Origin: Enteractinococcus coprophilus
GTDB lineage: Bacteria > Actinomycetota > Actinomycetes > Actinomycetales > Micrococcaceae
Reading direction: 5' to 3'
DNA: 64,000 nucleotides
Assembly (NCBI RefSeq): GCF_006716305.1
Contig: NZ_VFOU01000003.1
Coordinates: 558,001 to 622,000 of the forward strand
Within the stretch, counting starts at the first letter, position 1. Each line of letters starts with the position of its first letter. This document shows positions 1-64,000 of this stretch, piece after piece. The notes below the pieces were generated by a model. It ran no database searches. It was not told where the DNA came from and saw nothing but the letters and a program-made list of their open reading frames with translations. The translations under genes were made by a program, and so were the position numbers.

Positions 1-1
1 T

Positions 2-508
2 ACAGGGCGTTCAGCAATCGGCAGCGTGATTGAACGCAGCAGCCGCAGGATCTTGCTGGCGCATTTTGCTCAGACCCCAAGGCTGGGGCGGCACGCCACG
101 AGTGAAAAACGGCCCAGTACTCGGTGGTTACGGGGCGGCCCCATGAAAGCCGCGTTACAAGCTACGATGATGCGTTTGCCCTCACAACTACGCCGGACAC
201 TGACCTGGGACCGTGGAACAGGACGGGCTACCCATGCGGATTTCATGCCTGCTACGGGGACGAGGATGTTCTTTACGAACCCGCCTTCACCGTGGCAGCA
301 CCCAACCAATGAAAACACCAATGGTTTGCTACGTCAATATTTTCTCAAAGGTACTGATCTGTCCCAATGGGAGGCAGCCGACCTAGAAACCGTCGCTTTG
401 ACGCTCAATAACCGAACACGTAAAGTCCTGGGTTTCAAGACCCAGGCAGAAGTCTTCGCCGACCAGCTACAATCAAGTCATAACAGCAGTGTTGCTACCA
501 CCGATTGA
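2..508 (+). pseudogene. IS30-family transposase, C-terminal part (5' end outside window, degraded)
   Basis: The frame is open from base 2 and reads like the C-terminal catalytic half of an IS30 transposase: GRSAIGSVIERSSR near the start, LTWDRGT (second catalytic Asp) around base 200, and NENTNGLLRQYF (catalytic Glu) around base 320. IS30 enzymes cut and join insertion-sequence ends through a DDE active site. The stretch between the first and second landmarks does not match the usual spacing sequence and the residues after LTWDRGT are atypical, so the copy is probably inactive. I could not identify the terminal inverted repeat after the stop. Its position at the edge of a polysaccharide island fits a mobile-element-driven exchange. 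Confidence 0.8.
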
Positions 509-630
509 ACTCACCCTGAACCAAACTAACGCCATGGAAAACAGTCACCCATCCGGGGAGTGACACAACCGCACCTTCTGCCAGTAGCCCTGGTAGACGT
601 GCCTGTTGCCCTTCCCCTGCGGATCGCCTA

Positions 631-2094
631 CTAGGGCTGCACTGGGAGGGGCCACTCTTTAGGATTCACTGGCATACCCAGTAGTCCGGGCTCAACCATT
701 TCAATCATCCGATGAAAAACTGTCGAGTCGTCCCTGCGCTCCACTGGCACGCTTAGCATGGCCTCGAAAATAGACCGCGAGTTGAACGGGATAAACGCAA
801 CCCCATAAAAATCACGCTCTAACATCGACACCCCATGCCACGCAGACATCCGATGCTCCCAATAGAACTGATCGAATGGATCGAGGAAGTCTGCTGCGGC
901 AAAGAACTCAGAGTCCTCAATATAGGACTGAAACCCTAAAAGCGAGACATCATCAAATCGCGCCTTACCGTGCGCTTCAATAGCGTCTCGAACCTTCGGC
1001 CCCATGGCTTGAGTATGCAGATTGCGCATGGCCCCAGCAGTAACCGGACCTTTGACCCCTTTTCTCCTTTGGGCCTGGTAGAAACTCCTGCCGATTTCCA
1101 ACAAATTCCCAGAAACCGCAACAGCATCGGAACTCCCAAACCAGCTACTCAGAGCGCCCACATGGGCTTTATGATGGGTCGCAAAATTGGCTTCATCCAA
1201 GCGCAATGCCAATTCCTTAGATGTTCTGACATGGGGCACTACACTATGGGACACCCCGTAACATGCTGCTAGGTCAGCTGCAAACAGTCGATCCCTTTTC
1301 GTATCATTCCCCAAACCGTAGGTGTAAGTGGAGAACTCAAACCCTGAGTTCAGCCCGACTGCGAAAATCACCCGAGAGTCCAGGCCGGCCGTTAGTGCCA
1401 TATTCATCACACGGCCCCTAGCCATGTTCCGGAAGGCGTTAGTAGCTGCTTCAAGGCACTCCGCTGCCACCTCATCAACGGATCGCTGGTTAAGCTGACG
1501 AGTCGGCCAGAAACGACGGGTGCTATTATTTGCAACGTCATAGTAAGTGTTGGGAATAAGAAGCTTCGTGCGCAGATATGGTGTGCGATTGCCAGGGTAT
1601 CCGTATTTGAAAGGCAGCTCATCTTTTCGGGAAATACCGCCTAGTGCATGCTCGACCAGGAGGGCATGTGAGGCCACGACACCGCCTTCACCGGCATAGA
1701 ACACGGCCCTCATCCCCGTGGCATCACTGACAATCTTCGATTCGCTCTGACTGCCAAATATGACCGCATGTCGGCCAGCGTACTTGCTCAGGACTGCAAA
1801 AAACTTGTCCTCACTAACACGCAGGGCTTCGAGCAACACATGGGCTGGTGACGCATCTTGAATTGATGTCGTTGAGACACAGTGTCCAATGATCACCACA
1901 AACAAATTCCCGTTCCCGGAAGTATCAACTTCCGTCCTGGGGTGCACAAAGAAATGCTCTAATAACGGTCCCGGAACGTAAGTAGGCGGCGCTTCAACCG
2001 GACGGCTAGCGAATAAAAACCCACACGGAAACCGCGGAACTTCAAGATGTGACATATGAAGCAGCCTACCCAGAAAGGCTCTACACCACTGCAT
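631..2094 (-). CDS. Asparagine synthase-like (ATP-PPase) protein of polysaccharide locus
   Basis: A 487-residue protein with the PP-loop-like motif TAGLDSR at residues 235-241, which corresponds to the SGGLDS nucleotide-binding loop of asparagine synthase C-terminal domains. The preceding ~200 residues lack the Cys2 of a true glutaminase domain but contain a segment (GxxAVFYAGEGGVVASH) typical of the asparagine-synthase N-terminal fold. In this family such proteins adenylate a carboxylate to form an amide. In polysaccharide loci they are suspected to amidate uronic or amino acid substituents, which is inference here. A second start 13 codons in (base 2055) is possible. It is the first gene of the island after the IS30 remnant. 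Confidence 0.65.
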   Translation of the reverse strand: MQWCRAFLGRLLHMSHLEVPRFPCGFLFASRPVEAPPTYVPGPLLEHFFVHPRTEVDTSGNGNLFVVIIGHCVSTTSIQDASPAHVLLEALRVSEDKFFAVLSKYAGRHAVIFGSQSESKIVSDATGMRAVFYAGEGGVVASHALLVEHALGGISRKDELPFKYGYPGNRTPYLRTKLLIPNTYYDVANNSTRRFWPTRQLNQRSVDEVAAECLEAATNAFRNMARGRVMNMALTAGLDSRVIFAVGLNSGFEFSTYTYGLGNDTKRDRLFAADLAACYGVSHSVVPHVRTSKELALRLDEANFATHHKAHVGALSSWFGSSDAVAVSGNLLEIGRSFYQAQRRKGVKGPVTAGAMRNLHTQAMGPKVRDAIEAHGKARFDDVSLLGFQSYIEDSEFFAAADFLDPFDQFYWEHRMSAWHGVSMLERDFYGVAFIPFNSRSIFEAMLSVPVERRDDSTVFHRMIEMVEPGLLGMPVNPKEWPLPVQP

Positions 2095-2345
2095 ATGACT
2101 ATCTAGATGGCCACCCTTGGATCCACACAGCCGAAAATCATTGCCACACTGATCGGCGCCGCTTATAACGTCAGTGCCTTATACAACAGCATGAGTGAGA
2201 TTCCAGCCGTCGGAACCATTCGCTGCAAACGTTAGATTCTAGTCTACCTCTATCCTCTGGCTCGATGCAGCGCGGTACTGCATTCTTCGATCAGATCCCG
2301 GAATGCGACAGCGCTTGACCATTTACCCGTAGTAAGATCCACAAT

Positions 2346-3232
2346 ATGATTGTTTCCTTGGCAGACGTGACCACACACCACGACGTACCCACACAAGAAC
2401 TCCCAGACCACACCGAGTTCGCGCCTTTAAGCGCACTAGGAGTCACCAAATATCGGGCACGTCTACCAAAGAGCACTCACCTCGAAGCACTGCTGATCAA
2501 CAAGCAATCCGATGTCCTAGTAGTTGCGTTTCATGGGGCAACGCTACGACGCAAAAGACCGATACCACGATTCGAATGGATGCGCACAATACGCGATACA
2601 GAGTACAGCAGTTTGTACTTTTCAGACCCATGCTTGCAACTGAGTGAGAAACTAGAGCTCGCCTGGTACACAGGATGGGAGAATCTTGACCTCTACCCCA
2701 TCATCGCGGACTGGATCACTCAGGCGGCTGCGGCAGTAGGAGCATCACAAATCTTTCTTGTCGGAGCATCCGGCGGAGGGCTAGCTGCCCTACAAATCGC
2801 TACCTACTTACCTAACAGCACGGCGGTACCGTTCAATAGCCAGACCAGCATTTCAGGCTACCTAGTAAAAGGCACCCGTTACAGCGCACAACGCGCTTAT
2901 CTGAATACCGTGATGCCACAACTCAAGCCATCGACACCACTCGAGGATCTCCCGCAGCGATAGACTGGGCAGCGCCATTAGGTGAACGACTCTCCGCCCT
3001 TGCACGGTACAAGACCAAACAACCAAACTATGTTTACTATGTACAAAACAATCACGATTACACGCACGTTGAGCAGCACTATAAACCGTTCCGCTTCGTG
3101 ATTGAGGACAGTCCGAATAGCAACCGGTTCCAATTCGCTCATTACGAGGGGCCTGAAGCGCACGAACCACCAGCAAAGCGAGTATTCCTAGAGCACCTGC
3201 ACAAAGCCGTGGAATGGCACGCAACACTCTAA
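2346..3232 (+). pseudogene. Alpha/beta-hydrolase-like protein, frameshifted
   Basis: The first 205 codons (2346-2963) encode an alpha/beta hydrolase-like chain with the nucleophile elbow GASGGG (Ser142). It stops early at 2961-2963. In the -1 frame the reading continues from about 2951 to a TAA at 3230-3232 as ...AAIDWAAPLGERLSALARYK..., ending EWHATL. Joined, the product is about 295 residues, matching the 293-residue paralogue at 13126-14007, including shared YMQN/YVQN and cargo-end segments. So a single-base deletion near 2951-2957 most likely broke this copy, unless it is a sequencing error or a programmed shift (no obvious slippery run is seen). Function is unknown; an esterase or acyl-transfer role on the glycan is a guess. 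Confidence 0.75.
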
Positions 3233-3248
3233 CAGTCTCAAATACGAA

Positions 3249-3278
3249 GAAATGCCCTACCAATTGGTGGGGCATTTC
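3249..3278. terminator. Bidirectional terminator hairpin
   Basis: A near-perfect palindrome (AAATGCCC...GGGGCATTT with ACCAATTGGT at its centre) lies between the convergent genes ending at 3232 and 3444 and is followed by a T-rich run on the plus strand. One G.T wobble is the only defect. Confidence 0.8.
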
Positions 3279-3443
3279 TTCTGAATCCTCACTTCTCCGG
3301 CAAACGCTCTGCTAAGTAAGTGTACAATCTTCGAACTGCAAAGACGATAATCGTACGTGGTGCTAGGTCTGATGGGGCCTGAAGAGACCTTGTCGGGCTG
3401 ACTGCAAATCATAAACCGACCTCGCCCACGTATTGTCATACCT

Positions 3444-5963
3444 CTATACTTCCTCGAGCGCAACCGACTCTACTGGCTCTGCTAAGATCGGGGCAATCAG
3501 CTCTCGGTAGGACTTATGACTAAACCTTTGCTCCACAGCTTGCAAGGCACGTTTAGATTGCTCTTCATAAGCTATCGGATGCTCGTGAAAGTATCGAATA
3601 GTTTTTAGTACATCCTTTGGAGCTTTATAAACCGCAGCTTCCCCGAACACCTGTCTAAACCGCTCCGGCAAAATAACGACTAGACCGGTAGCTAAAGCCT
3701 CAAGTATGGCTCTACCAAAGGCTTCGATCGCCTGTTCATGTTGATAGAAGACATAATAATCTAGACTTTGCAGAAAACTGAGCGGCGACATTTCATTTGC
3801 AGAATATACCGTCCACCCGGGCGGCTCGATGGTGGTATCCAACACCTGCAAGGCGACCTTAGCGCCTCCTAGAATTCGAACATCAAATATTCCTTCACCG
3901 GGATAGACTCTTGCCAGGGTCTCTGCGGAGTTCGGCCACTTCATGGGATTATCACGAGAGTGCCTACCCACGACTGGAATCAAACTGCGTCGAGAACCTC
4001 TATCGGTTCTCCACTCACCAGGATTTACTATCCCAGGCATATCAAACTCAGCGAGAGAGGCTTCATTTAGGTAACTCCTAATAGCATCCCTGACCTGTGG
4101 CCCTTGAGGAACCCATAAAGGCCACCGTTTAAACATTAGGTTCGCATTCTTGTGGCAGTCAGATACTAGATATCGGATGTCCGATCCATCGAGCTCTGCT
4201 GGCGCTTGATTGGCGAGAACTATTAGTCGTTTGACATTCAAAGCGGAGGGGCTAGCGGGGGGAAACTGTAAGATAGGAGGATACCTGAGAATCAAAAGCT
4301 CTACCTCGACTGGATCGTCGTAGAGCACCTCCTGCACCTTTCCAGCATTCACGAGCTTTTGAATGGGTTCGCAAAGTGGCTGAGTTTCAGTAGCCATAAA
4401 CCTGGCAGCTTCCAGATGAAGAATGCCCACGCTATATCCCGACTCAGTCAGTGCCGTGATCTCTTCCAACATAGATTTTTGTGGGCCCCCGAAATGGCGC
4501 CAATCCCCGGCGAAAACGACTTCGACTCTCGTCGGGAAGCTATTTGGGTCTGCGCGCAAAGCTCGCGGGATAGATATTGGAGGAAACTCATTGGGGTCGA
4601 GTTGTAAGTCGGCCTTGGGAGCATGGCGGTGCCAGAAGTTATACGCGGAACGAAATTGACGACGCGCAGGATGCTGCCACCCCGGTCGAAAATGTGAACG
4701 CGAGAGAGAATCTTTTAGAATTCGGATAATAGCAAGTGGCTTCTTAATATCGATGATTGCCTGGCCAGTTATCGCCTCAATACGTTGAGCTAATTCATTA
4801 TCAGCGGCTTTTCGTATTGGTAAGAATCCGCCAGCTGCATTCATCACATTTCGACGAACCATTAAAGACGAAGCGTTAGCTCCTTCAGGCTTATAGCCTC
4901 GTCGAACCCTAGAAAGATTTTCCGTACAAGAGATCGCCCTCGTACGACACCCTGGCGCTGCTTTGTTTAACTCAAGGGCCTCTACTTGAAGTTCAAGCCT
5001 TTGGGGGTGTGACCAGTCATCGTCATCCTGCCCTGTAACTAATTCCCCCCGCGCCTGCGAGAAACCTATATTTCGCGCTCTGTAAGTACCGCCATTTTGC
5101 TCGCACGTAATCAGCCGTATCCGTGGATCTAAATTCACTACTTCGTTGATGACGTCCTGATACTCCTCACCAGAAGCATCGTCCACTATCAACAGCTCTA
5201 GGTTCGTCCACGTCTGCGCGAGAATGGAACCAACAGAGGTCATGAGTCCCTCCCGCGTTGGTTTGTATGTGGTCAATACCACGGTCACGTCGGGTATCTC
5301 ACCCTCCGAGACGGGCACTCGAGTCCGGAGATCATGGGGAGTTTCTGCCTGCAACCTGTCGAACGGCGTCCCGGCCCGCTTGGACAACTTAATAGGTAAT
5401 AGGTCATTCTGAGTAAATGACTGATTAAAGTTTTCGAGCCACTCCTCCGCTCTTTTGTGCCCTAGACCTTCCCTGAAAGGGTTGTAAGTCTCCGCTCGCA
5501 GATATCCGAAATATTCCCGATCCACGTCCGGATAGCGGTTGAGAAGCTCTCTCGCATATTCGTAGTCACCGGCCTCGATCAGGTCTTCGACCAAGAGTCG
5601 ACGTAGTCGAGTAGAACCTTTTTTGGCTGGAGTGAGATTATTCGAAAGCTCTAGACAGCGGCGCCCCAACCTCTGATCTTCTGCGGAATCTGCCTGTAAC
5701 AACAAGACTCTGCCGAGAGATCCCAACCGGACAGGATCTGTGATCTCCTGTTCGACTAAGTCAGCACGATTATATAGAAGGAGCTCTTTGATTTGTGAGA
5801 ACGTCAGGCCACCAGACGTAGCTTGATGCGCCAAGAGAAAGCGAAAGTCCCTTGACTCTGTCCGAAGCGCCGTTGCTTCGATTGCCATTCTCAACTTCAT
5901 GAATTTCTCTGCATAATCGGAAATCAACTCAGCGGAAGTGAGTCTGTCAAGATTTCTAACCAC
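3444..5963 (-). CDS. Bi-modular glycosyltransferase (GT2 plus GT-B-like domain), copy 1
   Basis: An 839-residue protein. Residues 1-220 are helical and unassigned. Residues ~226-420 are a GT-A/GT2 domain with VVLTTYKPTR, DDAS (261-264) and the GQDDDDW metal/sugar-nucleotide motif (311-317). Residues ~478-830 resemble a GT-B fold: FAGDW, VVGRHSR, and a C-terminal E-x7-E-like stretch around AFGRAILEALATG. It should transfer sugars from nucleotide donors during cell-surface glycan assembly on the cytoplasmic side. It is collinear over its full length with the protein at 10504-13002, so the pair arose by duplication. The GTG start at 5963 has only a weak upstream purine stretch, so the start is uncertain. 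Confidence 0.8.
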   Translation of the reverse strand: MVRNLDRLTSAELISDYAEKFMKLRMAIEATALRTESRDFRFLLAHQATSGGLTFSQIKELLLYNRADLVEQEITDPVRLGSLGRVLLLQADSAEDQRLGRRCLELSNNLTPAKKGSTRLRRLLVEDLIEAGDYEYARELLNRYPDVDREYFGYLRAETYNPFREGLGHKRAEEWLENFNQSFTQNDLLPIKLSKRAGTPFDRLQAETPHDLRTRVPVSEGEIPDVTVVLTTYKPTREGLMTSVGSILAQTWTNLELLIVDDASGEEYQDVINEVVNLDPRIRLITCEQNGGTYRARNIGFSQARGELVTGQDDDDWSHPQRLELQVEALELNKAAPGCRTRAISCTENLSRVRRGYKPEGANASSLMVRRNVMNAAGGFLPIRKAADNELAQRIEAITGQAIIDIKKPLAIIRILKDSLSRSHFRPGWQHPARRQFRSAYNFWHRHAPKADLQLDPNEFPPISIPRALRADPNSFPTRVEVVFAGDWRHFGGPQKSMLEEITALTESGYSVGILHLEAARFMATETQPLCEPIQKLVNAGKVQEVLYDDPVEVELLILRYPPILQFPPASPSALNVKRLIVLANQAPAELDGSDIRYLVSDCHKNANLMFKRWPLWVPQGPQVRDAIRSYLNEASLAEFDMPGIVNPGEWRTDRGSRRSLIPVVGRHSRDNPMKWPNSAETLARVYPGEGIFDVRILGGAKVALQVLDTTIEPPGWTVYSANEMSPLSFLQSLDYYVFYQHEQAIEAFGRAILEALATGLVVILPERFRQVFGEAAVYKAPKDVLKTIRYFHEHPIAYEEQSKRALQAVEQRFSHKSYRELIAPILAEPVESVALEEV

Positions 5964-6269
5964 GAATACGAACCAGCCTTCTTAAGCACTATATCTCTAA
6001 TTAGTAGTATGCCGTCCTTCTCCTACCACGTAGCCCAGTTGACGGGCCTAGCTCGGCATAGACTCACGTGATCTAAGAGCAAGAAAACGTTCCTTGGAAA
6101 GATAACACTAGTTATATTCTGAGACCCACTACAGCATGAGGCAGTTCTTTACCGCTAAACAGTCGACTCAAGGAATTAGGGATATAGAGGGCATGGTAGG
6201 TTGTCTATGAAATTCTCTACTCATCTTCGTATGTTATTTACTATAAGAGGGACAAGGCTGGTCTAACCG
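5964..6269. other. Intergenic region between divergent genes
   Basis: About 300 AT-rich bases separate the divergently transcribed glycosyltransferase and methyltransferase genes. It presumably holds both promoters. I see no convincing -35/-10 pair, hairpin or coding sequence. Confidence 0.5.
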
Positions 6270-7691
6270 ATGACGGCAAGGAAGTTTCTGCACGCAATAG
6301 TCGGCGGCATTCTCGTACTGAGTATCCTGCTTACGCTCATATTATTCAACTTCGCGCCGACATCTCCACTGTTCATCCCATTAGTAAGCATCAGCGTTAT
6401 CTGTCTAATGGGCGTCGCTGCACTTACCTTAGATTCATTTCGTCGGTTCTTCAATGAGCGCAGGGAGGCATCTCAACGCTTGCTTGATGAGGTACGCACC
6501 CATCGCGCGGAAACAAAGCTGGCAGCTCGAGAGCTTAGAGAACAACTCGCCAGTGCAACGTACGAGTCAGCGGAACTTCAGCGTTCGTTAACTCAGCAGA
6601 GCTACCGCCCAGCTATTTCGAGAATTGAACGGATGCATGACAGTTTATCGCGAGAGAACTCGAAAGCGGCAAGAGAAATTGATCGAAGTTCCTCAACGAA
6701 CCGAAGCTTGGACTCGTCCCCAGCACAGTTGGACAGTGACCATCTCAGCTCCGGCGTTAACTCTGACATTGGCCCCGAGATCGACAAGCTAGCTAGAAAA
6801 GTTGATAAATTGACTGACCTTCTGACGAAGGTCCACCAAACGGGCAATACCAACGCAAGCGCTCTAAATCGCACGACCAGTACAAAAGCAAAGCAGATTA
6901 TTTCAGTTTTAGAAACCCAACGCCACGAGTTTCTACGCGTACGTCGCGATTTGCAAAAAACTAGGCGACAAGTCATCTCCACAGTTCAACTAGCTGCAGG
7001 CGAAATAACAGCCCAGGCTGAAAAGACGATTTGGAACGAGACTAACGAGCACGAGGCTCTAGCTCAGCTCTACCCTCGTCATGACCTACGGGATCTCATG
7101 CCGCCATCGGGCCGGTGGGCTATGGACGCTCGCGCCTTACTTCATCTTGTGCAGATCGTTTCCTCAAGGAGACCTAAACAAATTTTGGAAATAGGCTCTG
7201 GAACGTCAACAATATGGCTTGCTTATGAGGCTGAGAAAATCGGCGCCAAAGTGGTGTCCGTTGATCATAAAGAAGAATTCGCCTCTCTCACAAGAACGTA
7301 CCTTGGCCACCACAGCTTAGATGCCGCAGCAGAGGTAATTACCTTGCCATTAACACAAGTTCGTCACGACAAAACCGACTATCAGTGGTATGACATTCAG
7401 ACTGCTGACATGCCGGAAGAGATTGATTTATTGATTGTGGATGGCCCCCCTGGGTCGCTCGGTCAGTGCGCCCGGTACCCCGCAGTACCTCAATTGTTAG
7501 AGCGTTTGCGAAGCGATGCTGTTATCATTTTAGATGATTCGACACGAGAAGATGAGATTCGCATACTCGATCAGTGGCTGCGGCTCCTCCCTGGGTACTG
7601 CCAAGTAGATAAGGGTTTGAGCAGATTAGGTATCCTTGCGCCTGAGGATTCGCGCTGGGTGCGCTCACGAAGCTCTCAGCCTCTAGCCTGA
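6270..7691 (+). CDS. Membrane-anchored coiled-coil class I SAM methyltransferase
   Basis: 473 residues. Two hydrophobic segments (about 8-29 and 35-54) anchor the N-terminus. A long charged, heptad-rich region follows (about 60-235). The C-terminal ~190 residues are a Rossmann methyltransferase: motif I EIGSGTS (307-313), acidic strand-2 end VDH (331-333), and IVDGPPGS near 395. The enzyme should methylate a glycan or lipid-linked sugar at the membrane. Such tethered coils can act as length rulers or scaffolds in O-antigen systems such as WbdD, which is an analogy only. It stands alone and divergent from the GT at 3444-5963. The ATG start has a weak ribosome site. Confidence 0.75.
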   Translation: MTARKFLHAIVGGILVLSILLTLILFNFAPTSPLFIPLVSISVICLMGVAALTLDSFRRFFNERREASQRLLDEVRTHRAETKLAARELREQLASATYESAELQRSLTQQSYRPAISRIERMHDSLSRENSKAAREIDRSSSTNRSLDSSPAQLDSDHLSSGVNSDIGPEIDKLARKVDKLTDLLTKVHQTGNTNASALNRTTSTKAKQIISVLETQRHEFLRVRRDLQKTRRQVISTVQLAAGEITAQAEKTIWNETNEHEALAQLYPRHDLRDLMPPSGRWAMDARALLHLVQIVSSRRPKQILEIGSGTSTIWLAYEAEKIGAKVVSVDHKEEFASLTRTYLGHHSLDAAAEVITLPLTQVRHDKTDYQWYDIQTADMPEEIDLLIVDGPPGSLGQCARYPAVPQLLERLRSDAVIILDDSTREDEIRILDQWLRLLPGYCQVDKGLSRLGILAPEDSRWVRSRSSQPLA

Positions 7692-8550
7692 TAATCGTCT
7701 CAGCTCTGTGGCTCTTAGGCCCTGATACTTCTCCTCGCACCTGTCCCAACACTTCAGACTTATGTCGATCGTATGACCACCTGCTTATTAGTGGAGATAA
7801 CATGTTGGTTTGCCACCGGGAGATAAACTCGGTTAACGGCAGGGGTCCAACTAGGCTCACGTTAGTAACAGAGCTACTACGGCGAATATTACTCGAGTCG
7901 CCAGTGTCGAAGTAACCCGGAAGGCCACGAGTGAACAGCCTCTAGGCTTGGTCAGCGCGCTTGAGCATTCAGTCTGCCGACGGCAGACTGACTAAAGCCC
8001 CTTGAACTCATCTTGCGGGAAACCAATCCGCACAAGAGGGCGAAACTTGCGACATTAGGTCTGGTTCGGCACTTCAATGTCGCAGGCTACTTCCACTCAC
8101 ATGCCACGTACTTCAACATTGTTGAGATGGCAGGGTCTGCCCAACGTTATCCTAATAAACGGATCCTGGGTACGTCGAAAGCATATAGAACTCAGGAAAT
8201 AGGTAAGAACCTAGTGTGCAGTTAGAAAATTAGCGTACTACTCATCTACCAATTTCTATGACCTTTCATAGGCCTCAGGGTATTTCGCTTCCTGGCTGCC
8301 GCATCTAGCCGGTTTACTCATCACAAAAACCAAAGCAGGCCGATTCACACGTAGTGAGCGGCGTTCTCTACTAAGGGCTCTTCTACGACATCGAGAACTT
8401 ATCGCTCAGATGTTAGAAACAAATAGTTCGGGAGTTGTCCGCAATAAAAAGCAATTAAGGGATCGAGAGCCCCGGAAGGGCCGTGGCCAATTATTAGGGC
8501 CGGCCATCGAAAGTGGACCGAAACCCCTCATATATTGTCATCTGCGGAAG
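7692..8550. other. Long non-coding or decayed stretch
   Basis: About 860 bases with no supported gene. A perfect inverted repeat, CAGTCTGCCG and its complement around one base, sits at 7970-7990 and could be a weak terminator or a protein site. An open frame on the plus strand (about 8270-8637) has no recognisable family and starts without a ribosome site; it may be a gene remnant. Confidence 0.5.
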
Positions 8551-8673
8551 CTAGCTACCCTGCTGATCTTGTGCTGCTTCGAGAGCCTCACGCAATTGCT
8601 GATTCTCATGAGCGAGTTCACTAACCTGCGCATATAGATCAGAGATCAACGCTAGAATTGGGCCTGGATTCAT
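8551..8673 (-). CDS. Small coiled-coil peptide coupled to tail-fibre-like gene
   Basis: A 40-residue frame that starts with the ATG overlapping the stop of the upstream gene in an ATGA junction (8670-8673), the classic arrangement for translational coupling. The product reads MNPGPILALISDLYAQ then a heptad-like QVSELAHENQQLREAL segment, which predicts a short oligomerising helix. No family is recognised. Tight coupling suggests it binds the 341-residue product, for example as a trimerisation or chaperone helix; that is inference. Confidence 0.6.
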   Translation of the reverse strand: MNPGPILALISDLYAQVSELAHENQQLREALEAAQDQQGS

Positions 8674-9695
8674 ATTGAAGTTATCCTAAATTCTCCGTTA
8701 CGAAGCGTAATTCTGTGGAGGGTTTTGGTCTCTTGATCTTGCATGATGATACCCCGGTCAGCATCTTCGATCTGAAGATCGCCACCTGCTAATCGCAGGT
8801 TCCGATGCCGACTTCCTGAAAACCCCGCTGACAAGCTTATTGCTCCTTCATGACGGCTAGATTCCCAGAGCATATGCCCATCAGATTTAATCGAATAGCT
8901 CTTCGTGGCGCTTTGAACTTTGAAGGTGTGTTGATTGCCTTTAAGATGCAAAATACTATCCGGCTCGAAGCTGCCCCCTAACGCAATGAACCCTGTTGAC
9001 CGGTCGAACCTAGCGACTGGAACTTCTCCCCCGGAGCCATCATGCCTAGCCAGGGTCAGGTTATATCGTTTTCCCTGAGAGCGCCGCACCGACCATCGCT
9101 GGATCTCTTCTTCGCCTCTCGTGTTAGTAGTAAATTCGAGTGTACTTGAAGCAAGGCGAAAAGCTCCCCACCCAACACCGAAATCTGCCGAAGACGTTCT
9201 AATATTCGTATGGTCTTTATCGTAATCGATAATGAACCGTGACTGCATTTGCCCTTGACTATCCGAAACTTCCACAGACCAATGTCGGTGGGGCGTTCCA
9301 GCCGGATTGTTTGGCAGATCGTGAGCGCCCATCCAAGCTTTCATTTTGGGGTCGTCCGGATCAGTGGAATCCCACCAACCAATAAACGGTTTCGCATAGG
9401 GGGTTCGCCAATGAAGTTCCAACACGTCCCCAGCGCGTTTGTTTGGCTTGTTCGATCTCTCCCAGGCCTCTAATATGATCCTATTAGACCTGGTATTTGG
9501 CGGTGTTTCGAATTTGATATCCCCATGTACAGTGCCGCCCTTAAGCGGTAAGAATCCCCCAGCTGACGACGCTTGTCGTGCTATCGCGGACCCCTGGACC
9601 GAACCTTCTTTGGCCGCTGTAAGTCCATCTTCTTCACTTGATATAGAGTTCAATGTATTATCCGAGGGTTTGTCTTTTTCCTGTTTATTTGTCAT
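8670..9695 (-). CDS. Phage tail-fibre-like / surface beta-structure protein
   Basis: A 341-residue protein of no confident family. Residues ~49-60 (LPLKGGTVHGDI) match the recurrent LPLxGGTmtGdI motif of phage and tailocin tail-fibre proteins. The rest is beta-rich with repeated short strands, and the C-terminus (RGIIMQDQETKTLHRITL) resembles the terminal strand of such fibres. There is no signal peptide or membrane segment. The N-terminal 45 residues are polar and low complexity. It lies in the glycan island without other phage genes, so it may be a co-opted structural or glycan-binding protein. Confidence 0.45.
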   Translation of the reverse strand: MTNKQEKDKPSDNTLNSISSEEDGLTAAKEGSVQGSAIARQASSAGGFLPLKGGTVHGDIKFETPPNTRSNRIILEAWERSNKPNKRAGDVLELHWRTPYAKPFIGWWDSTDPDDPKMKAWMGAHDLPNNPAGTPHRHWSVEVSDSQGQMQSRFIIDYDKDHTNIRTSSADFGVGWGAFRLASSTLEFTTNTRGEEEIQRWSVRRSQGKRYNLTLARHDGSGGEVPVARFDRSTGFIALGGSFEPDSILHLKGNQHTFKVQSATKSYSIKSDGHMLWESSRHEGAISLSAGFSGSRHRNLRLAGGDLQIEDADRGIIMQDQETKTLHRITLRNGEFRITSI

Positions 9696-10001
9696 ATCAA
9701 TTACGCTACCGCGAAAACCCGTAGCTTGCCGGGATTGGCCATACTTTCAATAATCTACTGTCGAACGAACGCTTGAGAATACACTCTCGGGCCTCGTTTC
9801 ACCCCTTGACTCGTTCGCTCAATGCGCTTTAGAGCTTTACAAAGCAATGGGGGGAACTTAGATAGCTGCTGAAACTCTTCGAGAAGGGCGGTGCCGTAAC
9901 ATGCTCCTTCATCGGTTGATCGGCGTACGGATAGTCATATGCAGATTTAAACTGTTTCACACATAATTGTCTAATTGTCAATGCGAAGGACTATACGACA
10001 T
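9696..10001. other. Intergenic region
   Basis: About 300 bases between two minus-strand genes. It probably contains the promoter of the 8670-9695 gene. No hairpin, repeat or coding frame stands out. Confidence 0.4.
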
Positions 10002-10511
10002 TTACCGCTTGGCCTCCTTCGAGTCAATAGGATTAGGGTCCGATAGTTCGTCATAGATGCGATTCCGTTCATCAAGAGCGAGTAACCCGTCCGCTAACCT
10101 ACCTAATATTCTGCGTTCTGCTCTTTGAAGCCTTTCATTCAATTCTTCTAACGCAGCTGCATCGATAAGCAGACGTCTGTTCCTTAGCGGTTCTACAGAA
10201 CTGCCTGAATTTGGAGAGACAGCTTGCATATGGTCACCCAACTGATCAACTCTCCCAGCTAACTGTGCGTACCGCCGTTCTTGCAAGTATTTTATTTCCT
10301 TCAAAGTTTCATTGGTCACTCGCGTTCGAAGAATAAGTCTTTGATATAAACGTAGTAAGACGGAGAATAGTACGAGAAACGATAGCGACAAGAGCCAAAG
10401 CGCTAGCGCCCAATTCAAGGGTTGCTCGTTGAACAGACCGACCGTAGCCAAGGCCGTAGCTCCGAAAAGGCACGCAGTGAAAATGATGAATGAAAAGATG
10501 AGTTTACGCAT
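10002..10511 (-). CDS. Small membrane protein with coiled coil
   Basis: 169 residues: two N-terminal transmembrane segments (about 4-25 and 33-57) followed by basic and heptad-rich sequence (about 75-160). It starts 8 bases inside the end of the glycosyltransferase gene 10504-13002, so the two are co-translated. The layout (two membrane helices, then coil) mirrors the first half of the methyltransferase at 6270-7691. A role as membrane tether or scaffold for the glycosyltransferase is inferred. Confidence 0.65.
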   Translation of the reverse strand: MRKLIFSFIIFTACLFGATALATVGLFNEQPLNWALALWLLSLSFLVLFSVLLRLYQRLILRTRVTNETLKEIKYLQERRYAQLAGRVDQLGDHMQAVSPNSGSSVEPLRNRRLLIDAAALEELNERLQRAERRILGRLADGLLALDERNRIYDELSDPNPIDSKEAKR

Positions 10512-13002
10512 GACGCTCCGGGGTTCGAGTCTCTGCAGTGTTTGTTAGCTCTTCCAAATAACGGACATGGCTCGTATATAACTGATTATCGAAGCTATAT
10601 GAAAGATGACGATTTTTTAGAACAAGTTTGGAGAAGGCGGACCGATCAGAAGAATAGTACTCAATTAAAGAGGGTATTTCTTCTGGCTCAGCATAAAGCG
10701 CCATATCTCCATGGGCTTCTTCGAATGACTTAGGGAGTATAACGACTGCTCCACAAACTGCCGCTTCCACAGCCTCTCTGCTAAATCCCTGGGGGTAACT
10801 TTTATCCGGAAAATACACGAAAAAATCTAGGCCGCGCAGGAATGCCTCGGGCCTGATTTCTTTATCGCGGAAGACCACCCAGTCTAAGGGAAATTTGGTC
10901 TTACCGTACTTGCGAAGGTACGAGCGGGCATCGCCCAGAATGCGAACCTCACCTGAACCGTCCGAGGGCCAAATCTTCGCCGCAGTGGTAAATCTTTCTG
11001 GCCACATAGCTTCAAAATTGGCTGAATGGCGTCCAACGATAGGAGGCACATGAGGAAGACTTCTCCACACATGAGACCAGTGTCGTGGGTTAAAAGCCAC
11101 GGGGCACTTATGAGGATCCACTAAAACATCAGGTTCATAGCTAGATAGGAGTCTCGACACTTCGGGGTCGCTTGACGTCCAGATCACTCTGCTATCAAAG
11201 ATTTTTGAAGCAAGCTGATCACATTTTTCAGGCAAGTATATAGTATCCCCAGCCCCCTTTGACGGAGGCGGCATATCGGGCATAATGATTAACGTACCCG
11301 CTGTCAAGTTTATACTTGTATGCGCAGTGAAGTGAAGAATTGTAGGGTCATGAAGTATCGCCACCCGCGTCGATGCGTCCTCGTCAGGAATCACGAGGCC
11401 CACCTCGCCTGCGTTTATCATTGCTTGTACTTCAGAACTGAGCCGGGACGTTTCTTTCGAAGGGCTCATCACCGATTCGAGATGCAAAATACCGATTTTT
11501 TCGCCGGTACGATGCAGAGCAGTAATCTCATCAATCATAGCCCGTTGGGTACCGGTGTACGCGCGCCAATCCCCCACAAAGACAACATCATACTCTGGGG
11601 CTGTCCGCGGTGGCACTACCTTGAAACGAGCAGGGATGGGGATTGGTGCTGCACTCTTAGGCGTCAATCGAAGCTGTGCGGGCAATGTATTCTCATGCCA
11701 GTGTCGAGTGCTATTCCAAAACGCCCGACGCACGGGATGTGACCATCCCGGCATAAAATCAGCTCTAGAGAGCGAATCATGGCCGATTCGGATTATATAT
11801 AAAGGCTTCGCTAGGATCTCGACTTCTCTGCCTGTGTACTTTTCAACTCTACGTCGGAACTCTCCGTCTGCACCTTTGCGTGCTTCCAAATAGCCGCCAA
11901 CCTCTCGAGCGAGCTCGGCGCGCAGCATAAAACTTACTTCACACGGACCATGCGGTATGCGTCCGGGGAAAGTACGCACGAGCGCATTGTCGGTTCGTAT
12001 CGCTTCCACAACTACGCCGGGGGTAGAGGGGCTTGCAAGTAAGTACTCGACCTGGGTGGCGAGCCGCTCAGGATGAGACCAATCGTCGGAGTCCTGTCCC
12101 GTTATGAATGCCCCCGTCGCAGCCGTGATCCCTGTGTTACGGGCTCGATACGTCCCTCCATTTTCTTCTTGCCGGATGACTCTTACACGAGGATCCGAGT
12201 TCTCTGCCTCCTCGAGCACTGGCTCAAACTCGATCGGGCTAGCATCATCCACGATGATTAACTCGAGGTTCTGCCATGACTGCCTGAGTATGGAATTTAC
12301 AGCGGTGAGAAATTCCTCGCGATCGGGCATATAACATGTCATGAGGACAGATACCTTTGGTCCACCTGTACACGCCGGTGCATTCTCCGTGTTCAGGTCG
12401 TTAAAGCCTGGCTGACGTATAGGTGATGGCTTAAGTGGTAAAAGGCCGTTCTCGATGAAAGGTCTATTAAAGCCTGTCATCCAGGATTTGTAGGTCTCCG
12501 GATCTCTTGAGATAGTAGGATTGTCTAAGTCGCTTAGGAGATATCCGTAGAACAAGTTCTTCAGGAACTCGTTAGCCTCCAGCAGCATCCGAGCCTCTTC
12601 GATTCGCGCTCGTTCTTTTAATATTTCGATTTCAAGCCGATGGAACTGTTGGTGTTCTTGGATTCGAGGTAGGTAATTATTTGCATGTTTTAGACACGTC
12701 ATGCCAAATTCGAGGTCACTCGCTCCCATCTCGGTATCCGTTTCTTCGAGGGCCTGAATAATCACTACTCGCCCCAAGGTAGCTAACCATAAGTTACGAA
12801 ACTGTACTTTGTAGAAAGTGCCGTCGGCGGCTAGATCTCTCAATTGAGCCACAGTGTACTTATCATCGGTTGCTACGTAAGCGAGGACATCATGCAACGC
12901 CTTTGAGCGCGTCCGCAGGATTGTCGCTCCAAACTCAACATGGCCGACTGACCGGATGTGAGCGGCATGCCAAGATAAGAGTCTCGAGTAACTATTCCTC
13001 AT
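10504..13002 (-). CDS. Bi-modular glycosyltransferase (GT2 plus GT-B-like domain), copy 2
   Basis: About 832 residues, paralogous to the product of 3444-5963 along its whole length. The GT2 domain has VSVLMTCYMP, VDDAS and the GQDSDDWSHPERL motif. The C-terminal half has FVGDWR, IVGRHS and the REAVEAAVCG segment of a GT-B-like fold. I prefer the ATG at 13002 because GAGAGG lies about 10 bases upstream; a GTG at 13020 would add six residues. The first acidic cluster differs from copy 1 (DSDD for DDDD), suggesting different donor or acceptor use. It is followed by the overlapping coiled-coil membrane protein. Confidence 0.8.
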   Translation of the reverse strand: MRNSYSRLLSWHAAHIRSVGHVEFGATILRTRSKALHDVLAYVATDDKYTVAQLRDLAADGTFYKVQFRNLWLATLGRVVIIQALEETDTEMGASDLEFGMTCLKHANNYLPRIQEHQQFHRLEIEILKERARIEEARMLLEANEFLKNLFYGYLLSDLDNPTISRDPETYKSWMTGFNRPFIENGLLPLKPSPIRQPGFNDLNTENAPACTGGPKVSVLMTCYMPDREEFLTAVNSILRQSWQNLELIIVDDASPIEFEPVLEEAENSDPRVRVIRQEENGGTYRARNTGITAATGAFITGQDSDDWSHPERLATQVEYLLASPSTPGVVVEAIRTDNALVRTFPGRIPHGPCEVSFMLRAELAREVGGYLEARKGADGEFRRRVEKYTGREVEILAKPLYIIRIGHDSLSRADFMPGWSHPVRRAFWNSTRHWHENTLPAQLRLTPKSAAPIPIPARFKVVPPRTAPEYDVVFVGDWRAYTGTQRAMIDEITALHRTGEKIGILHLESVMSPSKETSRLSSEVQAMINAGEVGLVIPDEDASTRVAILHDPTILHFTAHTSINLTAGTLIIMPDMPPPSKGAGDTIYLPEKCDQLASKIFDSRVIWTSSDPEVSRLLSSYEPDVLVDPHKCPVAFNPRHWSHVWRSLPHVPPIVGRHSANFEAMWPERFTTAAKIWPSDGSGEVRILGDARSYLRKYGKTKFPLDWVVFRDKEIRPEAFLRGLDFFVYFPDKSYPQGFSREAVEAAVCGAVVILPKSFEEAHGDMALYAEPEEIPSLIEYYSSDRSAFSKLVLKNRHLSYSFDNQLYTSHVRYLEELTNTAETRTPERHA

Positions 13003-13125
13003 ATACTGGCTACCTCTCACTCAGTTTGAAACGCATGCTGTAGAACTTCAGTTCACAGCGTCTAAGCACCGTGACGGCACTCAATCTGCGACCCGATCGC
13101 TGATCAACGTTACTTGGCCCATTGT

Positions 13126-14007
13126 CTAGGGGATACTTTCCCAATGGTCTCTGAAACCAAAGGCGTTTAGGCTTACTCTCCAATCAGTCGCTGAGACGGC
13201 AACGTTGAGAATCTCAGATAACAGTTCCTTTGGAGGAGGAGTGTGACCATCTCGCCAATGGTCGGTTAGTAAGAACACTTCTGTGTCAGCATCCACAGCG
13301 TTCCAGAACGGCGTAAGGTGTTTTTCCACGTGTACTTTGTCTGCCATGTTCTGCATATAGGCCACAGAGTTCGGTCTGGACTTCATATAGTGAGTACATA
13401 AATCCGTAACGACGCCCACGGGCAATTTGTCTAGTGGCCTGGGCTCGTCTTGGTTGATATCAAAAGCTCGCAACGCGTAATCCCGAACTGCACCTCTCGA
13501 GTACTGAGCTATATCCGTTTGCGGATTGAAAACTAGTGCGAGAGATTCTGCAAAATAGCTTGCAAAGTATAATGCAGCAAACCCGCCACCGGACCCGCCG
13601 AAGAATATCGTTCTCTCACTGTCTAGGGACGTGACGATCTTTTCCATGATCGTAAGAAGATCCTGTTGTAAGTCTGGCTGGTGCTCATTGCCGGCGTACC
13701 AGGAAAGCATCAACTTTTCATCGAGAACTAAGGAGGGGTCAGAGATGAATACCCGATTCGCAGCCAGTCCGCCAGAGATACCTAGCCCGCTTAGAACGGG
13801 AAGGGTAAAGTGCGGTTGAATCGCGCCGTGAAAGAAAAATATCGTCGTCTTCGCAGAACCGGGGCTTATCAAAATATCTATAGGGATACCCCCCACATAG
13901 ATCGTTGATATTCCGGCAGGCACCACCTCATGATTGACAAAATCTTCAAGAGACGAGAACTCGGTGACTTGGTGTAGGTCCCGGTTAATGACACGGTCGC
14001 GCTGCAC
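13126..14007 (-). CDS. Alpha/beta-hydrolase-like protein of polysaccharide locus
   Basis: 293 residues with a nucleophile elbow GGSGGG (Ser139) after a hydrophobic strand (RTIFF), an oxyanion-type FFHGA segment at 58-62, and a late His (TDHWRDGH). It is the intact paralogue of the frameshifted gene at 2346-3232. Similar proteins accompany glycosyltransferases in actinobacterial surface-glycan loci, but the substrate is unknown. It probably de-esterifies or transfers acyl groups in the cytoplasm; no signal peptide is visible. The GTG start at 14007 has only a modest upstream AGG. Confidence 0.65.
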   Translation of the reverse strand: MQRDRVINRDLHQVTEFSSLEDFVNHEVVPAGISTIYVGGIPIDILISPGSAKTTIFFFHGAIQPHFTLPVLSGLGISGGLAANRVFISDPSLVLDEKLMLSWYAGNEHQPDLQQDLLTIMEKIVTSLDSERTIFFGGSGGGFAALYFASYFAESLALVFNPQTDIAQYSRGAVRDYALRAFDINQDEPRPLDKLPVGVVTDLCTHYMKSRPNSVAYMQNMADKVHVEKHLTPFWNAVDADTEVFLLTDHWRDGHTPPPKELLSEILNVAVSATDWRVSLNAFGFRDHWESIP

Positions 14008-14069
14008 TTGGCCTACTTCAACGATCTAACTCGGAATACAGCGTCACCACGGATTGAGGCACAGGGGCA

Positions 14070-15326
14070 CTAGAGCACATAGGCTTCGGTTCCTTCGGTT
14101 GCACCACGGGTATCAAAGAGCAATTCTGCTTTCGCGCTGATGTCTTTGAGATCGTATTCGCGGTGTGCCTGTAACAAAATCACAATATCCGCATCCTGGA
14201 CTGCTTGGTCAAGATCCGATACAGACTCATGGGCGGTGCCGTTGAGCTGCCAGGTGGGGACATTAGCATCGTGGTAGCGGATATTAGCGCCCTTAGCTGT
14301 GAGGCCGTGAGCGATAGGGATAGCAGGTGAATGACGTTGGTCAGCGATGTTCGCCTTGTAACTAACTCCCAGGAGCAACACGTTGGAACCGTTCAGCGAT
14401 TTTGAATGAGTATTCAAAAGGTCTTGGATCCGTTGCACAACGTAGTTTGGCATGGAGTTATTGATGTCTTCCGCGAGGTCGACAAACCGGAAAGGATGTC
14501 CCAACGCTTTTCGTACTGAGTAGTTCAGATAACTCGGGTCGATCGGTATGCAGTGCCCGCCGACTCCAGGTCCGGGATAGAACGCTTGGAAGCCAAATGG
14601 TTTAGTTGCTGCTGCCTTAATGACCTCCCAGATATCAATCCCAAGTTCATGACTGAATTTAGCCATCTCATTAACCAGACCAATATTGATGTGCCTATAG
14701 GTGTTCTCAAGAAGCTTGGCCGTCTCGGCTTCCTTAGCGCCTTTAACTTTCACCACTTCTTCGATGAACTTACTATAGAACTCCACAGCCTCATCACCCG
14801 AAGCCGCAGTAACCCCACCAACGACCTTGGGAGTGTTTTCTAGGCGCCACGTCTTATTCCCCGGATCAATGCGCTCCGGTGAGAACGCTAAATAAAAGTC
14901 TTCATCGATGCGACGTCCACCAGCTTCCAACGCGGGTTGCAAAACTTCCTCAGTAGTCCCTGGATAGGTCGTAGATTCGAGGACCACCAACGTCTTCTTT
15001 TCTAGGTTTTCCGCTACTGCAGCTGCGGCAGACTCGACCGCGAACAGATCCGGACGGCCGGCATCCCCGAGCGGTGTTGGTACACAAATCACTACGACAT
15101 CGGCATCCCGGATGACCGCATTATCAGCCGTGGCACGGTAGCCGTTCTCTAACATCGCTTGCAGTGCGAGATCCGGAATATCTTCCACGTGGGATGATCC
15201 AGCATTCAGGTTTTCGACTACCTTGGGGTTAACTTCAAGACCCGTAACCTTATAGCCAGCGTGGCTCGCAGCCTGAGATAACGGTAAACCAACATAGCCC
15301 TGGCCGATTACTACTAAATTCTTCAC
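14070..15326 (-). CDS. Nucleotide-sugar dehydrogenase (UDP-HexNAc 6-dehydrogenase type)
   Basis: 418 residues, full length for the UDP-glucose/GDP-mannose dehydrogenase family. The NAD-binding loop GQGYVGLP lies at 8-15, ESTTYPGTTEE at 117-127, and the catalytic Cys259 in PGPGVGGHCIPIDP. That last motif is the form seen in WbpA/TviB/WecC enzymes, which oxidise UDP-N-acetylhexosamine to the uronic acid with two NAD+. It supplies an acidic sugar for the island's polysaccharide. An asparagine-synthase-like amidating protein is encoded at 631-2094. The exact substrate (GlcNAc or ManNAc) cannot be told from the sequence. Confidence 0.88.
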   Translation of the reverse strand: MKNLVVIGQGYVGLPLSQAASHAGYKVTGLEVNPKVVENLNAGSSHVEDIPDLALQAMLENGYRATADNAVIRDADVVVICVPTPLGDAGRPDLFAVESAAAAVAENLEKKTLVVLESTTYPGTTEEVLQPALEAGGRRIDEDFYLAFSPERIDPGNKTWRLENTPKVVGGVTAASGDEAVEFYSKFIEEVVKVKGAKEAETAKLLENTYRHINIGLVNEMAKFSHELGIDIWEVIKAAATKPFGFQAFYPGPGVGGHCIPIDPSYLNYSVRKALGHPFRFVDLAEDINNSMPNYVVQRIQDLLNTHSKSLNGSNVLLLGVSYKANIADQRHSPAIPIAHGLTAKGANIRYHDANVPTWQLNGTAHESVSDLDQAVQDADIVILLQAHREYDLKDISAKAELLFDTRGATEGTEAYVL

Positions 15327-15414
15327 GTACTCGCGCTCCTAATAAACTTTTCTTTCCAGTACATCCCGACGGCAACAGGTATGTCTACAAGTACCGCCAA
15401 ACTGCTACGTCGGC

Positions 15415-17310
15415 CTAGATCTCTACATGTTTTGTATTGCGACCGTAGGTTTCAATCACAGAGTTTGCATACAGTTCGAGGTGGTCGATATTCCAGGTGT
15501 GGCTATGCTGCCCGCGGATCTGCATGAAGTTAAAACGGTCCCCTGCAAAGATAGCTGCCCCAGACTGCTCCACCGACGCCAAGAAACGCGAATCTTCTCC
15601 CCCAGTCATCGGGAGGAACGGGTTTTGCGTGAAAACGTCCCGCCGTCCAACAAATGTTGCACCGGTAATAAAATCGGTGTACATATTTTCCTTGCCCGGA
15701 TTACGGAGCGTCACAATGTCGTCGTCAGCAGAGTACATGTAGGTAGCGAATTTACCCACGAGATCGGCGTTGGAGAACTTCATGGCATTGAGACTGTCGT
15801 GAAGGTAATAAGTTCCGTAGAAGTCATCATCGTCAAAATTTGCTATCACGTCTCCGGAAGCAGTGGCGACCAACTTATTCAGGCATAATCCCAGAGGATC
15901 GCTCTGGGGACTGCTCAAGAGCGTGAAATGTTCTAACCCCAGATCAGCGGCATAAGCGCTGAGTTCTTTTTCTCGTTCTTCGAAGCCATGAGTCAGTAGT
16001 ACGAGTTCTGTGTCGACGTCTTTTTGACAGGCAACAGATTCGATAGCGTGTTTGACGAAGTCGGGGCGATTCGTGGACACAATGGCGCTTACTGAAAACG
16101 GTATCAGGAACGGAGATTTCACGTGTAGGCCTGCAGCGTCGAAAATCTTCTCGGCCCTGTGCGCGTAGGTGTGATGATTCCAGATCTCGCGCTGTGCTGT
16201 GTGCACCATACGATCCCGGGCTTGGGGCGAGTTCAAGACGGTCCGTAGAACATGGGCGGCAGTCTGCTCGTCAGAAACGATCGGCACCTGACTTGAGTCA
16301 AAGAATTCCGGTATCGCTTTACTTTCGCCAGAAACCACCGGTGTTCCGGAGGCAACTATTTCGAAGACGCGTCGTGCACACATCGATGGACTATCAGTGA
16401 CAGAGTTGACGTTCAGAAAGACTTTGTAGTTTCGATAGGCTGCCAGCATCTTCTCATAGGGCAGCGCCCCGACCACATACTCGTTGTAGGGTGAGGGGAA
16501 TTGATAGTTCTCATTGCCGCCATGGTGCCGGGAGAAGATGTCGAATTTATAGCGACCACGATTCACCACGGAAATAGCTGCATCAAACAGCAGCTTCATC
16601 TGGGCTTTGCGTTCGGGGAACTTGTGGTCAAAATACATCCCGGCGAAAGCGATATCTTCCGATTGCTCCAAGCCGCGAATTCGAATGGGATTGTGGATTG
16701 AGGGCTGCGCAGCAAAACTCAGTGAGTCTACTCTGTCGTGGCCTAAGACTTCTCGATATGTGGGAAGCAGGGTCACATCGGTGGTGAATACGACGTCAAA
16801 GAGTTTCGCTGCATCAATGAAGTCGTCGAAGTGCGCGGGGTCTTCTTTATTCCAGAAAACTGTCGGCACTGACTGCTGCTTGCAGAACTCAACGAGCTCG
16901 ACCAACTCTTTCCGCGGAGCCTGCGACCCGGTTAGTTGATATTGCCATGCGCCGTGATTACCTGCCCACGCCGATTCGACTAACAACAGGTCGATTGGTT
17001 CGGCTCGTAGTTCTTCTTTCCAACCCTTTGGGGTAAGCAGCACTGTTTCGAACTCCGGCGTCCAAGCACGAAGCGAAAACTCATCCAAAATGACACCGAC
17101 CCTGAGCCCAGGGAAGGATTTCGGACGGTCCACGGCCGGCACGGCTGGATAATTTGACGGATTAACCGTGTCGTCACCATTCTTCAACCCGAGGGGTGTC
17201 GTAATGTTGTAGCCGTATCGGCTTCTGCGACGCCACTTTATAAATTGCTGGAAACCGCCCTTGCGCAAATGCCAGAGACCTTTGCGCAGGCTATCGAGCT
17301 TCGATGGCAT
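15415..17310 (-). CDS. CgeB-like glycosyltransferase fused to GT2 domain
   Basis: About 631 residues. The N-terminal ~370 residues resemble CgeB/GT4-type transferases: VFWNKEDPAHF, DVVFTTD, and ARRVFEIVASGTPVVSG near the GT-B C-terminal lobe. The C-terminal ~240 residues are a GT2 domain with SAIVSTNRPD and the FDDDDFYG acidic motif. The start at ATG 17310 is preferred because AAAGG lies about 11 bases upstream; an upstream frame to 17364 lacks this. It likely adds two different sugars, or one domain is regulatory. It is oriented with the dehydrogenase downstream, with an 88-base gap. Confidence 0.78.
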   Translation of the reverse strand: MPSKLDSLRKGLWHLRKGGFQQFIKWRRRSRYGYNITTPLGLKNGDDTVNPSNYPAVPAVDRPKSFPGLRVGVILDEFSLRAWTPEFETVLLTPKGWKEELRAEPIDLLLVESAWAGNHGAWQYQLTGSQAPRKELVELVEFCKQQSVPTVFWNKEDPAHFDDFIDAAKLFDVVFTTDVTLLPTYREVLGHDRVDSLSFAAQPSIHNPIRIRGLEQSEDIAFAGMYFDHKFPERKAQMKLLFDAAISVVNRGRYKFDIFSRHHGGNENYQFPSPYNEYVVGALPYEKMLAAYRNYKVFLNVNSVTDSPSMCARRVFEIVASGTPVVSGESKAIPEFFDSSQVPIVSDEQTAAHVLRTVLNSPQARDRMVHTAQREIWNHHTYAHRAEKIFDAAGLHVKSPFLIPFSVSAIVSTNRPDFVKHAIESVACQKDVDTELVLLTHGFEEREKELSAYAADLGLEHFTLLSSPQSDPLGLCLNKLVATASGDVIANFDDDDFYGTYYLHDSLNAMKFSNADLVGKFATYMYSADDDIVTLRNPGKENMYTDFITGATFVGRRDVFTQNPFLPMTGGEDSRFLASVEQSGAAIFAGDRFNFMQIRGQHSHTWNIDHLELYANSVIETYGRNTKHVEI

Positions 17311-17584
17311 AGGGTGGTTAACCTTTCGGTGGTGTGAGCGTTTAGAGAGGTTTCTAGCGGCCAATGCTTGTCTCGGTCGCTTGCAGCCGGGACATTACAA
17401 ATAACCGAGTGTACATCAATGTCTTGATCGTCCAGTGACACATACGCCATCAATAATAACGGTTGAAACCTCGAGCACTACAGCTCGTGAAAGAGGTTAC
17501 ATTCGGCAGCGCGCACCCCACGTGCAGGAATATGCTCCTATTGCTTGCTAGGAGCGAAGTTCTGGTTGGTAGTGTCTAGTCATA

Positions 17585-17590
17585 TATAGT
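17585..17590 (+). promoter_or_regulatory. -10 element giving a probable leaderless transcript
   Basis: TATAGT ends seven bases before the ATG at 17598, and no ribosome-binding site precedes that ATG. Together these suggest transcription starts at or next to the start codon, a common actinobacterial arrangement. The -35 region is not clear. Confidence 0.45.
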
Positions 17591-17597
17591 CCTATTT

Positions 17598-18620
17598 ATG
17601 ACTGATAACACCTTAGATCTTCCTGAAACGGAAGACCGGTCACCGAGGAAAAAGAATAAGAAGGTTCTTTTTTGGGTGCTGGGCTCTTTTCTCGTCGTTC
17701 TGCTGATTGCTGGCGGCATCGTTTGGGCTGCCATGTCCAAGCTCCAAGATTTTGAAACCATCGAGCAAGCCTTCCCTGAAGAGACGTTGCGTCCTGAGGT
17801 GACTAAGCCGGTTGAGGGGCAAGATGATCCAGCGGTAAATATTCTGCTGTTGGGCTCCGATTCGCGTGCCAACACTTCAACTCCGGTGCTTGACGATATC
17901 GGCAACCGGGCCGACACCATCATGGTCGCCCATATCCCCTCGGATCGTAGTGGTGTGCAGATCATGTCGATTATGCGTGACTCATGGCTGGAGATTCCAG
18001 GGCACGGGGAAGCCAAGATTAATGCGGCGATGGCATACGGCGGCGTGCCACTCATGGTGCAGACGGTGGAAGGCCTGATCGACCAGCGCATTGACCATGT
18101 AGCAGTGATAGATTTCAACGGCTTCCAAAATATGACCGATTCTTTAGGCGGAGTCGAGGTCAATAACCCGAGAGCGTTTAGCTATGACGGAGTCCAGTTC
18201 GCCCAGGGACCAATCACCTTGAATGGCGAAGAAGCTCTGACGTTCGTCCGCAGTCGAAACTTCTCAGACGGGGATTACACTCGCGTCGAGAATCAGCAGC
18301 TGTTCATGGAGAGCATGGCTGCCGAGATCTTATCGCGCGATACTCTAACCAGCCCTAGTAAGCTCAACGACTTGGTCGAGTCGACCACACCATACGTTGC
18401 CCTTGATGGTGACTTCGGGGTGGGATCGATGGTCGGTCTTGGCACCTCTATGTCGTCTGTCCGAGCCGGTGACATTACCAGCTTCACCCTGCCTACTAGG
18501 GGAACCGGTCGTGAAGGTGGCGGACAATCTGTGGTCTACGTAGATTGGGATGCTTTAGACGAAGTACGCGAGCGGTTTAAGAATGATGAATTGGCAGATT
18601 ACCAACCTGCTGCAAAGTAA
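17598..18620 (+). CDS. LytR-CpsA-Psr (LCP) family glycopolymer ligase
   Basis: 340 residues with a short basic cytoplasmic tail, one transmembrane helix (about 23-46) and an extracellular LCP domain. Conserved features include NILLLGSDSR (81-90), RADT (104-107), SIMRDSW (124-130) and INAAMAYGG. LCP enzymes transfer undecaprenyl-phosphate-linked glycopolymers to peptidoglycan on the outer face of the membrane. Being next to the polysaccharide genes, it likely attaches that polymer to the wall. It lies divergently from the CgeB-GT2 gene and ends in a strong terminator. The ATG start looks leaderless. Confidence 0.92.
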   Translation: MTDNTLDLPETEDRSPRKKNKKVLFWVLGSFLVVLLIAGGIVWAAMSKLQDFETIEQAFPEETLRPEVTKPVEGQDDPAVNILLLGSDSRANTSTPVLDDIGNRADTIMVAHIPSDRSGVQIMSIMRDSWLEIPGHGEAKINAAMAYGGVPLMVQTVEGLIDQRIDHVAVIDFNGFQNMTDSLGGVEVNNPRAFSYDGVQFAQGPITLNGEEALTFVRSRNFSDGDYTRVENQQLFMESMAAEILSRDTLTSPSKLNDLVESTTPYVALDGDFGVGSMVGLGTSMSSVRAGDITSFTLPTRGTGREGGGQSVVYVDWDALDEVRERFKNDELADYQPAAK

Positions 18621-18647
18621 AAGCTCCTCGCGGTAACCCTGTTATCG

Positions 18648-18684
18648 ACTGCGCATCGTTCGTTTTGAACGGTGCGCAGTTTTA
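18648..18684 (+). terminator. Rho-independent terminator of LCP gene
   Basis: A 14-bp stem (ACTGCGCATCGTTC paired with its complement, one G.T pair) around a GTTTT loop, followed by TTTTAT, 28 bases after the LCP stop codon. Confidence 0.88.
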
Positions 18685-18771
18685 TATCCTGACCCTATTC
18701 CCCCTGCATGTGTTGGGGCGTAGCGTGGAATTACAAGGTTCATTGCAGAACCTGGAAGAAGGGACAGGGCC

Positions 18772-19068
18772 ATGAGTGAGAACACCTCGGATTTCTTCGA
18801 GGAAATTGATGATGCGGACATGGAAGTTCCGCAAGATGGCCGCGATGGTCAGCCTTCTGAAGAAGGCTCTTCCGATGAGCCAGAAACTTTGGAAGCTCAC
18901 GATCCGCTGCGACACAGAGATGTCGTGCTAAGCGATACGGAGGGGCCCTCCACGATCTTTGGCCAGCACGCCGAGTCCTTAGCCCAAGATGACTGGGCTC
19001 TAGAGGAACTCCACGTTATGGATCCCGATGAGCTGGACGAAGAACTCGTAGACGACGATTTCGAGTGA
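18772..19068 (+). CDS. Small highly acidic protein of unknown function
   Basis: 98 residues with about a third Asp and Glu and almost no hydrophobic stretches, ending EELVDDDFE. No domain is recognised and it is probably disordered. The ATG follows GAAGAAGGGACAGGGCC, a reasonable ribosome site. It stands alone between the LCP gene and the convergent gene at 19082-20668. Confidence 0.6.
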   Translation: MSENTSDFFEEIDDADMEVPQDGRDGQPSEEGSSDEPETLEAHDPLRHRDVVLSDTEGPSTIFGQHAESLAQDDWALEELHVMDPDELDEELVDDDFE

Positions 19069-19081
19069 TTTGTAGAGCGAC

Positions 19082-20668
19082 CTACTTTAGGCGCCCTTTG
19101 ACTCGTCGAACGCCGGCCATCGGGGTGGTTTGTTCGGTGTAGTAATCCAGCCAGTACCCATCCTCTGTCGGCAGGATGGTGTGCGGACCGTACGCGCCTT
19201 GGATCGTAAATGAACTCATACGAGTCTCTCCGAATTCAGTGGGTGTTAGCTTTTCTATTCGGCTGATCGTTACACCCCGACCGTAGCTGACTGATCCGTC
19301 TTGCCCGGTCCGATACAGCTTGCCATTTGTGCGAATGAGGGGGCCTGCCATGCGCGCGCTTCGCGGATCGAGACACACCGGTGTTTGTAGGTGCGGCGTC
19401 CAGGGGCCGAACGGACTGTCGCTGACCCAGAGTTCAAGCCGCTCCCCCACGTTTTCTGGTCGTCCGCCGAATAAATACCAGTGCCCTTCGTGTTCGATCA
19501 TCGTGGGATCGATAACGCGCTCGTCTTCTAGACCAATCAGCTGATGCTCTGCTTTGGAGGTCAGCTGTTCTTCGTCCAGTTCGAAGAATGTTGGAGGGCC
19601 GACGTCTCCCATTTCAGGAAAGAGGTAGGTGACACCTTCGTATTCGAGAATCTGAGGGTATGAAAGGTGTCCGCCGCCGACGGGAAGGTCTACGCGTTGC
19701 CCCTGCCCATCGGTGTAAGCGAAGATTTCGCCTTTTCCGGTGCTGCCGTGCATGACCTCTACATACAGCCGACCATTGTGATACGCACAAGGATCCGCCG
19801 CAAAGGTGTACCCCTCAGGGAGGGTAATGGGCTGCATATCGGCAAACTGTGGTTGCACCGGATTTTCTGGATCAAATGGCTGCGGCACAAATGCGACGTT
19901 CCAGCGCTTTTCACGAAACGCCCCATACAGCCCCCGGCCCACCAGCGCGGTCGCCATTTTGCCAAGTGTTTTGACTACTTGGCCGTTGGTTGGCAGCTGG
20001 TGATTTGATTCCGGTGTTGCGTTCGGAACCACCGACTGATTTTTCAGTGCCCCAATGGCTTTGGCAAGCAGGGGGACGCTGGTCTCATAAGCATTATTGA
20101 GCGTCGATCGGTACGAGGTTGGTACGACGCGAGAATATGCTTCTGCCAGAACGCGTCCGTTATTTGGAGTGTTGCTGAGCTGGTGCACGGTGACGTTCAT
20201 CGTGGCCTCACCGGATGCAAGCTCATGAAAACCGTGTGGCCGGCCCCGATGTGCTTCAGGGTTCGCGTCGTGATAGGCCACCACGCCGTGCGTCACGGGA
20301 AGGTCTTCCGGGCCTTTGAGTAGATTCATGCCGAATTTCACGACGACATCGTGGTCCTGCAGCTGTTCAGCCACGTCGGCAGGGACTCGCTGCCAGGTGC
20401 CCTCCCATTCGGATGGGAAGTAGATGATCTCAACGTCGTTGCGTAATAGCGGCGTGACATCACGGTCGCGGAGCATCGGCATGCGCGGGCGACCTGCCAT
20501 CGTGAGTGCACGATATACGGCATGTTTGGCCTGACGTGGTGGGTGTTGATCATTGGTGCAGTGCAGAACAGTCGTAACGTCTAGACCTGATTCGATGGCC
20601 AGCTCGAGGGCTTCGTATTCCCATGCTTTGAGGGTTCTATCGGGTCCCAGTAAAAGGGCAGCACGCAC
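19082..20668 (-). CDS. Formyltransferase-like / five-bladed propeller glycan enzyme
   Basis: About 528 residues. Residues ~1-225 resemble a formyltransferase-like Rossmann domain: VVVKFGMNLLKGPEDLP, then VVAYHDANPEAHRGRPHGFHEL and a conserved TVHQLSNTPNNGRVL. The C-terminal ~270 residues are a propeller with repeated DPCAYHNGRLYVEVM, YPQILEYEGVTYLFPE and DPTMIEHEGHWYLFGG blades, as in glucosamine inositolphosphorylceramide transferase-like N-terminal domains. It probably modifies a sugar (formylation or related) for the surface glycan. The start is taken at GTG 20668, with GGAGG six bases upstream; a TTG at 20683 is less likely. Confidence 0.65.
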   Translation of the reverse strand: MRAALLLGPDRTLKAWEYEALELAIESGLDVTTVLHCTNDQHPPRQAKHAVYRALTMAGRPRMPMLRDRDVTPLLRNDVEIIYFPSEWEGTWQRVPADVAEQLQDHDVVVKFGMNLLKGPEDLPVTHGVVAYHDANPEAHRGRPHGFHELASGEATMNVTVHQLSNTPNNGRVLAEAYSRVVPTSYRSTLNNAYETSVPLLAKAIGALKNQSVVPNATPESNHQLPTNGQVVKTLGKMATALVGRGLYGAFREKRWNVAFVPQPFDPENPVQPQFADMQPITLPEGYTFAADPCAYHNGRLYVEVMHGSTGKGEIFAYTDGQGQRVDLPVGGGHLSYPQILEYEGVTYLFPEMGDVGPPTFFELDEEQLTSKAEHQLIGLEDERVIDPTMIEHEGHWYLFGGRPENVGERLELWVSDSPFGPWTPHLQTPVCLDPRSARMAGPLIRTNGKLYRTGQDGSVSYGRGVTISRIEKLTPTEFGETRMSSFTIQGAYGPHTILPTEDGYWLDYYTEQTTPMAGVRRVKGRLK

Positions 20669-20758
20669 GTGGTTCCTCCGCAAGATGTGTGAGTGAAGGT
20701 GAGATAGGTGTCACACTACATGAATTAGGGTCAGCTGCCGAGGGGTTATTGACTATTG

Positions 20759-20787
20759 TTGGCTTGCCTATCAAGCTGAACTATAGT
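20759..20787 (+). promoter_or_regulatory. Predicted sigma-A type promoter
   Basis: TTGGCT and TATAGT separated by 17 bases, about ten bases ahead of AAAGGAG. It would drive the truncated oxidase frame that follows. Confidence 0.5.
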
Positions 20788-20806
20788 TTCATCAACAAAG
20801 GAGCCC

Positions 20807-21007
20807 ATTTCGACGTCAGTTAAGCGCCAGACCCCGAAGGCTGCATTTGATTACACGGACGGCTCGGCAGAGGGTGAGATTTCCTATCGCAGAGCCATGC
20901 AGGCATTCGAAGATATTGAGTTTCATCCAGAGATCTTGCGTCCTGCCTCCGAGATTGACACGTCAGTGCACATTCTTAGCGGTACCAGCGATATAGGAAC
21001 TCGATAG
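20807..21007 (+). pseudogene. N-terminal remnant of FMN alpha-hydroxy-acid oxidase (LldD-type)
   Basis: Sixty-six codons read ISTSVKRQTPK, then AAFDYTDGSAEGEISYRRAM, then AFEDIEFHPEILRPASEIDTS. This is the start of L-lactate/alpha-hydroxy-acid oxidising FMN enzymes. The frame ends in TAG at 21005-21007, where about 300 residues including all the catalytic part are missing. A ribosome site (AAAGGAG) and promoter survive, but the first codon in position is ATT, suggesting loss of an ATG. Its stop abuts the stop of the convergent gene at 21009. A deletion or replacement event probably joined them. Confidence 0.75.
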
Positions 21008-21008
21008 A

Positions 21009-21626
21009 TCAGCAGCGGAAAAGCCCCTCATACAGTGCTTTAAAAATCGCTGCATTCTCGTAAGCGAGGTACGCGGCCCACTGCTTTGTCGTCATGTCAG
21101 TCTCCGGATAGACGAAGTTCACGTCCACATCGTCATCGATGCATTGGTTGAAGATAAATCGGGTCCGGAAGGTGTGCCACTTGCTTGTCACAACGGTGAT
21201 CGAGTCCCATGATTGTTCGTTGACTAGGTCGTTGACAGCAAACGCCTCCCCTATAGTCGAGATCTCAACCGGAGCAAGGCACACGACATCCTCCGGAGTA
21301 TCGGTGTCGCAGTATTCGATAACAGCCTCAGGTAGCTGTGGCGCGTAGTCCCCGAGGCGTCCGGGGCGGGGTTCAACATATGAAATCACCAATGTATTCG
21401 TCCCGGTATTTGCGAACACTTCTTCTGCCAGAGGCAACCGGTAATCTTGCGGTGAGAGGCTCACGACAGCGTCGCGTGGTGACTCCAGGTCCCCTTGAGG
21501 CGGGTAGATAACATTGAGCGTAACGAAGAGCAGCCAACCGATCACCAAGGTGGCCATGATGCCACTGATCATTTTGAGTTTACGCACGGACCTTCTATTT
21601 TCTTGGGAAGCGGATAGTGCTTTCAC
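21009..21626 (-). CDS. YdcF/DUF218-like membrane protein
   Basis: 205 residues with one N-terminal transmembrane helix (about 17-40) and an extracytoplasmic domain. The segments EISTIGEAFAVNDL and SITVVTSKWHTFRTRFIF resemble the conserved STxxNA and VTSxxHxxRA motifs of the DUF218/YdcF superfamily, which has been linked to envelope biogenesis. The C-terminus is Cys-containing (GLFRC). The family assignment is by motif pattern and is moderate. The GTG start at 21626 lacks a clear ribosome site; an in-frame GTG 13 codons later follows AGAAGG closely and is an alternative. Confidence 0.55.
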   Translation of the reverse strand: MKALSASQENRRSVRKLKMISGIMATLVIGWLLFVTLNVIYPPQGDLESPRDAVVSLSPQDYRLPLAEEVFANTGTNTLVISYVEPRPGRLGDYAPQLPEAVIEYCDTDTPEDVVCLAPVEISTIGEAFAVNDLVNEQSWDSITVVTSKWHTFRTRFIFNQCIDDDVDVNFVYPETDMTTKQWAAYLAYENAAIFKALYEGLFRC

Positions 21627-21962
21627 GATCTGGCAGGGTCTGGAAACTAGCAGTTGACTACTATCTTGAACCGATCACCGACCCTGTGCAAGATCTCTAG
21701 ACAAAAACTTTGACATAGGTCAGGATCTGGGTCTTCGCGACGGTCGTTGGCTTTCTCATCTTCAACACTTGGCAGCCCAGCCACGGTCGAAACACTGTCG
21801 GTTGCCTTCAGTAATGCGTTGCAAAACGACCTTCCTGGCTCGATTCTCGCATGTCCAGAACATGAACTCTCTATCAATAATTGAGACCTGCATTGCCAAA
21901 CGACCACGTCAAACGCAGGGAGAGAAGACCCGAAAAAAATTCTTTTCAAAAAGGCTTGCGCA

Positions 21963-21997
21963 TTGCTAAGACAGCAACTAGATTGTTGTATCAGCAA
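21963..21997 (+). promoter_or_regulatory. Double operator upstream of N-carbamoylsarcosine amidase gene
   Basis: Two palindromic sites of the form TTGCT/TTGTT-N5-AGCAA lie at 21963-21977 and 21983-21997, exactly 20 bases apart. The same pair recurs at 23178-23212 ahead of the hydantoinase gene. They overlap a plausible promoter (TTGCTA, 17 bases, TTGTAT), which fits repression by a dimeric regulator not encoded in this window. Confidence 0.65.
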
Positions 21998-22004
21998 CAC
22001 AGTT

Positions 22005-22020
22005 CGTGATGCGAATCACA
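22005..22020 (+). promoter_or_regulatory. CRP/GlxR-like site
   Basis: CGTGA-N6-TCACA differs from the CRP/GlxR consensus TGTGA-N6-TCACA at one position. A similar site (AGTGA-N6-TCACA) lies in the matching place upstream of 23373, so cAMP-dependent control of both genes is likely. Confidence 0.5.
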
Positions 22021-22045
22021 AAAGCAAACTTCAAAGGAGACCCCA

Positions 22046-22825
22046 ATGGTGGATAGCGTTTACGAATCAGACGAAGCCTACAAAGAAATCGAAAACCAGC
22101 TGGAACAGGCCCTGGATAACGCCTTCAACTTGGGCGCCCAGGAAATGGAAGGCCGCGGCTTCAAGCGTCGCGTTGGCTTCGGTACTCGCCCAGCAGTCAT
22201 CCACATTGACATGGCAAACGCCTGGACCCGCCCGGGCCACGCATTTACTTGCCGCAACATGGATACCATCATCCCGGCTTGCCAGGATCTGAACGCCGCA
22301 GCTCGCGCTAAAGGTGTTCCAGTCATCTTCATCACCACCGCCTACGAAGTCCTCAACGCAGAACTACCATCGGACATGGGCCTGTGGTCGCAGAAGATTC
22401 CACTGGAAACCCTGGATCCTTCGACCGGTGCAGCAGATATCGACTCACGCATCGCTCCCGAACCAGGCGAACTGGTCATCACCAAGAAGCGCGCCTCCGC
22501 GTTCCCTGGTACCTACCTGAACCAATTCCTGACCGCCAACCGCATTGACACCCTGATCGTCACCGGCGTGACCGCTTCAGCTTGTGTCCGCAACACCGTT
22601 GAAGATGCCATGGCTGAAGGCTTCCGCCCAATTGCCGTTCGCGAAGCTATCGGTGACCGCGTTGCCGGTACCGTTGCCTGGAACCTGTTCGACATCGACA
22701 ACAAGTTCGGAGACGTAGAGTCCGTTGGCACCGTTGTGGAATACCTCAACAACCTGCCAAACTTCGAAGACACCGTTCCAACCCCAACCGCCAAAGCCCC
22801 ACAGCAGGCCCTAGCAGCTAACTAA
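22046..22825 (+). CDS. N-carbamoylsarcosine amidohydrolase (isochorismatase-like)
   Basis: 259 residues, the length of N-carbamoylsarcosine amidases. The triad of the cysteine-hydrolase family is present: Asp55 (HIDMANAW), Lys148 (VITKKRASAF) and Cys180 in VTGVTASACVRNT, with the cis-peptide VT/AT element. The enzyme hydrolyses N-carbamoylsarcosine to sarcosine, CO2 and ammonia in creatinine breakdown through N-methylhydantoin. The fused hydantoinase downstream would make its substrate. AAAGGAG lies six bases before the ATG. Related amidases act on other ureido acids, so the substrate is inferred partly from context. Confidence 0.85.
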   Translation: MVDSVYESDEAYKEIENQLEQALDNAFNLGAQEMEGRGFKRRVGFGTRPAVIHIDMANAWTRPGHAFTCRNMDTIIPACQDLNAAARAKGVPVIFITTAYEVLNAELPSDMGLWSQKIPLETLDPSTGAADIDSRIAPEPGELVITKKRASAFPGTYLNQFLTANRIDTLIVTGVTASACVRNTVEDAMAEGFRPIAVREAIGDRVAGTVAWNLFDIDNKFGDVESVGTVVEYLNNLPNFEDTVPTPTAKAPQQALAAN

Positions 22826-22844
22826 GCGCTATTGACTGCCGTGC

Positions 22845-22887
22845 ACTCTGGGACTTCACACTCTTGATGAGCGTGAAGTCCCAGAGT
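22845..22887. terminator. Long-stem hairpin, possible terminator
   Basis: An 18-19-bp inverted repeat (ACTCTGGGACTTCAC and complement, one mismatch, TTGAT loop) begins 19 bases after the amidase stop. It lacks a downstream T-run, so it may stabilise the 3' end rather than terminate. Confidence 0.55.
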
Positions 22888-23177
22888 CGCTTAACACAGC
22901 AGCCGCAGCGACATGAGCCCGCCGCAGGATCACCCTTCGACCCCCACCCAGCGGTCGGATAGCTCCACTGCTTCGCCTCATGCATCACCCCGCAGGGGCC
23001 ACCAGCTCCTGTCGAGCTTTTCCAGCTGCGGGAGGACTGGCCCCCGCCTGATACGCGAGCCGTCAGGGCCACCCGAAGACCCTGGATGCTCAATTTTCCG
23101 CGCTCACATGGAAAGACTCTCGACCCTGCGGTCGCCTCAAAGATTTCTTAAATTTTTTCATCGATTTTCCTTGCGAA

Positions 23178-23233
23178 TTGCTTAGATAGCAACTACATTG
23201 ATTTACTAGCAACACAAAGTGATGTGGGTCACA
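23178..23233 (+). promoter_or_regulatory. Double operator plus CRP-like site upstream of hydantoinase gene
   Basis: TTGCTTAGATAGCAA at 23178-23192 and TTGATTTACTAGCAA at 23198-23212 repeat the arrangement at 21963-21997, again offset by 20 bases. An AGTGA-N6-TCACA site follows at 23218-23233. The hydantoinase ATG is 140 bases further on, so the transcript has a long leader or a second start. The rest of 22888-23177 shows nothing I can support. Confidence 0.65.
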
Positions 23234-23372
23234 TGCCACGTCATACGCTCCGATCGGTATTCACAACAGAAGATCCCAGCGGTTTCTCCGGGTTTGAATC
23301 TCCCATCCGCTGTCACTCTTTCACTCAAACTTGCGATATAACTTCCATGCCATTTCCATATAGGAGGAACAC

Positions 23373-26300
23373 ATGAAGCGCATAGGTGTAGACGTTGGTG
23401 GCACTTTCACCGACTTGTATTACTCAGATGATGAATCACGCACTGGGTTTGTCGAAAAAGTCCCCTCAACTCCAGAAGACCCATCGATCGCCGTTGTTGA
23501 CGGTCTGAAGCGCTTGGTTGCCAAGGCCGGTATTACGCTGGCCGAGGTGGACCAGGTTGTCCACGGCACGACAGTGGCTACCAACACCGCGCTGACCCAT
23601 AAGGGCGCAGAAGTCGGCATGATCACCACCGAGGGCTTCCGCGATATCTTGCACATCGCCCGCCATAAAAAGCCGCACAACTTCTCACTGCAGCAAGACC
23701 TCCCATGGCAGACCAAACCACTGGTCAAACGCCGCAACCGCCTGACCGTCAACGAACGCATCACCGCACCCTTCGGAGATGTACTGCGTGCACTGGATGA
23801 AGATGAAGTCCGCGACCGCGTCCGCCAGCTGAAAGCCGCCGGCGTTGAAGCTATCGCCGTGTGCCTGCTGCACTCCTACCTCAACCCTGCCCACGAACAG
23901 CGCATCGGCGAAATTGTTCACGAAGAATTCCCCGAAGCCTACCTGTCGCTGTCCAGTGACATTGTCCCGCTGTACCGCGAATACGAACGCTTCTCCACCA
24001 CCGCCCTCAACGCCTACGTTGGTCCACGCGTTTCGAACTACCTCTATCGCCTGCAAAACGAGATCGAAGCCCTCGGCTACGGTCGCGAAATCCTGCTGAT
24101 GCAGTCCTCCGGCGGCATGGTTCCGATTAAAGAAGCCGCAAAGCGCCCTGTGTCCTTGATGATGTCGGGCCCTGTTGGTGGGCTGATCGGTGGTCTCTGG
24201 GCCGGCGAACAGTCTGGCTTCAAGAACATTGTCACCCTCGACATTGGCGGCACCTCGGCCGATATCGGTGTGGCCTACCAGGGCGAATTACGCATGCGCC
24301 ACCTGCTGGACACCAAAATTGGTGACTACCAGGCCATGATCCCAATGGTCGATATCGACACCATTGGTGCCGGTGGCGGCTCGATCGCCTACGTCGACCA
24401 GGGCGGAGTCTACCGCGTTGGACCACAGTCGGCTGGTGCTGACCCAGGTCCGGTCTGCTACAACCGTGGCGGTGAAGAACCCACCTCGACCGACGCCCAG
24501 TTGCTGCTGGGCCGTCTGCGCCCAGAGCGCATGCTGGCTGGTTCCGGTATCGACCTGCGCCCAGACCTGTCACAGGATGCCATGAAGAAAGTGGCAGACC
24601 AGCTGGACATGTCAGTTGAAGAAGCCGCTCTTGGTGCCCTACAGCTGCAGAAATACGGCATGACCCAGGCGATCGAAGAAAACTCGGTCCGCCGCGGGTA
24701 TGACCCTCGCGACTTCACCCTGGTTGCTGCCGGCGGGGCCGGTGGGTTGTTCGCTTGCGAAATTGCCTCCGAACTCGAAGTGCCAAACGTACTGGTCCCG
24801 GCAAACCCCGGCATTATTGCCGCCCTGGGGCTACTGGCCACCGATGAGCGCTACGAATTCGTCTCGACCGTGCGCTTCCGGCTGGCTGACGCGGATTGCC
24901 CAGCCTTGCAGGCCTCCTACGAAGGACTCGAAGCTCAGGCCACCGCGCAGTTGGATGCCGAGAGCATCGCCCCAGAGCACCGCAAGCTGCAGCGTTTGGC
25001 CGATGCCCGTTACGAAGGCCAAGGTTACGAGATTCGTTTCGATGTTCCCGATGGTGAGATCACTGATGCCTGGTTGGCCGAAGCCGAAGCTCGCTTCCAT
25101 GAGGCCCACGAAGAAGAATACGGCCACCGCTTCTCCCACAGCGCTGTTGAACTGATCAACATCCGGGTTGAAGCCACCGCGGTCATGACAGATCTGCCCG
25201 CTGTGAAACCAACCACCCAAGCCTCGCTTGCAGATGCCCTGCTCGAAACCCGCGACGTGACTTTCGACGTGGGCGGCAAACCAGCAACCCTGGCCACCCC
25301 GTTCTACGATCGCGAAAAACTGGCCATCGGTCAAAGCTTCGAAGGTCCAGCCATTGTCGAACAGTACGATGCGACCACCGTGGTCCCTCCGGGCTTCGGT
25401 GTCACGATCGATGAAGCCGGCAATATGGTGATTGCTTGCCCAGCCAATGAATCCTCCGCAGAAGACCTGGCAACCCCAATTCTGATGCGCGTGATCGGTG
25501 GTGCGTTGAACTCGGCCGCCAAGGAAATGGCCTCCGTGCTATTCCGTATGGCATATTCCTCGATCATTCGTGAATCCGAGGACCTCGGCGCCGGACTATT
25601 TGATGTCGATGGCAACGTGCTGGCAGAGTCGGATTCCACCCCGATGTTCATGGGGTCGATGCCGAAGATCGTCAAAGGTGTCATCTCGGAGCTCGGTGAT
25701 GATATCAACGAAGGCGATATCATCCTGCACAACGACCCCTACCTGGGTGCGACCCACTCCCCTGACGTGGCGATCATCAAACCGATCTTCTACAAAGGCA
25801 ACCTCGTAGGTTTCTCGGGTGCCTCCGGGCAGCTGATCGATAACGGTGGCGCACACTCGGGTCTGATGGTGGATATCCAAGATATCCAGTCTGAAGGGCA
25901 GATCTTCCGGGCGTTGAAGATCTACGACAAGGGCGTCCGCCAAGAACCGCTGATCAAGCACATTCTGGATAACACGCGCACACCAACCTCCAATAAGGGT
26001 GACTTCCAGGCCATGATCGCAGCGACCGAGTTGGCATCCAACCGCTACCTGTCGCTGGTGGAACGCTATGGCTTAGAAGCTGTACAGGATTCCGGCCAGG
26101 CCTGGATCGATTACTCCGAGACCATGCTGCGCCAGGAAATCGCCAAGATCCCAGATGGTGTGTACGAAACTGAAATCGGCTACCTCGATGATGATGGTCG
26201 CAACTACGGTAAGAAACTGCCGATCGCCGTCAAGGTCATTATCGAAGGTGACGAGATCACCTACGACCTGACCGGCTCGTCCGAACAGGTGCCAACCGCA

Positions 26301-27254
26301 TATAACTGTGCGTTTGAAGGCACGACCGTCTCGGCGTTTACCTTCATTACTCGCATGATGTTCTTAGACGAAGTCGCCTTCCCGGTCCACGTTCCGCAGA
26401 ACGAGGGCATGCTGAAACCACTGAAGGTGATTGCACCGGAGGGTACGATCTTCAATCCGAAGTACCCGGCGGCAACCTTCTCCCGGTTCTCGCAGGTCCA
26501 GCGTGCGGTTGACCTGGCACTGCGTGCCTTGGCACCGGTCATGCCAGAAAAGGTCACCGCCGGAAACTCCGCCCATATTCACTTCATGTCGTACTCCGGT
26601 TGGGATGAAGTCCAAGGCGAATACTGGGTCTACCTGGAGGTCAACGAAGGTGCCAACGGTGCCCGCCATAACGGCGATGGTCCGGACTCGGTGGACAACC
26701 TGATTGCTAACACCCGTAACAACCCGATTGAAGAGCTCGAGTGGCGCTTCCCAATGCGCACCGACCGCTACGAACTGCGTGACGAACCGGCAGCAGCTGG
26801 CGAATACCGCGGTGGTATCGGGATCGTTCGCGAAAACACGTTCCTGACCGACACGGTCATCACGTGTGAAGGTGAACGCCACGAATCGGACCTGCCATGG
26901 GGTGCCCACGGTGGCCACCATGGTCGCAACGCCTCGCTGATCAAAAACCCAGGCCGCGACGGCGAAGAATCCTGGCCATCGAAGGTCACCGGGCGCCAGC
27001 TTGAAGCCGGCGACTCGATCCAGATCACGGTCCCATCTGCCGGTGGCTTCGGGGACCCAACCAAGCGCGATCCAGCCAAGGTATTAGAAGATGTGCTGGA
27101 TGACTTCACCACCCGTGAGGCCGCGCGTGAAGATTACGGTGTCGTCCTGGTCGAAGTTGATGGTCGCCTGACCGTTGACGAAGACGCGACCGTTGCCCTG
27201 CGCGCCGAAATGGCCCAGTCGGTGGGAAAAGCACCCGCAGCGGCGACCGTGTAA
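23373..27254 (+). CDS. Fused N-methylhydantoinase/5-oxoprolinase-type HyuA-HyuB protein
   Basis: 1293 residues. Residues 1-~690 are HyuA: actin-like ATP site GVDVGGTFTD at 4-13, HGTTVATNTAL, and VTLDIGGTSADI. Residues ~700-1293 are HyuB: RMAYSSIIRESEDLGAGLFD, HNDPYLGATHSPDV, and a Gly-rich PSAGGFGDP end. The family performs ATP-dependent opening of hydantoin or oxoproline rings. With the N-carbamoylsarcosine amidase under the same operator, N-methylhydantoin is the likely substrate. The single-chain A-B fusion recalls eukaryotic 5-oxoprolinase (about 1288 residues); 5-oxoproline or a carboxylase-type substrate remains possible. AGGAGG precedes the ATG. Confidence 0.85.
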   Translation: MKRIGVDVGGTFTDLYYSDDESRTGFVEKVPSTPEDPSIAVVDGLKRLVAKAGITLAEVDQVVHGTTVATNTALTHKGAEVGMITTEGFRDILHIARHKKPHNFSLQQDLPWQTKPLVKRRNRLTVNERITAPFGDVLRALDEDEVRDRVRQLKAAGVEAIAVCLLHSYLNPAHEQRIGEIVHEEFPEAYLSLSSDIVPLYREYERFSTTALNAYVGPRVSNYLYRLQNEIEALGYGREILLMQSSGGMVPIKEAAKRPVSLMMSGPVGGLIGGLWAGEQSGFKNIVTLDIGGTSADIGVAYQGELRMRHLLDTKIGDYQAMIPMVDIDTIGAGGGSIAYVDQGGVYRVGPQSAGADPGPVCYNRGGEEPTSTDAQLLLGRLRPERMLAGSGIDLRPDLSQDAMKKVADQLDMSVEEAALGALQLQKYGMTQAIEENSVRRGYDPRDFTLVAAGGAGGLFACEIASELEVPNVLVPANPGIIAALGLLATDERYEFVSTVRFRLADADCPALQASYEGLEAQATAQLDAESIAPEHRKLQRLADARYEGQGYEIRFDVPDGEITDAWLAEAEARFHEAHEEEYGHRFSHSAVELINIRVEATAVMTDLPAVKPTTQASLADALLETRDVTFDVGGKPATLATPFYDREKLAIGQSFEGPAIVEQYDATTVVPPGFGVTIDEAGNMVIACPANESSAEDLATPILMRVIGGALNSAAKEMASVLFRMAYSSIIRESEDLGAGLFDVDGNVLAESDSTPMFMGSMPKIVKGVISELGDDINEGDIILHNDPYLGATHSPDVAIIKPIFYKGNLVGFSGASGQLIDNGGAHSGLMVDIQDIQSEGQIFRALKIYDKGVRQEPLIKHILDNTRTPTSNKGDFQAMIAATELASNRYLSLVERYGLEAVQDSGQAWIDYSETMLRQEIAKIPDGVYETEIGYLDDDGRNYGKKLPIAVKVIIEGDEITYDLTGSSEQVPTAYNCAFEGTTVSAFTFITRMMFLDEVAFPVHVPQNEGMLKPLKVIAPEGTIFNPKYPAATFSRFSQVQRAVDLALRALAPVMPEKVTAGNSAHIHFMSYSGWDEVQGEYWVYLEVNEGANGARHNGDGPDSVDNLIANTRNNPIEELEWRFPMRTDRYELRDEPAAAGEYRGGIGIVRENTFLTDTVITCEGERHESDLPWGAHGGHHGRNASLIKNPGRDGEESWPSKVTGRQLEAGDSIQITVPSAGGFGDPTKRDPAKVLEDVLDDFTTREAAREDYGVVLVEVDGRLTVDEDATVALRAEMAQSVGKAPAAATV

Positions 27255-27300
27255 CCGGTTACCGCGCCCGATAATAACTGAATACTCCTGAGAACAACCA

Positions 27301-27338
27301 CCCCGCGGGGAACAGCGCCAAGCGTTGCTCCCCGCGGG
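27301..27338 (+). terminator. GC-rich hairpin after hydantoinase gene
   Basis: CCCGCGGGGA-type arms pair across a short loop between the hydantoinase stop and the MFS gene. No T-run follows, so it may be an attenuator or a processing structure. Confidence 0.55.
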
Positions 27339-27432
27339 TCCTCATACCCACACCTTTTTCACACGTCTTCACGGCCACACCTCAACACTATGCGTTTTCT
27401 TCTTCATTGAAGCCCTCACTCAAGGAGTCGTT

Positions 27433-28782
27433 ATGCAAGATAACGCCCACGCATTTCGTAAGATCAGCCTGAAGGAAACGCGGTTCGTCACGCTCATCGC
27501 CTTCTTCGCCTGGACCATCGCGGTCTACGATTACATTCTCTTTGGCACCCTGCTCCCCCGTATTGAAGAAAGCTTCGGCTGGGACTCCAGCCACGCCCTG
27601 TTAGTTTCCACCCTGGTATCCGCCGGAGTCTTCCTCGTCATCATTTTGTTTGGCCCACTGATCGATAAACTCGGGCGACGTAAAGGCATGATGGCCTCCG
27701 TCGGCGGCTCAGCCGTTGCCGGTGGCGCCAGCGCGCTAGCCCAAGGCTCCGTCAGCCTAGTGGGGATCCGCGCCCTATCCGGTGTAGCCCTAGCCGAACA
27801 GTCTGTCAATGCCACGTATCTGAATGAAGTCTTCGCACTGTCAGAAGACAAGAAAGTCAAAAAGAACCAGGGACTCATCTACGCGTTCGTCCAGACCGGA
27901 TGGCCCGTCGGTGCGCTCATGGCAGCAGGCTTCGTCGGCCTGGTGACCGCCTGGTTCGGCCCAGAAAACTGGCGCCTGGCATTCTTGATCTCAATGATCC
28001 CAGCCGCCGTTGCCTTTGGCCTGATCTACTTCTTCCTCAAAGAAACCCCGCAGTTCAATGCAATGAAGCAGATGAAGGCCTACCAGAAGGCCGGGAATAT
28101 GGAAGCAGCCCAGGCGATCTCAGATGCCACTGGCCTGAAGATGCACACCGAAGCTCCACTGAAAATGATCTTCAACAAGCTCCACCGCCGCAACACCCTG
28201 GTGCTGTGCTTCGCCTGGATCCTGAACTGGATGGGCATTCAGACCTTCTCCGTGCTGGGCACGACCGTATTGGAAACCGGTAAAGGCGTTGACGCCTCCA
28301 GCGCCCTGCTGATGATTATCGTTGCCAACATCGTCGGCGCACTGGGTTACCTGACCCACGGCTGGCTCGGTGACCGATTCGGCCGCAAGAACGTTATTGT
28401 CTTCGGCTGGATCATCGCCGGTATTGCGTTTACCGCGATGATGTTAGGCCCAAGCAATGCCGCATTCGTTGTCCCGATGTACATGATCGGGCTGTTCTTC
28501 CTGCTGGGCCCATACGCAGCCATCATGTACTTCCAGGCCGAATGCTTCCAGTCGGAATGCCGTGGTACCGGGTCTGCTTTCATCGTCTCGATGAGCCAGC
28601 CGGGTGCTGTGATCGGTGGGTTCATTCTCACCGCACTGGTGACCGCGAACTTTGGTTTGAGCAACGCCACGATCGTGATTGCACTGGGCGGCGTCCTGCT
28701 GTCCGGTTTGATCATGATGCTGGCTCGTCCGGTCAAACAAGAAGTGACCGAAGAACAACCAGTTTCTGTGACTGTCTCATAA
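27433..28782 (+). CDS. MFS transporter, metabolite:H+ symporter type
   Basis: 449 residues with 12 predicted membrane spans. Family signatures are DKLGRRKG after helix 2 and GDRFGRKN in the second half. The closest general pattern is the sialate/aromatic-acid symporter group. The ATG at 27433 is chosen because AAGGAG lies seven bases upstream; a longer frame from 27325 has no ribosome site and a non-hydrophobic extension. It follows the hydantoinase and probably imports the substrate of that pathway (creatinine, N-methylhydantoin or a relative), which is inference. Confidence 0.82.
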   Translation: MQDNAHAFRKISLKETRFVTLIAFFAWTIAVYDYILFGTLLPRIEESFGWDSSHALLVSTLVSAGVFLVIILFGPLIDKLGRRKGMMASVGGSAVAGGASALAQGSVSLVGIRALSGVALAEQSVNATYLNEVFALSEDKKVKKNQGLIYAFVQTGWPVGALMAAGFVGLVTAWFGPENWRLAFLISMIPAAVAFGLIYFFLKETPQFNAMKQMKAYQKAGNMEAAQAISDATGLKMHTEAPLKMIFNKLHRRNTLVLCFAWILNWMGIQTFSVLGTTVLETGKGVDASSALLMIIVANIVGALGYLTHGWLGDRFGRKNVIVFGWIIAGIAFTAMMLGPSNAAFVVPMYMIGLFFLLGPYAAIMYFQAECFQSECRGTGSAFIVSMSQPGAVIGGFILTALVTANFGLSNATIVIALGGVLLSGLIMMLARPVKQEVTEEQPVSVTVS

Positions 28783-28813
28783 ACTCCTGGCATTGTCCTG
28801 TCGCCAGGGAACA

Positions 28814-28864
28814 AGGGCCGGCACCATCCAGCTGCAACGTTGGTGGTGTCGGCCTTTCTGTTTT
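28814..28864 (+). terminator. Rho-independent terminator
   Basis: AAGGGCCGGCACCA pairs with TGGTGTCGGCCTTT, followed by CTGTTTTC, about 30 bases after the MFS stop. Confidence 0.85.
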
Positions 28865-29244
28865 CATGGTGACGTCTGCACATCCTATAGTGATACGCAT
28901 TGTGGGCCAGCGGGATATCAAAGCAGCCCACCGAACACGGTTAACGGTACCAACCCCGCTCCCAGCATCCACAAAGATTAAGCATTAAGCCGTGCAGTCT
29001 CCCAGGCCAAAACCCTAGCTTTCTTTCGCTGCATACTAGAGGAATCCGCGAATTTCGCCATTACGCTGGGCCGTTAAATCATCTAGCGAGGAGACTTCAA
29101 ACTGACTTTTTCAGTAACTCCAAAGAGAACTACCGTTCATGGAAGTCCAAGTGTTTGACTGATAGCATTTCGACTAACAGTAGATTTCTTAATTGTTTCT
29201 GTTGGGCTGGGGCACCCACAAATTACCGCCGGGAGGTGTCAAGC
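28865..29244. other. Intergenic region before PIN module
   Basis: About 380 bases with a drop in GC toward the PIN-domain genes. No supported gene, repeat or clear promoter pair is seen. Confidence 0.4.
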
Positions 29245-30015
29245 GTGGATGCGGACATAAGACTAACTGTCGATGACGGACGGGCTGCTAATCCAGCGCA
29301 CTTTTTTACGGCAGGCATGCGCCTTCTCGAACTCCTAGATGATCTTTCTGAAACGGCCACGCTCGAATGGGTGTTTACGGACCTCAAATTGGGATCTGCG
29401 GTTTCAGGCATTGCAGCATCAGAACAGCACAGGCACGAGGGCGCCGTGGTAACCAGGTCAGCGGTTGAAGGACTCAGTAGAATTCGATCTGGTCAATCTG
29501 CTCCCAGTGATTGGAATCCTAACGCCATCAAGACGGCGAAAAATATGGTTCGCGAGGTTGGTGAGCATGCAAAACTTGAGCGACATGGGAGCGTCGTGTA
29601 TCTAGACCAACAGCTCAGCGAAGGTCTAGAGAACGCAACTCCCTGGGTACGGGAGTTCTATGGCTCGGTCCGAGGAACACTCACTGGGTTTAATGTGACG
29701 CGGGGAAATAGGGGGTCAATTAAACCTCATGGTGGGGGGCGTGTCATCCACGTAAAGTTTCCTTCTGGCCTTGCTAAAAAGATGCGCGACGGTCTGCTTC
29801 AATTTGTCGAAGTTGAGGGGCTTATTCGACAAAATGACGAAGGCCAGACTTATTATGTTTCCGCTGATGACATACGGGTCGTAGAAGAACCCAAACTGTC
29901 GTGGGCCGAGTTACGTGGGTATATGCCTGAGATAACTGGAAACATGTCAATTTCTGAGCATCTAGACGCCATTCATGGGCAGGATGCTCTAGAGGGACCG
30001 CATGGCAAAGCCTGA
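29245..30015 (+). CDS. Hypothetical partner of PIN-domain protein
   Basis: About 256 residues if it starts at GTG 29245, which has GGGAGG eight bases upstream; a frame to ATG 29155 would add 30 residues. No family is recognised. The sequence is soluble and mixed alpha/beta, with a GFNVTRGNRGSIKPHGGG segment and a C-terminal SWAELRGYMPEITGNMSI. It overlaps the PIN gene by 14 bases, so the two are co-translated. By position it is the probable antitoxin or targeting partner, but it is much larger than a usual VapB. Confidence 0.55.
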   Translation: MDADIRLTVDDGRAANPAHFFTAGMRLLELLDDLSETATLEWVFTDLKLGSAVSGIAASEQHRHEGAVVTRSAVEGLSRIRSGQSAPSDWNPNAIKTAKNMVREVGEHAKLERHGSVVYLDQQLSEGLENATPWVREFYGSVRGTLTGFNVTRGNRGSIKPHGGGRVIHVKFPSGLAKKMRDGLLQFVEVEGLIRQNDEGQTYYVSADDIRVVEEPKLSWAELRGYMPEITGNMSISEHLDAIHGQDALEGPHGKA

Positions 30016-30532
30016 TATCCCTCGCGTACTTATCGATTCCTCTGCGCTACTCGCCGTTATTAAAAACGAGCCCGAATCTCGGCGGCTCGACGGTCTCCTA
30101 CGTATGATCGATGAAGATGAAGCGATGCTAGTCGAATCAGTAATCGTATTGGGTGAAGTTTTCAAAATCTCAGAATCTGCTGGAGTCTCAGATAGTGCAG
30201 AACGTGAGAGGAAGCTGGAAGCCATTCGGAGCCTGATTCAGTCTCGTAAGGTACTGCTCCAGGATGTTAGTCTCCCGATTATAAATAAAGCTACAGAATA
30301 CCGGCTCAGTCAGAAAATGAGACTGCCAGACGCTATTCACCTAGCAACGGCAGTTTTAAACAGGTGTGACTGGCTAGTGACTCTCGACAGAGACTTCAAA
30401 CACGAGTATGGAATCAAAATATTCCGCTTGGAAGATATCAGAAATAACTCGTCTAAACTTCCGTGGGAAAGCGGAACTCAATACGAACTCTTTGCTCCTA
30501 GTGATACGAACGTGATTCAGTTGAGAAAATGA
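30002..30532 (+). CDS. PIN-domain protein (VapC-like toxin or nuclease)
   Basis: 176 residues with the acidic PIN pattern: Asp12 in LIDSSALLAV, Glu52 in VLGEVF, Asp110 in LPDAIHLATA, and Asp129 in LVTLDRDF. PIN domains are Mg2+-dependent ribonucleases, often toxins that cut tRNA or rRNA. Length exceeds a minimal VapC (about 130-140) by a C-terminal tail. Paired with the overlapping upstream gene, it forms a two-gene module of low GC, consistent with acquisition. Confidence 0.75.
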   Translation: MAKPDIPRVLIDSSALLAVIKNEPESRRLDGLLRMIDEDEAMLVESVIVLGEVFKISESAGVSDSAERERKLEAIRSLIQSRKVLLQDVSLPIINKATEYRLSQKMRLPDAIHLATAVLNRCDWLVTLDRDFKHEYGIKIFRLEDIRNNSSKLPWESGTQYELFAPSDTNVIQLRK

Positions 30533-30955
30533 AAGAGAGCACTCACAGGCGGGCGATTCTAGATATCATGCTGCCCGGGCTTTAAGTTAGAAGATTTGCG
30601 GTACACCGGAAACTTGATTCGGATTTGTATTGAATCCGAAGATATTATGTACGTAAAGCAGTATCTGACGGCAAATCGGCTCCCTTTTCTTACAGTGAAG
30701 ATGCAGCCACACTGTCTTCTCAGGTGACAGCAGACCTCTGTGTATCCAAGCTCTTCGGCCAAATATTCTGCAGGCCCAACGAAGATACACAATACCGGTA
30801 AAAACGAGCACCGGTGTCGTGTGAGTGGACTCTGCAGATCCTCACATTGTGCATTTGGTGTTAACCTGAAAAATTTGCGGAGATTCTCAGCCGCTCATCG
30901 GTACCCAGCGCATATACGGGACAGTTAGTCTGCCACTAGAACCTCATTGTCATCC
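30533..30955. other. Intergenic region, nothing supported
   Basis: About 420 AT-rich bases. Short open frames exist on the minus strand but lack ribosome sites and coding character. Confidence 0.4.
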
Positions 30956-30967
30956 GAAAGGATCATC

Positions 30968-31807
30968 ATGACCACGTGGCTTATCACCGGTTGCTCCACA
31001 GGGCTGGGTCGCGCGCTCGCCCAGCAGGTACTCGAAGCGGGACACAACGCCGTCATCACTGCACGTAATGTTGAGACACTTACGGAGCTTGCCGAGCAAT
31101 ATCCAGACACCACGTTGACGCTACCGCTGGATGTAACCAACGCAGAACAGATCGCTTCTGCCGTTGATGGAGCGACCGAACAGTTCGGCGGGATTGATGT
31201 GCTGGTCAATAATGCAGGCTATGGATATCGTGCTGCAGTTGAAGAGGGCGAACCCGACCAGATTCAGCAGTTATTTGCGACGAACTACTTCGGTGCGGTC
31301 ACGATGATCCAAGAGGTGCTGCCGGGGATGCGGGAGCGCGGCTCCGGGATGATCATCAACATTTCGTCGATCGTAGCGCAGCGTAGTAGCCCGGGCTCAG
31401 GTTTTTATGCGGCAACGAAAGCAGCACTGGAATCAACGTCGGAGGCACTCCAGCAAGAAGTTGGCCCGCTGGGTATTCGCGTATCTATCGTCCAACCCGG
31501 CCCCTTCCGCACCGATTTCGCGGGGCGCTCTCTGCAGCAGTCTGCCGAACCGATTGCAGCATATGCCGAAACGGCAGGGCAGCGTCGCAAAGAAACCGAC
31601 ACGTTGGATGGCAACCAAGCCGGCGATCCAGTCAAGGCGGCTCAGGCCATTATCACGCTTGCTGAACAGGAGAGTCCCCCAATGCGCCTGGTGCTCGGCA
31701 AACAGGCGCTTGAGCTCGCCGAGACAGATCTCAATCAGCAGCTTGATGACCTCATGGATTGGGAGTACCTGGGACTGGACACAGATTACAACCGCGCTGA
31801 TATGTGA
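30968..31807 (+). CDS. Short-chain dehydrogenase/reductase
   Basis: 279 residues, classical SDR. The NAD(P) site TGCSTGLG is at 7-14, NNAG at 81-84, Ser133/134, and the catalytic pair Tyr147 and Lys151 in YAATK. It resembles the oxidoreductase group whose members end in a DxLxxWExLG tail. AAAGGA lies six bases before the ATG at 30968; an earlier ATG at 30947 has no such site. The substrate is unknown. A second copy of its 3' end lies at 32499-32555. Confidence 0.85.
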   Translation: MTTWLITGCSTGLGRALAQQVLEAGHNAVITARNVETLTELAEQYPDTTLTLPLDVTNAEQIASAVDGATEQFGGIDVLVNNAGYGYRAAVEEGEPDQIQQLFATNYFGAVTMIQEVLPGMRERGSGMIINISSIVAQRSSPGSGFYAATKAALESTSEALQQEVGPLGIRVSIVQPGPFRTDFAGRSLQQSAEPIAAYAETAGQRRKETDTLDGNQAGDPVKAAQAIITLAEQESPPMRLVLGKQALELAETDLNQQLDDLMDWEYLGLDTDYNRADM

Positions 31808-31926
31808 CCCATTTTTCATAACATAGTTAGCAGTGAAATTATCGATCGGGTTAGCTCTCGGTCTCCTCATCCCACCTCCACGTGGACTACACTTTGTGTA
31901 TACGTTATTCATACCGGAGGTCACTC

Positions 31927-32196
31927 ATGAAACTCGACGCAGTTTTCACCTTGAAACTAGACGAGGAGTTACGCAACGCCTTCGTCGCTGAGGCTGCTGA
32001 GGCGCATCGCCCGGCTTCCCAGGTTGTTCGTGAGTTGATGCGGGAGTATGTCGAGAAACAACGTCGCGCACGGGAGTATGAAACCCTTCTGGAGAAAAAG
32101 GTCGCATCGGCTCGGTCATCGCTACGCGCTGGAGAGGGTATCAGTAACGAAGAGGTTCGTGTCAATTATGCTGCGCGGCGGCCGGACAGCCAATGA
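31927..32196 (+). CDS. Ribbon-helix-helix antitoxin (ParD/RelB-like)
   Basis: 89 residues. KLDAVFTLKLDEELRNAFVAEA fits an RHH strand-helix, followed by RPASQVVRELMREYVEK as the second helix; a charged C-terminal arm would cover a toxin. ATG 31927 follows CGGAGGTCACTC. Its stop overlaps the ATG of the toxin frame in an ATGA junction, the normal layout for ParD-ParE or RelB-RelE pairs. The toxin is broken, so this antitoxin may now be an orphan regulator. Confidence 0.72.
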   Translation: MKLDAVFTLKLDEELRNAFVAEAAEAHRPASQVVRELMREYVEKQRRAREYETLLEKKVASARSSLRAGEGISNEEVRVNYAARRPDSQ

Positions 32197-32467
32197 GAGT
32201 AGTCTGATCGACACAAGCGTTAAGCGACCGAGACGCCATATGGGACTTTATCACCTCTGACGATATCTGCGCCGCGATGCGAGTTGACACAGACTTCGCC
32301 GATGCTGTGGAAAACCTCGCCGAGTACCCCGAGCTAGGGAAACCTGGTTTGGTTTCGGGTACGCGCGAGCTTTTCCAGTTCACAACTATCGGATCGTCTA
32401 TGAGGTCAATGGTCAGGAAGTATGGATACTAGCGATCGCGCAAACTTCACGACTCTGGCCGGAGTAA
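32193..32467 (+). pseudogene. ParE/RelE-type toxin, inactivated
   Basis: The frame starts MRVV, meets TGA at 32205-32207 where Trp is expected, and continues STQALSDRDAIWDFITSDD and later NLAEYPELGKPG. Near 32372-32378 the reading must shift to give VHNYRIVYEVNGQEVW, then ILAIAQTSRLWPE and TAA at 32465-32467. This is the ParE/RelE fold pattern. One nonsense codon and one single-base deletion destroy it. Loss of the toxin while keeping the antitoxin is the safe order of decay for such modules. Confidence 0.78.
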
Positions 32468-32498
32468 ATTTTTCATCGCCCTTTCTTGCATCCGAATA

Positions 32499-32555
32499 CA
32501 ACTCGATGATCTCATGGACTGGGAATTCTTGGGACTCCCCACCGACTACGCCTAA
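32499..32555 (+). pseudogene. 3'-end remnant of a second SDR gene
   Basis: Eighteen codons read QLDDLMDWEFLGLPTDYA then TAA. They parallel the C-terminus of the intact SDR at 30968-31807 (QLDDLMDWEYLGLDTDYN) but differ at synonymous positions. This is a diverged gene end, not a fresh duplication. The toxin-antitoxin pair sits between the two ends. Confidence 0.65.
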
Positions 32556-32564
32556 CTGTGCCGA

Positions 32565-33446
32565 CTAACTCAGTTGCTGGAGACGGCGATGCCAGAACAA
32601 GATCCCGGCGCCACCTGCAATCATCAGGATCCCGCCGATTGCCAGTAAAGCGGATGCAGCGCCGGTAGTTACGAGGCTATCCTCCGGGGCAGAGCGGGTA
32701 TCTTCCGTCGATTCCGCACGGGCGTCCTCTGGGCTGGAAGGACTCTCTTGAGGATTCGAGACGCTCTCTTGAGGTGCAGCGTCCGTGGGTTGATCGGGTC
32801 GAACGATTCGTCGCGATTCCACCCGTCCTGGCGCCTCGTTCGTACCCGTAGTGCGTTCTTCAACCGGTGCGACGTCATCAGGACTCTGTGTATCAAGCAG
32901 CGCCTGGACCAGGGCGTCGGTACCAATGAAGGGTGCCTGTGCCGGTATGAGCGGCACATCTTGCGGGCCGAAGAGGAACCCTTCAGGTGCGCTTGCGGGG
33001 TTGTTCGCTGCGGCACCGTTCCTGGTATTGTCGGCTTCGTTCGAACCACGTTCAGCTACCGCGAACGGGCTGGTGAGAGATTCTAATGCCGTCTGGGTTT
33101 CAGTCGTGACTGGTGATGGTTCCGGCGCCTGGACGCTTGGTCTTACTGTGGGTTCTGCCGTTGATTCGAGCAAATACTCGATCGCCGGCGGAGTTTGAGT
33201 CTCATCGTCTTCTTCCGGGTCTTCGTCGCCGGGGGCATCTTCAGGTGCGTCTTCTGAGGCTGATTCAGTGTCGCCACTCGGGCTCGGAGTCGGGTCATCT
33301 TCAACGTCAGGGGTGGGCGCGACTGGCGTGACTGAAACCTCCCTTTCCCGGGGAGTTTCGTCGTCGGTAGCAAACGATGGGAGTGCGCCGACGGTGGCGA
33401 TCAGGACGCCGATGGCGCTGGCGGATAATACTGGCCGGAGTTTCAT
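32565..33446 (-). CDS. Secreted, sortase-signal-like surface protein
   Basis: 293 residues from ATG 33446 (AGGAAA five bases upstream; a longer frame to 33551 lacks a leader). Order: signal peptide (1-26, ending PSFA), a long Pro/Glu/Asp/Ser-rich low-complexity stalk, then LVTTG, a hydrophobic helix rich in Gly and Ala, and the basic tail FWHRRLQQLS. LVTTG followed by helix and Arg is the layout of sortase-anchored proteins, with a motif close to the LAxTG of actinobacterial class E sortases. No sortase gene lies in the window. A membrane-anchored stalk protein is the alternative. Confidence 0.7.
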   Translation of the reverse strand: MKLRPVLSASAIGVLIATVGALPSFATDDETPREREVSVTPVAPTPDVEDDPTPSPSGDTESASEDAPEDAPGDEDPEEDDETQTPPAIEYLLESTAEPTVRPSVQAPEPSPVTTETQTALESLTSPFAVAERGSNEADNTRNGAAANNPASAPEGFLFGPQDVPLIPAQAPFIGTDALVQALLDTQSPDDVAPVEERTTGTNEAPGRVESRRIVRPDQPTDAAPQESVSNPQESPSSPEDARAESTEDTRSAPEDSLVTTGAASALLAIGGILMIAGGAGILFWHRRLQQLS

Positions 33447-33717
33447 TGCTGTTTCCTGACATGCCAATAAATGAAATTGCTGGTCTAGAACACTGCACTC
33501 TTGAGGTTGAGAGGAATGTTCGAGCCAACGATTTATGCTGTGTAGTGACAATACTTATTGTGCTACACATCACGAACAGGGTCAGCGGACACGCCAAGTT
33601 CGTTCGTCATGACTAGACGATTGTTGGACAAGCGCAACACTAAAGGGCGTAGTCATAGCCGTCATCGAGCCTGCCACGAGTCATGGATTACCTGTCGCTG
33701 ACCTCCTGCGCTGGCTG

Positions 33718-34356
33718 TTACTCCGCTGCTGAGAGCCGCCCTCTGCGCGCCGACAGGTGGTCGGCCATTTTCGTTTGGATCTTGATGAACATGTAGAGCA
33801 GCCCGATGGCACCCAGTCCACCGAGTGCAGCTCCGGCAACGACATCGTGTGGGAACTGTTCGCCAGCCAGCGCACTGGCTACACTTTCCAAGATGGCCAA
33901 TGGGAACACCAAATACGCCGTCCACGGCACGGAGTATGCAATCCCAACGGCGAGCGCGAAGGCAATGACTGCAAAGCTCGAGGGGTAGGCGAAACTGGCA
34001 TCGGGCGGACATGTGCCACCCAGTTCTTCAAGGTGGCATGGGCGGGGTTTGCCGTAGGTGTTTTGCAGGACAAAGCTGATAACGGTGATGGCCAGCGTGG
34101 TGAGACCACCAAAAATCAGCCGAATAAACGCCAGGTTCTCGTTGAGTACCCAGGTGCGGATGAGCATGCCGAGGTAGCTGATAGCCAGGATGATCATGGC
34201 GATCGGTGAGATCACCTCGCCGATGCCAATCCAGGGTTTTACAGCCAGGGTTTGGGACAGTTCAGCACTCCACTGCGGAACTTCAATGAGCCCGCCGATG
34301 ATTGCTGCGACTAGCAGCCAGATTAGAACCGGTCCAACGATCTGTCGTGTCCCCAA
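33718..34356 (-). CDS. PAP2-superfamily membrane protein with degenerate active site
   Basis: 212 residues with about six membrane helices. The three PAP2 motifs are recognisable but altered: LQNTYGKPRP keeps Arg-Pro but has Gln for the first Lys, YPSSF stands where PSGH is expected (no His), and the third motif keeps HDVVAG but lacks the SR. Family members dephosphorylate undecaprenyl pyrophosphate or phosphatidic acid. With key residues missing, this copy is probably inactive or has a changed role. The start at 34356 is ATG or GTG with a weak ribosome site. Confidence 0.7.
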   Translation of the reverse strand: MGTRQIVGPVLIWLLVAAIIGGLIEVPQWSAELSQTLAVKPWIGIGEVISPIAMIILAISYLGMLIRTWVLNENLAFIRLIFGGLTTLAITVISFVLQNTYGKPRPCHLEELGGTCPPDASFAYPSSFAVIAFALAVGIAYSVPWTAYLVFPLAILESVASALAGEQFPHDVVAGAALGGLGAIGLLYMFIKIQTKMADHLSARRGRLSAAE

Positions 34357-34717
34357 AATGCCTTCACGCCTTTGCCATTACCAGTGCGCTTGATGTGCGC
34401 ACATCATCGTATTAACTCTAATGCGCTTGAAGCATGGGCGCCCAATTGGTTCGACGTGTGAGAAACCGAAAGCCCTAAGGTTCGGTCACTACGCACGCGG
34501 CACGGCTATCGGAGCTACCTGGGCAAGCATCGGCGCTTGAACGATCACTGGAATCTTTTACTAAGACTCTTGTGCTCACCGGAGTTTCTCCCTGGCCGGG
34601 TTATTGGTGATCAGTTAGCCTGGGGGACGATGAGCCAGCTCACGCTGCTCTAGAAGTGAGATTACTTCCCACGACCGTATAGAAACAACAATTCCCTACC
34701 ATGGAGCAGGTGACGAA
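34357..34717. other. Intergenic region between divergent PAP2 and symporter genes
   Basis: About 360 bases that presumably carry both promoters. No repeat, hairpin or coding frame can be supported. Confidence 0.4.
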
Positions 34718-34867
34718 ATGGACAGCTTTCCGGTGTCTGGATGGCTCATATTGCTCGTTCCACCGATTCTGATGATCACATCAGTGGTTCTCTTTTACCT
34801 CAGAGAACTGAAGAAGGAACGACTCGAAGACCAGCTACTTCAACGAGAAACTGGATCGAGGGATTGA
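34718..34867 (+). CDS. Small membrane companion of symporter
   Basis: A 49-residue peptide: MDSFPVSGWL, one hydrophobic helix (about 9-30), then a charged tail rich in Arg, Lys and Glu. The ATG follows GGAGCAGG. Its stop codon is one base before the GTG of the sodium:solute symporter, so they are coupled. Small one-helix accessory subunits are known for several symporters of this family; the role here is inferred from position and topology. Confidence 0.7.
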   Translation: MDSFPVSGWLILLVPPILMITSVVLFYLRELKKERLEDQLLQRETGSRD

Positions 34868-34868
34868 T

Positions 34869-36524
34869 GTGGAACAAACAACGGGCATCTTAATCATCCT
34901 TGTTCTGTACCTGGTCTTGATGCTGGGTATTGGAATCTGGTCAGCTAAGACCAGTCAACAGGGCTCCTCGGATTATTTCCTCGGGGGCAACCGAGTTGGT
35001 CCCTGGGTCCTGTCGATGAGCGAAAAGGCTTCTGAGAGCAGCGGGTTTATGACGGCTGGTCTGCCAGGCGAAGCGCATTCCTCCGGCATGAGTGCTGCGT
35101 GGAATGCAGTCTCGAGTGTCTTTTCGATCTTCAACTGGGTTTTCTTCGCCAAACCGCTTCGGCGCTTATCTGAGCTGCTCAAATCGTTAACGATCCCGGA
35201 TTACTTATCCTCCAGATACCAAGATCATTCACATATTATGCGCGGTGTCTCGATCGTGATGATGACAGTGTTTCAAACGGTCTATATCTGTGCACAATTT
35301 GTAGCTTTTGGCATCCTGTTTGAAGCTGTACTCGACATGAGCTTTGTCACGGGTGTCATTGTCGGTGGGGTTGTCACTACCCTGTACACGATGGTGGGTG
35401 GCTTCTTTGCAGTGGCCATCACGGACTTTATCCAAGGTCTACTGCTCGCCGTGGCCTTTGTCGTGCTTCCCATTGTGGGGATCACCAAGGTCGGTGGATT
35501 CACTCAGTTAGGAAATACCCTGACGGAGTCGATGGGTTCTGATTTCCTGAAACCATTTTTTGATAATCCCACGCTGACTTTTGCCGGGCTCATCGCAATC
35601 ATCAGCTACCTGTTTATTGGTATCGGCTTCAACGGTGCGCCCCACGTGCTGGTTCGCTACATGGCACTGCGTACCACCCGTGATGTGAAGAAGATCGCCC
35701 TGATTGGGATCATTTGGATGATGATCGCATATTACGGTGCCGTTCTGATCGGTCTTGCTGGTGCGGCCCTGTTCCCGAACATCGATAATCCCGAAGAGAT
35801 CTTCCCACTGATGGCTTTAGAGCTGTTGCCCTGGTGGCTGGCCGGCGTGATTATCGCCGCCGCCCTGTCAGCCTTGATGTCCTCCATTGACTCGATGCTG
35901 CTGATCACCTCGTCATCCATTGCCGAAGATCTGTGGAATAAGATGTTTTACAAGGGCAAGCTGAGCCAGAAGAAGACTATCGTGGTTTCTCAAATCTCTA
36001 CCGTCGTCATCGGTGTTGTCGCGATATTGATCGCGCTCAACCCCTTCGACTCGGTTTTCTGGCTGGCGGTATTCGCCTGGGCGGGGCTGGCCACCTGTTT
36101 CGGACCACCAGTCATTCTGTCGCTGTATTGGAAAGGCGTGACCAAATGGGGTGCCATCGCCGGCATGATCGTTGGTCCCGTAGTAACCATCTTGTGGTAC
36201 TTCTGGCCACCCATTGACATCTACGAAGGTGGACCAGCATTTATCGCGGCGCTGATTACCATCGTCGTGGTGAGTCTGCTCACTCAAGCACCCCACGATG
36301 AGGATTTCGAAAAGATGTGGGCCGACTACAACGAGAAAAATGCGACAGGTACACCGTCGTTCCTCGCCTCGGATTATGCCTACCTGAAAAGCTTGCAGGC
36401 TGAAGAGGATCTGCAATTGAAATCCGATCAGCACATTGTGCGCGATTTATTGGACAAGAAACTGACTGTGGCGCGTCCGTTTACCACCGTGAAAGGGAGT
36501 GCCGCATTTGGATCAGCCACCTAG
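34869..36524 (+). CDS. Sodium:solute symporter (SSS family, PutP-like)
   Basis: 551 residues and about 13 membrane helices. SSS features include SDYFLGGNRVGPW after helix 1, a GLPGEAHSSGMSAAWN stretch, GIGFNGAPHVLVRYMA, and ALSALMSSIDSMLL in the Na+-site helix. PutP-type proteins import proline or other carboxylates with Na+. The start is GTG 34869, directly after the small companion's stop. The C-terminal ~80 residues are cytoplasmic and hydrophilic. A third gene overlaps its end. Confidence 0.88.
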   Translation: MEQTTGILIILVLYLVLMLGIGIWSAKTSQQGSSDYFLGGNRVGPWVLSMSEKASESSGFMTAGLPGEAHSSGMSAAWNAVSSVFSIFNWVFFAKPLRRLSELLKSLTIPDYLSSRYQDHSHIMRGVSIVMMTVFQTVYICAQFVAFGILFEAVLDMSFVTGVIVGGVVTTLYTMVGGFFAVAITDFIQGLLLAVAFVVLPIVGITKVGGFTQLGNTLTESMGSDFLKPFFDNPTLTFAGLIAIISYLFIGIGFNGAPHVLVRYMALRTTRDVKKIALIGIIWMMIAYYGAVLIGLAGAALFPNIDNPEEIFPLMALELLPWWLAGVIIAAALSALMSSIDSMLLITSSSIAEDLWNKMFYKGKLSQKKTIVVSQISTVVIGVVAILIALNPFDSVFWLAVFAWAGLATCFGPPVILSLYWKGVTKWGAIAGMIVGPVVTILWYFWPPIDIYEGGPAFIAALITIVVVSLLTQAPHDEDFEKMWADYNEKNATGTPSFLASDYAYLKSLQAEEDLQLKSDQHIVRDLLDKKLTVARPFTTVKGSAAFGSAT

Positions 36525-36960
36525 CGGCTCGCGTGTTATTCGTCTTATTAACACCCCGTACGACCTGACGGGCCGAGATATCGTGTGCTATCCGAACCTG
36601 CTACTGGGGTTCAAGATTGAGGTCCCTCGACTCTTTCTCACGCCCCGAACAGTCTATTCGGCCATCACCGTAGATTTGGTCAAAGGCCAGGCCGCACGAT
36701 CTAATATGTTCCCCGAGTCCGACGAGATCGAGATCAGTGATGATGCACTCGTCCCTCGGTTAATCAGCAACGACGCCGCCATTGAGGTGGCTCAGAATCT
36801 GGTGTTTCGATGGTTGCGGCATAAATACAAGATTTATAAGGAACCTGGCATCGAGGTGGTCAAGCAACAAGAGACGTATAAGGCGTTCTTCTACACGCAG
36901 GACGCCAAGAACCAAACGCTGCTGGTCGATTCGGTCAAGGGTATCGAGCTAAACCAGTAA
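36508..36960 (+). CDS. Hypothetical protein in symporter operon
   Basis: About 150 residues with no recognised family, no membrane helix and a mixed alpha/beta pattern (RVIRLINTPYDLTGRD, YSAITVDLVKGQAA). I place the start at TTG 36508 because AAAGGGAG lies eight bases before it; a GTG at 36499 overlaps that site. It begins 17 bases inside the symporter gene, so translation is coupled. A regulatory or ligand-sensing role for the transporter is a guess. Confidence 0.6.
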   Translation: MDQPPSGSRVIRLINTPYDLTGRDIVCYPNLLLGFKIEVPRLFLTPRTVYSAITVDLVKGQAARSNMFPESDEIEISDDALVPRLISNDAAIEVAQNLVFRWLRHKYKIYKEPGIEVVKQQETYKAFFYTQDAKNQTLLVDSVKGIELNQ

Positions 36961-36965
36961 TCGGT

Positions 36966-37235
36966 TCACTGAGAAGAACCCAGCGGTCCTCTCCGACTAC
37001 TCCGGGAGGACCGTTGTGGTTTAACACGGTGGCGCCGGTCTTGGATAGCACCGTCTCCATAGAATTGCTGAATGACGGGAAAGATCACGATGGTCTTCTG
37101 AGCTTGAAACGCGATAACTGCTGCGATCATCCCACTGATAAGAAACCCCGGTCCGACACCGTTATACCCCAGATACCAGGTAACCACGCTCATTCGCCAC
37201 CAGAACATCCACCACATCTTGAAAAACGCGCCCAT
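36966..37235 (-). CDS. Possible small membrane protein
   Basis: 89 residues: MGAFFKMWWMFWWRM, then VTWYLGYNGVGPGFLISG and an amphipathic or hydrophobic stretch, ending in a basic Ser-rich tail. The aromatic-rich N-terminus and the Gly-containing helix look protein-like rather than random. No ribosome site is close to the ATG, and the C-terminal codons overlap a terminator, so it may be fortuitous. Confidence 0.4.
   Translation of the reverse strand: MGAFFKMWWMFWWRMSVVTWYLGYNGVGPGFLISGMIAAVIAFQAQKTIVIFPVIQQFYGDGAIQDRRHRVKPQRSSRSSRRGPLGSSQ
36977..37023. terminator. Terminator after symporter operon
   Basis: CGGTCCTC pairs with GAGGACCG, extended by AACC/GGTT, with TTT after it on the plus strand. 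It also lies inside the 3' end of the possible small minus-strand gene. Confidence 0.75.
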
Positions 37236-37344
37236 ATCCGGCTACGTTACCTCGTCTGCAGAAGATGTCCACCGTTTATGTGCCGCCAACAGAACGGTGG
37301 TGAGTAGTCCATGACGCTCAGTCGATGAAGTTTGTGCCACTCTC

Positions 37345-38091
37345 CTAGATCCACGGCAAGCAGTAGGCCACGGCGAACAGACACACGACCAGGCCCACTA
37401 CGACGTCACCGGCATGCACACGGATGGGCCGATACACGGTGCGTGGTTTGAGTCCAAAGCCGCGGGATTCCAGCGACGTCGCTATTCTTTCTGAGCGACG
37501 TAGGGCCACGATCAACACGGTGAAGACCAGCCGCCCGGCGTCTTTGATCGTGAGCTTGGGTTTGCCTTTGCGATTCAGCTTCGCTCCGCCATGGCGCATG
37601 ACTTGTGCTGCCCGGATGGTCTGCCATTCTTTGGGCAGGCCCAGCAGTAACTGGTAACCGGCGAGCACGGCGAAGGTGATCGAGGCGGGCAGCTTGAGGT
37701 TCTGATTCAGCGAGCGCATCAGATCCACGGGCGCGGTCGAGGTCAGAAACAGGATGGATGCGACCCCGATGACCAGGGTCCTGCCCGCAAGCGCCGCCCC
37801 GATGACAACGCCGTCCTCGGCACGGGCCAACACGTTGACCAGGAATAGGCCGAATCCGAAGGCTATGAATGGAATGTGGGCGAAAGCTAGCCAGCGGGCG
37901 GGGACGTTGCCGATGGTCAGGGCGATGATCACCAGGGCTGCCCAGAGCAGGGCGGGGCGGATGGGTTCCCAGATGAACAGCATGGACACGGACACCACAA
38001 ACAGGGTGATGAGTTTGACCGAAGGATTCCAGCGGGTTATGGCTCCGGGTTCGACCAGGGTGGAGGGGTGTTGGAGGGTCAGGGTGGTCAT
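37345..38091 (-). CDS. ykoC: ECF transporter transmembrane (T) component, YkoC-like
   Basis: 248 residues with about five membrane helices and the T-component signature ALRRSERIATSLESRGF near the coupling helices that contact the ATPases. In ECF importers this subunit links the substrate-binding S protein to two ATP-binding domains. It is the last gene of a four-gene ykoFEDC operon and overlaps ykoD by four bases (ATGA). The transported substrate is a thiamine precursor (hydroxymethylpyrimidine) by family and riboswitch evidence. Confidence 0.88.
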   Translation of the reverse strand: MTTLTLQHPSTLVEPGAITRWNPSVKLITLFVVSVSMLFIWEPIRPALLWAALVIIALTIGNVPARWLAFAHIPFIAFGFGLFLVNVLARAEDGVVIGAALAGRTLVIGVASILFLTSTAPVDLMRSLNQNLKLPASITFAVLAGYQLLLGLPKEWQTIRAAQVMRHGGAKLNRKGKPKLTIKDAGRLVFTVLIVALRRSERIATSLESRGFGLKPRTVYRPIRVHAGDVVVGLVVCLFAVAYCLPWI

Positions 38092-39506
38092 ACCAGGGCT
38101 CCTTGGGTGACCGTGATGGTGCGGGTGGCCCAGGCATCGGCGAGGCGGTGGTCGTGGGTGATGATCACGACCGCGCCGTCGGAGTTGGCGTGGGCTGTGA
38201 GTTCGTCGAGCATGGTGGTGGTTGCCGCACGGTCCAGGCCGAAGGTGGGTTCATCGGCTAACAGGACCGTGGGTTCGGCACGATGTTGAGCGGCGAGCAG
38301 GCCGGTGACGACCGAGAGGCGGCGTTTTTCTCCACCAGATAGGCGGAAGGGGTTGAGTTCGGCCAGGTGGTCGATACCGAGTGCAGTGGAGAGTCTCTGC
38401 ACGGCGGTTTCGGTGGCAGCATCGGTGTTCAGGCCGAAACGTAGTTCATCGTGCACGCTATGGGTGAGGAATTGGTGTTCAGGATTTTGGAACACCATGA
38501 CCGGTGGGCGCCCGGTGATGTCGCCGTCTACGGGCAGCAGGCCTGCCAGTGCCATGAGCAGCGTGGTTTTGCCGGTGCCATTGGCGCCCATGACCGCGAC
38601 CCGCTCCCCCGCGTGAATGTCCAGGTCAATATTGGTGACGATCGGATCGACCTTCGGTGCCGGGCGGACGGTCAGGTTGCGAGCGCGCAGGAGCGGGGCG
38701 GCGTCAGTCAGCGTTGAGGTGGGGTATTCGGGCAGGCGCACACCCGGGGTCCACACGCCGTTAGCTTCGAGCTGGTTTGCGTGTTCAGTAAGCACCTGGC
38801 GGGTTGGGCCATCGGCTTGGATGCGGCCGGCATCAATCACCACGGTGCGTTCGGGGAGGCCGGGGCCCTCGGCGAGCTCATCCAGCCGGTGTTCGACTAG
38901 AATCAGCGCGCCGTCGTCGCCGGTGAGTTCGGTGAGCACCTGCATCACCGCAGCGACACCTGCGCCGTCGAGCATCGAGGTCGGTTCATCGGCCAACACC
39001 ACACTGGGTTGTGCTGCCAGAGCTGCGACCGTAGCGATGCGCTGAATCCAGCCGCCCGACAGGCTCTGGGTGCGATGATGCAGCAGGTGGTCGGCGTCCA
39101 CGGATGCTAAAAGCTTGTGGACACGTGCCCCGATTTCGGCTGGGTCCACCCCGTGGTTTTCGAGCGTCAGAGCGATTTCGTCTTCCACTAATGGCAGCGT
39201 GATGCTGGCGTGTGGGTCCTGGGGCACGTTGCCCACGGTCCGGCTGAGATCGGCCACGGTGTTGGTGATGACTGGTTTGCCAGCCACGAAGCAGTCACCT
39301 GAGATGTGCAGTGGGACCGAGTGCGGGATGACCCCGCGGATGGCATTCAGCAGGATGGATTTTCCGGCCCCGGATGCGCCCAGCAGTAGCAGTTGTTCCC
39401 CGTGGTCGACGGTCAGGTTGATGTCTTCCAGTAGCACCCGCTGGCTGCGCGGATCCACGGCAGTGAATCCGCGCAGCTCAACTAACGGTGTCGGGGTCGA
39501 CCTCAT
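38088..39506 (-). CDS. ykoD: ECF transporter ATPase with two ABC domains, YkoD-like
   Basis: 472 residues holding two nucleotide-binding domains. Domain 1 has Walker A GASGAGKS (about 42-49), signature LSGGWIQR and Walker B VVLADEPTS. Domain 2 has GANGTGKT, LSGGEKRR and VLLADEPTF. It powers uptake of the thiamine precursor in the cytoplasm. The start ATG overlaps the stop of ykoE (ATGA), and its own stop overlaps ykoC, so subunits are made in fixed ratio. Confidence 0.93.
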   Translation of the reverse strand: MRSTPTPLVELRGFTAVDPRSQRVLLEDINLTVDHGEQLLLLGASGAGKSILLNAIRGVIPHSVPLHISGDCFVAGKPVITNTVADLSRTVGNVPQDPHASITLPLVEDEIALTLENHGVDPAEIGARVHKLLASVDADHLLHHRTQSLSGGWIQRIATVAALAAQPSVVLADEPTSMLDGAGVAAVMQVLTELTGDDGALILVEHRLDELAEGPGLPERTVVIDAGRIQADGPTRQVLTEHANQLEANGVWTPGVRLPEYPTSTLTDAAPLLRARNLTVRPAPKVDPIVTNIDLDIHAGERVAVMGANGTGKTTLLMALAGLLPVDGDITGRPPVMVFQNPEHQFLTHSVHDELRFGLNTDAATETAVQRLSTALGIDHLAELNPFRLSGGEKRRLSVVTGLLAAQHRAEPTVLLADEPTFGLDRAATTTMLDELTAHANSDGAVVIITHDHRLADAWATRTITVTQGALV

Positions 39507-40120
39507 TGTGCCCTGCCGATGGCGTAGTTATCGACCACACCGGTTTTCTGGATGGCTTTGACTAAGACCCAGGCCAGGATGCCGCCCAGGAGAATGCCCG
39601 AAACCCCTTGGATGCCCAGGCGCAGCAGGAAGATCTCTTGGCCAAACCAGCCCGAGCGGATGGCAGACCACCAGAAGACTAAGAAGGCACCAAGAAACCC
39701 GCTGATCGCGTACCGGGTGATGCCAAATTTCTTATAGCGCCCGATGGCAAAGGGCAACTCGGAGCCGAGACCCTGTAGAAATGCGGCGATGAGTAGCATG
39801 GGGCCCGCCGGCGAGCCCAGAAACACGAATTCCATGGCCGCGGCGATGATTTCCGCCAGGATCCCGGATCCGGCTTTGCGGGTGATGGCCACGGCTAGCG
39901 GTGCAACCAACAGCCACCCGCCGAATAAGAAGTGTTGGGCAAGATCGCCGGCCGGGCCCATGGCAATGGCCAGGCCGTTCCAGGCTTGAACCAGTGCCCA
40001 GTAGACAAACCCAAAGACCACGCCCAGCACGACCACGAGCACGAGGTCTTTCAGCTGCCATCTAAACGGGCTGTCATACGGGTTGCGGTAGGTAGAGTGC
40101 TGTTGTGCGGTGGTGGTCAT
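39503..40120 (-). CDS. ykoE: ECF transporter substrate (S) component, YkoE-like
   Basis: 205 residues and about six membrane helices. It matches the YkoE group: FRWQLKDLVLVVVLGVVFGF at the start, LGSPAGPMLL in mid-protein and a C-terminal GVSGILLGGILAWVL. It should bind hydroxymethylpyrimidine or thiamine in the membrane. It overlaps ykoF upstream and ykoD downstream by four bases each. Confidence 0.9.
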   Translation of the reverse strand: MTTTAQQHSTYRNPYDSPFRWQLKDLVLVVVLGVVFGFVYWALVQAWNGLAIAMGPAGDLAQHFLFGGWLLVAPLAVAITRKAGSGILAEIIAAAMEFVFLGSPAGPMLLIAAFLQGLGSELPFAIGRYKKFGITRYAISGFLGAFLVFWWSAIRSGWFGQEIFLLRLGIQGVSGILLGGILAWVLVKAIQKTGVVDNYAIGRAQ

Positions 40121-40800
40121 GCTGCACCACCTGTGGTCCGGGCGCTTGGAGAATCCAACGACACTGAGATGTGCGAAACGACGTGGGGGACGTGTTCGCC
40201 GACTTTGGCCCAGGCGTTGAATATGACGGCGAGCACACCGGAGAGGTCGCCGCGCACTGTGGTCGCGAAGTGGTCCTCGGTGACCTCAAGCCCGGAGTCT
40301 TTGACTTCTTGGATGGCGTCCATGATCGGCTCCATGTGCGGTAGATTGCCGTCGGTCAGCGGGTAGAGCGACCAGGAAGCGACCGCTGGGATACCGGCTC
40401 TGTCGAGGTAAACGCGTTTTTCGGGTGGCATTTCGCCGGGAACAAGTTCACAGGATGCGCCACCCGGGCAACCACGCGACAACAGAATGTGGCTGGTCAG
40501 GTGACGTCGTCCAGACCCTAAAGACACCGAGTGAATCAGTGTTGCCGCATAAGCTGCGAGTTTTTGGGCGGCGTCGCCGGTTTTGACGCCCACGTAGGTC
40601 GAGACTTCACCGGTTTGGATATCCACCCCCTCGGTGAGCCCGTAGGGTGTCAGGACGTTGTGGGTATGTCTGATGGCATCTAAGATGATGCGTTCAAAGT
40701 CATCGGCGTGCGGGTGAATGCTGATGCGCATCCCTATGCCGATGTGTTCGGGTGTCAGCTCTGCCCCGGACGTTTGGGGCGATGGTGTTGGACCACTCAC
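40117..40800 (-). CDS. ykoF: Thiamine/HMP-binding protein YkoF
   Basis: About 227 residues with two tandem YkoF domains: ISIHPHADDFERIILDAI in the first and LYPLTDGNLPHMEPIMDAI in the second. YkoF dimers bind thiamine and hydroxymethylpyrimidine and may deliver them to the salvage pathway. I place the start at GTG 40800, with GGAAGGGAG six bases upstream; a GTG at 40821 has no such site. That ribosome site lies inside a hairpin following the TPP riboswitch, so translation is probably the regulated step. Confidence 0.88.
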   Translation of the reverse strand: MSGPTPSPQTSGAELTPEHIGIGMRISIHPHADDFERIILDAIRHTHNVLTPYGLTEGVDIQTGEVSTYVGVKTGDAAQKLAAYAATLIHSVSLGSGRRHLTSHILLSRGCPGGASCELVPGEMPPEKRVYLDRAGIPAVASWSLYPLTDGNLPHMEPIMDAIQEVKDSGLEVTEDHFATTVRGDLSGVLAVIFNAWAKVGEHVPHVVSHISVSLDSPSARTTGGAA

Positions 40801-40824
40801 GGTGGTCTCCCTTCCGACCACCGG
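40800..40824 (-). promoter_or_regulatory. Hairpin sequestering the ykoF ribosome-binding site
   Basis: GGTGGTC and GACCACC form a stem around GGAAGGGA, directly before the GTG start. In the ligand-bound state this would hide the ribosome site. Confidence 0.55.
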
Positions 40825-40853
40825 GCTCTCAACAACTCGAGAGCTTCGGACCT

Positions 40854-40942
40854 CTCCCTACGCCAGCATGATCTGGATCAGGTGAATCGGGTCTGCGGCA
40901 TCTCCGCACTCTCAGCACCAGTTTCAGTGCACCCCGGGGTCT
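40854..40942 (-). ncRNA. TPP (THI-box) riboswitch
   Basis: On the minus strand the conserved elements appear in order: GGGGTGC, CTGAGA, GACCCG near the three-way junction, and CACCTGATCCAG then ATGCTGGCGTAGGGA. These bind thiamine pyrophosphate and shut off thiamine uptake genes when it is abundant. A stem (GCTCTC/GAGAGC) and the ribosome-site hairpin lie between it and ykoF. Confidence 0.95.
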
Positions 40943-41004
40943 ATGTCGTTCACCACCATAGCGGGTTTTATTCGCGACTGTTCGACGTTGCGCTTTTCGG
41001 CGCA

Positions 41005-41054
41005 ACAGAAAACCCCGGCCGGATAGCGAACTTGTGTTCGACCCGACCGGGGTG
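41005..41054 (-). terminator. Rho-independent terminator of lipoprotein gene
   Basis: On the minus strand CCCCGGTCGG pairs with CCGGCCGGGG and is followed by TTTTCTG. It lies 20 bases after the lipoprotein stop and upstream of the riboswitch. Confidence 0.82.
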
Positions 41055-41072
41055 TGGTTGCGTTATAAAAGG

Positions 41073-41900
41073 TTAGTTGGAGCTCATGGCGCTGCTCATC
41101 ATCGCTTCCATGATTCGCTCTTGCGCTTCTTCCTGGCTGATGACTTGCGAGTCTTCTGGACGTTCTGGGGATTCAGTTTCGCCCCACTTGCTGAATTTCA
41201 TGGTCTGACCGTCATCGGAGATTTCATAAAATCGGGGTGCATCGTGGTCTGCGATCAAGACGAGTTCCTGACCTTCGTTCTGACCTTCGTAGACCCACAC
41301 GTCAATGTCATCGCGAACCTCATGAGTTCCCTCATCTGAAATATCGTCCCGAGTGACCACTGTGTCATCGTCATCTTCTTCGCCATTCCATCCGTCTTGG
41401 AGAGTCTCGAAGATCTCACTGATCTTGAATTCAACGGCGTCGTCAGAGAAATCATCGCTCAGATCAATCCACGTATCTGCAAATTCCTCAGTCGCTGCGT
41501 CGAACTGTTGCTGTTCCGCATCACTGAGAGCTTGAGCGCCAATGAGTTCAAATAAACCATCTCCGGCCATGTAAGCCTCGTCTTGGCCGAAAGCGCGCAT
41601 GAGGTCATTATCCCCAAATCCGATGGCTGTCGCAGATCCATCGAGCGGCCCATAAATAGTCGCGCTCAGGTCTTCCTCACCTGAGGCACCGCTAAACAAT
41701 TCACTATTTTCGGTATTGCCAAACATCTCCACGTCGGCGGTGATCGTGACAGATCCTTCTTCCTGCATGGTTTCCCACATCAGGTCATCGATTTCGGACA
41801 GTGCTGGTACGTCTTCAACGCCTTTTCCACCACAACCGGCGAGGACGATCATCGAGGTAACAGCGGTCCCGGCCAGCAAGCTTCGGGTCATACGTTTCAT
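41073..41900 (-). CDS. Acidic secreted lipoprotein
   Basis: 275 residues from ATG 41900, with GGAGAG four bases upstream; an ATG four codons earlier lacks this. The signal peptide ends in the lipobox IVLAGC (Cys23). The mature part is strongly acidic, with repeated Glu/Asp runs and no recognised enzyme motif; it vaguely recalls lipid-carrier lipoproteins of actinobacteria (LppX/LprG fold), which I cannot confirm. It stands alone with its own terminator. Confidence 0.78.
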   Translation of the reverse strand: MKRMTRSLLAGTAVTSMIVLAGCGGKGVEDVPALSEIDDLMWETMQEEGSVTITADVEMFGNTENSELFSGASGEEDLSATIYGPLDGSATAIGFGDNDLMRAFGQDEAYMAGDGLFELIGAQALSDAEQQQFDAATEEFADTWIDLSDDFSDDAVEFKISEIFETLQDGWNGEEDDDDTVVTRDDISDEGTHEVRDDIDVWVYEGQNEGQELVLIADHDAPRFYEISDDGQTMKFSKWGETESPERPEDSQVISQEEAQERIMEAMMSSAMSSN

Positions 41901-42447
41901 GGTTCTCTCCATCTTGAGGTGCGTAGTGAGATTTCATAATCGCGGGAGACCCCTCGCCGAACGCTTGGAATCCACCGATATATCCAGCCTTCGAACGTAG
42001 CATGCAGGCTTCGTAGCACGTAGGACAGTGACCAAATCTCTAAAAGTAATCGAAAGCAATCACCTTTTTATACTTGATTTCACTTGTAACTCTTTCTTAT
42101 ATTTCGACAGCATCGGCGAACCTTGTGAACAAACTACTTTGAGTCCCTACGGAGGACAGGAGCATTGCCCAGAGTATTCGTCCATCAGCTTTCTACACAA
42201 GACCCGCATCACCCTTCTTTGTTCATTTGTCACGAAGACAGAGGAAACCGCACTACCGCAGATTGTGATCCGAATGTCGGCATCTATACAACGTCGACGG
42301 CCCCCAAGAGAAATAGACAGGACTGAAACCAGCCCGCGATAGCGACGGTGGCGTCCAATGACCAGTGGGTTTCGCGTAGCGAACTAGACAATAGCACCAG
42401 TCAGCAACATAGACTCGGAGCTTCTCGACACGAAGTAGCATATTGGG
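41901..42447. other. Intergenic region, nothing supported
   Basis: About 550 bases between divergent genes with falling GC. No RNA, hairpin or coding frame can be backed. Confidence 0.4.
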
Positions 42448-44295
42448 ATGGGTCACAAAGTACCGATGACAATTGCCACCGCATTGCGTCAAATCCAGAA
42501 TCGCCAGCTGATACTGCCCGCGATCCAACGCGAGTACGTTTGGAAACCACGGCAGGTCATCCGCGTCTTCGACTCGATTATGCGCGGATATCCAATCGGC
42601 AGCTTCCTTTCCTGGAAGGTTCTCCCCGAGACAATCAGCAAGTTCAAGTTCTATGGATTCATGAAGGATTACAGTGCCTTCGATAATCGCCACAACCCTG
42701 TGATTGACATTCCAGCAGATAGAGAGATAATTGCCGTCCTCGATGGTCAGCAGCGATTAACTTCTCTCAACATCGGGCTTCGTGGAACCTACGCTTATAA
42801 AAATCATGGTGGCTGGGCTAACAAGCCGTGGTCCTATCCAGTACGCACCCTTCACCTAAATCTGGCAGAAGAAGCGCCAGAGAACGAACTCGGCCTCAAA
42901 TATCATTTTCAATTCCTCACGAAGGATGATGTAGAACGAGCGGCGAACGACCCGAACAAGCGATGGCTACCAGTCCCCGAGGTCTTCGAGGCATCAGATA
43001 CTTCGGCTTTTATACAGCTGCTGGCCAAGCACGGAGTGGGAAACGATCCGTACGCGTCAGCGTTGGCTAGCAAGCTCTGGGACGCGATTCATAAAACCGC
43101 CAGCCTCCACTTCTATGAAGAGGATGACCAAGATATCGAGCGTGTGTTAGATATCTTTGTCCGGGTCAACTCTGGAGGAACAGTTCTTTCCTATAGCGAC
43201 CTGCTTTTGTCTATTGCCACTGCTCAATGGGAGGGCGACGCCCGAGCGGCAGTCCATGGACTGGTGGACTCCCTCAATCAGACTGGCAACGGCTTTAGTT
43301 TCACACGCGACACTGTGCTGAAGTCGGGGCTAGTGATGGCCGATGTTCGCGACATTGGCTTCAAGGTCAAAAACTTTACAGCGACCAACATGGCCAAGCT
43401 CGAAGCCGGCTGGGATGCTATGGGTAACTCACTGCAAGTCGCCGTTGGGCTACTCAGTGACTTCGGTCTATCAGGTGGGTCGCTCACTGCAGATAGCGTA
43501 CTCATCCCCGTCGCCTATTACGTTCATCACCGCGGCCTCGATCACTCATACCGCGAATCGCCCAAAACTCGAGACGACCGTGAGACGCTTCGATCGTGGG
43601 TTCTACGCTCCCTGATCGTGCGAGGCGTCTGGGGTTCAGGCTTGGACACTTTGCTGCGTGACTTACGTGAGGTCATCAAGTCACAGGGTAATTCATCATT
43701 CCCTGTCATTGAGATCGAGCGGGCGATGTCACTACGAGGTAAGCCGCTCACTGTTACCGACGCCTTAATTGATGATATTTTGAGTCTGAAGTATGGCAAG
43801 GCTCGTACCTTCGCAGTGCTTGCAGCACTGTTTCCGCACGTCGACACGCGAAACCAATTCCACATTGATCACGTATTCCCCGCAAAGTTACTCGATAAAA
43901 GAACTCTACGCCGTGAAAAGGACGGCGATGGATCACCACGATTCGCTCCAGAACAGATCGACGAGCTCATCGATCGCAGGGATCGTCTGCCCAACCTTCA
44001 GCTTCTTCCTGGTCTTGAGAACATCGGCAAGTCTGCCAAGACACCAGAGGGGTGGTTGGTTGAAGAGTATTCGGAGCTCGAAAACCGCAGCGCTTTCGTT
44101 GCTCGGAACGCGCTACCACAGTCTCTTCCTAACTCCTTAACAGAGTTCATGAGCTTCTACGATAAGCGGAGTGCAATTCTGACCGAACGCATCCACAACT
44201 TACTCACGTCTCACCTCCCAGATCCTTCGACTGCGAATACGACAGCTCTCGTTGACTTTGATGAGGAACTCGCTGAAGGCGATGATTCTGATTAA
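42448..44295 (+). CDS. DUF262/HNH nuclease (GmrSD-like) defence protein
   Basis: 615 residues. The N-terminal DUF262 domain has LPAIQREYVW (23-32), IMRGYPIGSF (44-53) and the DGQQR motif (99-103), which in GmrS-type proteins is a nucleotide-dependent ParB-like fold. The C-terminal part has an HNH/DUF1524-like core IDHVFPAKLL (about 472) and DRLPNLQLLPGLENIGKS. Such fusions cut modified or foreign DNA as type IV-like restriction enzymes. It is a lone gene in a low-GC patch without a methylase or other defence gene next to it, suggesting acquisition. The start (42448 or ATG 42466) is unsettled. Confidence 0.82.
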   Translation: MGHKVPMTIATALRQIQNRQLILPAIQREYVWKPRQVIRVFDSIMRGYPIGSFLSWKVLPETISKFKFYGFMKDYSAFDNRHNPVIDIPADREIIAVLDGQQRLTSLNIGLRGTYAYKNHGGWANKPWSYPVRTLHLNLAEEAPENELGLKYHFQFLTKDDVERAANDPNKRWLPVPEVFEASDTSAFIQLLAKHGVGNDPYASALASKLWDAIHKTASLHFYEEDDQDIERVLDIFVRVNSGGTVLSYSDLLLSIATAQWEGDARAAVHGLVDSLNQTGNGFSFTRDTVLKSGLVMADVRDIGFKVKNFTATNMAKLEAGWDAMGNSLQVAVGLLSDFGLSGGSLTADSVLIPVAYYVHHRGLDHSYRESPKTRDDRETLRSWVLRSLIVRGVWGSGLDTLLRDLREVIKSQGNSSFPVIEIERAMSLRGKPLTVTDALIDDILSLKYGKARTFAVLAALFPHVDTRNQFHIDHVFPAKLLDKRTLRREKDGDGSPRFAPEQIDELIDRRDRLPNLQLLPGLENIGKSAKTPEGWLVEEYSELENRSAFVARNALPQSLPNSLTEFMSFYDKRSAILTERIHNLLTSHLPDPSTANTTALVDFDEELAEGDDSD

Positions 44296-44620
44296 GAGCT
44301 CAGCCGATTTCTTTCGCCGATTTCCATATTAATCTGCAGATTCCTGGAGACATAGATATCCGCTTGAAAGCATCTAGACAGAATGCTTTCGCTGACGCTG
44401 TTAAACTCGCGTCTCTCGGTTCGTGTGCCTGACCCACTGTTTTCATACTTAATAGCGGCACAAGCCGCTTAAGTCCATGACGGGGAAACCACCAAATCAA
44501 TACGTCGAACAGCCGTTATACCCCATCTATAAAGCCGTGCTTGCGGATGGAGCCACCAACCGAGAACCTCGTCGTCTCATCCGGAAAGCCTATAGCCTCT
44601 TCCGATCCCTCTGTGCCCCG
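44296..44620. other. Intergenic region between convergent genes
   Basis: About 325 bases. A plus-strand frame of some 51 codons at about 44477-44632 has no ribosome site or recognisable family. No terminator hairpin is obvious. Confidence 0.4.
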
Positions 44621-45403
44621 CTAATCTATTAATACTGTATGGTCCCATTCGTATTGTTCGGGTGAAGACGTGGCGTAGCGGAGTCGATAGGGCTCTACTG
44701 CGCGAAACTCTTCCGCTAAGATCCTCACCAGGTCAGCCCCGGTCAACCAGGTGCGCTTGAGCCGTTGTGTTCTAAACTCGCCGAAGCCAAGATAGGCCAA
44801 TTCGTCTGAGGCAATGAGTTCGTCCAGGGTCAGGTTGGCGCGCATAGTCCCGATACGTAGCACGCTCACGGGCAGGCCCGATGCATCGCTAGCAAACCGG
44901 CCCAGTGCTTCCATATAGGCTTTGGCCGCACCGTACATACCGTCTGGTCGCGGCGGATCTGAGGGTTTCACGTGGCCGTTACTACGTCCGGCAAGATGTT
45001 CGCGTTCGTACCACCCGGCAGCGTGATTACTCGACGCCAGGACCACGCGACGCGTACCGTGTTGGATTGCTGCGGCCAGGATGCGGTTGGTTGCATCGAT
45101 TTCGATGGCATACAGGCCAGCTTTCCCGTCGGCAGCACCCGTTGCTAGGTGAAGCACATAGTGTGCTTCGGACACCAGCTGGTTCAGCAGTGCGTCGTCG
45201 TCGAGGTCAGCTTGATGTATTTCGACGAAATCCTTGTTCTCGATGAGTGCTGCGTCAATGCCTACCAGCTCGTGTGATTCCGACAGTTGGGCTGTGATGA
45301 GGCTGGCGACGGTACCGGCAGCACCGGTGATGAGTATGCGTTTGCCCTCGGGTTTGGGTATCCAGGTGAGGCCCTCTGCGGGGGCTTGAATTGGCAGGTC
45401 CAT
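44621..45403 (-). CDS. NAD-dependent epimerase/dehydratase, uronate-dehydrogenase-like
   Basis: 260 residues of the extended SDR type: GAAGTVA at 27-33, ASSNHAAGWY, and Tyr157/Lys161 in MYGAAK. The ASSNHAAG and short overall length resemble uronate dehydrogenases, which oxidise galacturonate or glucuronate to aldarolactones. Start ATG 45403 follows ACGGGAGTCC; a longer frame to 45445 is less likely. No uronate transporter is adjacent, so the substrate remains open. Confidence 0.78.
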   Translation of the reverse strand: MDLPIQAPAEGLTWIPKPEGKRILITGAAGTVASLITAQLSESHELVGIDAALIENKDFVEIHQADLDDDALLNQLVSEAHYVLHLATGAADGKAGLYAIEIDATNRILAAAIQHGTRRVVLASSNHAAGWYEREHLAGRSNGHVKPSDPPRPDGMYGAAKAYMEALGRFASDASGLPVSVLRIGTMRANLTLDELIASDELAYLGFGEFRTQRLKRTWLTGADLVRILAEEFRAVEPYRLRYATSSPEQYEWDHTVLID

Positions 45404-45636
45404 GGTGGACTCCCGTCGTGTTGCGGAGTTCTCGTGGCTCCACAATACGCATCACGCGGCCGCGCATGTCTACCCGTTGTGTGCGATACAGCGCATGAAG
45501 CGATACGGCACATGAACTGGAGGGAAGTGGTCGCTTTGTTCTGCTTGACTTCCACCACCTGAGGGCGCGACGGTGGAACTGGGAGCACTAGCCCGCTTAT
45601 CGCGGGACGAGAGGCGATCATTTTTCGGAGGTCTTT

Positions 45637-46725
45637 TTGGCTAACAGCAACCGATCCCACAAGACGGTGGGACTCATGGCCGACCCGGGGCTGGCCGAGG
45701 ATATCGCCCAGCGGGTATCTGAAGACCTCGCGATGCGTCTGCGCAATGAAACGGACGAGGAGTGGGAGGTAGAAAATGTTCAAGAGGAACTACCGCTGGG
45801 CCCCGACGGGAACGTTGCGTTAGGCGACTTTGCGCCAAAAATCCTCGAGCGGCACGGCTGGGACTATGTGTTCTACCTCACCGATTTACCCGCGTTTCAC
45901 GATAAACAACCTATCCTGTGTCGTACTGTGGCACACTCTCGGGGCGCACTGATCGTTCTGCCCGCCCTGGGTGCGATCCGTTTACCCACCCAGGTACTCG
46001 AGCTGGTGCTGACGCTGTTGTCGACCTTGTCTGGTACCACCGAGGGCATTGATCCGCAGGCAGTGGGTCGTGACATTCAGCGCCAGGGCATGGTCCAACT
46101 GCTGCCGGGCAACTCGCAACTCGTCCTGCTTCGGGGCCCGTTGAGCCGGTGCAGAATGTTAGCCGGGATGCTGCGGGGCAACCGGCCCTTTCGGTTGCCC
46201 GGGGCGATGTCTGGGTTCATTACCGCCGGTGCGGCAAGCGGTGCTTTTGGGGTGTTTTACAGCAGCATCTGGGACCTGGCCGATGCACACCATCCGATTC
46301 GTCTGTTGCTGATCGGCATACTGTCGGTGGCACTCCTGACGATGTGGCTGATTTACCGCAACGGCCTGTGGACGTCACGCAAAGCACCGGAGACGCCACT
46401 GGATAATATCGCGACCGTGATCACCGTGGGGGTGGGAGTGCTGGTGACCTACCTGATCTTATGTATCGGGCTGTTCGCATTGGCGATTGTCATTGTTGAT
46501 GCAAACTATTTGGCCTCCCAGCTAGAACACACCGCCGGGTTGGAAAGTTACTTCCGGTTGTCCTGGCTAGCGGCTTCGCTGGGCACCCTCGCCGGTGCCC
46601 TCGGGGCGAATTTCGACTCGGATGATGCCATCCGCCAAGCAACCTACAGTAGACGGTGGCATGAGCGCCGGAAAATGTTCGACACGTATAAAGAAAGCAC
46701 CGAAGAAGAACGCTCCGAGGACTAA
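45637..46725 (+). CDS. Membrane protein of unknown function
   Basis: 362 residues. Residues 1-~185 are soluble (EDLAMRLRNETDEEWEVE, then GWDYVFYLTDLPAFHD). Four hydrophobic spans follow at about 190-215, 222-240, 258-285 and 305-325. The tail is basic, then acidic. The start is TTG 45637 with GGAGG about five bases upstream. No family is recognised. It converges on the FUSC gene with a 39-base gap. Confidence 0.65.
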   Translation: MANSNRSHKTVGLMADPGLAEDIAQRVSEDLAMRLRNETDEEWEVENVQEELPLGPDGNVALGDFAPKILERHGWDYVFYLTDLPAFHDKQPILCRTVAHSRGALIVLPALGAIRLPTQVLELVLTLLSTLSGTTEGIDPQAVGRDIQRQGMVQLLPGNSQLVLLRGPLSRCRMLAGMLRGNRPFRLPGAMSGFITAGAASGAFGVFYSSIWDLADAHHPIRLLLIGILSVALLTMWLIYRNGLWTSRKAPETPLDNIATVITVGVGVLVTYLILCIGLFALAIVIVDANYLASQLEHTAGLESYFRLSWLAASLGTLAGALGANFDSDDAIRQATYSRRWHERRKMFDTYKESTEEERSED

Positions 46726-46764
46726 CTGTGGCGGCTTTTCCTGCCCCCTCAGCCCGGCCGAACG

Positions 46765-47973
46765 TCACCCGAGGTCTTGTGAGTCGTGGTCTTGTGGTCC
46801 ACGCCGCAGCATCCGCTGAAACCGGCTTGCCACGGATTTCGCGCCGTCTGCCAGCCCGGTGGAAACTGTCCTAAACCACGAGACCTGTGCGCCGTCGTCG
46901 GGAATTTCCGCTTCGGTGACCACCTGCTCCAACACCTGGCGCGCATTTTCTGCAGGCACCCCCGCATACCGCATCATGTCGTAGATTAGCACTCGCGTGA
47001 TACGTGTGGCGGTCTGGGCGGAATCTTCACCACCTACCTCCAGGCCGTGCAAAAGTTCCAACAAGTGTGGCACCTCATCTACGACCTGCTGGCGATTGGC
47101 CCGATCGCCGGGACCCGCCGCCAAGTTCCTAACGAGGCGCGCGCATACGGACAGGGGTTGACTCAGGCGTTGCTGTTGTTCGTGGTCACCGTCGAGTCCC
47201 AAGCGTACCGCCATGACAGTGCCGTCACCCAGCAAGTCGAGGAAGCCGGCGTTCTCATTTTCGGCAACCACCGGTTGCGTACTGCCGCGACGAGTCAGTG
47301 TATGGCGGGTGACCCGGCGGCTGCGTTGTCGGACATTATGGATTTCGGCTAGGTGATCCCGGGTGCGACGCAGTTGGGTCAATGCATCACGTCCGGCCTC
47401 GGCGTCGTCGTGGCGCATCGCGTATGCTGCGGCATCCAACCCCTGGGCAAGCGAGGATAGTGCATCGGTTTCAGCCTGACGTAACAGCCGCAACGGGTTG
47501 GGTGGAAATAATACCTGGGTGAAAAGCAGTGCGACTCCAGCGCCCACGAGTGCATCGACTAACCTGTCCCAGCCGTTGCCCTCACCAGCGATGGCAATGG
47601 TCAACACGGCGGCAGCGGCGGCCTGGGCGATCGTCAGCCGAGATCCGCCGGCAACCGTGGCCACAGTAATTGCCAGCAGCGCGGCAATGCCCAGGGCCAC
47701 CACCTGATTGCCGACCACCAGTTGGGTCAGTTCGCCAATGACGATCCCCAGCACGACCCCCAAGAGCAGCTTCAAGGCGTTGAAGCCGCGCTCGCCGACA
47801 TCGGTGTTCAACGAAACAATGGCCGCAATGGGGGCGAAAAAGACATCCGGGTGGTCCCCGATCCACCGGGCGAGCATAAAGGCGATGACGGCGGCGGCCG
47901 CACGCTGCACGATGGTCCACCCTTCTCGGCGCAGTCGACGGTTGACCCGTTGCAAAGACAGTTGGTGTGACAC
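46765..47973 (-). CDS. FUSC/aromatic acid exporter family protein
   Basis: About 402 residues from GTG 47973 (GGAAGG nine bases upstream; a longer frame to 48075 starts in poor context). Five to six N-terminal helices carry the FUSC-like pattern: DVFFAPIAAIVSLNTDVGERG and GVVLGIVIGELTQ. A long cytoplasmic helical region follows. Family members export aromatic acids or related compounds. It lies divergent from the SMP-30 gene. Confidence 0.75.
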   Translation of the reverse strand: MSHQLSLQRVNRRLRREGWTIVQRAAAAVIAFMLARWIGDHPDVFFAPIAAIVSLNTDVGERGFNALKLLLGVVLGIVIGELTQLVVGNQVVALGIAALLAITVATVAGGSRLTIAQAAAAAVLTIAIAGEGNGWDRLVDALVGAGVALLFTQVLFPPNPLRLLRQAETDALSSLAQGLDAAAYAMRHDDAEAGRDALTQLRRTRDHLAEIHNVRQRSRRVTRHTLTRRGSTQPVVAENENAGFLDLLGDGTVMAVRLGLDGDHEQQQRLSQPLSVCARLVRNLAAGPGDRANRQQVVDEVPHLLELLHGLEVGGEDSAQTATRITRVLIYDMMRYAGVPAENARQVLEQVVTEAEIPDDGAQVSWFRTVSTGLADGAKSVASRFQRMLRRGPQDHDSQDLG

Positions 47974-48169
47974 CTTCTGGTCGCCTTCCGTTGGAGGGGT
48001 ACTGGTTCTGTCTCTACCACCACGTCTTTGGCCGTAGCAACACACATTCGTCGCTGTGCGGCGGTCAAGAAGCATGGCCGACCGATACTGGACGACGTAG
48101 CATGACCCCCAAATGTACTCATAGTCTGTGCAATCTCAAGAGCTGTACAAAGACCAGAAAGGGCGTGGC

Positions 48170-49015
48170 ATGCAGGTAGCACAATGTACCGATCCCATCA
48201 CGTATCACGGCGAAGGGCCAGTTTGGTCGGAGGCCTGGGGCGGGCTGCGCTGGGTCGACATGCTGGCCGGCGACATCCTGAGTTTGGGGGCCGACGGTGA
48301 GGTGTCGCGGCGCAATGTCGGCACGGTTGCCGCGGCACTTCGGCCACGACGCGACGGTGGTGCGGTGATTGGTACCGAGCGTGGTTTTTTACTCGAAGAC
48401 GCCCAGGGCAACCCGATCGAAACGATCGCGGCCTTCCAGGGCGAAGGCATCCGAATGAATGACGGGGCTTGTGACCCGGATGGCCGGTTTTACTGCGGTT
48501 CGATGGCCTATGATCAACGCACCGGGGCCGGTACCCTCTACCGGCTCGACCCGGATCGTAGTGTGAAGCCGGTGCTCAGCGGCGTTACCATTTCCAACGG
48601 TTTGGACTGGAGCCCCGACGGCACACTGGCTTACTACGCCGATACCCCGACCAATAGCATCGTCGTCTTTGACTATGCTCATGATGTGGGTCTGACGGAT
48701 CAGCGCGTGTTTGTGTCGTTGGCCGATCACGAGCTCCCAGATGGGCTCACCGTGGATGCCGAGGGCGGGGTGTGGGTTGCCATGAACGGGTCCGGCCAAG
48801 TGCGGCGTTACACCCCCGAAGGTTCCCTCGATGAGATCGTAGAAGTCCCGGCCCGCCAGGTCACCGCGTGCACCCTGGGCGGACCGAATCTCACCGATTT
48901 ATACATCACCACGTCGCGAGAGAATCTGGCCCCTGATGACGATCCGTTGGCTGGGGCGCTATTCTGTGCCAGAGTCACAGTCCCCGGCCAACCGGTCCGA
49001 GCATTTGCCGGCTAG
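48170..49015 (+). CDS. SMP-30/gluconolactonase/LRE-like lactonase
   Basis: 281 residues, six-bladed propeller. The metal ligands of the SMP-30 family are present: Glu15 (HGEGPVW), Asn143 (ISNGLDWSPDG) and Asp191 (LPDGLTVD), with Asn97 in the substrate region. It should hydrolyse sugar lactones to acids. ATG 48170 follows AAAGGG. It precedes the G6PD-like gene and a sugar MFS gene on the same strand, so it may act on the lactone that the dehydrogenase makes. Confidence 0.85.
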   Translation: MQVAQCTDPITYHGEGPVWSEAWGGLRWVDMLAGDILSLGADGEVSRRNVGTVAAALRPRRDGGAVIGTERGFLLEDAQGNPIETIAAFQGEGIRMNDGACDPDGRFYCGSMAYDQRTGAGTLYRLDPDRSVKPVLSGVTISNGLDWSPDGTLAYYADTPTNSIVVFDYAHDVGLTDQRVFVSLADHELPDGLTVDAEGGVWVAMNGSGQVRRYTPEGSLDEIVEVPARQVTACTLGGPNLTDLYITTSRENLAPDDDPLAGALFCARVTVPGQPVRAFAG

Positions 49016-49110
49016 TACAAAACATCAACGCACACTCCTTGACATCGGTCTGGATAGGGGCAGAGGGTGGAAGGACACCCAACCCAACGTCAAGTTTTGG
49101 AAGAGGTACG

Positions 49111-50535
49111 ATGACCACCGTTTCCGATAACGAAACCCAAACTCTAGTCATTTTAGGCGCCAGCGGTGATCTCACGGCCCGCTTATTGCTCCCAGGTCTG
49201 GGGGCACTGTTGACTTCGCAGGCACTGGGCGATCTCCAGCTGATCGGTAGCGATCTGCGAGACTGGGATACGCAACGCTGGCAAGCCCAGGTCACCGAGT
49301 CCTTTGCCGAAGTCGACGCCACCGGCCCACACGTGGACGCAGTGGTCACCAACACGACTTATCTGCAGGCCGATGTCACCGCCGAAGACGAACTCCGCGC
49401 CCTGCTTGCAGCCTGCCAGGGGCCGGTGACCATATACTTTGCCCTGCCCCCAGCCATTACAGAGCGCGCCTGTCAAGCCCTGGAAGCCATTGGGGTTCCC
49501 GAAGGAACCCGGTTGATGATTGAAAAACCGTTTGGCAGCGACGCCGATAGCGCGCAGGCCCTCAATGAGCTCGTGACCCGGATTGTGCCCGAACACCACG
49601 TGCACCGGATCGACCACTTTGTCGCGATGCCCACCGTGTTGAATGTGCTTGGGCTACGCTTTGCCAACCGAATGTTCGAACCGGTTCTGAATAACGAGCA
49701 CGTTGCAAGTGTGGACATCGTCTTTGATGAAACCCTGACGCTGGAGGGCCGGGCAGATTTCTATGACGCCACCGGTGCCCTAGTGGATATGATCCAAAGC
49801 CACATGCTCGAAGTGCTGGCACTGTTTGCTATGGACCCGGTGCCCAGCCTGGGTGCTGATGATGTGCGCGATGGCAAAGCCCAGGTGTTGCGCGCTACAC
49901 ATATTTGGGACGATGATCCCATCAATTATAGTCGCCGCGCCCGCTACACGGCCGGGAAAATCGGCGACCGCGACGTGCCATCCTACGTTGATGAGCAAGG
50001 CATTGATGCTTCCAGCACGACCGAAACCCTGGCTGAATTGGTGCTGGCCGTCGACACCTGGCGGTGGTCTGGTGTGCCGTTTCGGGTGCGTTCGGGCAAA
50101 GCCCTGGGGTCGCCACGTACCGAAATTGTGATCACATTCCAGGAGCCACCATTGGTCCCCGAGGGGATGGCCGGTGCACCGCAGGCCAATCGGCTCCACA
50201 TTGGCATTGACCTGGCATCCAATGAGCTTGGTCTTGAACTAAACCTCACGGGCCCCGGGGATCCGTTTCGGATAGATCCGGTCAGCATGTCCGGCCAATT
50301 TGGGCCCGGTGCCTTGCCACCCTACGGTGAAGTCTTCAAGAGCGTGTTAGTTGATGACACCGCAACCTTATCGGTCCGCGGGGACATGGTGGTCGAGTGC
50401 TGGCGCATTATTGAACCTGTCCGCCAAGCATGGCGCAATGGCCAGGTGCCTCTGCAAGAATACGCCGCCGGCAGTAACGGCCCAACCGGTTGGCCAGAAA
50501 CCGGCTTGCCCAATCGAGCAGAGCAGGGGGAATGA
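49111..50535 (+). CDS. zwf: Atypical glucose-6-phosphate dehydrogenase
   Basis: 474 residues. The NADP loop GASGDLTARLLLP is at 16-28 and EKPFG at 138-142. The active-site RIDHYLGKE motif reads RIDHFVAMP (166-174): the catalytic-site His169 is kept but the substrate-phosphate lysine is Met173. The second catalytic His is kept (His231, QSHMLEVL). It may therefore oxidise glucose-6-phosphate poorly, or another sugar. ATG 49111 follows GGAAGAGG. Its stop is one base before the MFS start. Confidence 0.82.
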   Translation: MTTVSDNETQTLVILGASGDLTARLLLPGLGALLTSQALGDLQLIGSDLRDWDTQRWQAQVTESFAEVDATGPHVDAVVTNTTYLQADVTAEDELRALLAACQGPVTIYFALPPAITERACQALEAIGVPEGTRLMIEKPFGSDADSAQALNELVTRIVPEHHVHRIDHFVAMPTVLNVLGLRFANRMFEPVLNNEHVASVDIVFDETLTLEGRADFYDATGALVDMIQSHMLEVLALFAMDPVPSLGADDVRDGKAQVLRATHIWDDDPINYSRRARYTAGKIGDRDVPSYVDEQGIDASSTTETLAELVLAVDTWRWSGVPFRVRSGKALGSPRTEIVITFQEPPLVPEGMAGAPQANRLHIGIDLASNELGLELNLTGPGDPFRIDPVSMSGQFGPGALPPYGEVFKSVLVDDTATLSVRGDMVVECWRIIEPVRQAWRNGQVPLQEYAAGSNGPTGWPETGLPNRAEQGE

Positions 50536-50536
50536 G

Positions 50537-51952
50537 ATGACTTCCAACGAGACAATGCCGGAACCATCAGACAGCATGCCGAAAAAAGGCTTACGCAAAG
50601 TCCGAGCCTGGGGGTTGTGGATCAACCTGGCGACCTTCCTGATCGGTTACGCAACCGGAGTCATTGCCGGAGCGCTGCTGTATATCCGAGAAGACATGGA
50701 ACTCGACAGTGGGCAACAGGGTCTCGTCACCAGTATCCTACTGCTCGGAGCGATGGCAGGGGCCATGGCGACCGGCAACCTGGCCGAACGATTCGGGCGC
50801 AAGAAGATGCTCTTGACCGCTGGGGTCCTGTTCGCCGTCGGGTTCTCTCTGGCGGCACTCGCATCGGGCTTTTGGCTGCTCTTCTTTGGACGCATACTGA
50901 TGGGACTTGGCGTTGGTGTCGGCTCGGCGCTGGTGCCAACCTATCTAGGCGAGATCTCGCCCGCACAAATCCGCGGGTGGATGCTCACGCTCAACCAGCT
51001 CCTCCAGACCGTCGGGATGCTCGTGGCGTACGTCGTAAACCTGATCTTTGCTGCGAACGGCAACTGGCGAGCCATGTTCTGGGTGGGCGCGGTTCCTGCC
51101 GTAGTGCTGGCACTGATTGCCATGCGACTCCCCGAATCCCCCTCTTGGTTAATCACCAAAGGCCGGATCGATGATGCCAAGAAGATGCTCGGATCGGTTG
51201 CCGGTGAGGAACGCGCCGACGAAATGATCGCCCACCAGCAGCAGCAAGCGGACGAGCGCCGACGCGAACGCGGTGACTCGACCCCCGAGAAATCTGGGTG
51301 GCGCGGACTGCTGACGCGACGAGTCCGTCCGGGCCTCATCGTGGCCGTTGGGCTAGCCATCCTGCAGCAGATCGTCGGGATTAACACTGTCCTATATTTC
51401 GCTCCCACCATTATGGAGCAGACCGGTCTGAGTGCTGCGAATTCCATCATCTATTCGGTCATTATCGGTGCGGTCAACCTTGGCATGACGATCGTCTCGT
51501 TGCGGCTGATCGACCGTGCCGGACGTCGTCCACTCCTGATGATCTCGCTGATCGGCATGGGGATCTCAGTGGCGGTGCTAGGCCTAGCGTTCCTATTCGA
51601 ACTCAGCTCGATCGTGATGCTGATCTGCATGCTGGTCTATGTATCTTCCTTCGCCGTGGGGATGGGGCCCGTCTTCTGGGTCATCCTGGGCGAAGTCTTC
51701 CCCTCAGATCACCAGGCCGAAGGATCCGGTGCCGGCTCGACCATGAGCTGGCTGTCCAACTTCGCGGTCTCTACGGCCTTCCTGCCCGTCGTCGGGTTGG
51801 TTGGCACCGGTCCGGTGTTTCTCATCTTCGCGGTCATCAGTGTCATCGGACTGATATTTGTTTACCGTCGCGTGCCTGAAACCAAGGGGCGTAACTTCGA
51901 TGAAATCGAACCTGACCTGCAAGCTCGCGCGTATGGCAGTGCTAAGTCCTAA
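50537..51952 (+). CDS. MFS sugar porter
   Basis: 471 residues and 12 spans with sugar-porter signatures: GYATGVIAGALLYI in helix 1, RFGRKK, GRILMGLGVGVGSALVPTYL, QQIVGINTVLYFAPTI in helix 7, and PETKGR near the end. It imports hexoses, pentoses or inositol-like sugars with H+. Start ATG 50537 is one base after the G6PD stop with GGGGG upstream. It forms an operon with the dehydrogenase and probably the lactonase. Confidence 0.9.
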   Translation: MTSNETMPEPSDSMPKKGLRKVRAWGLWINLATFLIGYATGVIAGALLYIREDMELDSGQQGLVTSILLLGAMAGAMATGNLAERFGRKKMLLTAGVLFAVGFSLAALASGFWLLFFGRILMGLGVGVGSALVPTYLGEISPAQIRGWMLTLNQLLQTVGMLVAYVVNLIFAANGNWRAMFWVGAVPAVVLALIAMRLPESPSWLITKGRIDDAKKMLGSVAGEERADEMIAHQQQQADERRRERGDSTPEKSGWRGLLTRRVRPGLIVAVGLAILQQIVGINTVLYFAPTIMEQTGLSAANSIIYSVIIGAVNLGMTIVSLRLIDRAGRRPLLMISLIGMGISVAVLGLAFLFELSSIVMLICMLVYVSSFAVGMGPVFWVILGEVFPSDHQAEGSGAGSTMSWLSNFAVSTAFLPVVGLVGTGPVFLIFAVISVIGLIFVYRRVPETKGRNFDEIEPDLQARAYGSAKS

Positions 51953-51964
51953 GCTCACCTTGCT

Positions 51965-53335
51965 TCAGTGCAGCTGGCCGGGACCAGCCGCGCACGCGCC
52001 ATCACCAATGGAATCAATGTGCAGCATCGAATTCGGCTCGGCCCACTGGAAACCGATGGCCCCTTGCACGTAGGGCTCGGTGGCAGTCAGTTGTTGTTCC
52101 ACGCGCTCGCGGGTGGTGGGCTTCCGAGAATCGGGACTGCCACCACCGGGGCGCATGGCCTCAATCGTGACGTAGAGTCGCTCCGGGTCCACCGCATGCA
52201 GTGCCTCAAAGTATTCTTCGACCGTGACCCGATGGGCCTCGGAATCGTCAGCTACTAACGCCGTGGTACCCACGCCCACACCATCCTGCGGTGAGACCAC
52301 AATACGGGTACCGTTGTCGAGTCCGAGCAATTTTTGATAGCCGCGCGCTGCGGTTTCGGGAGTGATGGTCTGACGGTCTGCGCGGCCTTCCAAATACGGC
52401 GAGATCAACACGGTAGCACCCGGGGCGATGTCGTTGATGATCTGAGTTTGGCGACTGTAGTAGTCGGTGACCGGATTCCAATGGGCTTCGTGGGTCAGTG
52501 GCATTTCCATAGCCAGGTAGAAGCCGTCGGCCCCGCGCTGCTGGTAAGCGGTCACGAATTTTTGGGAGAACGCATCGACGACGCCGGCGTAGCTGTTATC
52601 CGGCAGCCAGGCTTCACCCGAGGTGCGCATTTGGGGCACCGGCAGCCCGATGTACGCGCTGGCCTCATGCTCGGTGGTGGTGCGGGTCAGCGAATGGAAA
52701 TGATCCGTTCCGTCCGTCGACTCGGTCACGACCACGCTGTTGTCACCGGCGGCGATGATGCCGTAGGAGGTGTCGCCGACCTGCACGATCTGATCGCTGT
52801 CTGCCAGCTCGATGCCGTCCCAGGTCATCGCCACGGTGTACTCGTAAGCATCCCTGTCCCCAATCGCATCGGCGACTTCACCGGGATAATCGGCCGACTC
52901 CGCCGGTACGATTCGACCGCCGAAAGTCACAGCGTCGGTGTTCATGGTTTCCAGGATGTCTAGCGTCTTGTCGTTGTCAGCCTGCGGCGACATGAAACCC
53001 GCCACGAACTCACCTTCGGCTCGGCAGATGGGTTCTGCAGGTGGTTCGGCGGCCATGCCGTCGTCCTGAGGATCTTGGTTCAGCTGAGCGAGTCCGTAGA
53101 TCGTGGAGGCTGCGGCCACGATCAGAATCAGCACGGTCAGTAAGACGCGCCGTCGTAAGGCCCAGCTATGAGGCGGGGTGGACTGGTTCAACGGGTTTTC
53201 TGGCTGCGGCATCAGTGGTGAGTCTAGCCCGATGCTCTGGGGAATGGCGGGGTGGCGCGTGGCAAGTCGAGTAGGTGAACCGAGCATTGACGTGGTTGTT
53301 AGCTGATGTTCACGGACTGGTCGTTCAGGCGTCAC
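51965..53335 (-). CDS. DUF4434-like membrane-anchored glycoside-hydrolase-fold protein
   Basis: Up to 456 residues. One transmembrane helix (about 64-83 from the upstream start) anchors an extracellular TIM-barrel-like domain with VLISPYLEGRAD and VVSPQDGVGVG, typical of DUF4434 proteins. These are thought to act on surface or environmental glycans. The upstream start overlaps the divergent GDPD gene, so the ATG at 53212 (about 415 residues) may be the true start. No ribosome site decides this. Confidence 0.65.
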   Translation of the reverse strand: MTPERPVREHQLTTTSMLGSPTRLATRHPAIPQSIGLDSPLMPQPENPLNQSTPPHSWALRRRVLLTVLILIVAAASTIYGLAQLNQDPQDDGMAAEPPAEPICRAEGEFVAGFMSPQADNDKTLDILETMNTDAVTFGGRIVPAESADYPGEVADAIGDRDAYEYTVAMTWDGIELADSDQIVQVGDTSYGIIAAGDNSVVVTESTDGTDHFHSLTRTTTEHEASAYIGLPVPQMRTSGEAWLPDNSYAGVVDAFSQKFVTAYQQRGADGFYLAMEMPLTHEAHWNPVTDYYSRQTQIINDIAPGATVLISPYLEGRADRQTITPETAARGYQKLLGLDNGTRIVVSPQDGVGVGTTALVADDSEAHRVTVEEYFEALHAVDPERLYVTIEAMRPGGGSPDSRKPTTRERVEQQLTATEPYVQGAIGFQWAEPNSMLHIDSIGDGACAAGPGQLH

Positions 53336-54177
53336 GCTGCATCGTTACCGTGGCGTTCGTGAAAGTTTTCGCACACCGTGGTGCCAGTACCCAATACGCC
53401 GAACATACTCGCGCGGCCTTCGCGCACGCGCTGGCTCTCGGAGCCCACGGTGTGGAGACCGATGTGCAAATCACCTCGGACGGAGTTTTAGTGTGTTGGC
53501 ACGATACCACCGTGAATCGAACCTCGGATGGCCAAGGTGAAGTGCAGGCTCACACGCTGGCGCAGATGCGCGCACTGGATGTGCACTCGTGGAAGGCGCG
53601 CAGTAAGGCGCTGCCGATGGCGTATGGCACGGCGAGAAATCAGCTGTTGACCCTGGATGAGTTGACAGGGCTACTGGTGGATGCCGGGCGGCCCGTCGAG
53701 CTCGCGGTGGAAATGAAGATTACCGCCGCGTCTGCCGGGCTGATCGAAGATGCGGTACTGGACTGGTTGCAGCGCTGGGGTTGGGATGCCACCACCGGCA
53801 CCCTGCGAGCCAACGGCACTGGCGGGCAGGTGAGTGTGTCGATCATGAGCTTTTCACTCAATGCCTTAGACCGGGTGGCTGATGCGGTGCCGGCTGCGCG
53901 TTTGTGCCCCCTGTTTGATTCCTTCGATGCCCACGCCCTGCAGATCGGTTCGCCGGAAACGACGACGGGCCCAGCGCAATTGCTGGGCCCGTCAACGGGG
54001 TGGTTGGCGCATCACGCCTCGCTGTTGCGGTCGTGGACCGAGGTCGGACGAACCGTGCGGATGTGGACGGTAGCCACGAACCGGCAGTTTGAAACCGCCC
54101 GACGCTTGGGCATTCAACAAGTCACAGTCGATGACCCGGACTGGGCGTTAGAACGTGTAACCCCGGTGACCGTTTAG
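53275..54177 (+). CDS. Glycerophosphodiester phosphodiesterase
   Basis: 300 residues. The GDPD motifs are present: HRGAS (His34), VETDVQITSDG (Glu61, Asp63) and VCWHDTTVNRT (His76). It cleaves glycerophosphodiesters to glycerol-3-phosphate and an alcohol. The start may be a later GTG (about residue 29, base 53359), because the first 28 residues precede the usual N-terminus and overlap the divergent gene. Its stop overlaps a relic of a neighbouring gene end at 54174-54218. Confidence 0.88.
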   Translation: MNRALTWLLADVHGLVVQASRCIVTVAFVKVFAHRGASTQYAEHTRAAFAHALALGAHGVETDVQITSDGVLVCWHDTTVNRTSDGQGEVQAHTLAQMRALDVHSWKARSKALPMAYGTARNQLLTLDELTGLLVDAGRPVELAVEMKITAASAGLIEDAVLDWLQRWGWDATTGTLRANGTGGQVSVSIMSFSLNALDRVADAVPAARLCPLFDSFDAHALQIGSPETTTGPAQLLGPSTGWLAHHASLLRSWTEVGRTVRMWTVATNRQFETARRLGIQQVTVDDPDWALERVTPVTV

Positions 54178-54218
54178 GCCCACGGAATATCGCCGAACTC
54201 CAGCACGATCCGGCCGCG
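54174..54218 (-). pseudogene. Displaced 3' end of quinone-reductase gene (left boundary repeat)
   Basis: On the minus strand this encodes GRIVLEFGDIPWA and a stop. It aligns base-for-base with the end of the gene at 55469 (39 of 43 identical in the compared part, 27 of them in one run). It bounds the RelA/SpoT cassette on the left, as a displaced gene end would after insertion of an element at the 3' end of a gene. Confidence 0.75.
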
Positions 54219-54258
54219 ACGATATCTGGCTCCTCTTGGGTTTACAACGAGCGTAAGT

Positions 54259-54296
54259 ACAAAGCCTCTGTCGATAACCAATGACAGAGGCTTTGT
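54259..54296. terminator. Bidirectional terminator
   Basis: A perfect 14-bp stem, ACAAAGCCTCTGTC and complement, around ten bases, with T-runs available on the minus side. It separates the cassette genes from the GDPD gene. Confidence 0.8.
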
Positions 54297-54308
54297 GATG
54301 AGAGTTGA

Positions 54309-54572
54309 TCAAGCGAAATTCAGGGAACGGAACAACTCGGCTACTTTTTTTTCTGCTTCACCAGTGAAGTAATTCGCATGTGTTACTTTGACTGTTTCGA
54401 TGGAATCGGACCCGACCAAAACAATATCCATTAGCGCTGAATCACGAAATTCAGCTTCAAGTTCCCCATACCTGCGAGTAGCAGAAGCGACATCGTCTTC
54501 AAACGGAAGTATGTCTTCCAGCTCTTTTTTGGCATGGTTGTAAATCAAAATAAAATTTTTCATGACAGCCAT
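54309..54572 (-). CDS. Small partner protein of RelA/SpoT enzyme
   Basis: 87 residues: KNFILIYNHAKKELEDILPF, an acidic middle, and DIVLVGSDSIETVKVTHANYF, with a helical end. No family is recognised. It starts three bases after the stop of the RelA/SpoT gene, so the pair is an operon. The position is that of an antitoxin in toxic small alarmone synthetase modules, but such a role is unproven. ATG 54572 follows an AGGAAA-type site. Confidence 0.55.
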   Translation of the reverse strand: MAVMKNFILIYNHAKKELEDILPFEDDVASATRRYGELEAEFRDSALMDIVLVGSDSIETVKVTHANYFTGEAEKKVAELFRSLNFA

Positions 54573-54575
54573 GTT

Positions 54576-55373
54576 TTATTTCCTCTCAGGTTCGCCCGTC
54601 ATTGAGCCCAGTAACTCTTGGACGCGCATTCCCAGTATACGCAGTTCTTTCATCTCGTCCAGTGTTAATTCAGGTCCAAGCCCTTCCTGCCAGGCTGAGA
54701 ACGTCGACTGCAATTTCATGAACTCCTGCACGATGTGAGATCCAGATTGTTTGAAATCCTCAGACATAATTCTGCTAAAAGACTCCACTAAATCCGCCCA
54801 ATCATGCATTAACCGAGTCCGAAGTTGAATTTCAATTTTCAAATCAGACGAAGGTTCTTTCACGATAAGGTGGACAGAGCGGTAGCCACTATCGCGCGGA
54901 GTAGCTACATAATCACGTTCACGATGAACGCGATTAGCGTATTCCCGACGAACCAACTCATGCAATACGTTCAGCTCATCGTAAGTTTCCACTACGACAC
55001 GGCACCCACCGATATCTTCCATCCTCGACAAGTCTGTGTTGTCCGGCCTCCGGAGCTTATTGATAATCGTTGGTAAACGCTTGAGACGGCTCGTAATTTG
55101 CGTGTCGAAATCCGTTCCGACACAGATGTCACGAAGCGTTTGTTCAACTCGACCCATCGGCTTACTGAAATGAGAACGATATAGGTCAATCACGGAGATA
55201 GCGCGCTGAAGAATGTCCTTATCAGTTTCCAACTCTGCCGGATCTTTTTCTGACGTTATCTCTATAGTTGCTGCTTCTGATTTCCGCATCACCTGTCGAA
55301 TTGCAGACCCTGCTTTTCGGACAGCAGATTTTGAAGGCAGTTTATCCAAATCTGCACTCTGTTGGTCTGTCAT
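54576..55373 (-). CDS. RelA/SpoT-domain nucleotide pyrophosphokinase (possible toxSAS)
   Basis: 265 residues with a synthetase domain only and no hydrolase, TGS or ACT domain. Motifs: RLKRLPTIINKLRR (96-109), MEDIGGCRVVV with Asp120, the G-loop DSGYRSVHLIV with Tyr164, and EIQLRTRLMHDWAD with Glu181. These build a (p)ppGpp-type active site. Single-domain enzymes either make alarmones or, in toxin forms, pyrophosphorylate tRNA or make (pp)pApp. The low-GC cassette and the 87-residue partner favour a toxin-antitoxin pair, but a housekeeping small synthetase is possible. Confidence 0.78.
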   Translation of the reverse strand: MTDQQSADLDKLPSKSAVRKAGSAIRQVMRKSEAATIEITSEKDPAELETDKDILQRAISVIDLYRSHFSKPMGRVEQTLRDICVGTDFDTQITSRLKRLPTIINKLRRPDNTDLSRMEDIGGCRVVVETYDELNVLHELVRREYANRVHRERDYVATPRDSGYRSVHLIVKEPSSDLKIEIQLRTRLMHDWADLVESFSRIMSEDFKQSGSHIVQEFMKLQSTFSAWQEGLGPELTLDEMKELRILGMRVQELLGSMTGEPERK

Positions 55374-55468
55374 ACATGCCCACGTACCAGAGCATTTACA
55401 CTTGAGCCTATTCTCACTCTACGCCCGACGATACCTGGCGCAGCTCATGTGAGATCTGTCCATAAGGA

Positions 55469-56416
55469 TTAGGTCCACGGAATATCGCCGAACTCCAGCA
55501 CAATGCGACCGCGGATGCCACCAGCTTCTAGCTTGCGGTGCGCTTCGGGTGCGTCTTCCATCTGCAGGACCTCGGCAACGCGGAGCGTGAGTACGCCGTC
55601 TTCCACCTGTTGGCGCAGCGCATCGAGTTTGGCTTGTTCTTTGGCGTAATCGACCACCCAAATCGGTTGGAAGATCACGCCGCGATCGCGTTCGCCTTTG
55701 GCCCCGCGAATAGTAATCACAGTGCCACCATCTTTGACGGCGGGCAGAATCTCATCTTCCATGACTGCAGCATCGATCACGGCGTCAACACCTTTTGGAA
55801 ATTCGGTGCGCACAGCATCCGGAAACGTCTCGCCACGCAGTTTGACGATATCGGCACCCAAAGACAGGACCAGTTCGTCGTCGGCTTCAGAAGTATCCGC
55901 CATGACCACCAGGCCATCGGCCTTGGCCAACTGAACAACATAGCCACCCAGCACTCCGGCGGCACCGGTGACCACCAGGGTCGAACCTTCCGGCAGATTC
56001 AGCGTATCCAGTGCCAGACGAGCGGTCAGCCCGTTCATCGGCAAGGTGCAGGCTTCAGCAAATGTGGCACCCTCTGGCATCCGCGCCACAGATTCAACCG
56101 GCACCACAACGCGCTCGGCATAGGCGCCGTATGCGCCGTCGGGCACCACAATGGCCATGACTTTGTCGCCCACGGTCAGATCGGTGTCGGCGTTGGAGTC
56201 GATAGCTTCGATCATGCCGGCCACATCCATCCCCGGCACAAAGGGCCCCTCTTTGCCCTCGGTCCGGGATCCGGCGCGGCGCACGGTGTCGGTGGGACTG
56301 ACCGCGGCGGTTTGGACGCGAATGAGTACTTCGCCCTCACCAACTTCTGGGTCTGGGAGCTCCACAACGTGTAAAACTTCTGGGCCGCCTGGGGTATCAA
56401 ATGCAACTGCTTTCAT
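55469..56416 (-). CDS. Quinone oxidoreductase-like MDR enzyme
   Basis: 315 residues from ATG 56416, the usual start (MKAVAFDTPGG). NADP site VVTGAAGVLGGYVVQLAK lies in mid-protein, and the zinc-ligand cysteines of alcohol dehydrogenases are absent, as in the quinone-reductase branch. It reduces quinones or enones with NADPH. Its last codons are repeated at 54174-54218, which marks the insertion of the cassette next to its 3' end. Confidence 0.82.
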   Translation of the reverse strand: MKAVAFDTPGGPEVLHVVELPDPEVGEGEVLIRVQTAAVSPTDTVRRAGSRTEGKEGPFVPGMDVAGMIEAIDSNADTDLTVGDKVMAIVVPDGAYGAYAERVVVPVESVARMPEGATFAEACTLPMNGLTARLALDTLNLPEGSTLVVTGAAGVLGGYVVQLAKADGLVVMADTSEADDELVLSLGADIVKLRGETFPDAVRTEFPKGVDAVIDAAVMEDEILPAVKDGGTVITIRGAKGERDRGVIFQPIWVVDYAKEQAKLDALRQQVEDGVLTLRVAEVLQMEDAPEAHRKLEAGGIRGRIVLEFGDIPWT

Positions 56417-56719
56417 ACTGGGCAGACTACCCGGTGAATCTGGGCAGTTCCTAGCAGTGTCAGACTGTTGAGCACACCACATAGGCCACAGATCGAGGGG
56501 CTAGACGACCGTGCGTGGCCAGAAGAATCTTGACGAGGATCCTTAGACAGATGGTTTGAACAATCCCTCCACCCTCACTGACAGTCGAATCAACTACTCG
56601 GGTGCAAGCCATTGCGCCAACGGTAGCCGCAAAAGCGTCTTCGGTTGACTCTTTCAGTGACCAGACACCGGACTGTTTTTCGCCTGTTTATGGCCCGAGA
56701 TCAGTCGTAGACTTGGGGC
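56417..56719. other. Intergenic region
   Basis: About 300 bases holding the promoter of the quinone-reductase-like gene and possibly of the next frame. No distinct element seen. Confidence 0.4.
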
Positions 56720-56968
56720 ATGAAGTGGAGCGCCGCTGAAATTGAAAAGGCCCTGCTTGCGCTCAATGACGACGAACGGAAAGCAGTCCTCTACAGCGTG
56801 CTGCGCAACATCGACAAGACAGATACCAGTGATAAAGGCACTGATCAGGCGTGGCATAAAGAACTGCTGCGGAAGCTTCAGGACAATCATCAAGGAGCTT
56901 TGATCGATGCGCTTGAAGAGCACGCACAGCTTCGTTCAGATATGTCGTCGCTGCGCCAGTGGCGCTAA
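56720..56968 (+). CDS. Small helical protein, unknown
   Basis: 82 residues, mostly charged helix: MKWSAAEIEKALLALNDDER then LYSVLRNIDKTDTSDKG. The start resembles short addiction-module proteins that begin with such an ExEKALLAL helix, but the rest does not match clearly. A GGGG run precedes the ATG closely. No toxin gene is evident next to it. Confidence 0.45.
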   Translation: MKWSAAEIEKALLALNDDERKAVLYSVLRNIDKTDTSDKGTDQAWHKELLRKLQDNHQGALIDALEEHAQLRSDMSSLRQWR

Positions 56969-57348
56969 CCAACCATACGCATCCGCTACCTCGTTAAGAG
57001 AGAGCACATGCAGTGAGTTGTTCGACACCTTCCGAGACGCCCACTCTTTGCTGATGATCGGTCAAGGGTTGGTCGCGCCGTCGAGTCGCGCGCTACTGCA
57101 AGACCTTGATCAGCGTGCGCTCAGCTCGAATGCCGAAGGTGTGTTTTCCCTGACCTTTGACTAACTCGCCCTTTGCGGGCACAAATCATTATGAAACCCT
57201 AAACACGGGTTGTTCGCGAGCACATCCTGGCGTACTTTTCTTACTAACAGCCTTCTCCCGCTCCCACGCACCGCAGGGGTATCTGCTGCCGTTGTAAGAA
57301 CTTATCATCGGCGATACCTACTCGACCGCCCCACAGAAAAGACCGCAC
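56969..57348. other. Region with weak or decayed coding
   Basis: About 380 bases. A plus-strand frame of about 50 codons ending at 57164 (FDTFRDAHSLLMIGQGL...) reads like protein but has no start or known family, so it may be a gene remnant. The rest presumably holds the promoter of the next gene. Confidence 0.35.
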
Positions 57349-58224
57349 ATGCGTATCGCAAATGTTAATCACCGCGCAACCCTGACCGATGGCGACCGCC
57401 ACCTGGATATTCACGTCGCCTCCGAGGGCGCCTTCGGCCCCGACCCGATGGACATTTATACTCGCTGGGCAGACTTCACCGCCTGGGCCGCCACGATCAC
57501 CACCCGAGAGATTTCTAACGGCTTCAAAGCTAAATCCGTGGACATCCTGGCACCATCTCCCAGGCCGCGCCAGATCTTTGCGATCGGGGTGAACTACCGC
57601 GACCACGCCGATGAGGCCGCCATCCCGTACCCGGAGAACCTGATCGTCTTCACCAAGTTCCAGTCCTCCCTGGCAGGCGCCGACGTCGACGTCATCATTC
57701 CCGACGTCGAACAAGGCGAAGTCGATTATGAAACCGAACTCGTGGTGACCATCGGGCGCGAAGCGCACAAGGTGTCTGAAACCAACGCCCTGGACTACGT
57801 TGCCGGTTACTCGGTTGGCCAGGATTTGTCCGAGCGCAGCATCCAGCTGCGCCCACCGGTCCCGCAGTTCTCGCTGGGCAAGTCGTTCCCAAACTTCAGC
57901 CCTGTTGGCCCCGCCGTCGTCACCCTCGATGAATTCGAAGACCCCAACGCGCTGCGCATCTCCGCGGTGCTGGAGGGCCCCCAAACCGAAGAACACGGCG
58001 GCTCCTGGACGGTCCAAGACGGCACCACCGCATCAATGGTGTTCCCGGTGGCCAACATTATCGCCGATCTGTCGCAGGTCGTGACCCTTTTCCCGGGCGA
58101 TTTGATCTTCACCGGCACTCCGGCCGGGGTTGGCAAAGCTCACGGCATCGCGATGCAACCCGGTAACGTATTGACCTCAACGCTTGAAGGTGTCGGCTCG
58201 ATCCGCAATACCTTCATCAAATAA
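57349..58224 (+). CDS. Fumarylacetoacetate hydrolase family protein
   Basis: 291 residues. The FAH C-terminal fold is shown by PRPRQIFAIGVNYRDHADE, the metal-ligand stretch VDYETELVVTIG (two Glu/Asp), GQDLSERSIQ, SFPNFSPVGPAVV, and FTGTPAGVG. Members cleave or decarboxylate acylpyruvates and related 2,4-dioxo acids with Mg2+. Acetoacetyl-CoA synthetase follows 21 bases later, so release of acetoacetate is a good guess for the reaction. Confidence 0.85.
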   Translation: MRIANVNHRATLTDGDRHLDIHVASEGAFGPDPMDIYTRWADFTAWAATITTREISNGFKAKSVDILAPSPRPRQIFAIGVNYRDHADEAAIPYPENLIVFTKFQSSLAGADVDVIIPDVEQGEVDYETELVVTIGREAHKVSETNALDYVAGYSVGQDLSERSIQLRPPVPQFSLGKSFPNFSPVGPAVVTLDEFEDPNALRISAVLEGPQTEEHGGSWTVQDGTTASMVFPVANIIADLSQVVTLFPGDLIFTGTPAGVGKAHGIAMQPGNVLTSTLEGVGSIRNTFIK

Positions 58225-58245
58225 CCACCTCCGAAGGACACCTCG

Positions 58246-60243
58246 ATGACGCACTTGGCGACACCGCCGGTCACCTGGCAGCCCACCAACCCGGCGAACA
58301 CCCAGATGTTTCGGTTTGCCCACTGGCTCACCGACACCCACGGTGTGGATGTGGGGCCGTTAATTACCGACGACGGCGAGATGGCCCCCGGCCTATTCCG
58401 GCGGCTGCACGCCTGGTCGATTCATGAGCTGCCAGTGTTTTGGGATGCGGTGCGCGAATACTTTGGGGTGTTAGGCGATGGCTTCGATACCGCAGCACTG
58501 ACCAACCCGACCATGCCCGGGGCGGTCTGGTACCCGCAGGCGCGCGTAAATTTAGCCGAAAACGTGCTCGAACGCACCCGGGAATTGGTCGAAGACGATG
58601 CGACCGCCCTGGTCAATATCGATGAGAACAACCGCATCCACACCGTATCCTGGCAGCAATTACGCACCCGCGTCCACGGGCTGGCCGAGCAACTGCGCGA
58701 ACTCGGGGTCCAACCCGGGGATCGGGTCGCGGCCGTGTTGCCGAATAATGCCGAAGCCATCATCGGGCTGTTGGCCAGTGCCACGATCGGTGCGGTGTGG
58801 ACGATCAACTCACCAGATCTGACCCCCACCGCAACGCTGGCCCGACTGCGCCAGCTGGAACCCGCAGTGTTAATTACCACCGGCGGCTACACGTTCAACG
58901 GCAGGCACTTTGACCTGGCCAACTACAACGCCGAACTGCGTGCCGGGCTGCCCAGCGTGGACCACCACCTGGACATCGCAGACTACCGCCAAGCACCGTC
59001 CGGCCCAGTCGATTACCTGCGCGGGACCTTTGACCACCCGCTGTGGATCTTGTTCTCCTCCGGGACCACTGGCGATCCCAAAGGCATCGTCCACGGCCAC
59101 GGCGGCATGCTGCTGGAGTCGCTCAAAGGCCAAGGCTTACACCAGGACATGACGCCCGCCGACCGCTACTATGTTGCCGCCAATACCTCGTGGATGGTCT
59201 GGAACACCTTGGTCCAGGCGCTGGCCGTCGGCGCCTCCGTCGTCGTCTACGGCGGCTCCCCCAAAATCAACGGCGCCGCCCGGCAATTTGAAGTCATCGC
59301 CGCCACCGACACCACCCGGTTCGCCGTCGGCGCTCCGTATCTCACCATGGTCGAACGCTCCGGGATCATCCCCGCCGAGCGATGGGATCTCACGGGCCTG
59401 AAATCCATCCTGTCCACCGCCGCTCCCCTGCCCGAATCCACCTGGCGCTGGGTCCACGAGCACGTCAATCCCGTCGTCCGGCTTGGCTCCGATTCCGGTG
59501 GCACCGACATCTGCTCCGGCTTCGTCGGCACCAACCCGCTGGAGCCCATCCACCTGGGCGAGCTACAAGGCCCGATGCTCGGGGTGGCCGCAAAATCCTT
59601 TGACGACGACGGCCACGAGGTCTTTAACGAAGTCGGCGAACTCGTTATCACCGAACCGATGCCCTCAATGCCCTTGTATTTATGGAACGACGCCGACGGC
59701 GAGCGCTACCGCGACACCTACTTCAACCGGTTCCCCGCAACCGAGGCATTCCCGCACGGGGTGTGGGCGCAGGGTGACTGGGTCATCCAGACCTCGCGGG
59801 GCAGCTTTATCGTCGAGGGCCGTTCCGATGCCACGCTCAACCGCCAGGGCGTGCGACTGGGGACCGCAGAAATCTACGCAGCCTTGAGCTACATACCCGA
59901 GGTCGAGCAATCCACGGTGATCGGCGTCGAACAACCCGGCGGCGGGTACTGGATGCCACTATTCGTCCAACTGGCTGAAGGTACTGAACTGACCGACGAA
60001 CTGCAGGACCGCATCGCAGACACAATTCGCACGCAAGCATCAATGCGTCACGTGCCCGATGAAATCATCTCGATGGCCGATATCCCGGTCACCCACAGTG
60101 GTAAACGCATCGAAGTCCCGCTGAAGAAACTGTTCATCCGGGGCACGGCTGATGTGGTGAACCAGGACGCAATCGCCAACCCTGCGTCGCTGACGGAATT
60201 CGTGCAATTAGCTCAGCGTCGCGCCATTGGAGCGCCGGAATAG
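58246..60243 (+). CDS. aacS: Acetoacetyl-CoA synthetase
   Basis: 665 residues, the family's length. The N-terminal signature LHAWSIHELPVFWDAVREYF, the AMP-binding loop LFSSGTTGDPKGIVHGHGG, DSGGTDICSGF, and a C-terminal GKRIEVPLKKL with the catalytic lysine region identify it. It activates acetoacetate to acetoacetyl-CoA using ATP, and 3-hydroxybutyrate analogues may also react. GAAGGA precedes the ATG. It forms an operon with the FAH-family gene and ends before a terminator hairpin. Confidence 0.9.
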   Translation: MTHLATPPVTWQPTNPANTQMFRFAHWLTDTHGVDVGPLITDDGEMAPGLFRRLHAWSIHELPVFWDAVREYFGVLGDGFDTAALTNPTMPGAVWYPQARVNLAENVLERTRELVEDDATALVNIDENNRIHTVSWQQLRTRVHGLAEQLRELGVQPGDRVAAVLPNNAEAIIGLLASATIGAVWTINSPDLTPTATLARLRQLEPAVLITTGGYTFNGRHFDLANYNAELRAGLPSVDHHLDIADYRQAPSGPVDYLRGTFDHPLWILFSSGTTGDPKGIVHGHGGMLLESLKGQGLHQDMTPADRYYVAANTSWMVWNTLVQALAVGASVVVYGGSPKINGAARQFEVIAATDTTRFAVGAPYLTMVERSGIIPAERWDLTGLKSILSTAAPLPESTWRWVHEHVNPVVRLGSDSGGTDICSGFVGTNPLEPIHLGELQGPMLGVAAKSFDDDGHEVFNEVGELVITEPMPSMPLYLWNDADGERYRDTYFNRFPATEAFPHGVWAQGDWVIQTSRGSFIVEGRSDATLNRQGVRLGTAEIYAALSYIPEVEQSTVIGVEQPGGGYWMPLFVQLAEGTELTDELQDRIADTIRTQASMRHVPDEIISMADIPVTHSGKRIEVPLKKLFIRGTADVVNQDAIANPASLTEFVQLAQRRAIGAPE

Positions 60244-60253
60244 TTAAAAGACT

Positions 60254-60280
60254 GAGGCCCCGGAGTTGCTCCGGGGCCTC
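60254..60280. terminator. Terminator hairpin, part of repeat copy 1
   Basis: GAGGCCCCGGAG and its exact complement around TTG, 10 bases after the aacS stop. On the minus strand AGTCTTTT follows, so it could also terminate leftward transcription. Confidence 0.8.
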
Positions 60281-60380
60281 ACGCTCTCACTCACACCTTG
60301 AAGAGGTAATACCTACTCTAAGAAGACTTGCTGACCGCAGGCTTGAGTTTCACTCAAATTCTCAAGTGAAACAGCTGGGA
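60254..60380 (-). repeat. Hairpin-ended repeat, copy 1
   Basis: First of three related ~130-base elements (others at 60452-60595 and 60996-61132). Each has a GC-rich hairpin, then TCACTCACACCT, an AGGTAATACCT-type mini-hairpin, CTCTAAGAA and a conserved tail. Copy 1 is the most diverged. The orientation is given as minus because T-runs follow the hairpin on that strand in copies 1 and 3. Confidence 0.7.
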
Positions 60381-60451
60381 ATTCCCTCACAGCGACTGCG
60401 AGCGCCACGCCATATGCCAACTCGGCGCCCCTGAGGGGTCTGTTCATGGCT

Positions 60452-60595
60452 GAGGCCCCGGGACTGGAACCCGGGGCCTCAACACTCTCATCACTCACAC
60501 CTCGAAGAGGGTAATACCCACTCTAAGAAACGTTCCTGGCGGCAAGCTTGCGTTCCGCTCAAATTCACGCATGAACGCCCTGAGAAAATGCTGGG
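60452..60595 (-). repeat. Hairpin-ended repeat, copy 2
   Basis: Hairpin with stem GAGGCCCCGGG and loop ACTGGAA, then the shared body. The mini-hairpin is GGGTAATACCC where copy 1 has AGGTAATACCT, so both sides of a base pair changed together, as expected for a structured RNA. Confidence 0.72.
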
Positions 60596-60909
60596 TATGG
60601 CAAATTCGGCGCAGGCGACGTCGCGCATCTCACTGGTCTCTACAGCAGACCAACAATTCCCGATGATGACTCATTTACGCAAACCCAGACTCAGTCCCTG
60701 ATTATCGACTTCAAGCAGAACTGCCGAATACAAATATCGACCAACTCGCCCAGCAGGTCAACCGCTGGATCGGCAATGACGTTCGGCCTCTGGTGTATTT
60801 CGAGTCCGAAGTTAAACCAGCACCCATATTCGATTCAATTCTGCGAGAGGGCCTCCCGATTTCAGGCAATCCGAACTGGTTGCGGGCGCATCTACAAAGA
60901 AGAAAGTAG
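60596..60909 (+). pseudogene. Nucleotidyltransferase-domain (MNT) antitoxin-like remnant
   Basis: Two frames must be joined. One carries GDVAHLTGLYSRPTIPDDDSF (about 60614-60680), the other QLAQQVNRWIGNDVRPLVYF and later FDSILREGLPISGNPNWL, ending in TAG at 60907-60909. This pattern matches the C-terminal part of MNT nucleotidyltransferase-domain proteins from HEPN-MNT pairs. The active site would have been upstream and is missing, so the gene is dead. No HEPN partner survives. Confidence 0.5.
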
Positions 60910-60995
60910 TTCGCATGACAGCAACACGTGGTGGCGTGACCATCTCGCGGATGAATCCTGCGACTGACTCTCAACCGAAAGCTCAAAAATGACGG

Positions 60996-61132
60996 AAGGC
61001 CCCGGGACTGGAACCCGGAGCCTCACGTCTTCATCACTCACACCTTGAAGAGGTAGTCCCTACTCTAAGAAACGTTCCTGACGACCAGCTTGCGTTCCGC
61101 TCAAAATCCCGCATGAACAATCTGAGAAAAGT
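60996..61132 (-). repeat. Hairpin-ended repeat, copy 3
   Basis: Closest to copy 2, sharing CTCTAAGAAACGTTCCTG and CTTGCGTTCCGCTCAAA. On the minus strand the hairpin is followed by a TTTTT run. It is separated from copy 2 by the MNT-like remnant. Confidence 0.72.
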
Positions 61133-61436
61133 CTGCGAGCGCGGAGGCTCTCAAGGTTTTGCGTCGACGTCTGCGATCACGGGCTGGCGTAGAGTGTGCG
61201 AAGTTTATCGGGCGAACGTCGCCCAGTCGCGCTGGAGGGTTCTTGGCCCCGGCTTGAGGCGGTGCGTTCTCGAAGACTTCGGTGGCCTTCCATTCTGGAG
61301 CCATGATCATCATGGTCCATTGCCACTTGGATTTATCGCGCCTGCTGATAAATTTCATCTCGTAGGCCACCGGGTATAACGCCTCTAGCGTCTGAGCATA
61401 CTCCGGTGAGGTGTTCGGATCGCGGGAAAACATCAA
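61133..61436 (-). pseudogene. GyrI-like effector-binding domain remnant
   Basis: Reading leftward from 61436: FSRDPNTSPEYAQTLEALYP, then VAYEMKFISRRDKSKWQWTM and MIMAPEWKATEVFE. DPNTSPEYxxxxEALYxVAY is the hallmark of GyrI-like small-molecule-binding domain proteins. The N-terminal part is missing upstream and the C-terminal part loses the family pattern after about 70 residues, where it enters sequence near repeat copy 3. The copy is truncated at both ends. Confidence 0.65.
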
Positions 61437-61499
61437 TGGCCATGTGTCTTATGGCGCCGTTTTACGTCATGACAGTACAGCTAAGTCGTCTTATAACTG

Positions 61500-61528
61500 T
61501 TGACACCAAATTATGCGTCTCATAGGCT
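61500..61528 (+). promoter_or_regulatory. Predicted promoter of MFS gene
   Basis: TTGACA and TAGGCT are separated by 17 bases. This is about 60 bases ahead of the start region of the OFA-type MFS gene. Confidence 0.6.
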
Positions 61529-61585
61529 CAGCTTGAATTTATGATGTAATCTTATTGACTTTCATACTCACAACGAGAGGACGCT

Positions 61586-62929
61586 ACGACCAGCGTATTA
61601 GATAAGTCCGCAATAGTGGCGCCTAGAACGTTCAACCGGTGGTTTATCCCTGCCGCTGGGTTGGCCATCCACTTATGTATCGGTCAGGTCTATGCATTTA
61701 GTGTCTTCAAAATCCCGCTGATGTCACGTTTCGACGTTGGTGAGGTCTCGGTCGGTTGGATCTTCTCGGTGGCTATTGCCATGCTGGGCCTGTCGGCAGC
61801 ATTTGGTGGCACCTGGGTCGAAAAAGCCGGTCCTCGAAAGTCGATGATCGTCGCCGGAACGGCATGGGTGCTGGGCTTCTTTATCGCTGCGGTTGGCATT
61901 GCGACGGGTCAGCTGTGGATGGTTTACTTCGGATACGGCTTTATTGGCGGCATCGGATTAGGGATTGGGTATATTTCGCCGGTTTCTACACTGATGAAAT
62001 GGTTCCCCGACCGGCCCGGTCTGGCAACTGGGCTTGCCATCATGGGCTTTGGTGGCGGTGCGCTGATCGCAAGCCCGATGTCCAGCTCCCTCATGGCGCT
62101 GTTCGGGGGCGGCACCGAAACCGAAAACCTTGCCGCCGGCCTCGTCCCAACCTTCATCACACTGGCCATTAGCTATGCCTTTATTATTGCCGCCGGCGCC
62201 TATGTCATCCGCCTGCCCCACCCGGACTGGAAACCAGAGGGCTGGGACCCCTCGACTGTCGATGCAGCCCCGATGCAGACCAAACTCAACGTCTCAGCGA
62301 ACCAGGCGCTGAAAACCCCGCAGTTCTGGTTTTTGTGGATCATCCTGTTTACTAACGTCACCGCCGGTATTGGGATTTTGGAAAACGCTGCCCCGATGAT
62401 CCAGGACTACTTCCCCGGCGTCACCGCCGCAGCAGCCGCCGGGTTCGTTGGCATCCTGTCGCTAGCCAACATGGCCGGTCGCTTCGTCTGGTCCACCACC
62501 TCGGACTACATCGGCCGCAAGAACATCTACCTGGTCTACCTGGGCGTCGGTGTGCTGCTGTACCTTGTCCTGGCATTCTTTGGTGGCGGATCGTTGATCC
62601 TGTTCATCCTCGCAGCGGTCTTCATCCTGTCGTTCTACGGCGGTGGCTTCTCCACCATTCCGGCCTATCTAAAAGACATGTTCGGCTACTACCAGGTCGG
62701 CGCAATCCACGGTCGCCTCCTCACCGCCTGGGCGGCAGCCGGTATCGCCGGACCGCTAATCGTCAACAGCGTGGTCGAATCTCAGGCCAAGGCTGGTGCC
62801 GCAGGCCCCGACCTGTACACGGTGTCCATGTTCATCATGGTCGGCCTACTGGCCGTCGGGTTGCTCGCGAACATTCTGATGCGCCCAGTCGCCGAAAAAC
62901 ATACCATCGAATACGACCTGCACCACTAG
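61586..62929 (+). CDS. OFA-family MFS transporter (oxalate/formate antiporter-like)
   Basis: 437-447 residues and 12 spans. The OFA pattern is clear: WFIPAAGLAIHLCIGQVYAF in helix 1, GGIGLGIGYISPVSTLMKWF and PDRPGLATGLAIMGFGGGAL. It exchanges or imports small carboxylates. Initiation is odd: AGAGGA precedes an in-frame ACG (61586), where ACG-ACC-AGC-GTA would follow an expected ATG; the first standard start is GTG 61616, with no ribosome site. A 51-residue membrane peptide gene follows nine bases after the stop. Confidence 0.82.
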   Translation, partial: TTSVLDKSAIVAPRTFNRWFIPAAGLAIHLCIGQVYAFSVFKIPLMSRFDVGEVSVGWIFSVAIAMLGLSAAFGGTWVEKAGPRKSMIVAGTAWVLGFFIAAVGIATGQLWMVYFGYGFIGGIGLGIGYISPVSTLMKWFPDRPGLATGLAIMGFGGGALIASPMSSSLMALFGGGTETENLAAGLVPTFITLAISYAFIIAAGAYVIRLPHPDWKPEGWDPSTVDAAPMQTKLNVSANQALKTPQFWFLWIILFTNVTAGIGILENAAPMIQDYFPGVTAAAAAGFVGILSLANMAGRFVWSTTSDYIGRKNIYLVYLGVGVLLYLVLAFFGGGSLILFILAAVFILSFYGGGFSTIPAYLKDMFGYYQVGAIHGRLLTAWAAAGIAGPLIVNSVVESQAKAGAAGPDLYTVSMFIMVGLLAVGLLANILMRPVAEKHTIEYDLHH

Positions 62930-62938
62930 GAGTACACC

Positions 62939-63094
62939 ATGAGCAGCTCACAGCACTTTCTTGACACCGTCACCGACGAAGTCACCCAAACCTACCGAAC
63001 CATCGCCGTCATCCTGGCGTTGATCGTGATCATGGGCCTGGGCTACGGACTGGTCGACACCGCAATTAAAGCCGCCGCGTTATTCACCGAGTAG
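62939..63094 (+). CDS. Small membrane subunit accompanying MFS transporter
   Basis: 51 residues: a polar start, then one hydrophobic helix (about 21-42, TIAVILALIVIMGLGYGLVD) and a short end AAALFTE. AGGAG lies seven bases before the ATG. Short one-helix proteins that end in a KAAALF-like motif commonly follow OFA-type transporters and are described as small subunits; a stabilising role is inferred. Confidence 0.72.
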   Translation: MSSSQHFLDTVTDEVTQTYRTIAVILALIVIMGLGYGLVDTAIKAAALFTE

Positions 63095-63277
63095 ACAACG
63101 TCACCACTGGATAGACCGTGCCGTAGCCGCGCCTAAGAGCATCTTGAGCGGTCAGTCGATGCTAAGAACCTACGGCAAGAGCGTAAGCTGGCAGGTCAAC
63201 CTGTTTGGTCGGTGGTGGGGCTGACAGCTGCCCTTGATGATTTTGCCAAACGCGCAGGAAACCGCCTCCTGTGCTGA

Positions 63278-64000
63278 CTATGAGATTTCGGGCAGCACGG
63301 CTTGGGCGATCAAGAAGTAGATCACCAGGCCGGTGGCATCGACGAACGTGGTGATAAACGGGTTAGAAAACACGGCCGGATCGACTTTCACCAGTTTGGC
63401 AATCAGTGGCATGATGCCGCCGATGCTCGCGGCAACAGTGCAGACCGCCAGCAGGGTCAGGCCGATGACCAGGCCGACGTCGAAATCATAAAAGAACCCG
63501 GTAATGCCAAAACCCAGCATGCCCAGTGTGAGGCCCAATAAGAATCCGGTACGCACCTCTCGGGTGAGGACACGGAAAATATCACGCGGTTGCAGGTGAT
63601 CCAGTGCAATGGCACGCGTGACCGTTGTGGCCGCCTGGTTGCCGGTGTTACCACCGGTACCAATCAGCAGCGGTACAAAGAGTGCCAGCACCGTGACCTG
63701 TGCCAGCGCATCCTCGAAGATCTCCAGCACCTGCACGGTCAACGTGGCACCGACAGCTAAGACCAGCAACCAGACGATCCGGCTGCGGAATAACCGCATG
63801 ACCGGCGTGGCCAAATACGGGCGGCGGATCGGTTCGACACCACCCTGCCGCGAGACATCTTCGCTTTCTTCGTATTCTAGAATCCGCACGGCGTCATCCA
63901 GGGTGAAAATCCCAACCAGACGATGTTCGTGATCCACAATCGATACCGCAAAAGCGCCACGTCTGGCAGTGCGTCGGGCGACTTCTTCGGCGTCCTCGGT
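63278..64000 (-). CDS. mgtE: Magnesium transporter MgtE, 3' part (5' end outside window)
   Basis: The frame is open to the window edge. It begins within a CBS domain (AFAVSIVDHEHRLVGIFTLDDAVRILE), then has a linker and the five-helix pore domain, including LLIGTGGNTGNQAATTVTRA, PLIAKLVKVDPAVFSNPFIT and DATGLVIYFLIAQ. MgtE forms a dimeric Mg2+ channel gated by cytoplasmic Mg2+ on the CBS domains. The stop is at 63278. Nothing else can be supported between it and 63094. Confidence 0.92.
   Translation of the reverse strand, partial: TEDAEEVARRTARRGAFAVSIVDHEHRLVGIFTLDDAVRILEYEESEDVSRQGGVEPIRRPYLATPVMRLFRSRIVWLLVLAVGATLTVQVLEIFEDALAQVTVLALFVPLLIGTGGNTGNQAATTVTRAIALDHLQPRDIFRVLTREVRTGFLLGLTLGMLGFGITGFFYDFDVGLVIGLTLLAVCTVAASIGGIMPLIAKLVKVDPAVFSNPFITTFVDATGLVIYFLIAQAVLPEIS

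Follow-up and report, generated by a model that had tools for sequence, protein, structure and literature searches.

The 64-kb window (the whole stretch of DNA that was analysed) carries a toxin-antitoxin cassette, an unfused CapRel-type toxSAS toxin with its antitoxin, that is best explained as a mobile unit without a recombinase of its own. It would have inserted at the 3' end of a quinone-reductase-like gene (QOR), and such an insertion would leave the last 45 bp of that gene in two copies; we put the probability of this reading at roughly 55%. The gene-attached copy would keep QOR complete, and the detached copy would remain with the original neighbour, the phosphodiesterase gene GDPD. The coordinates of this locus and of a second one of like architecture are collected in Table 1.

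Table 1. Features of the two toxin-antitoxin loci (positions are those of the window).
Feature	Position	Strand	Basis
SDR gene, target of the second case	30968..31807	+	PF00106
Gene-attached 51-bp copy from the SDR 3' end	31739..31789	+	repeat comparison
Antitoxin-like gene, second case	31927..32196	+	no Pfam match at 1e-3; plasmid DNA similarity
ParE-type toxin remnant, decayed, two pieces, one with an internal stop	32202..32458	+	two PF05016 matches
Detached 51-bp copy from the SDR 3' end, with native downstream sequence after it	32499..32549	+	aligned with the G006 native end
GDPD, glycerophosphodiester phosphodiesterase, native neighbour on the other side	53356..54177	+	PF03009
Detached (distal) 45-bp copy of the QOR 3' end, joined to GDPD	54174..54218	-	43/45 identical to the G006 native end
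Inner 14-mer repeat, left	54217..54230	+	pattern match
14-bp perfect inverted repeat 3' of the antitoxin gene, probable operon terminator	54259..54296	.	inverted-repeat search
ATcapRel-type antitoxin, 87 aa, HXXY replacing YXXY	54309..54572	-	PDC-S33 C-terminal part 1.5e-8; phrog_4773 C-terminal part 2.7e-4
Unfused CapRel-type toxSAS toxin, 265 aa	54576..55373	-	PF04607 4.5e-23; PADLOC PDC-S33 1.4e-52; 7ztb 5.1e-18
Inner 14-mer repeat, right	55426..55439	+	pattern match
Gene-attached (proximal) 45-bp copy of the QOR 3' end	55469..55513	-	direct repeat
QOR, quinone-reductase-like (zinc-binding dehydrogenase), target gene	55469..56416	-	PF13602, PF08240, PF00107

The repeat itself is confirmed. 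A preliminary description had reported that the last 15 codons of QOR recur beside GDPD, and both copies lie exactly where it placed them, identical at 41 of 45 positions (91%) and sharing the 27-base run without change. Its account of the differences as wobble-like is right for three of the four, which are synonymous and in third position; the other is a first-position Ala/Thr change. A degenerate 30-base pattern of the gene end, derived from the window's own repeat sequence, matched twice in the window and never in 100 shuffles, and local alignment of the flanks scored 37 against a maximum of 17 in 200 rough dinucleotide shuffles. The 23-base identical core, with up to three mismatches allowed, occurs twice in the genome, both times at the repeat. 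The inner 14-mer, likewise reported earlier, has two matches where 0.04 are expected per 64 kb, and the TTA of the detached copy overlaps the TAG of GDPD, as had been noted. The insert between the copies measures 1,250 bp and extends beyond the operon by 90 and 95 bp.

As the preliminary description had it, a RelA/SpoT enzyme and an 87-residue partner form the sole pair between the copies (the remaining ORFs there overlap these two), and these genes, described there as low-GC, are at ~46% GC. The best PDB matches of the toxin are 7ztb, which we take to be CapRel-SJ46, and 9erv, titled Salmonella CapRel. Toxin and antitoxin match successive parts of PDC-S33 and likewise of phrog_4773, so the antitoxin is a homologue of the C-terminal domain in fused CapRel. 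It is also 46% identical over 69 aa to an antitoxin of Mycobacterium terramassiliense AB308 that lies beside a CapRel there. Searched alone in the PDB, the antitoxin gave no convincing sequence match; its predicted structure is fairly confident (mean pLDDT 85.9), and a Foldseek search with this model was uninformative as to the pseudo-zinc-finger fold of CapRel antitoxins, returning nothing at 1e-3 and CapRel 9erv in 16th place (E 2.7). On these similarities the cassette is an unfused CapRel-type toxSAS pair, its toxin domain and two adjacent genes matching the arrangement in M. terramassiliense and, in fused form, CapRel-SJ46. The kind is already known in Actinobacteria, where the available text of PMC9712102 gives unfused pairs as the usual form. 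This antitoxin differs from fused CapRel in its neutralisation motif, which reads HXXY, with His65 and Tyr68, instead of YXXY. Among CapRel loci classified by script (9 of 80 stayed unclassified), the motif begins with Y in 44 of 44 fused and with H in 27 of 27 split CapRels; the YXXY form known from fused CapRel may thus not be defining for split members. By homology, the antitoxin is predicted to plug the ATP site of the toxin until a phage trigger releases it; the freed toxin would then pyrophosphorylate tRNA 3' ends, halting translation and shielding the population.

Comparison of this Yaniella genome with a congener, G006, shows the cassette to be an insertion relative to that genome (or a precise loss there) bounded by the repeat. 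The G006 orthologues of QOR and GDPD are 91% and 88% identical to those of the window, and their stop codons overlap, with the gene end present in a single copy: the empty site that the preliminary description had forecast. In its exact form the gene-end pattern is matched once in G006 and nowhere in the seven other congeners, some of which carry a differently ending QOR. The native end in G006 agrees with the detached copy at 43 of 45 positions and with the gene-attached one at 39, the latter being unremarkable because QOR diverges by 15% on average between species. We therefore read the detached copy as a relic of the original QOR end. With G006 as outgroup, all four changes that separate the copies fall on the gene-attached one; on this alignment they would mildly favour replacement of the gene end over its duplication, the numbers being small. 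The empty site thus supports the earlier proposal that the cassette went in at the 3' end of a gene, and the suggestion made there that this end was replaced is mildly favoured. A search for other cargo between the same repeats, which it had also proposed, found none: the 30-base pattern and the 23-base core turned up neither in viral contigs nor elsewhere in the genome itself, and the exact pattern led to no such cargo in the congeners.

The window holds a second, different toxin-antitoxin pair with the same architecture, at the end of an SDR gene. Its antitoxin-like gene has 69-71% DNA identity over ~140 bp to genes from two plasmids that are annotated as 'antitoxin of toxin-antitoxin stability system'. 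The two SDR-end copies are 76% identical, and this site, too, is empty in G006. The detached copy ends short (...TDYA), as in G006, and the gene-attached end is longer, as in the SDRs of four other congeners. The G006 empty site at QOR, together with this second cassette and its own empty site, supports the proposed insertion. Because the copies now differ by 9% (QOR) and 24% (SDR), their identity at the time of insertion is not demonstrable. The ends of both cassettes had no DNA match in the 2.09 Mb covered (own-genome loci of the same places excluded), so that no terminal motif common to the two emerged.

Support also comes from an alignment of 152 kb of this contig with contig C15 of G006. 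Among 35 junctions between 36 aligned blocks, only the CapRel and SDR cases overlap by more than 3 bp on the G006 side (46 and 51 bp). Seven hand-picked insertions (a 474-bp one, with 67 bp in G006, was left out) were tested for end repeats: two were bracketed at E<1e-3, both toxin-antitoxin, and a third toxin-antitoxin insertion and four others had no bracketing repeats at that threshold. However, flanking repeats are in themselves no rarity: some repeat was present at 20 of 296 sampled positions on this contig (152 kb) and 40 of 270 in G006 (139 kb). None of 24 dehydrogenase control loci had bracketing repeats. Across the genus, 22 ParE/PIN entries (21 distinct; one at a contig edge was uninformative and one slightly short) gave such repeats at the SDR case and at two more loci. 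One of these has a 107-bp repeat in the apparent start of an HTH gene, with no clean 3' end; the other was dropped, its repeat being an intergenic repeat family.

Beyond the genus, repeats of 41-65 bp with 81-86% identity closely bracket four CapRel loci, in Klenkia, Arachnia, Colwellia and a Gaiella relative, which also favours the proposed insertion; the Arachnia propionica repeat corresponds to the 3' part of tRNA-Leu. Close bracketing was found at 6 of 80 CapRel loci, or 4 of 78 after one duplicate pair was merged and one integron-like locus dropped, against 19 of 1062 (overlapping) control placements in the same loci, computed before merging. The rate is only modestly above the controls, and most CapRel loci are without such bracketing: z was below 6 in 71 of 79 tested, and the genome's own second CapRel copy is one of the 71. 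Around the other Yaniella CapRel copies no repeat scored better than E 0.1 (the copy near pta has an 18-mer at E 0.13). This scarcity, the background of flanking repeats and the modest rate argue against the insertion reading. A Micrococcus lylae locus with a 25-bp, 96% repeat spaced 1.7 kb apart, which also encloses a further ORF, fails the close-bracket rule and was not counted. As to carriers, 35 phage records match the toxin, none over 80% of its length; of 139 matching plasmid records, four exceed 80% and none is above 60% identity; and the cassette DNA has no plasmid match.

The repeats could instead be attL and attR of a site-specific integration by a tyrosine recombinase acting in trans or since lost, a CIME-like element of att sites and cargo being left. 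Their length and position at gene or tRNA 3' ends are att-like, as in A. propionica; imperfect copies would suit an element arriving with a gene end of its own, and recombinase arm sites are a possible role for the inner 14-mers. According to the available text of PMC5704250, a CIME is flanked by a repeated target-gene end and has no integration genes. The cassette shares both traits; it differs in being a two-gene insert, and neither remnants of a decayed ICE or IME nor an island integrase were seen. We nevertheless consider this reading unlikely. The cassette holds only toxin and antitoxin, in line with the earlier remark that no integrase is present, and a search of the genome gave two Phage_integrase-domain genes, both on contig C2 and none on this contig; from their frame lengths they are presumably XerC and XerD. 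No recombinase family appeared among the 16 ORFs beside the four bracketed CapRel loci (7 of the 16 had no match at all, and some are perhaps not genes), and an insert barely larger than its operon leaves little space for recombinase remnants.

We rank next, again as improbable, a one-sided homologous (homology-facilitated illegitimate) recombination, in which another Yaniella with the cassette behind its own QOR served as donor: a crossover in the gene end and an illegitimate join on the other side would give one native and one foreign end. Such recombination is described, in the part of PMC3240628 available, for competent bacteria and, at low efficiency, for E. coli conjugation. The closer agreement of the G006 end with the detached QOR copy, and the mixed SDR ends, fit it, but read-through into the insert could account for the longer SDR end, the 39/45 match is ordinary at that divergence, and no cassette lies behind QOR in six clear loci of five congeners (1.5 kb flanks). 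It is very improbable that the gene end was duplicated in tandem independently of the cassette, or that the repeat is an assembly artefact. Nothing besides the repeat speaks for either; the single-copy empty site leads us to reject simple tandem duplication. Moreover, the window has two cases in different genes, both around toxin-antitoxin genes, and copies that differ are no assembly echo.

For the insertion of a recombinase-free cassette we infer arrival with a long target duplication, as in restriction-modification systems, not by a site-specific recombinase. Insertion of those systems with long target duplication is reported by Nobusato 2000 and Furuta 2010, as related in the available text of PMC3874152 and PMC3031569. 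Judged by that text, the likeness comprises addictive cargo, a site free of known mobile-element genes (here the cassette has two genes, and this contig no Phage_integrase-domain gene), long direct target repeats and an empty site with one repeat copy in a close relative. Here, in contrast, the cargo is toxin-antitoxin and not restriction-modification, the copies have diverged, and the repeats, at 45 and 51 bp, fall short of the ~100-bp scale given there. Their shortness counts against the reading, as do the divergence of the copies and the position of all four changes separating the QOR copies on the functional one, which would be odd for a simple duplication.

It is a more doubtful, tentative proposition that toxin-antitoxin cassettes of unrelated families form a general recombinase-free mobile class in Actinomycetota and Gammaproteobacteria, inserting at gene or tRNA 3' ends with target duplications of 40-110 bp. 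If so, the mobility of toxin-antitoxin systems would be tied to the long-target-duplication insertions of restriction-modification systems, and the long repeats would permit precise loss, giving clean presence/absence polymorphisms. This bears on how bare toxin-antitoxin or phage-defence genes pass from one chromosome to another when no transposon, phage or integrase carries them. Two cases in one 64-kb window, each with an empty site in one congener, and candidates of similar anatomy in other genera now offer concrete loci for testing the insertion mechanism.

CapRel-type pairs occupy different sites among the congeners, which also favours mobility, and several are frameshifted. The second pair of this genome, near pta, fills 1,160 bp where G006 has 61 bp; in two species a pair lies behind tRNA-Glu; and the pair of another congener, G003, adjoins a gene that resembles McrC by eye.

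The last codons of the quinone-reductase-like gene (QOR) recur at the end of the neighbouring GDPD gene, as the preliminary description had claimed. The two 45-bp copies agree at 41 of 45 positions, a similarity far above that of shuffled sequences, and their common 23-base core has no other place in this genome (2.88 Mb, 6 contigs; the window is G000:C3:558001-622000) with up to three mismatches allowed. The 1,250-bp insert between the copies (46% GC) comprises two co-oriented genes followed by a hairpin.

A search with QOR in nine Yaniella genomes gave some match in eight and a close match in six, this genome counted. GDPD adjoins QOR in G004 and G006, and in the latter the two stop codons overlap, which is the empty site that had been predicted. 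Because the stops overlap there and both window copies align to a single G006 stretch (46-bp overlap in the blastn chain), the cassette was either inserted here or precisely lost in G006. Relative to G006, the locus combines an insertion, a duplicated gene end and a toxin-antitoxin cargo in a cassette that, as also stated earlier, holds no integrase gene; the original observation was right and its interpretation correct for the most part. Coordinates are collected in the table below.

Features of the two duplicated gene ends, and of CapRel and other toxin-antitoxin loci (positions without prefix refer to the window)
Feature	Position	Remark
QOR gene	55469-56416 (-)	
GDPD gene	53356-54177 (+)	
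QOR 3'-end copies	54174-54218 / 55469-55513	detached / gene-attached
Inner 14-mer repeat	54217-54230 / 55426-55439	
Toxin	54576-55373 (-)	265 aa
Partner (antitoxin)	54309-54572 (-)	87 aa
SDR gene	30968-31807 (+)	
SDR 3'-end copies	31739-31789 / 32499-32549	51-bp overlap, blastn chain vs G006:C15
Second CapRel pair, same genome	L068:9403-10316	G000:C3 ~639.4-640.3 kb; frameshifted
CapRel pairs behind tRNA-Gln/tRNA-Glu	L069:9301-10315; L072:7361-8491	two Yaniella species
Repeat around VapBC-like pair, G003	L162:1073-1179 / 1991-2096	107 bp, 77%
Orphan antitoxin-like ORF	56720-56968	far side of QOR
Its relative in G003	L007:2533-2787	
Klenkia terrae	L191	closely bracketed CapRel locus
Arachnia propionica	L194	closely bracketed; repeat = 3' part of tRNA-Leu
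Colwellia	L225	closely bracketed; repeat at terminator-like hairpin behind histidine ammonia-lyase
Gaiellasilicea	L232	closely bracketed; repeat begins at stop codon of ORF
Psychrosphaera	L217:3641-6601	CapRel between attC-like repeats of apparent integron cassette array (by eye)

The toxin contains the PF04607 domain, in line with its description as a RelA/SpoT enzyme, and the PDB sequences most similar to it are those of the CapRel-SJ46 structures 7ztb and 9erv, the latter titled Salmonella CapRel. Toxin and partner match successive parts of the PADLOC profile PDC-S33 (349 positions) and of phrog_4773, while a fold search with the partner's predicted structure returned no significant match. 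According to PMC9712102, fusion is the norm for CapRel outside Actinobacteria, whereas actinobacterial pairs are mostly unfused; an alignment in that paper includes the unfused CapRel of Mycobacterium terramassiliense. Strain AB308 of that species (L177) was among the loci from our genome-contig scan, its antitoxin having 46% identity with the partner across 69 aa. These domain, PDB, profile and antitoxin matches place the pair in a known family as a new member. By homology, its function would be tRNA pyrophosphorylation with phage-triggered release (PMC9712102, PMC11782079). Two viral contigs of ~40 kb (L253, L254) also encode a CapRel toxin and, as a gene of its own, an antitoxin; these antitoxins are 55–58% identical to that of the window, a similarity comparable to that of the nearest chromosomal antitoxins.

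Neutralisation of CapRel-SJ46 is described as proceeding through a YXXY motif (PMC11782079). A script testing only for H or Y at the motif position classified 71 of 80 CapRel loci (L163–L242; 9 unclassified), with Y in 44/44 fused and H in 27/27 split loci; among the 43 loci matching the partner, all 29 split ones had H and all 14 fused ones Y. Since most split loci are actinobacterial, this correlation partly follows phylogeny. The term HXXY is absent from the main texts of PMC9712102 and PMC11782079, and a literature search that included it led back to PMC9712102 alone.

When 152 kb of the contig were chained by blastn against 139 kb of G006:C15, 36 blocks and 35 junctions resulted, with G006-side overlaps of 46 bp at the QOR cassette, 51 bp at a second site behind an SDR gene, and only 2 and 3 bp elsewhere. 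At this second site the SDR gene precedes an antitoxin-like gene and the two pieces of a ParE remnant; after these the SDR 3' end appears once more, joined to the sequence lying directly behind SDR in G006. Among seven hand-picked insertions, only the QOR and SDR cases had end repeats (E 2e-13 and 1e-8). The remaining five gave none at E<1e-3: the genome's second CapRel copy and insertions that by eye hold, respectively, a dehydrogenase, a surface protein, an oxidoreductase and a transporter block.

For QOR, the gene-attached copy (P), the detached copy (D) and the native G006 end (N) differ at 4 (P-D), 6 (P-N) and 2 (D-N) of 45 positions, and all four P-D changes fall on P; for SDR the counts, in the same order, are 12, 10 and 11 of 51, which makes a star. 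In every comparison most changes are synonymous (3/4, 5/6 and 2/2 for QOR; 9/12, 6/10 and 6/11 for SDR). Because D joins the native neighbour, we infer that it is the relic of the native gene end; P may have started out identical to it or may derive from another strain.

The cassette probably entered in the manner reported for restriction-modification systems (PMC3874152, PMC3031569), an insertion that leaves a long target duplication. Two alternatives are retained, namely one-sided homologous recombination and recombination at att sites by an enzyme acting in trans. The genome has two Phage_integrase-domain genes, both on contig C2 (frames of 347 and 323 aa), presumably XerC and XerD. The inner 14-mers, whose recurrence is above chance, are asymmetric, abutting the detached 45-bp copy and lying 29 bp away from the attached one; one reading would be a short target repeat left by a CapRel unit that landed within an earlier small insertion. 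The genes belong to a known family, and their anatomy, met twice within one window, would be the toxin-antitoxin counterpart of a known, poorly understood mode of gene insertion. The open-access literature searched contained no prior report of toxin-antitoxin pairs with long target duplications, which is weak evidence.

Flanking repeats at E 1e-3 were present at 13 of 79 testable CapRel loci. A close-bracket rule with at least 35 bits selected 6/80 loci and, among control placements that overlap one another within these loci, 19/1062. L225 and L229 have a repeat in common and seem to be a single element, and the repeats of L217 look by eye like integron attC sites; merging the former and removing the latter leaves 4/78. 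By a shuffle-based score, eight of 79 loci, the window's included, reached z of at least 7, the remainder staying below 6; these eight include L190 and L236, with a wider arrangement, and the integron-like L217. As the enrichment is modest, generality of bracketing across CapRel loci is possible but unproven.

CapRel-type pairs occur in 4/9 Yaniella genomes at differing sites, several of them frameshifted; at E 1e-5, the partner matched in 3 of 394 sampled genomes of the class, this one included. Here the sites are QOR/GDPD and pta (named by eye). At the latter, an insertion of 1,160 bp separates pta from a thiamine-binding-like gene (by eye) and carries the second pair; G006 has 61 bp at this place, and the flanks of the pair gave no significant repeat. 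In G003, CapRel adjoins a McrC-like gene (by eye). The toxins behind tRNA-Gln/tRNA-Glu are 33% identical to each other, and that of Y. halotolerans is 54–71% identical to the pta copy, so by sequence comparison this is a recurrent site holding non-orthologous cassettes.

In G003, a repeated HTH-like coding stretch (by eye) brackets a VapBC-like pair, which may add another toxin family as a third case. The orphan antitoxin-like ORF beyond QOR has a Pfam match below the cut-off only, and in G003 a ParE toxin comes after its relative (L154). Near QOR, G003, G005 and G008 share by eye a ~135-bp intergenic repeat that includes a terminator-like hairpin (L007, L005, L006), and L154 contains three copies of it within 2.4 kb.
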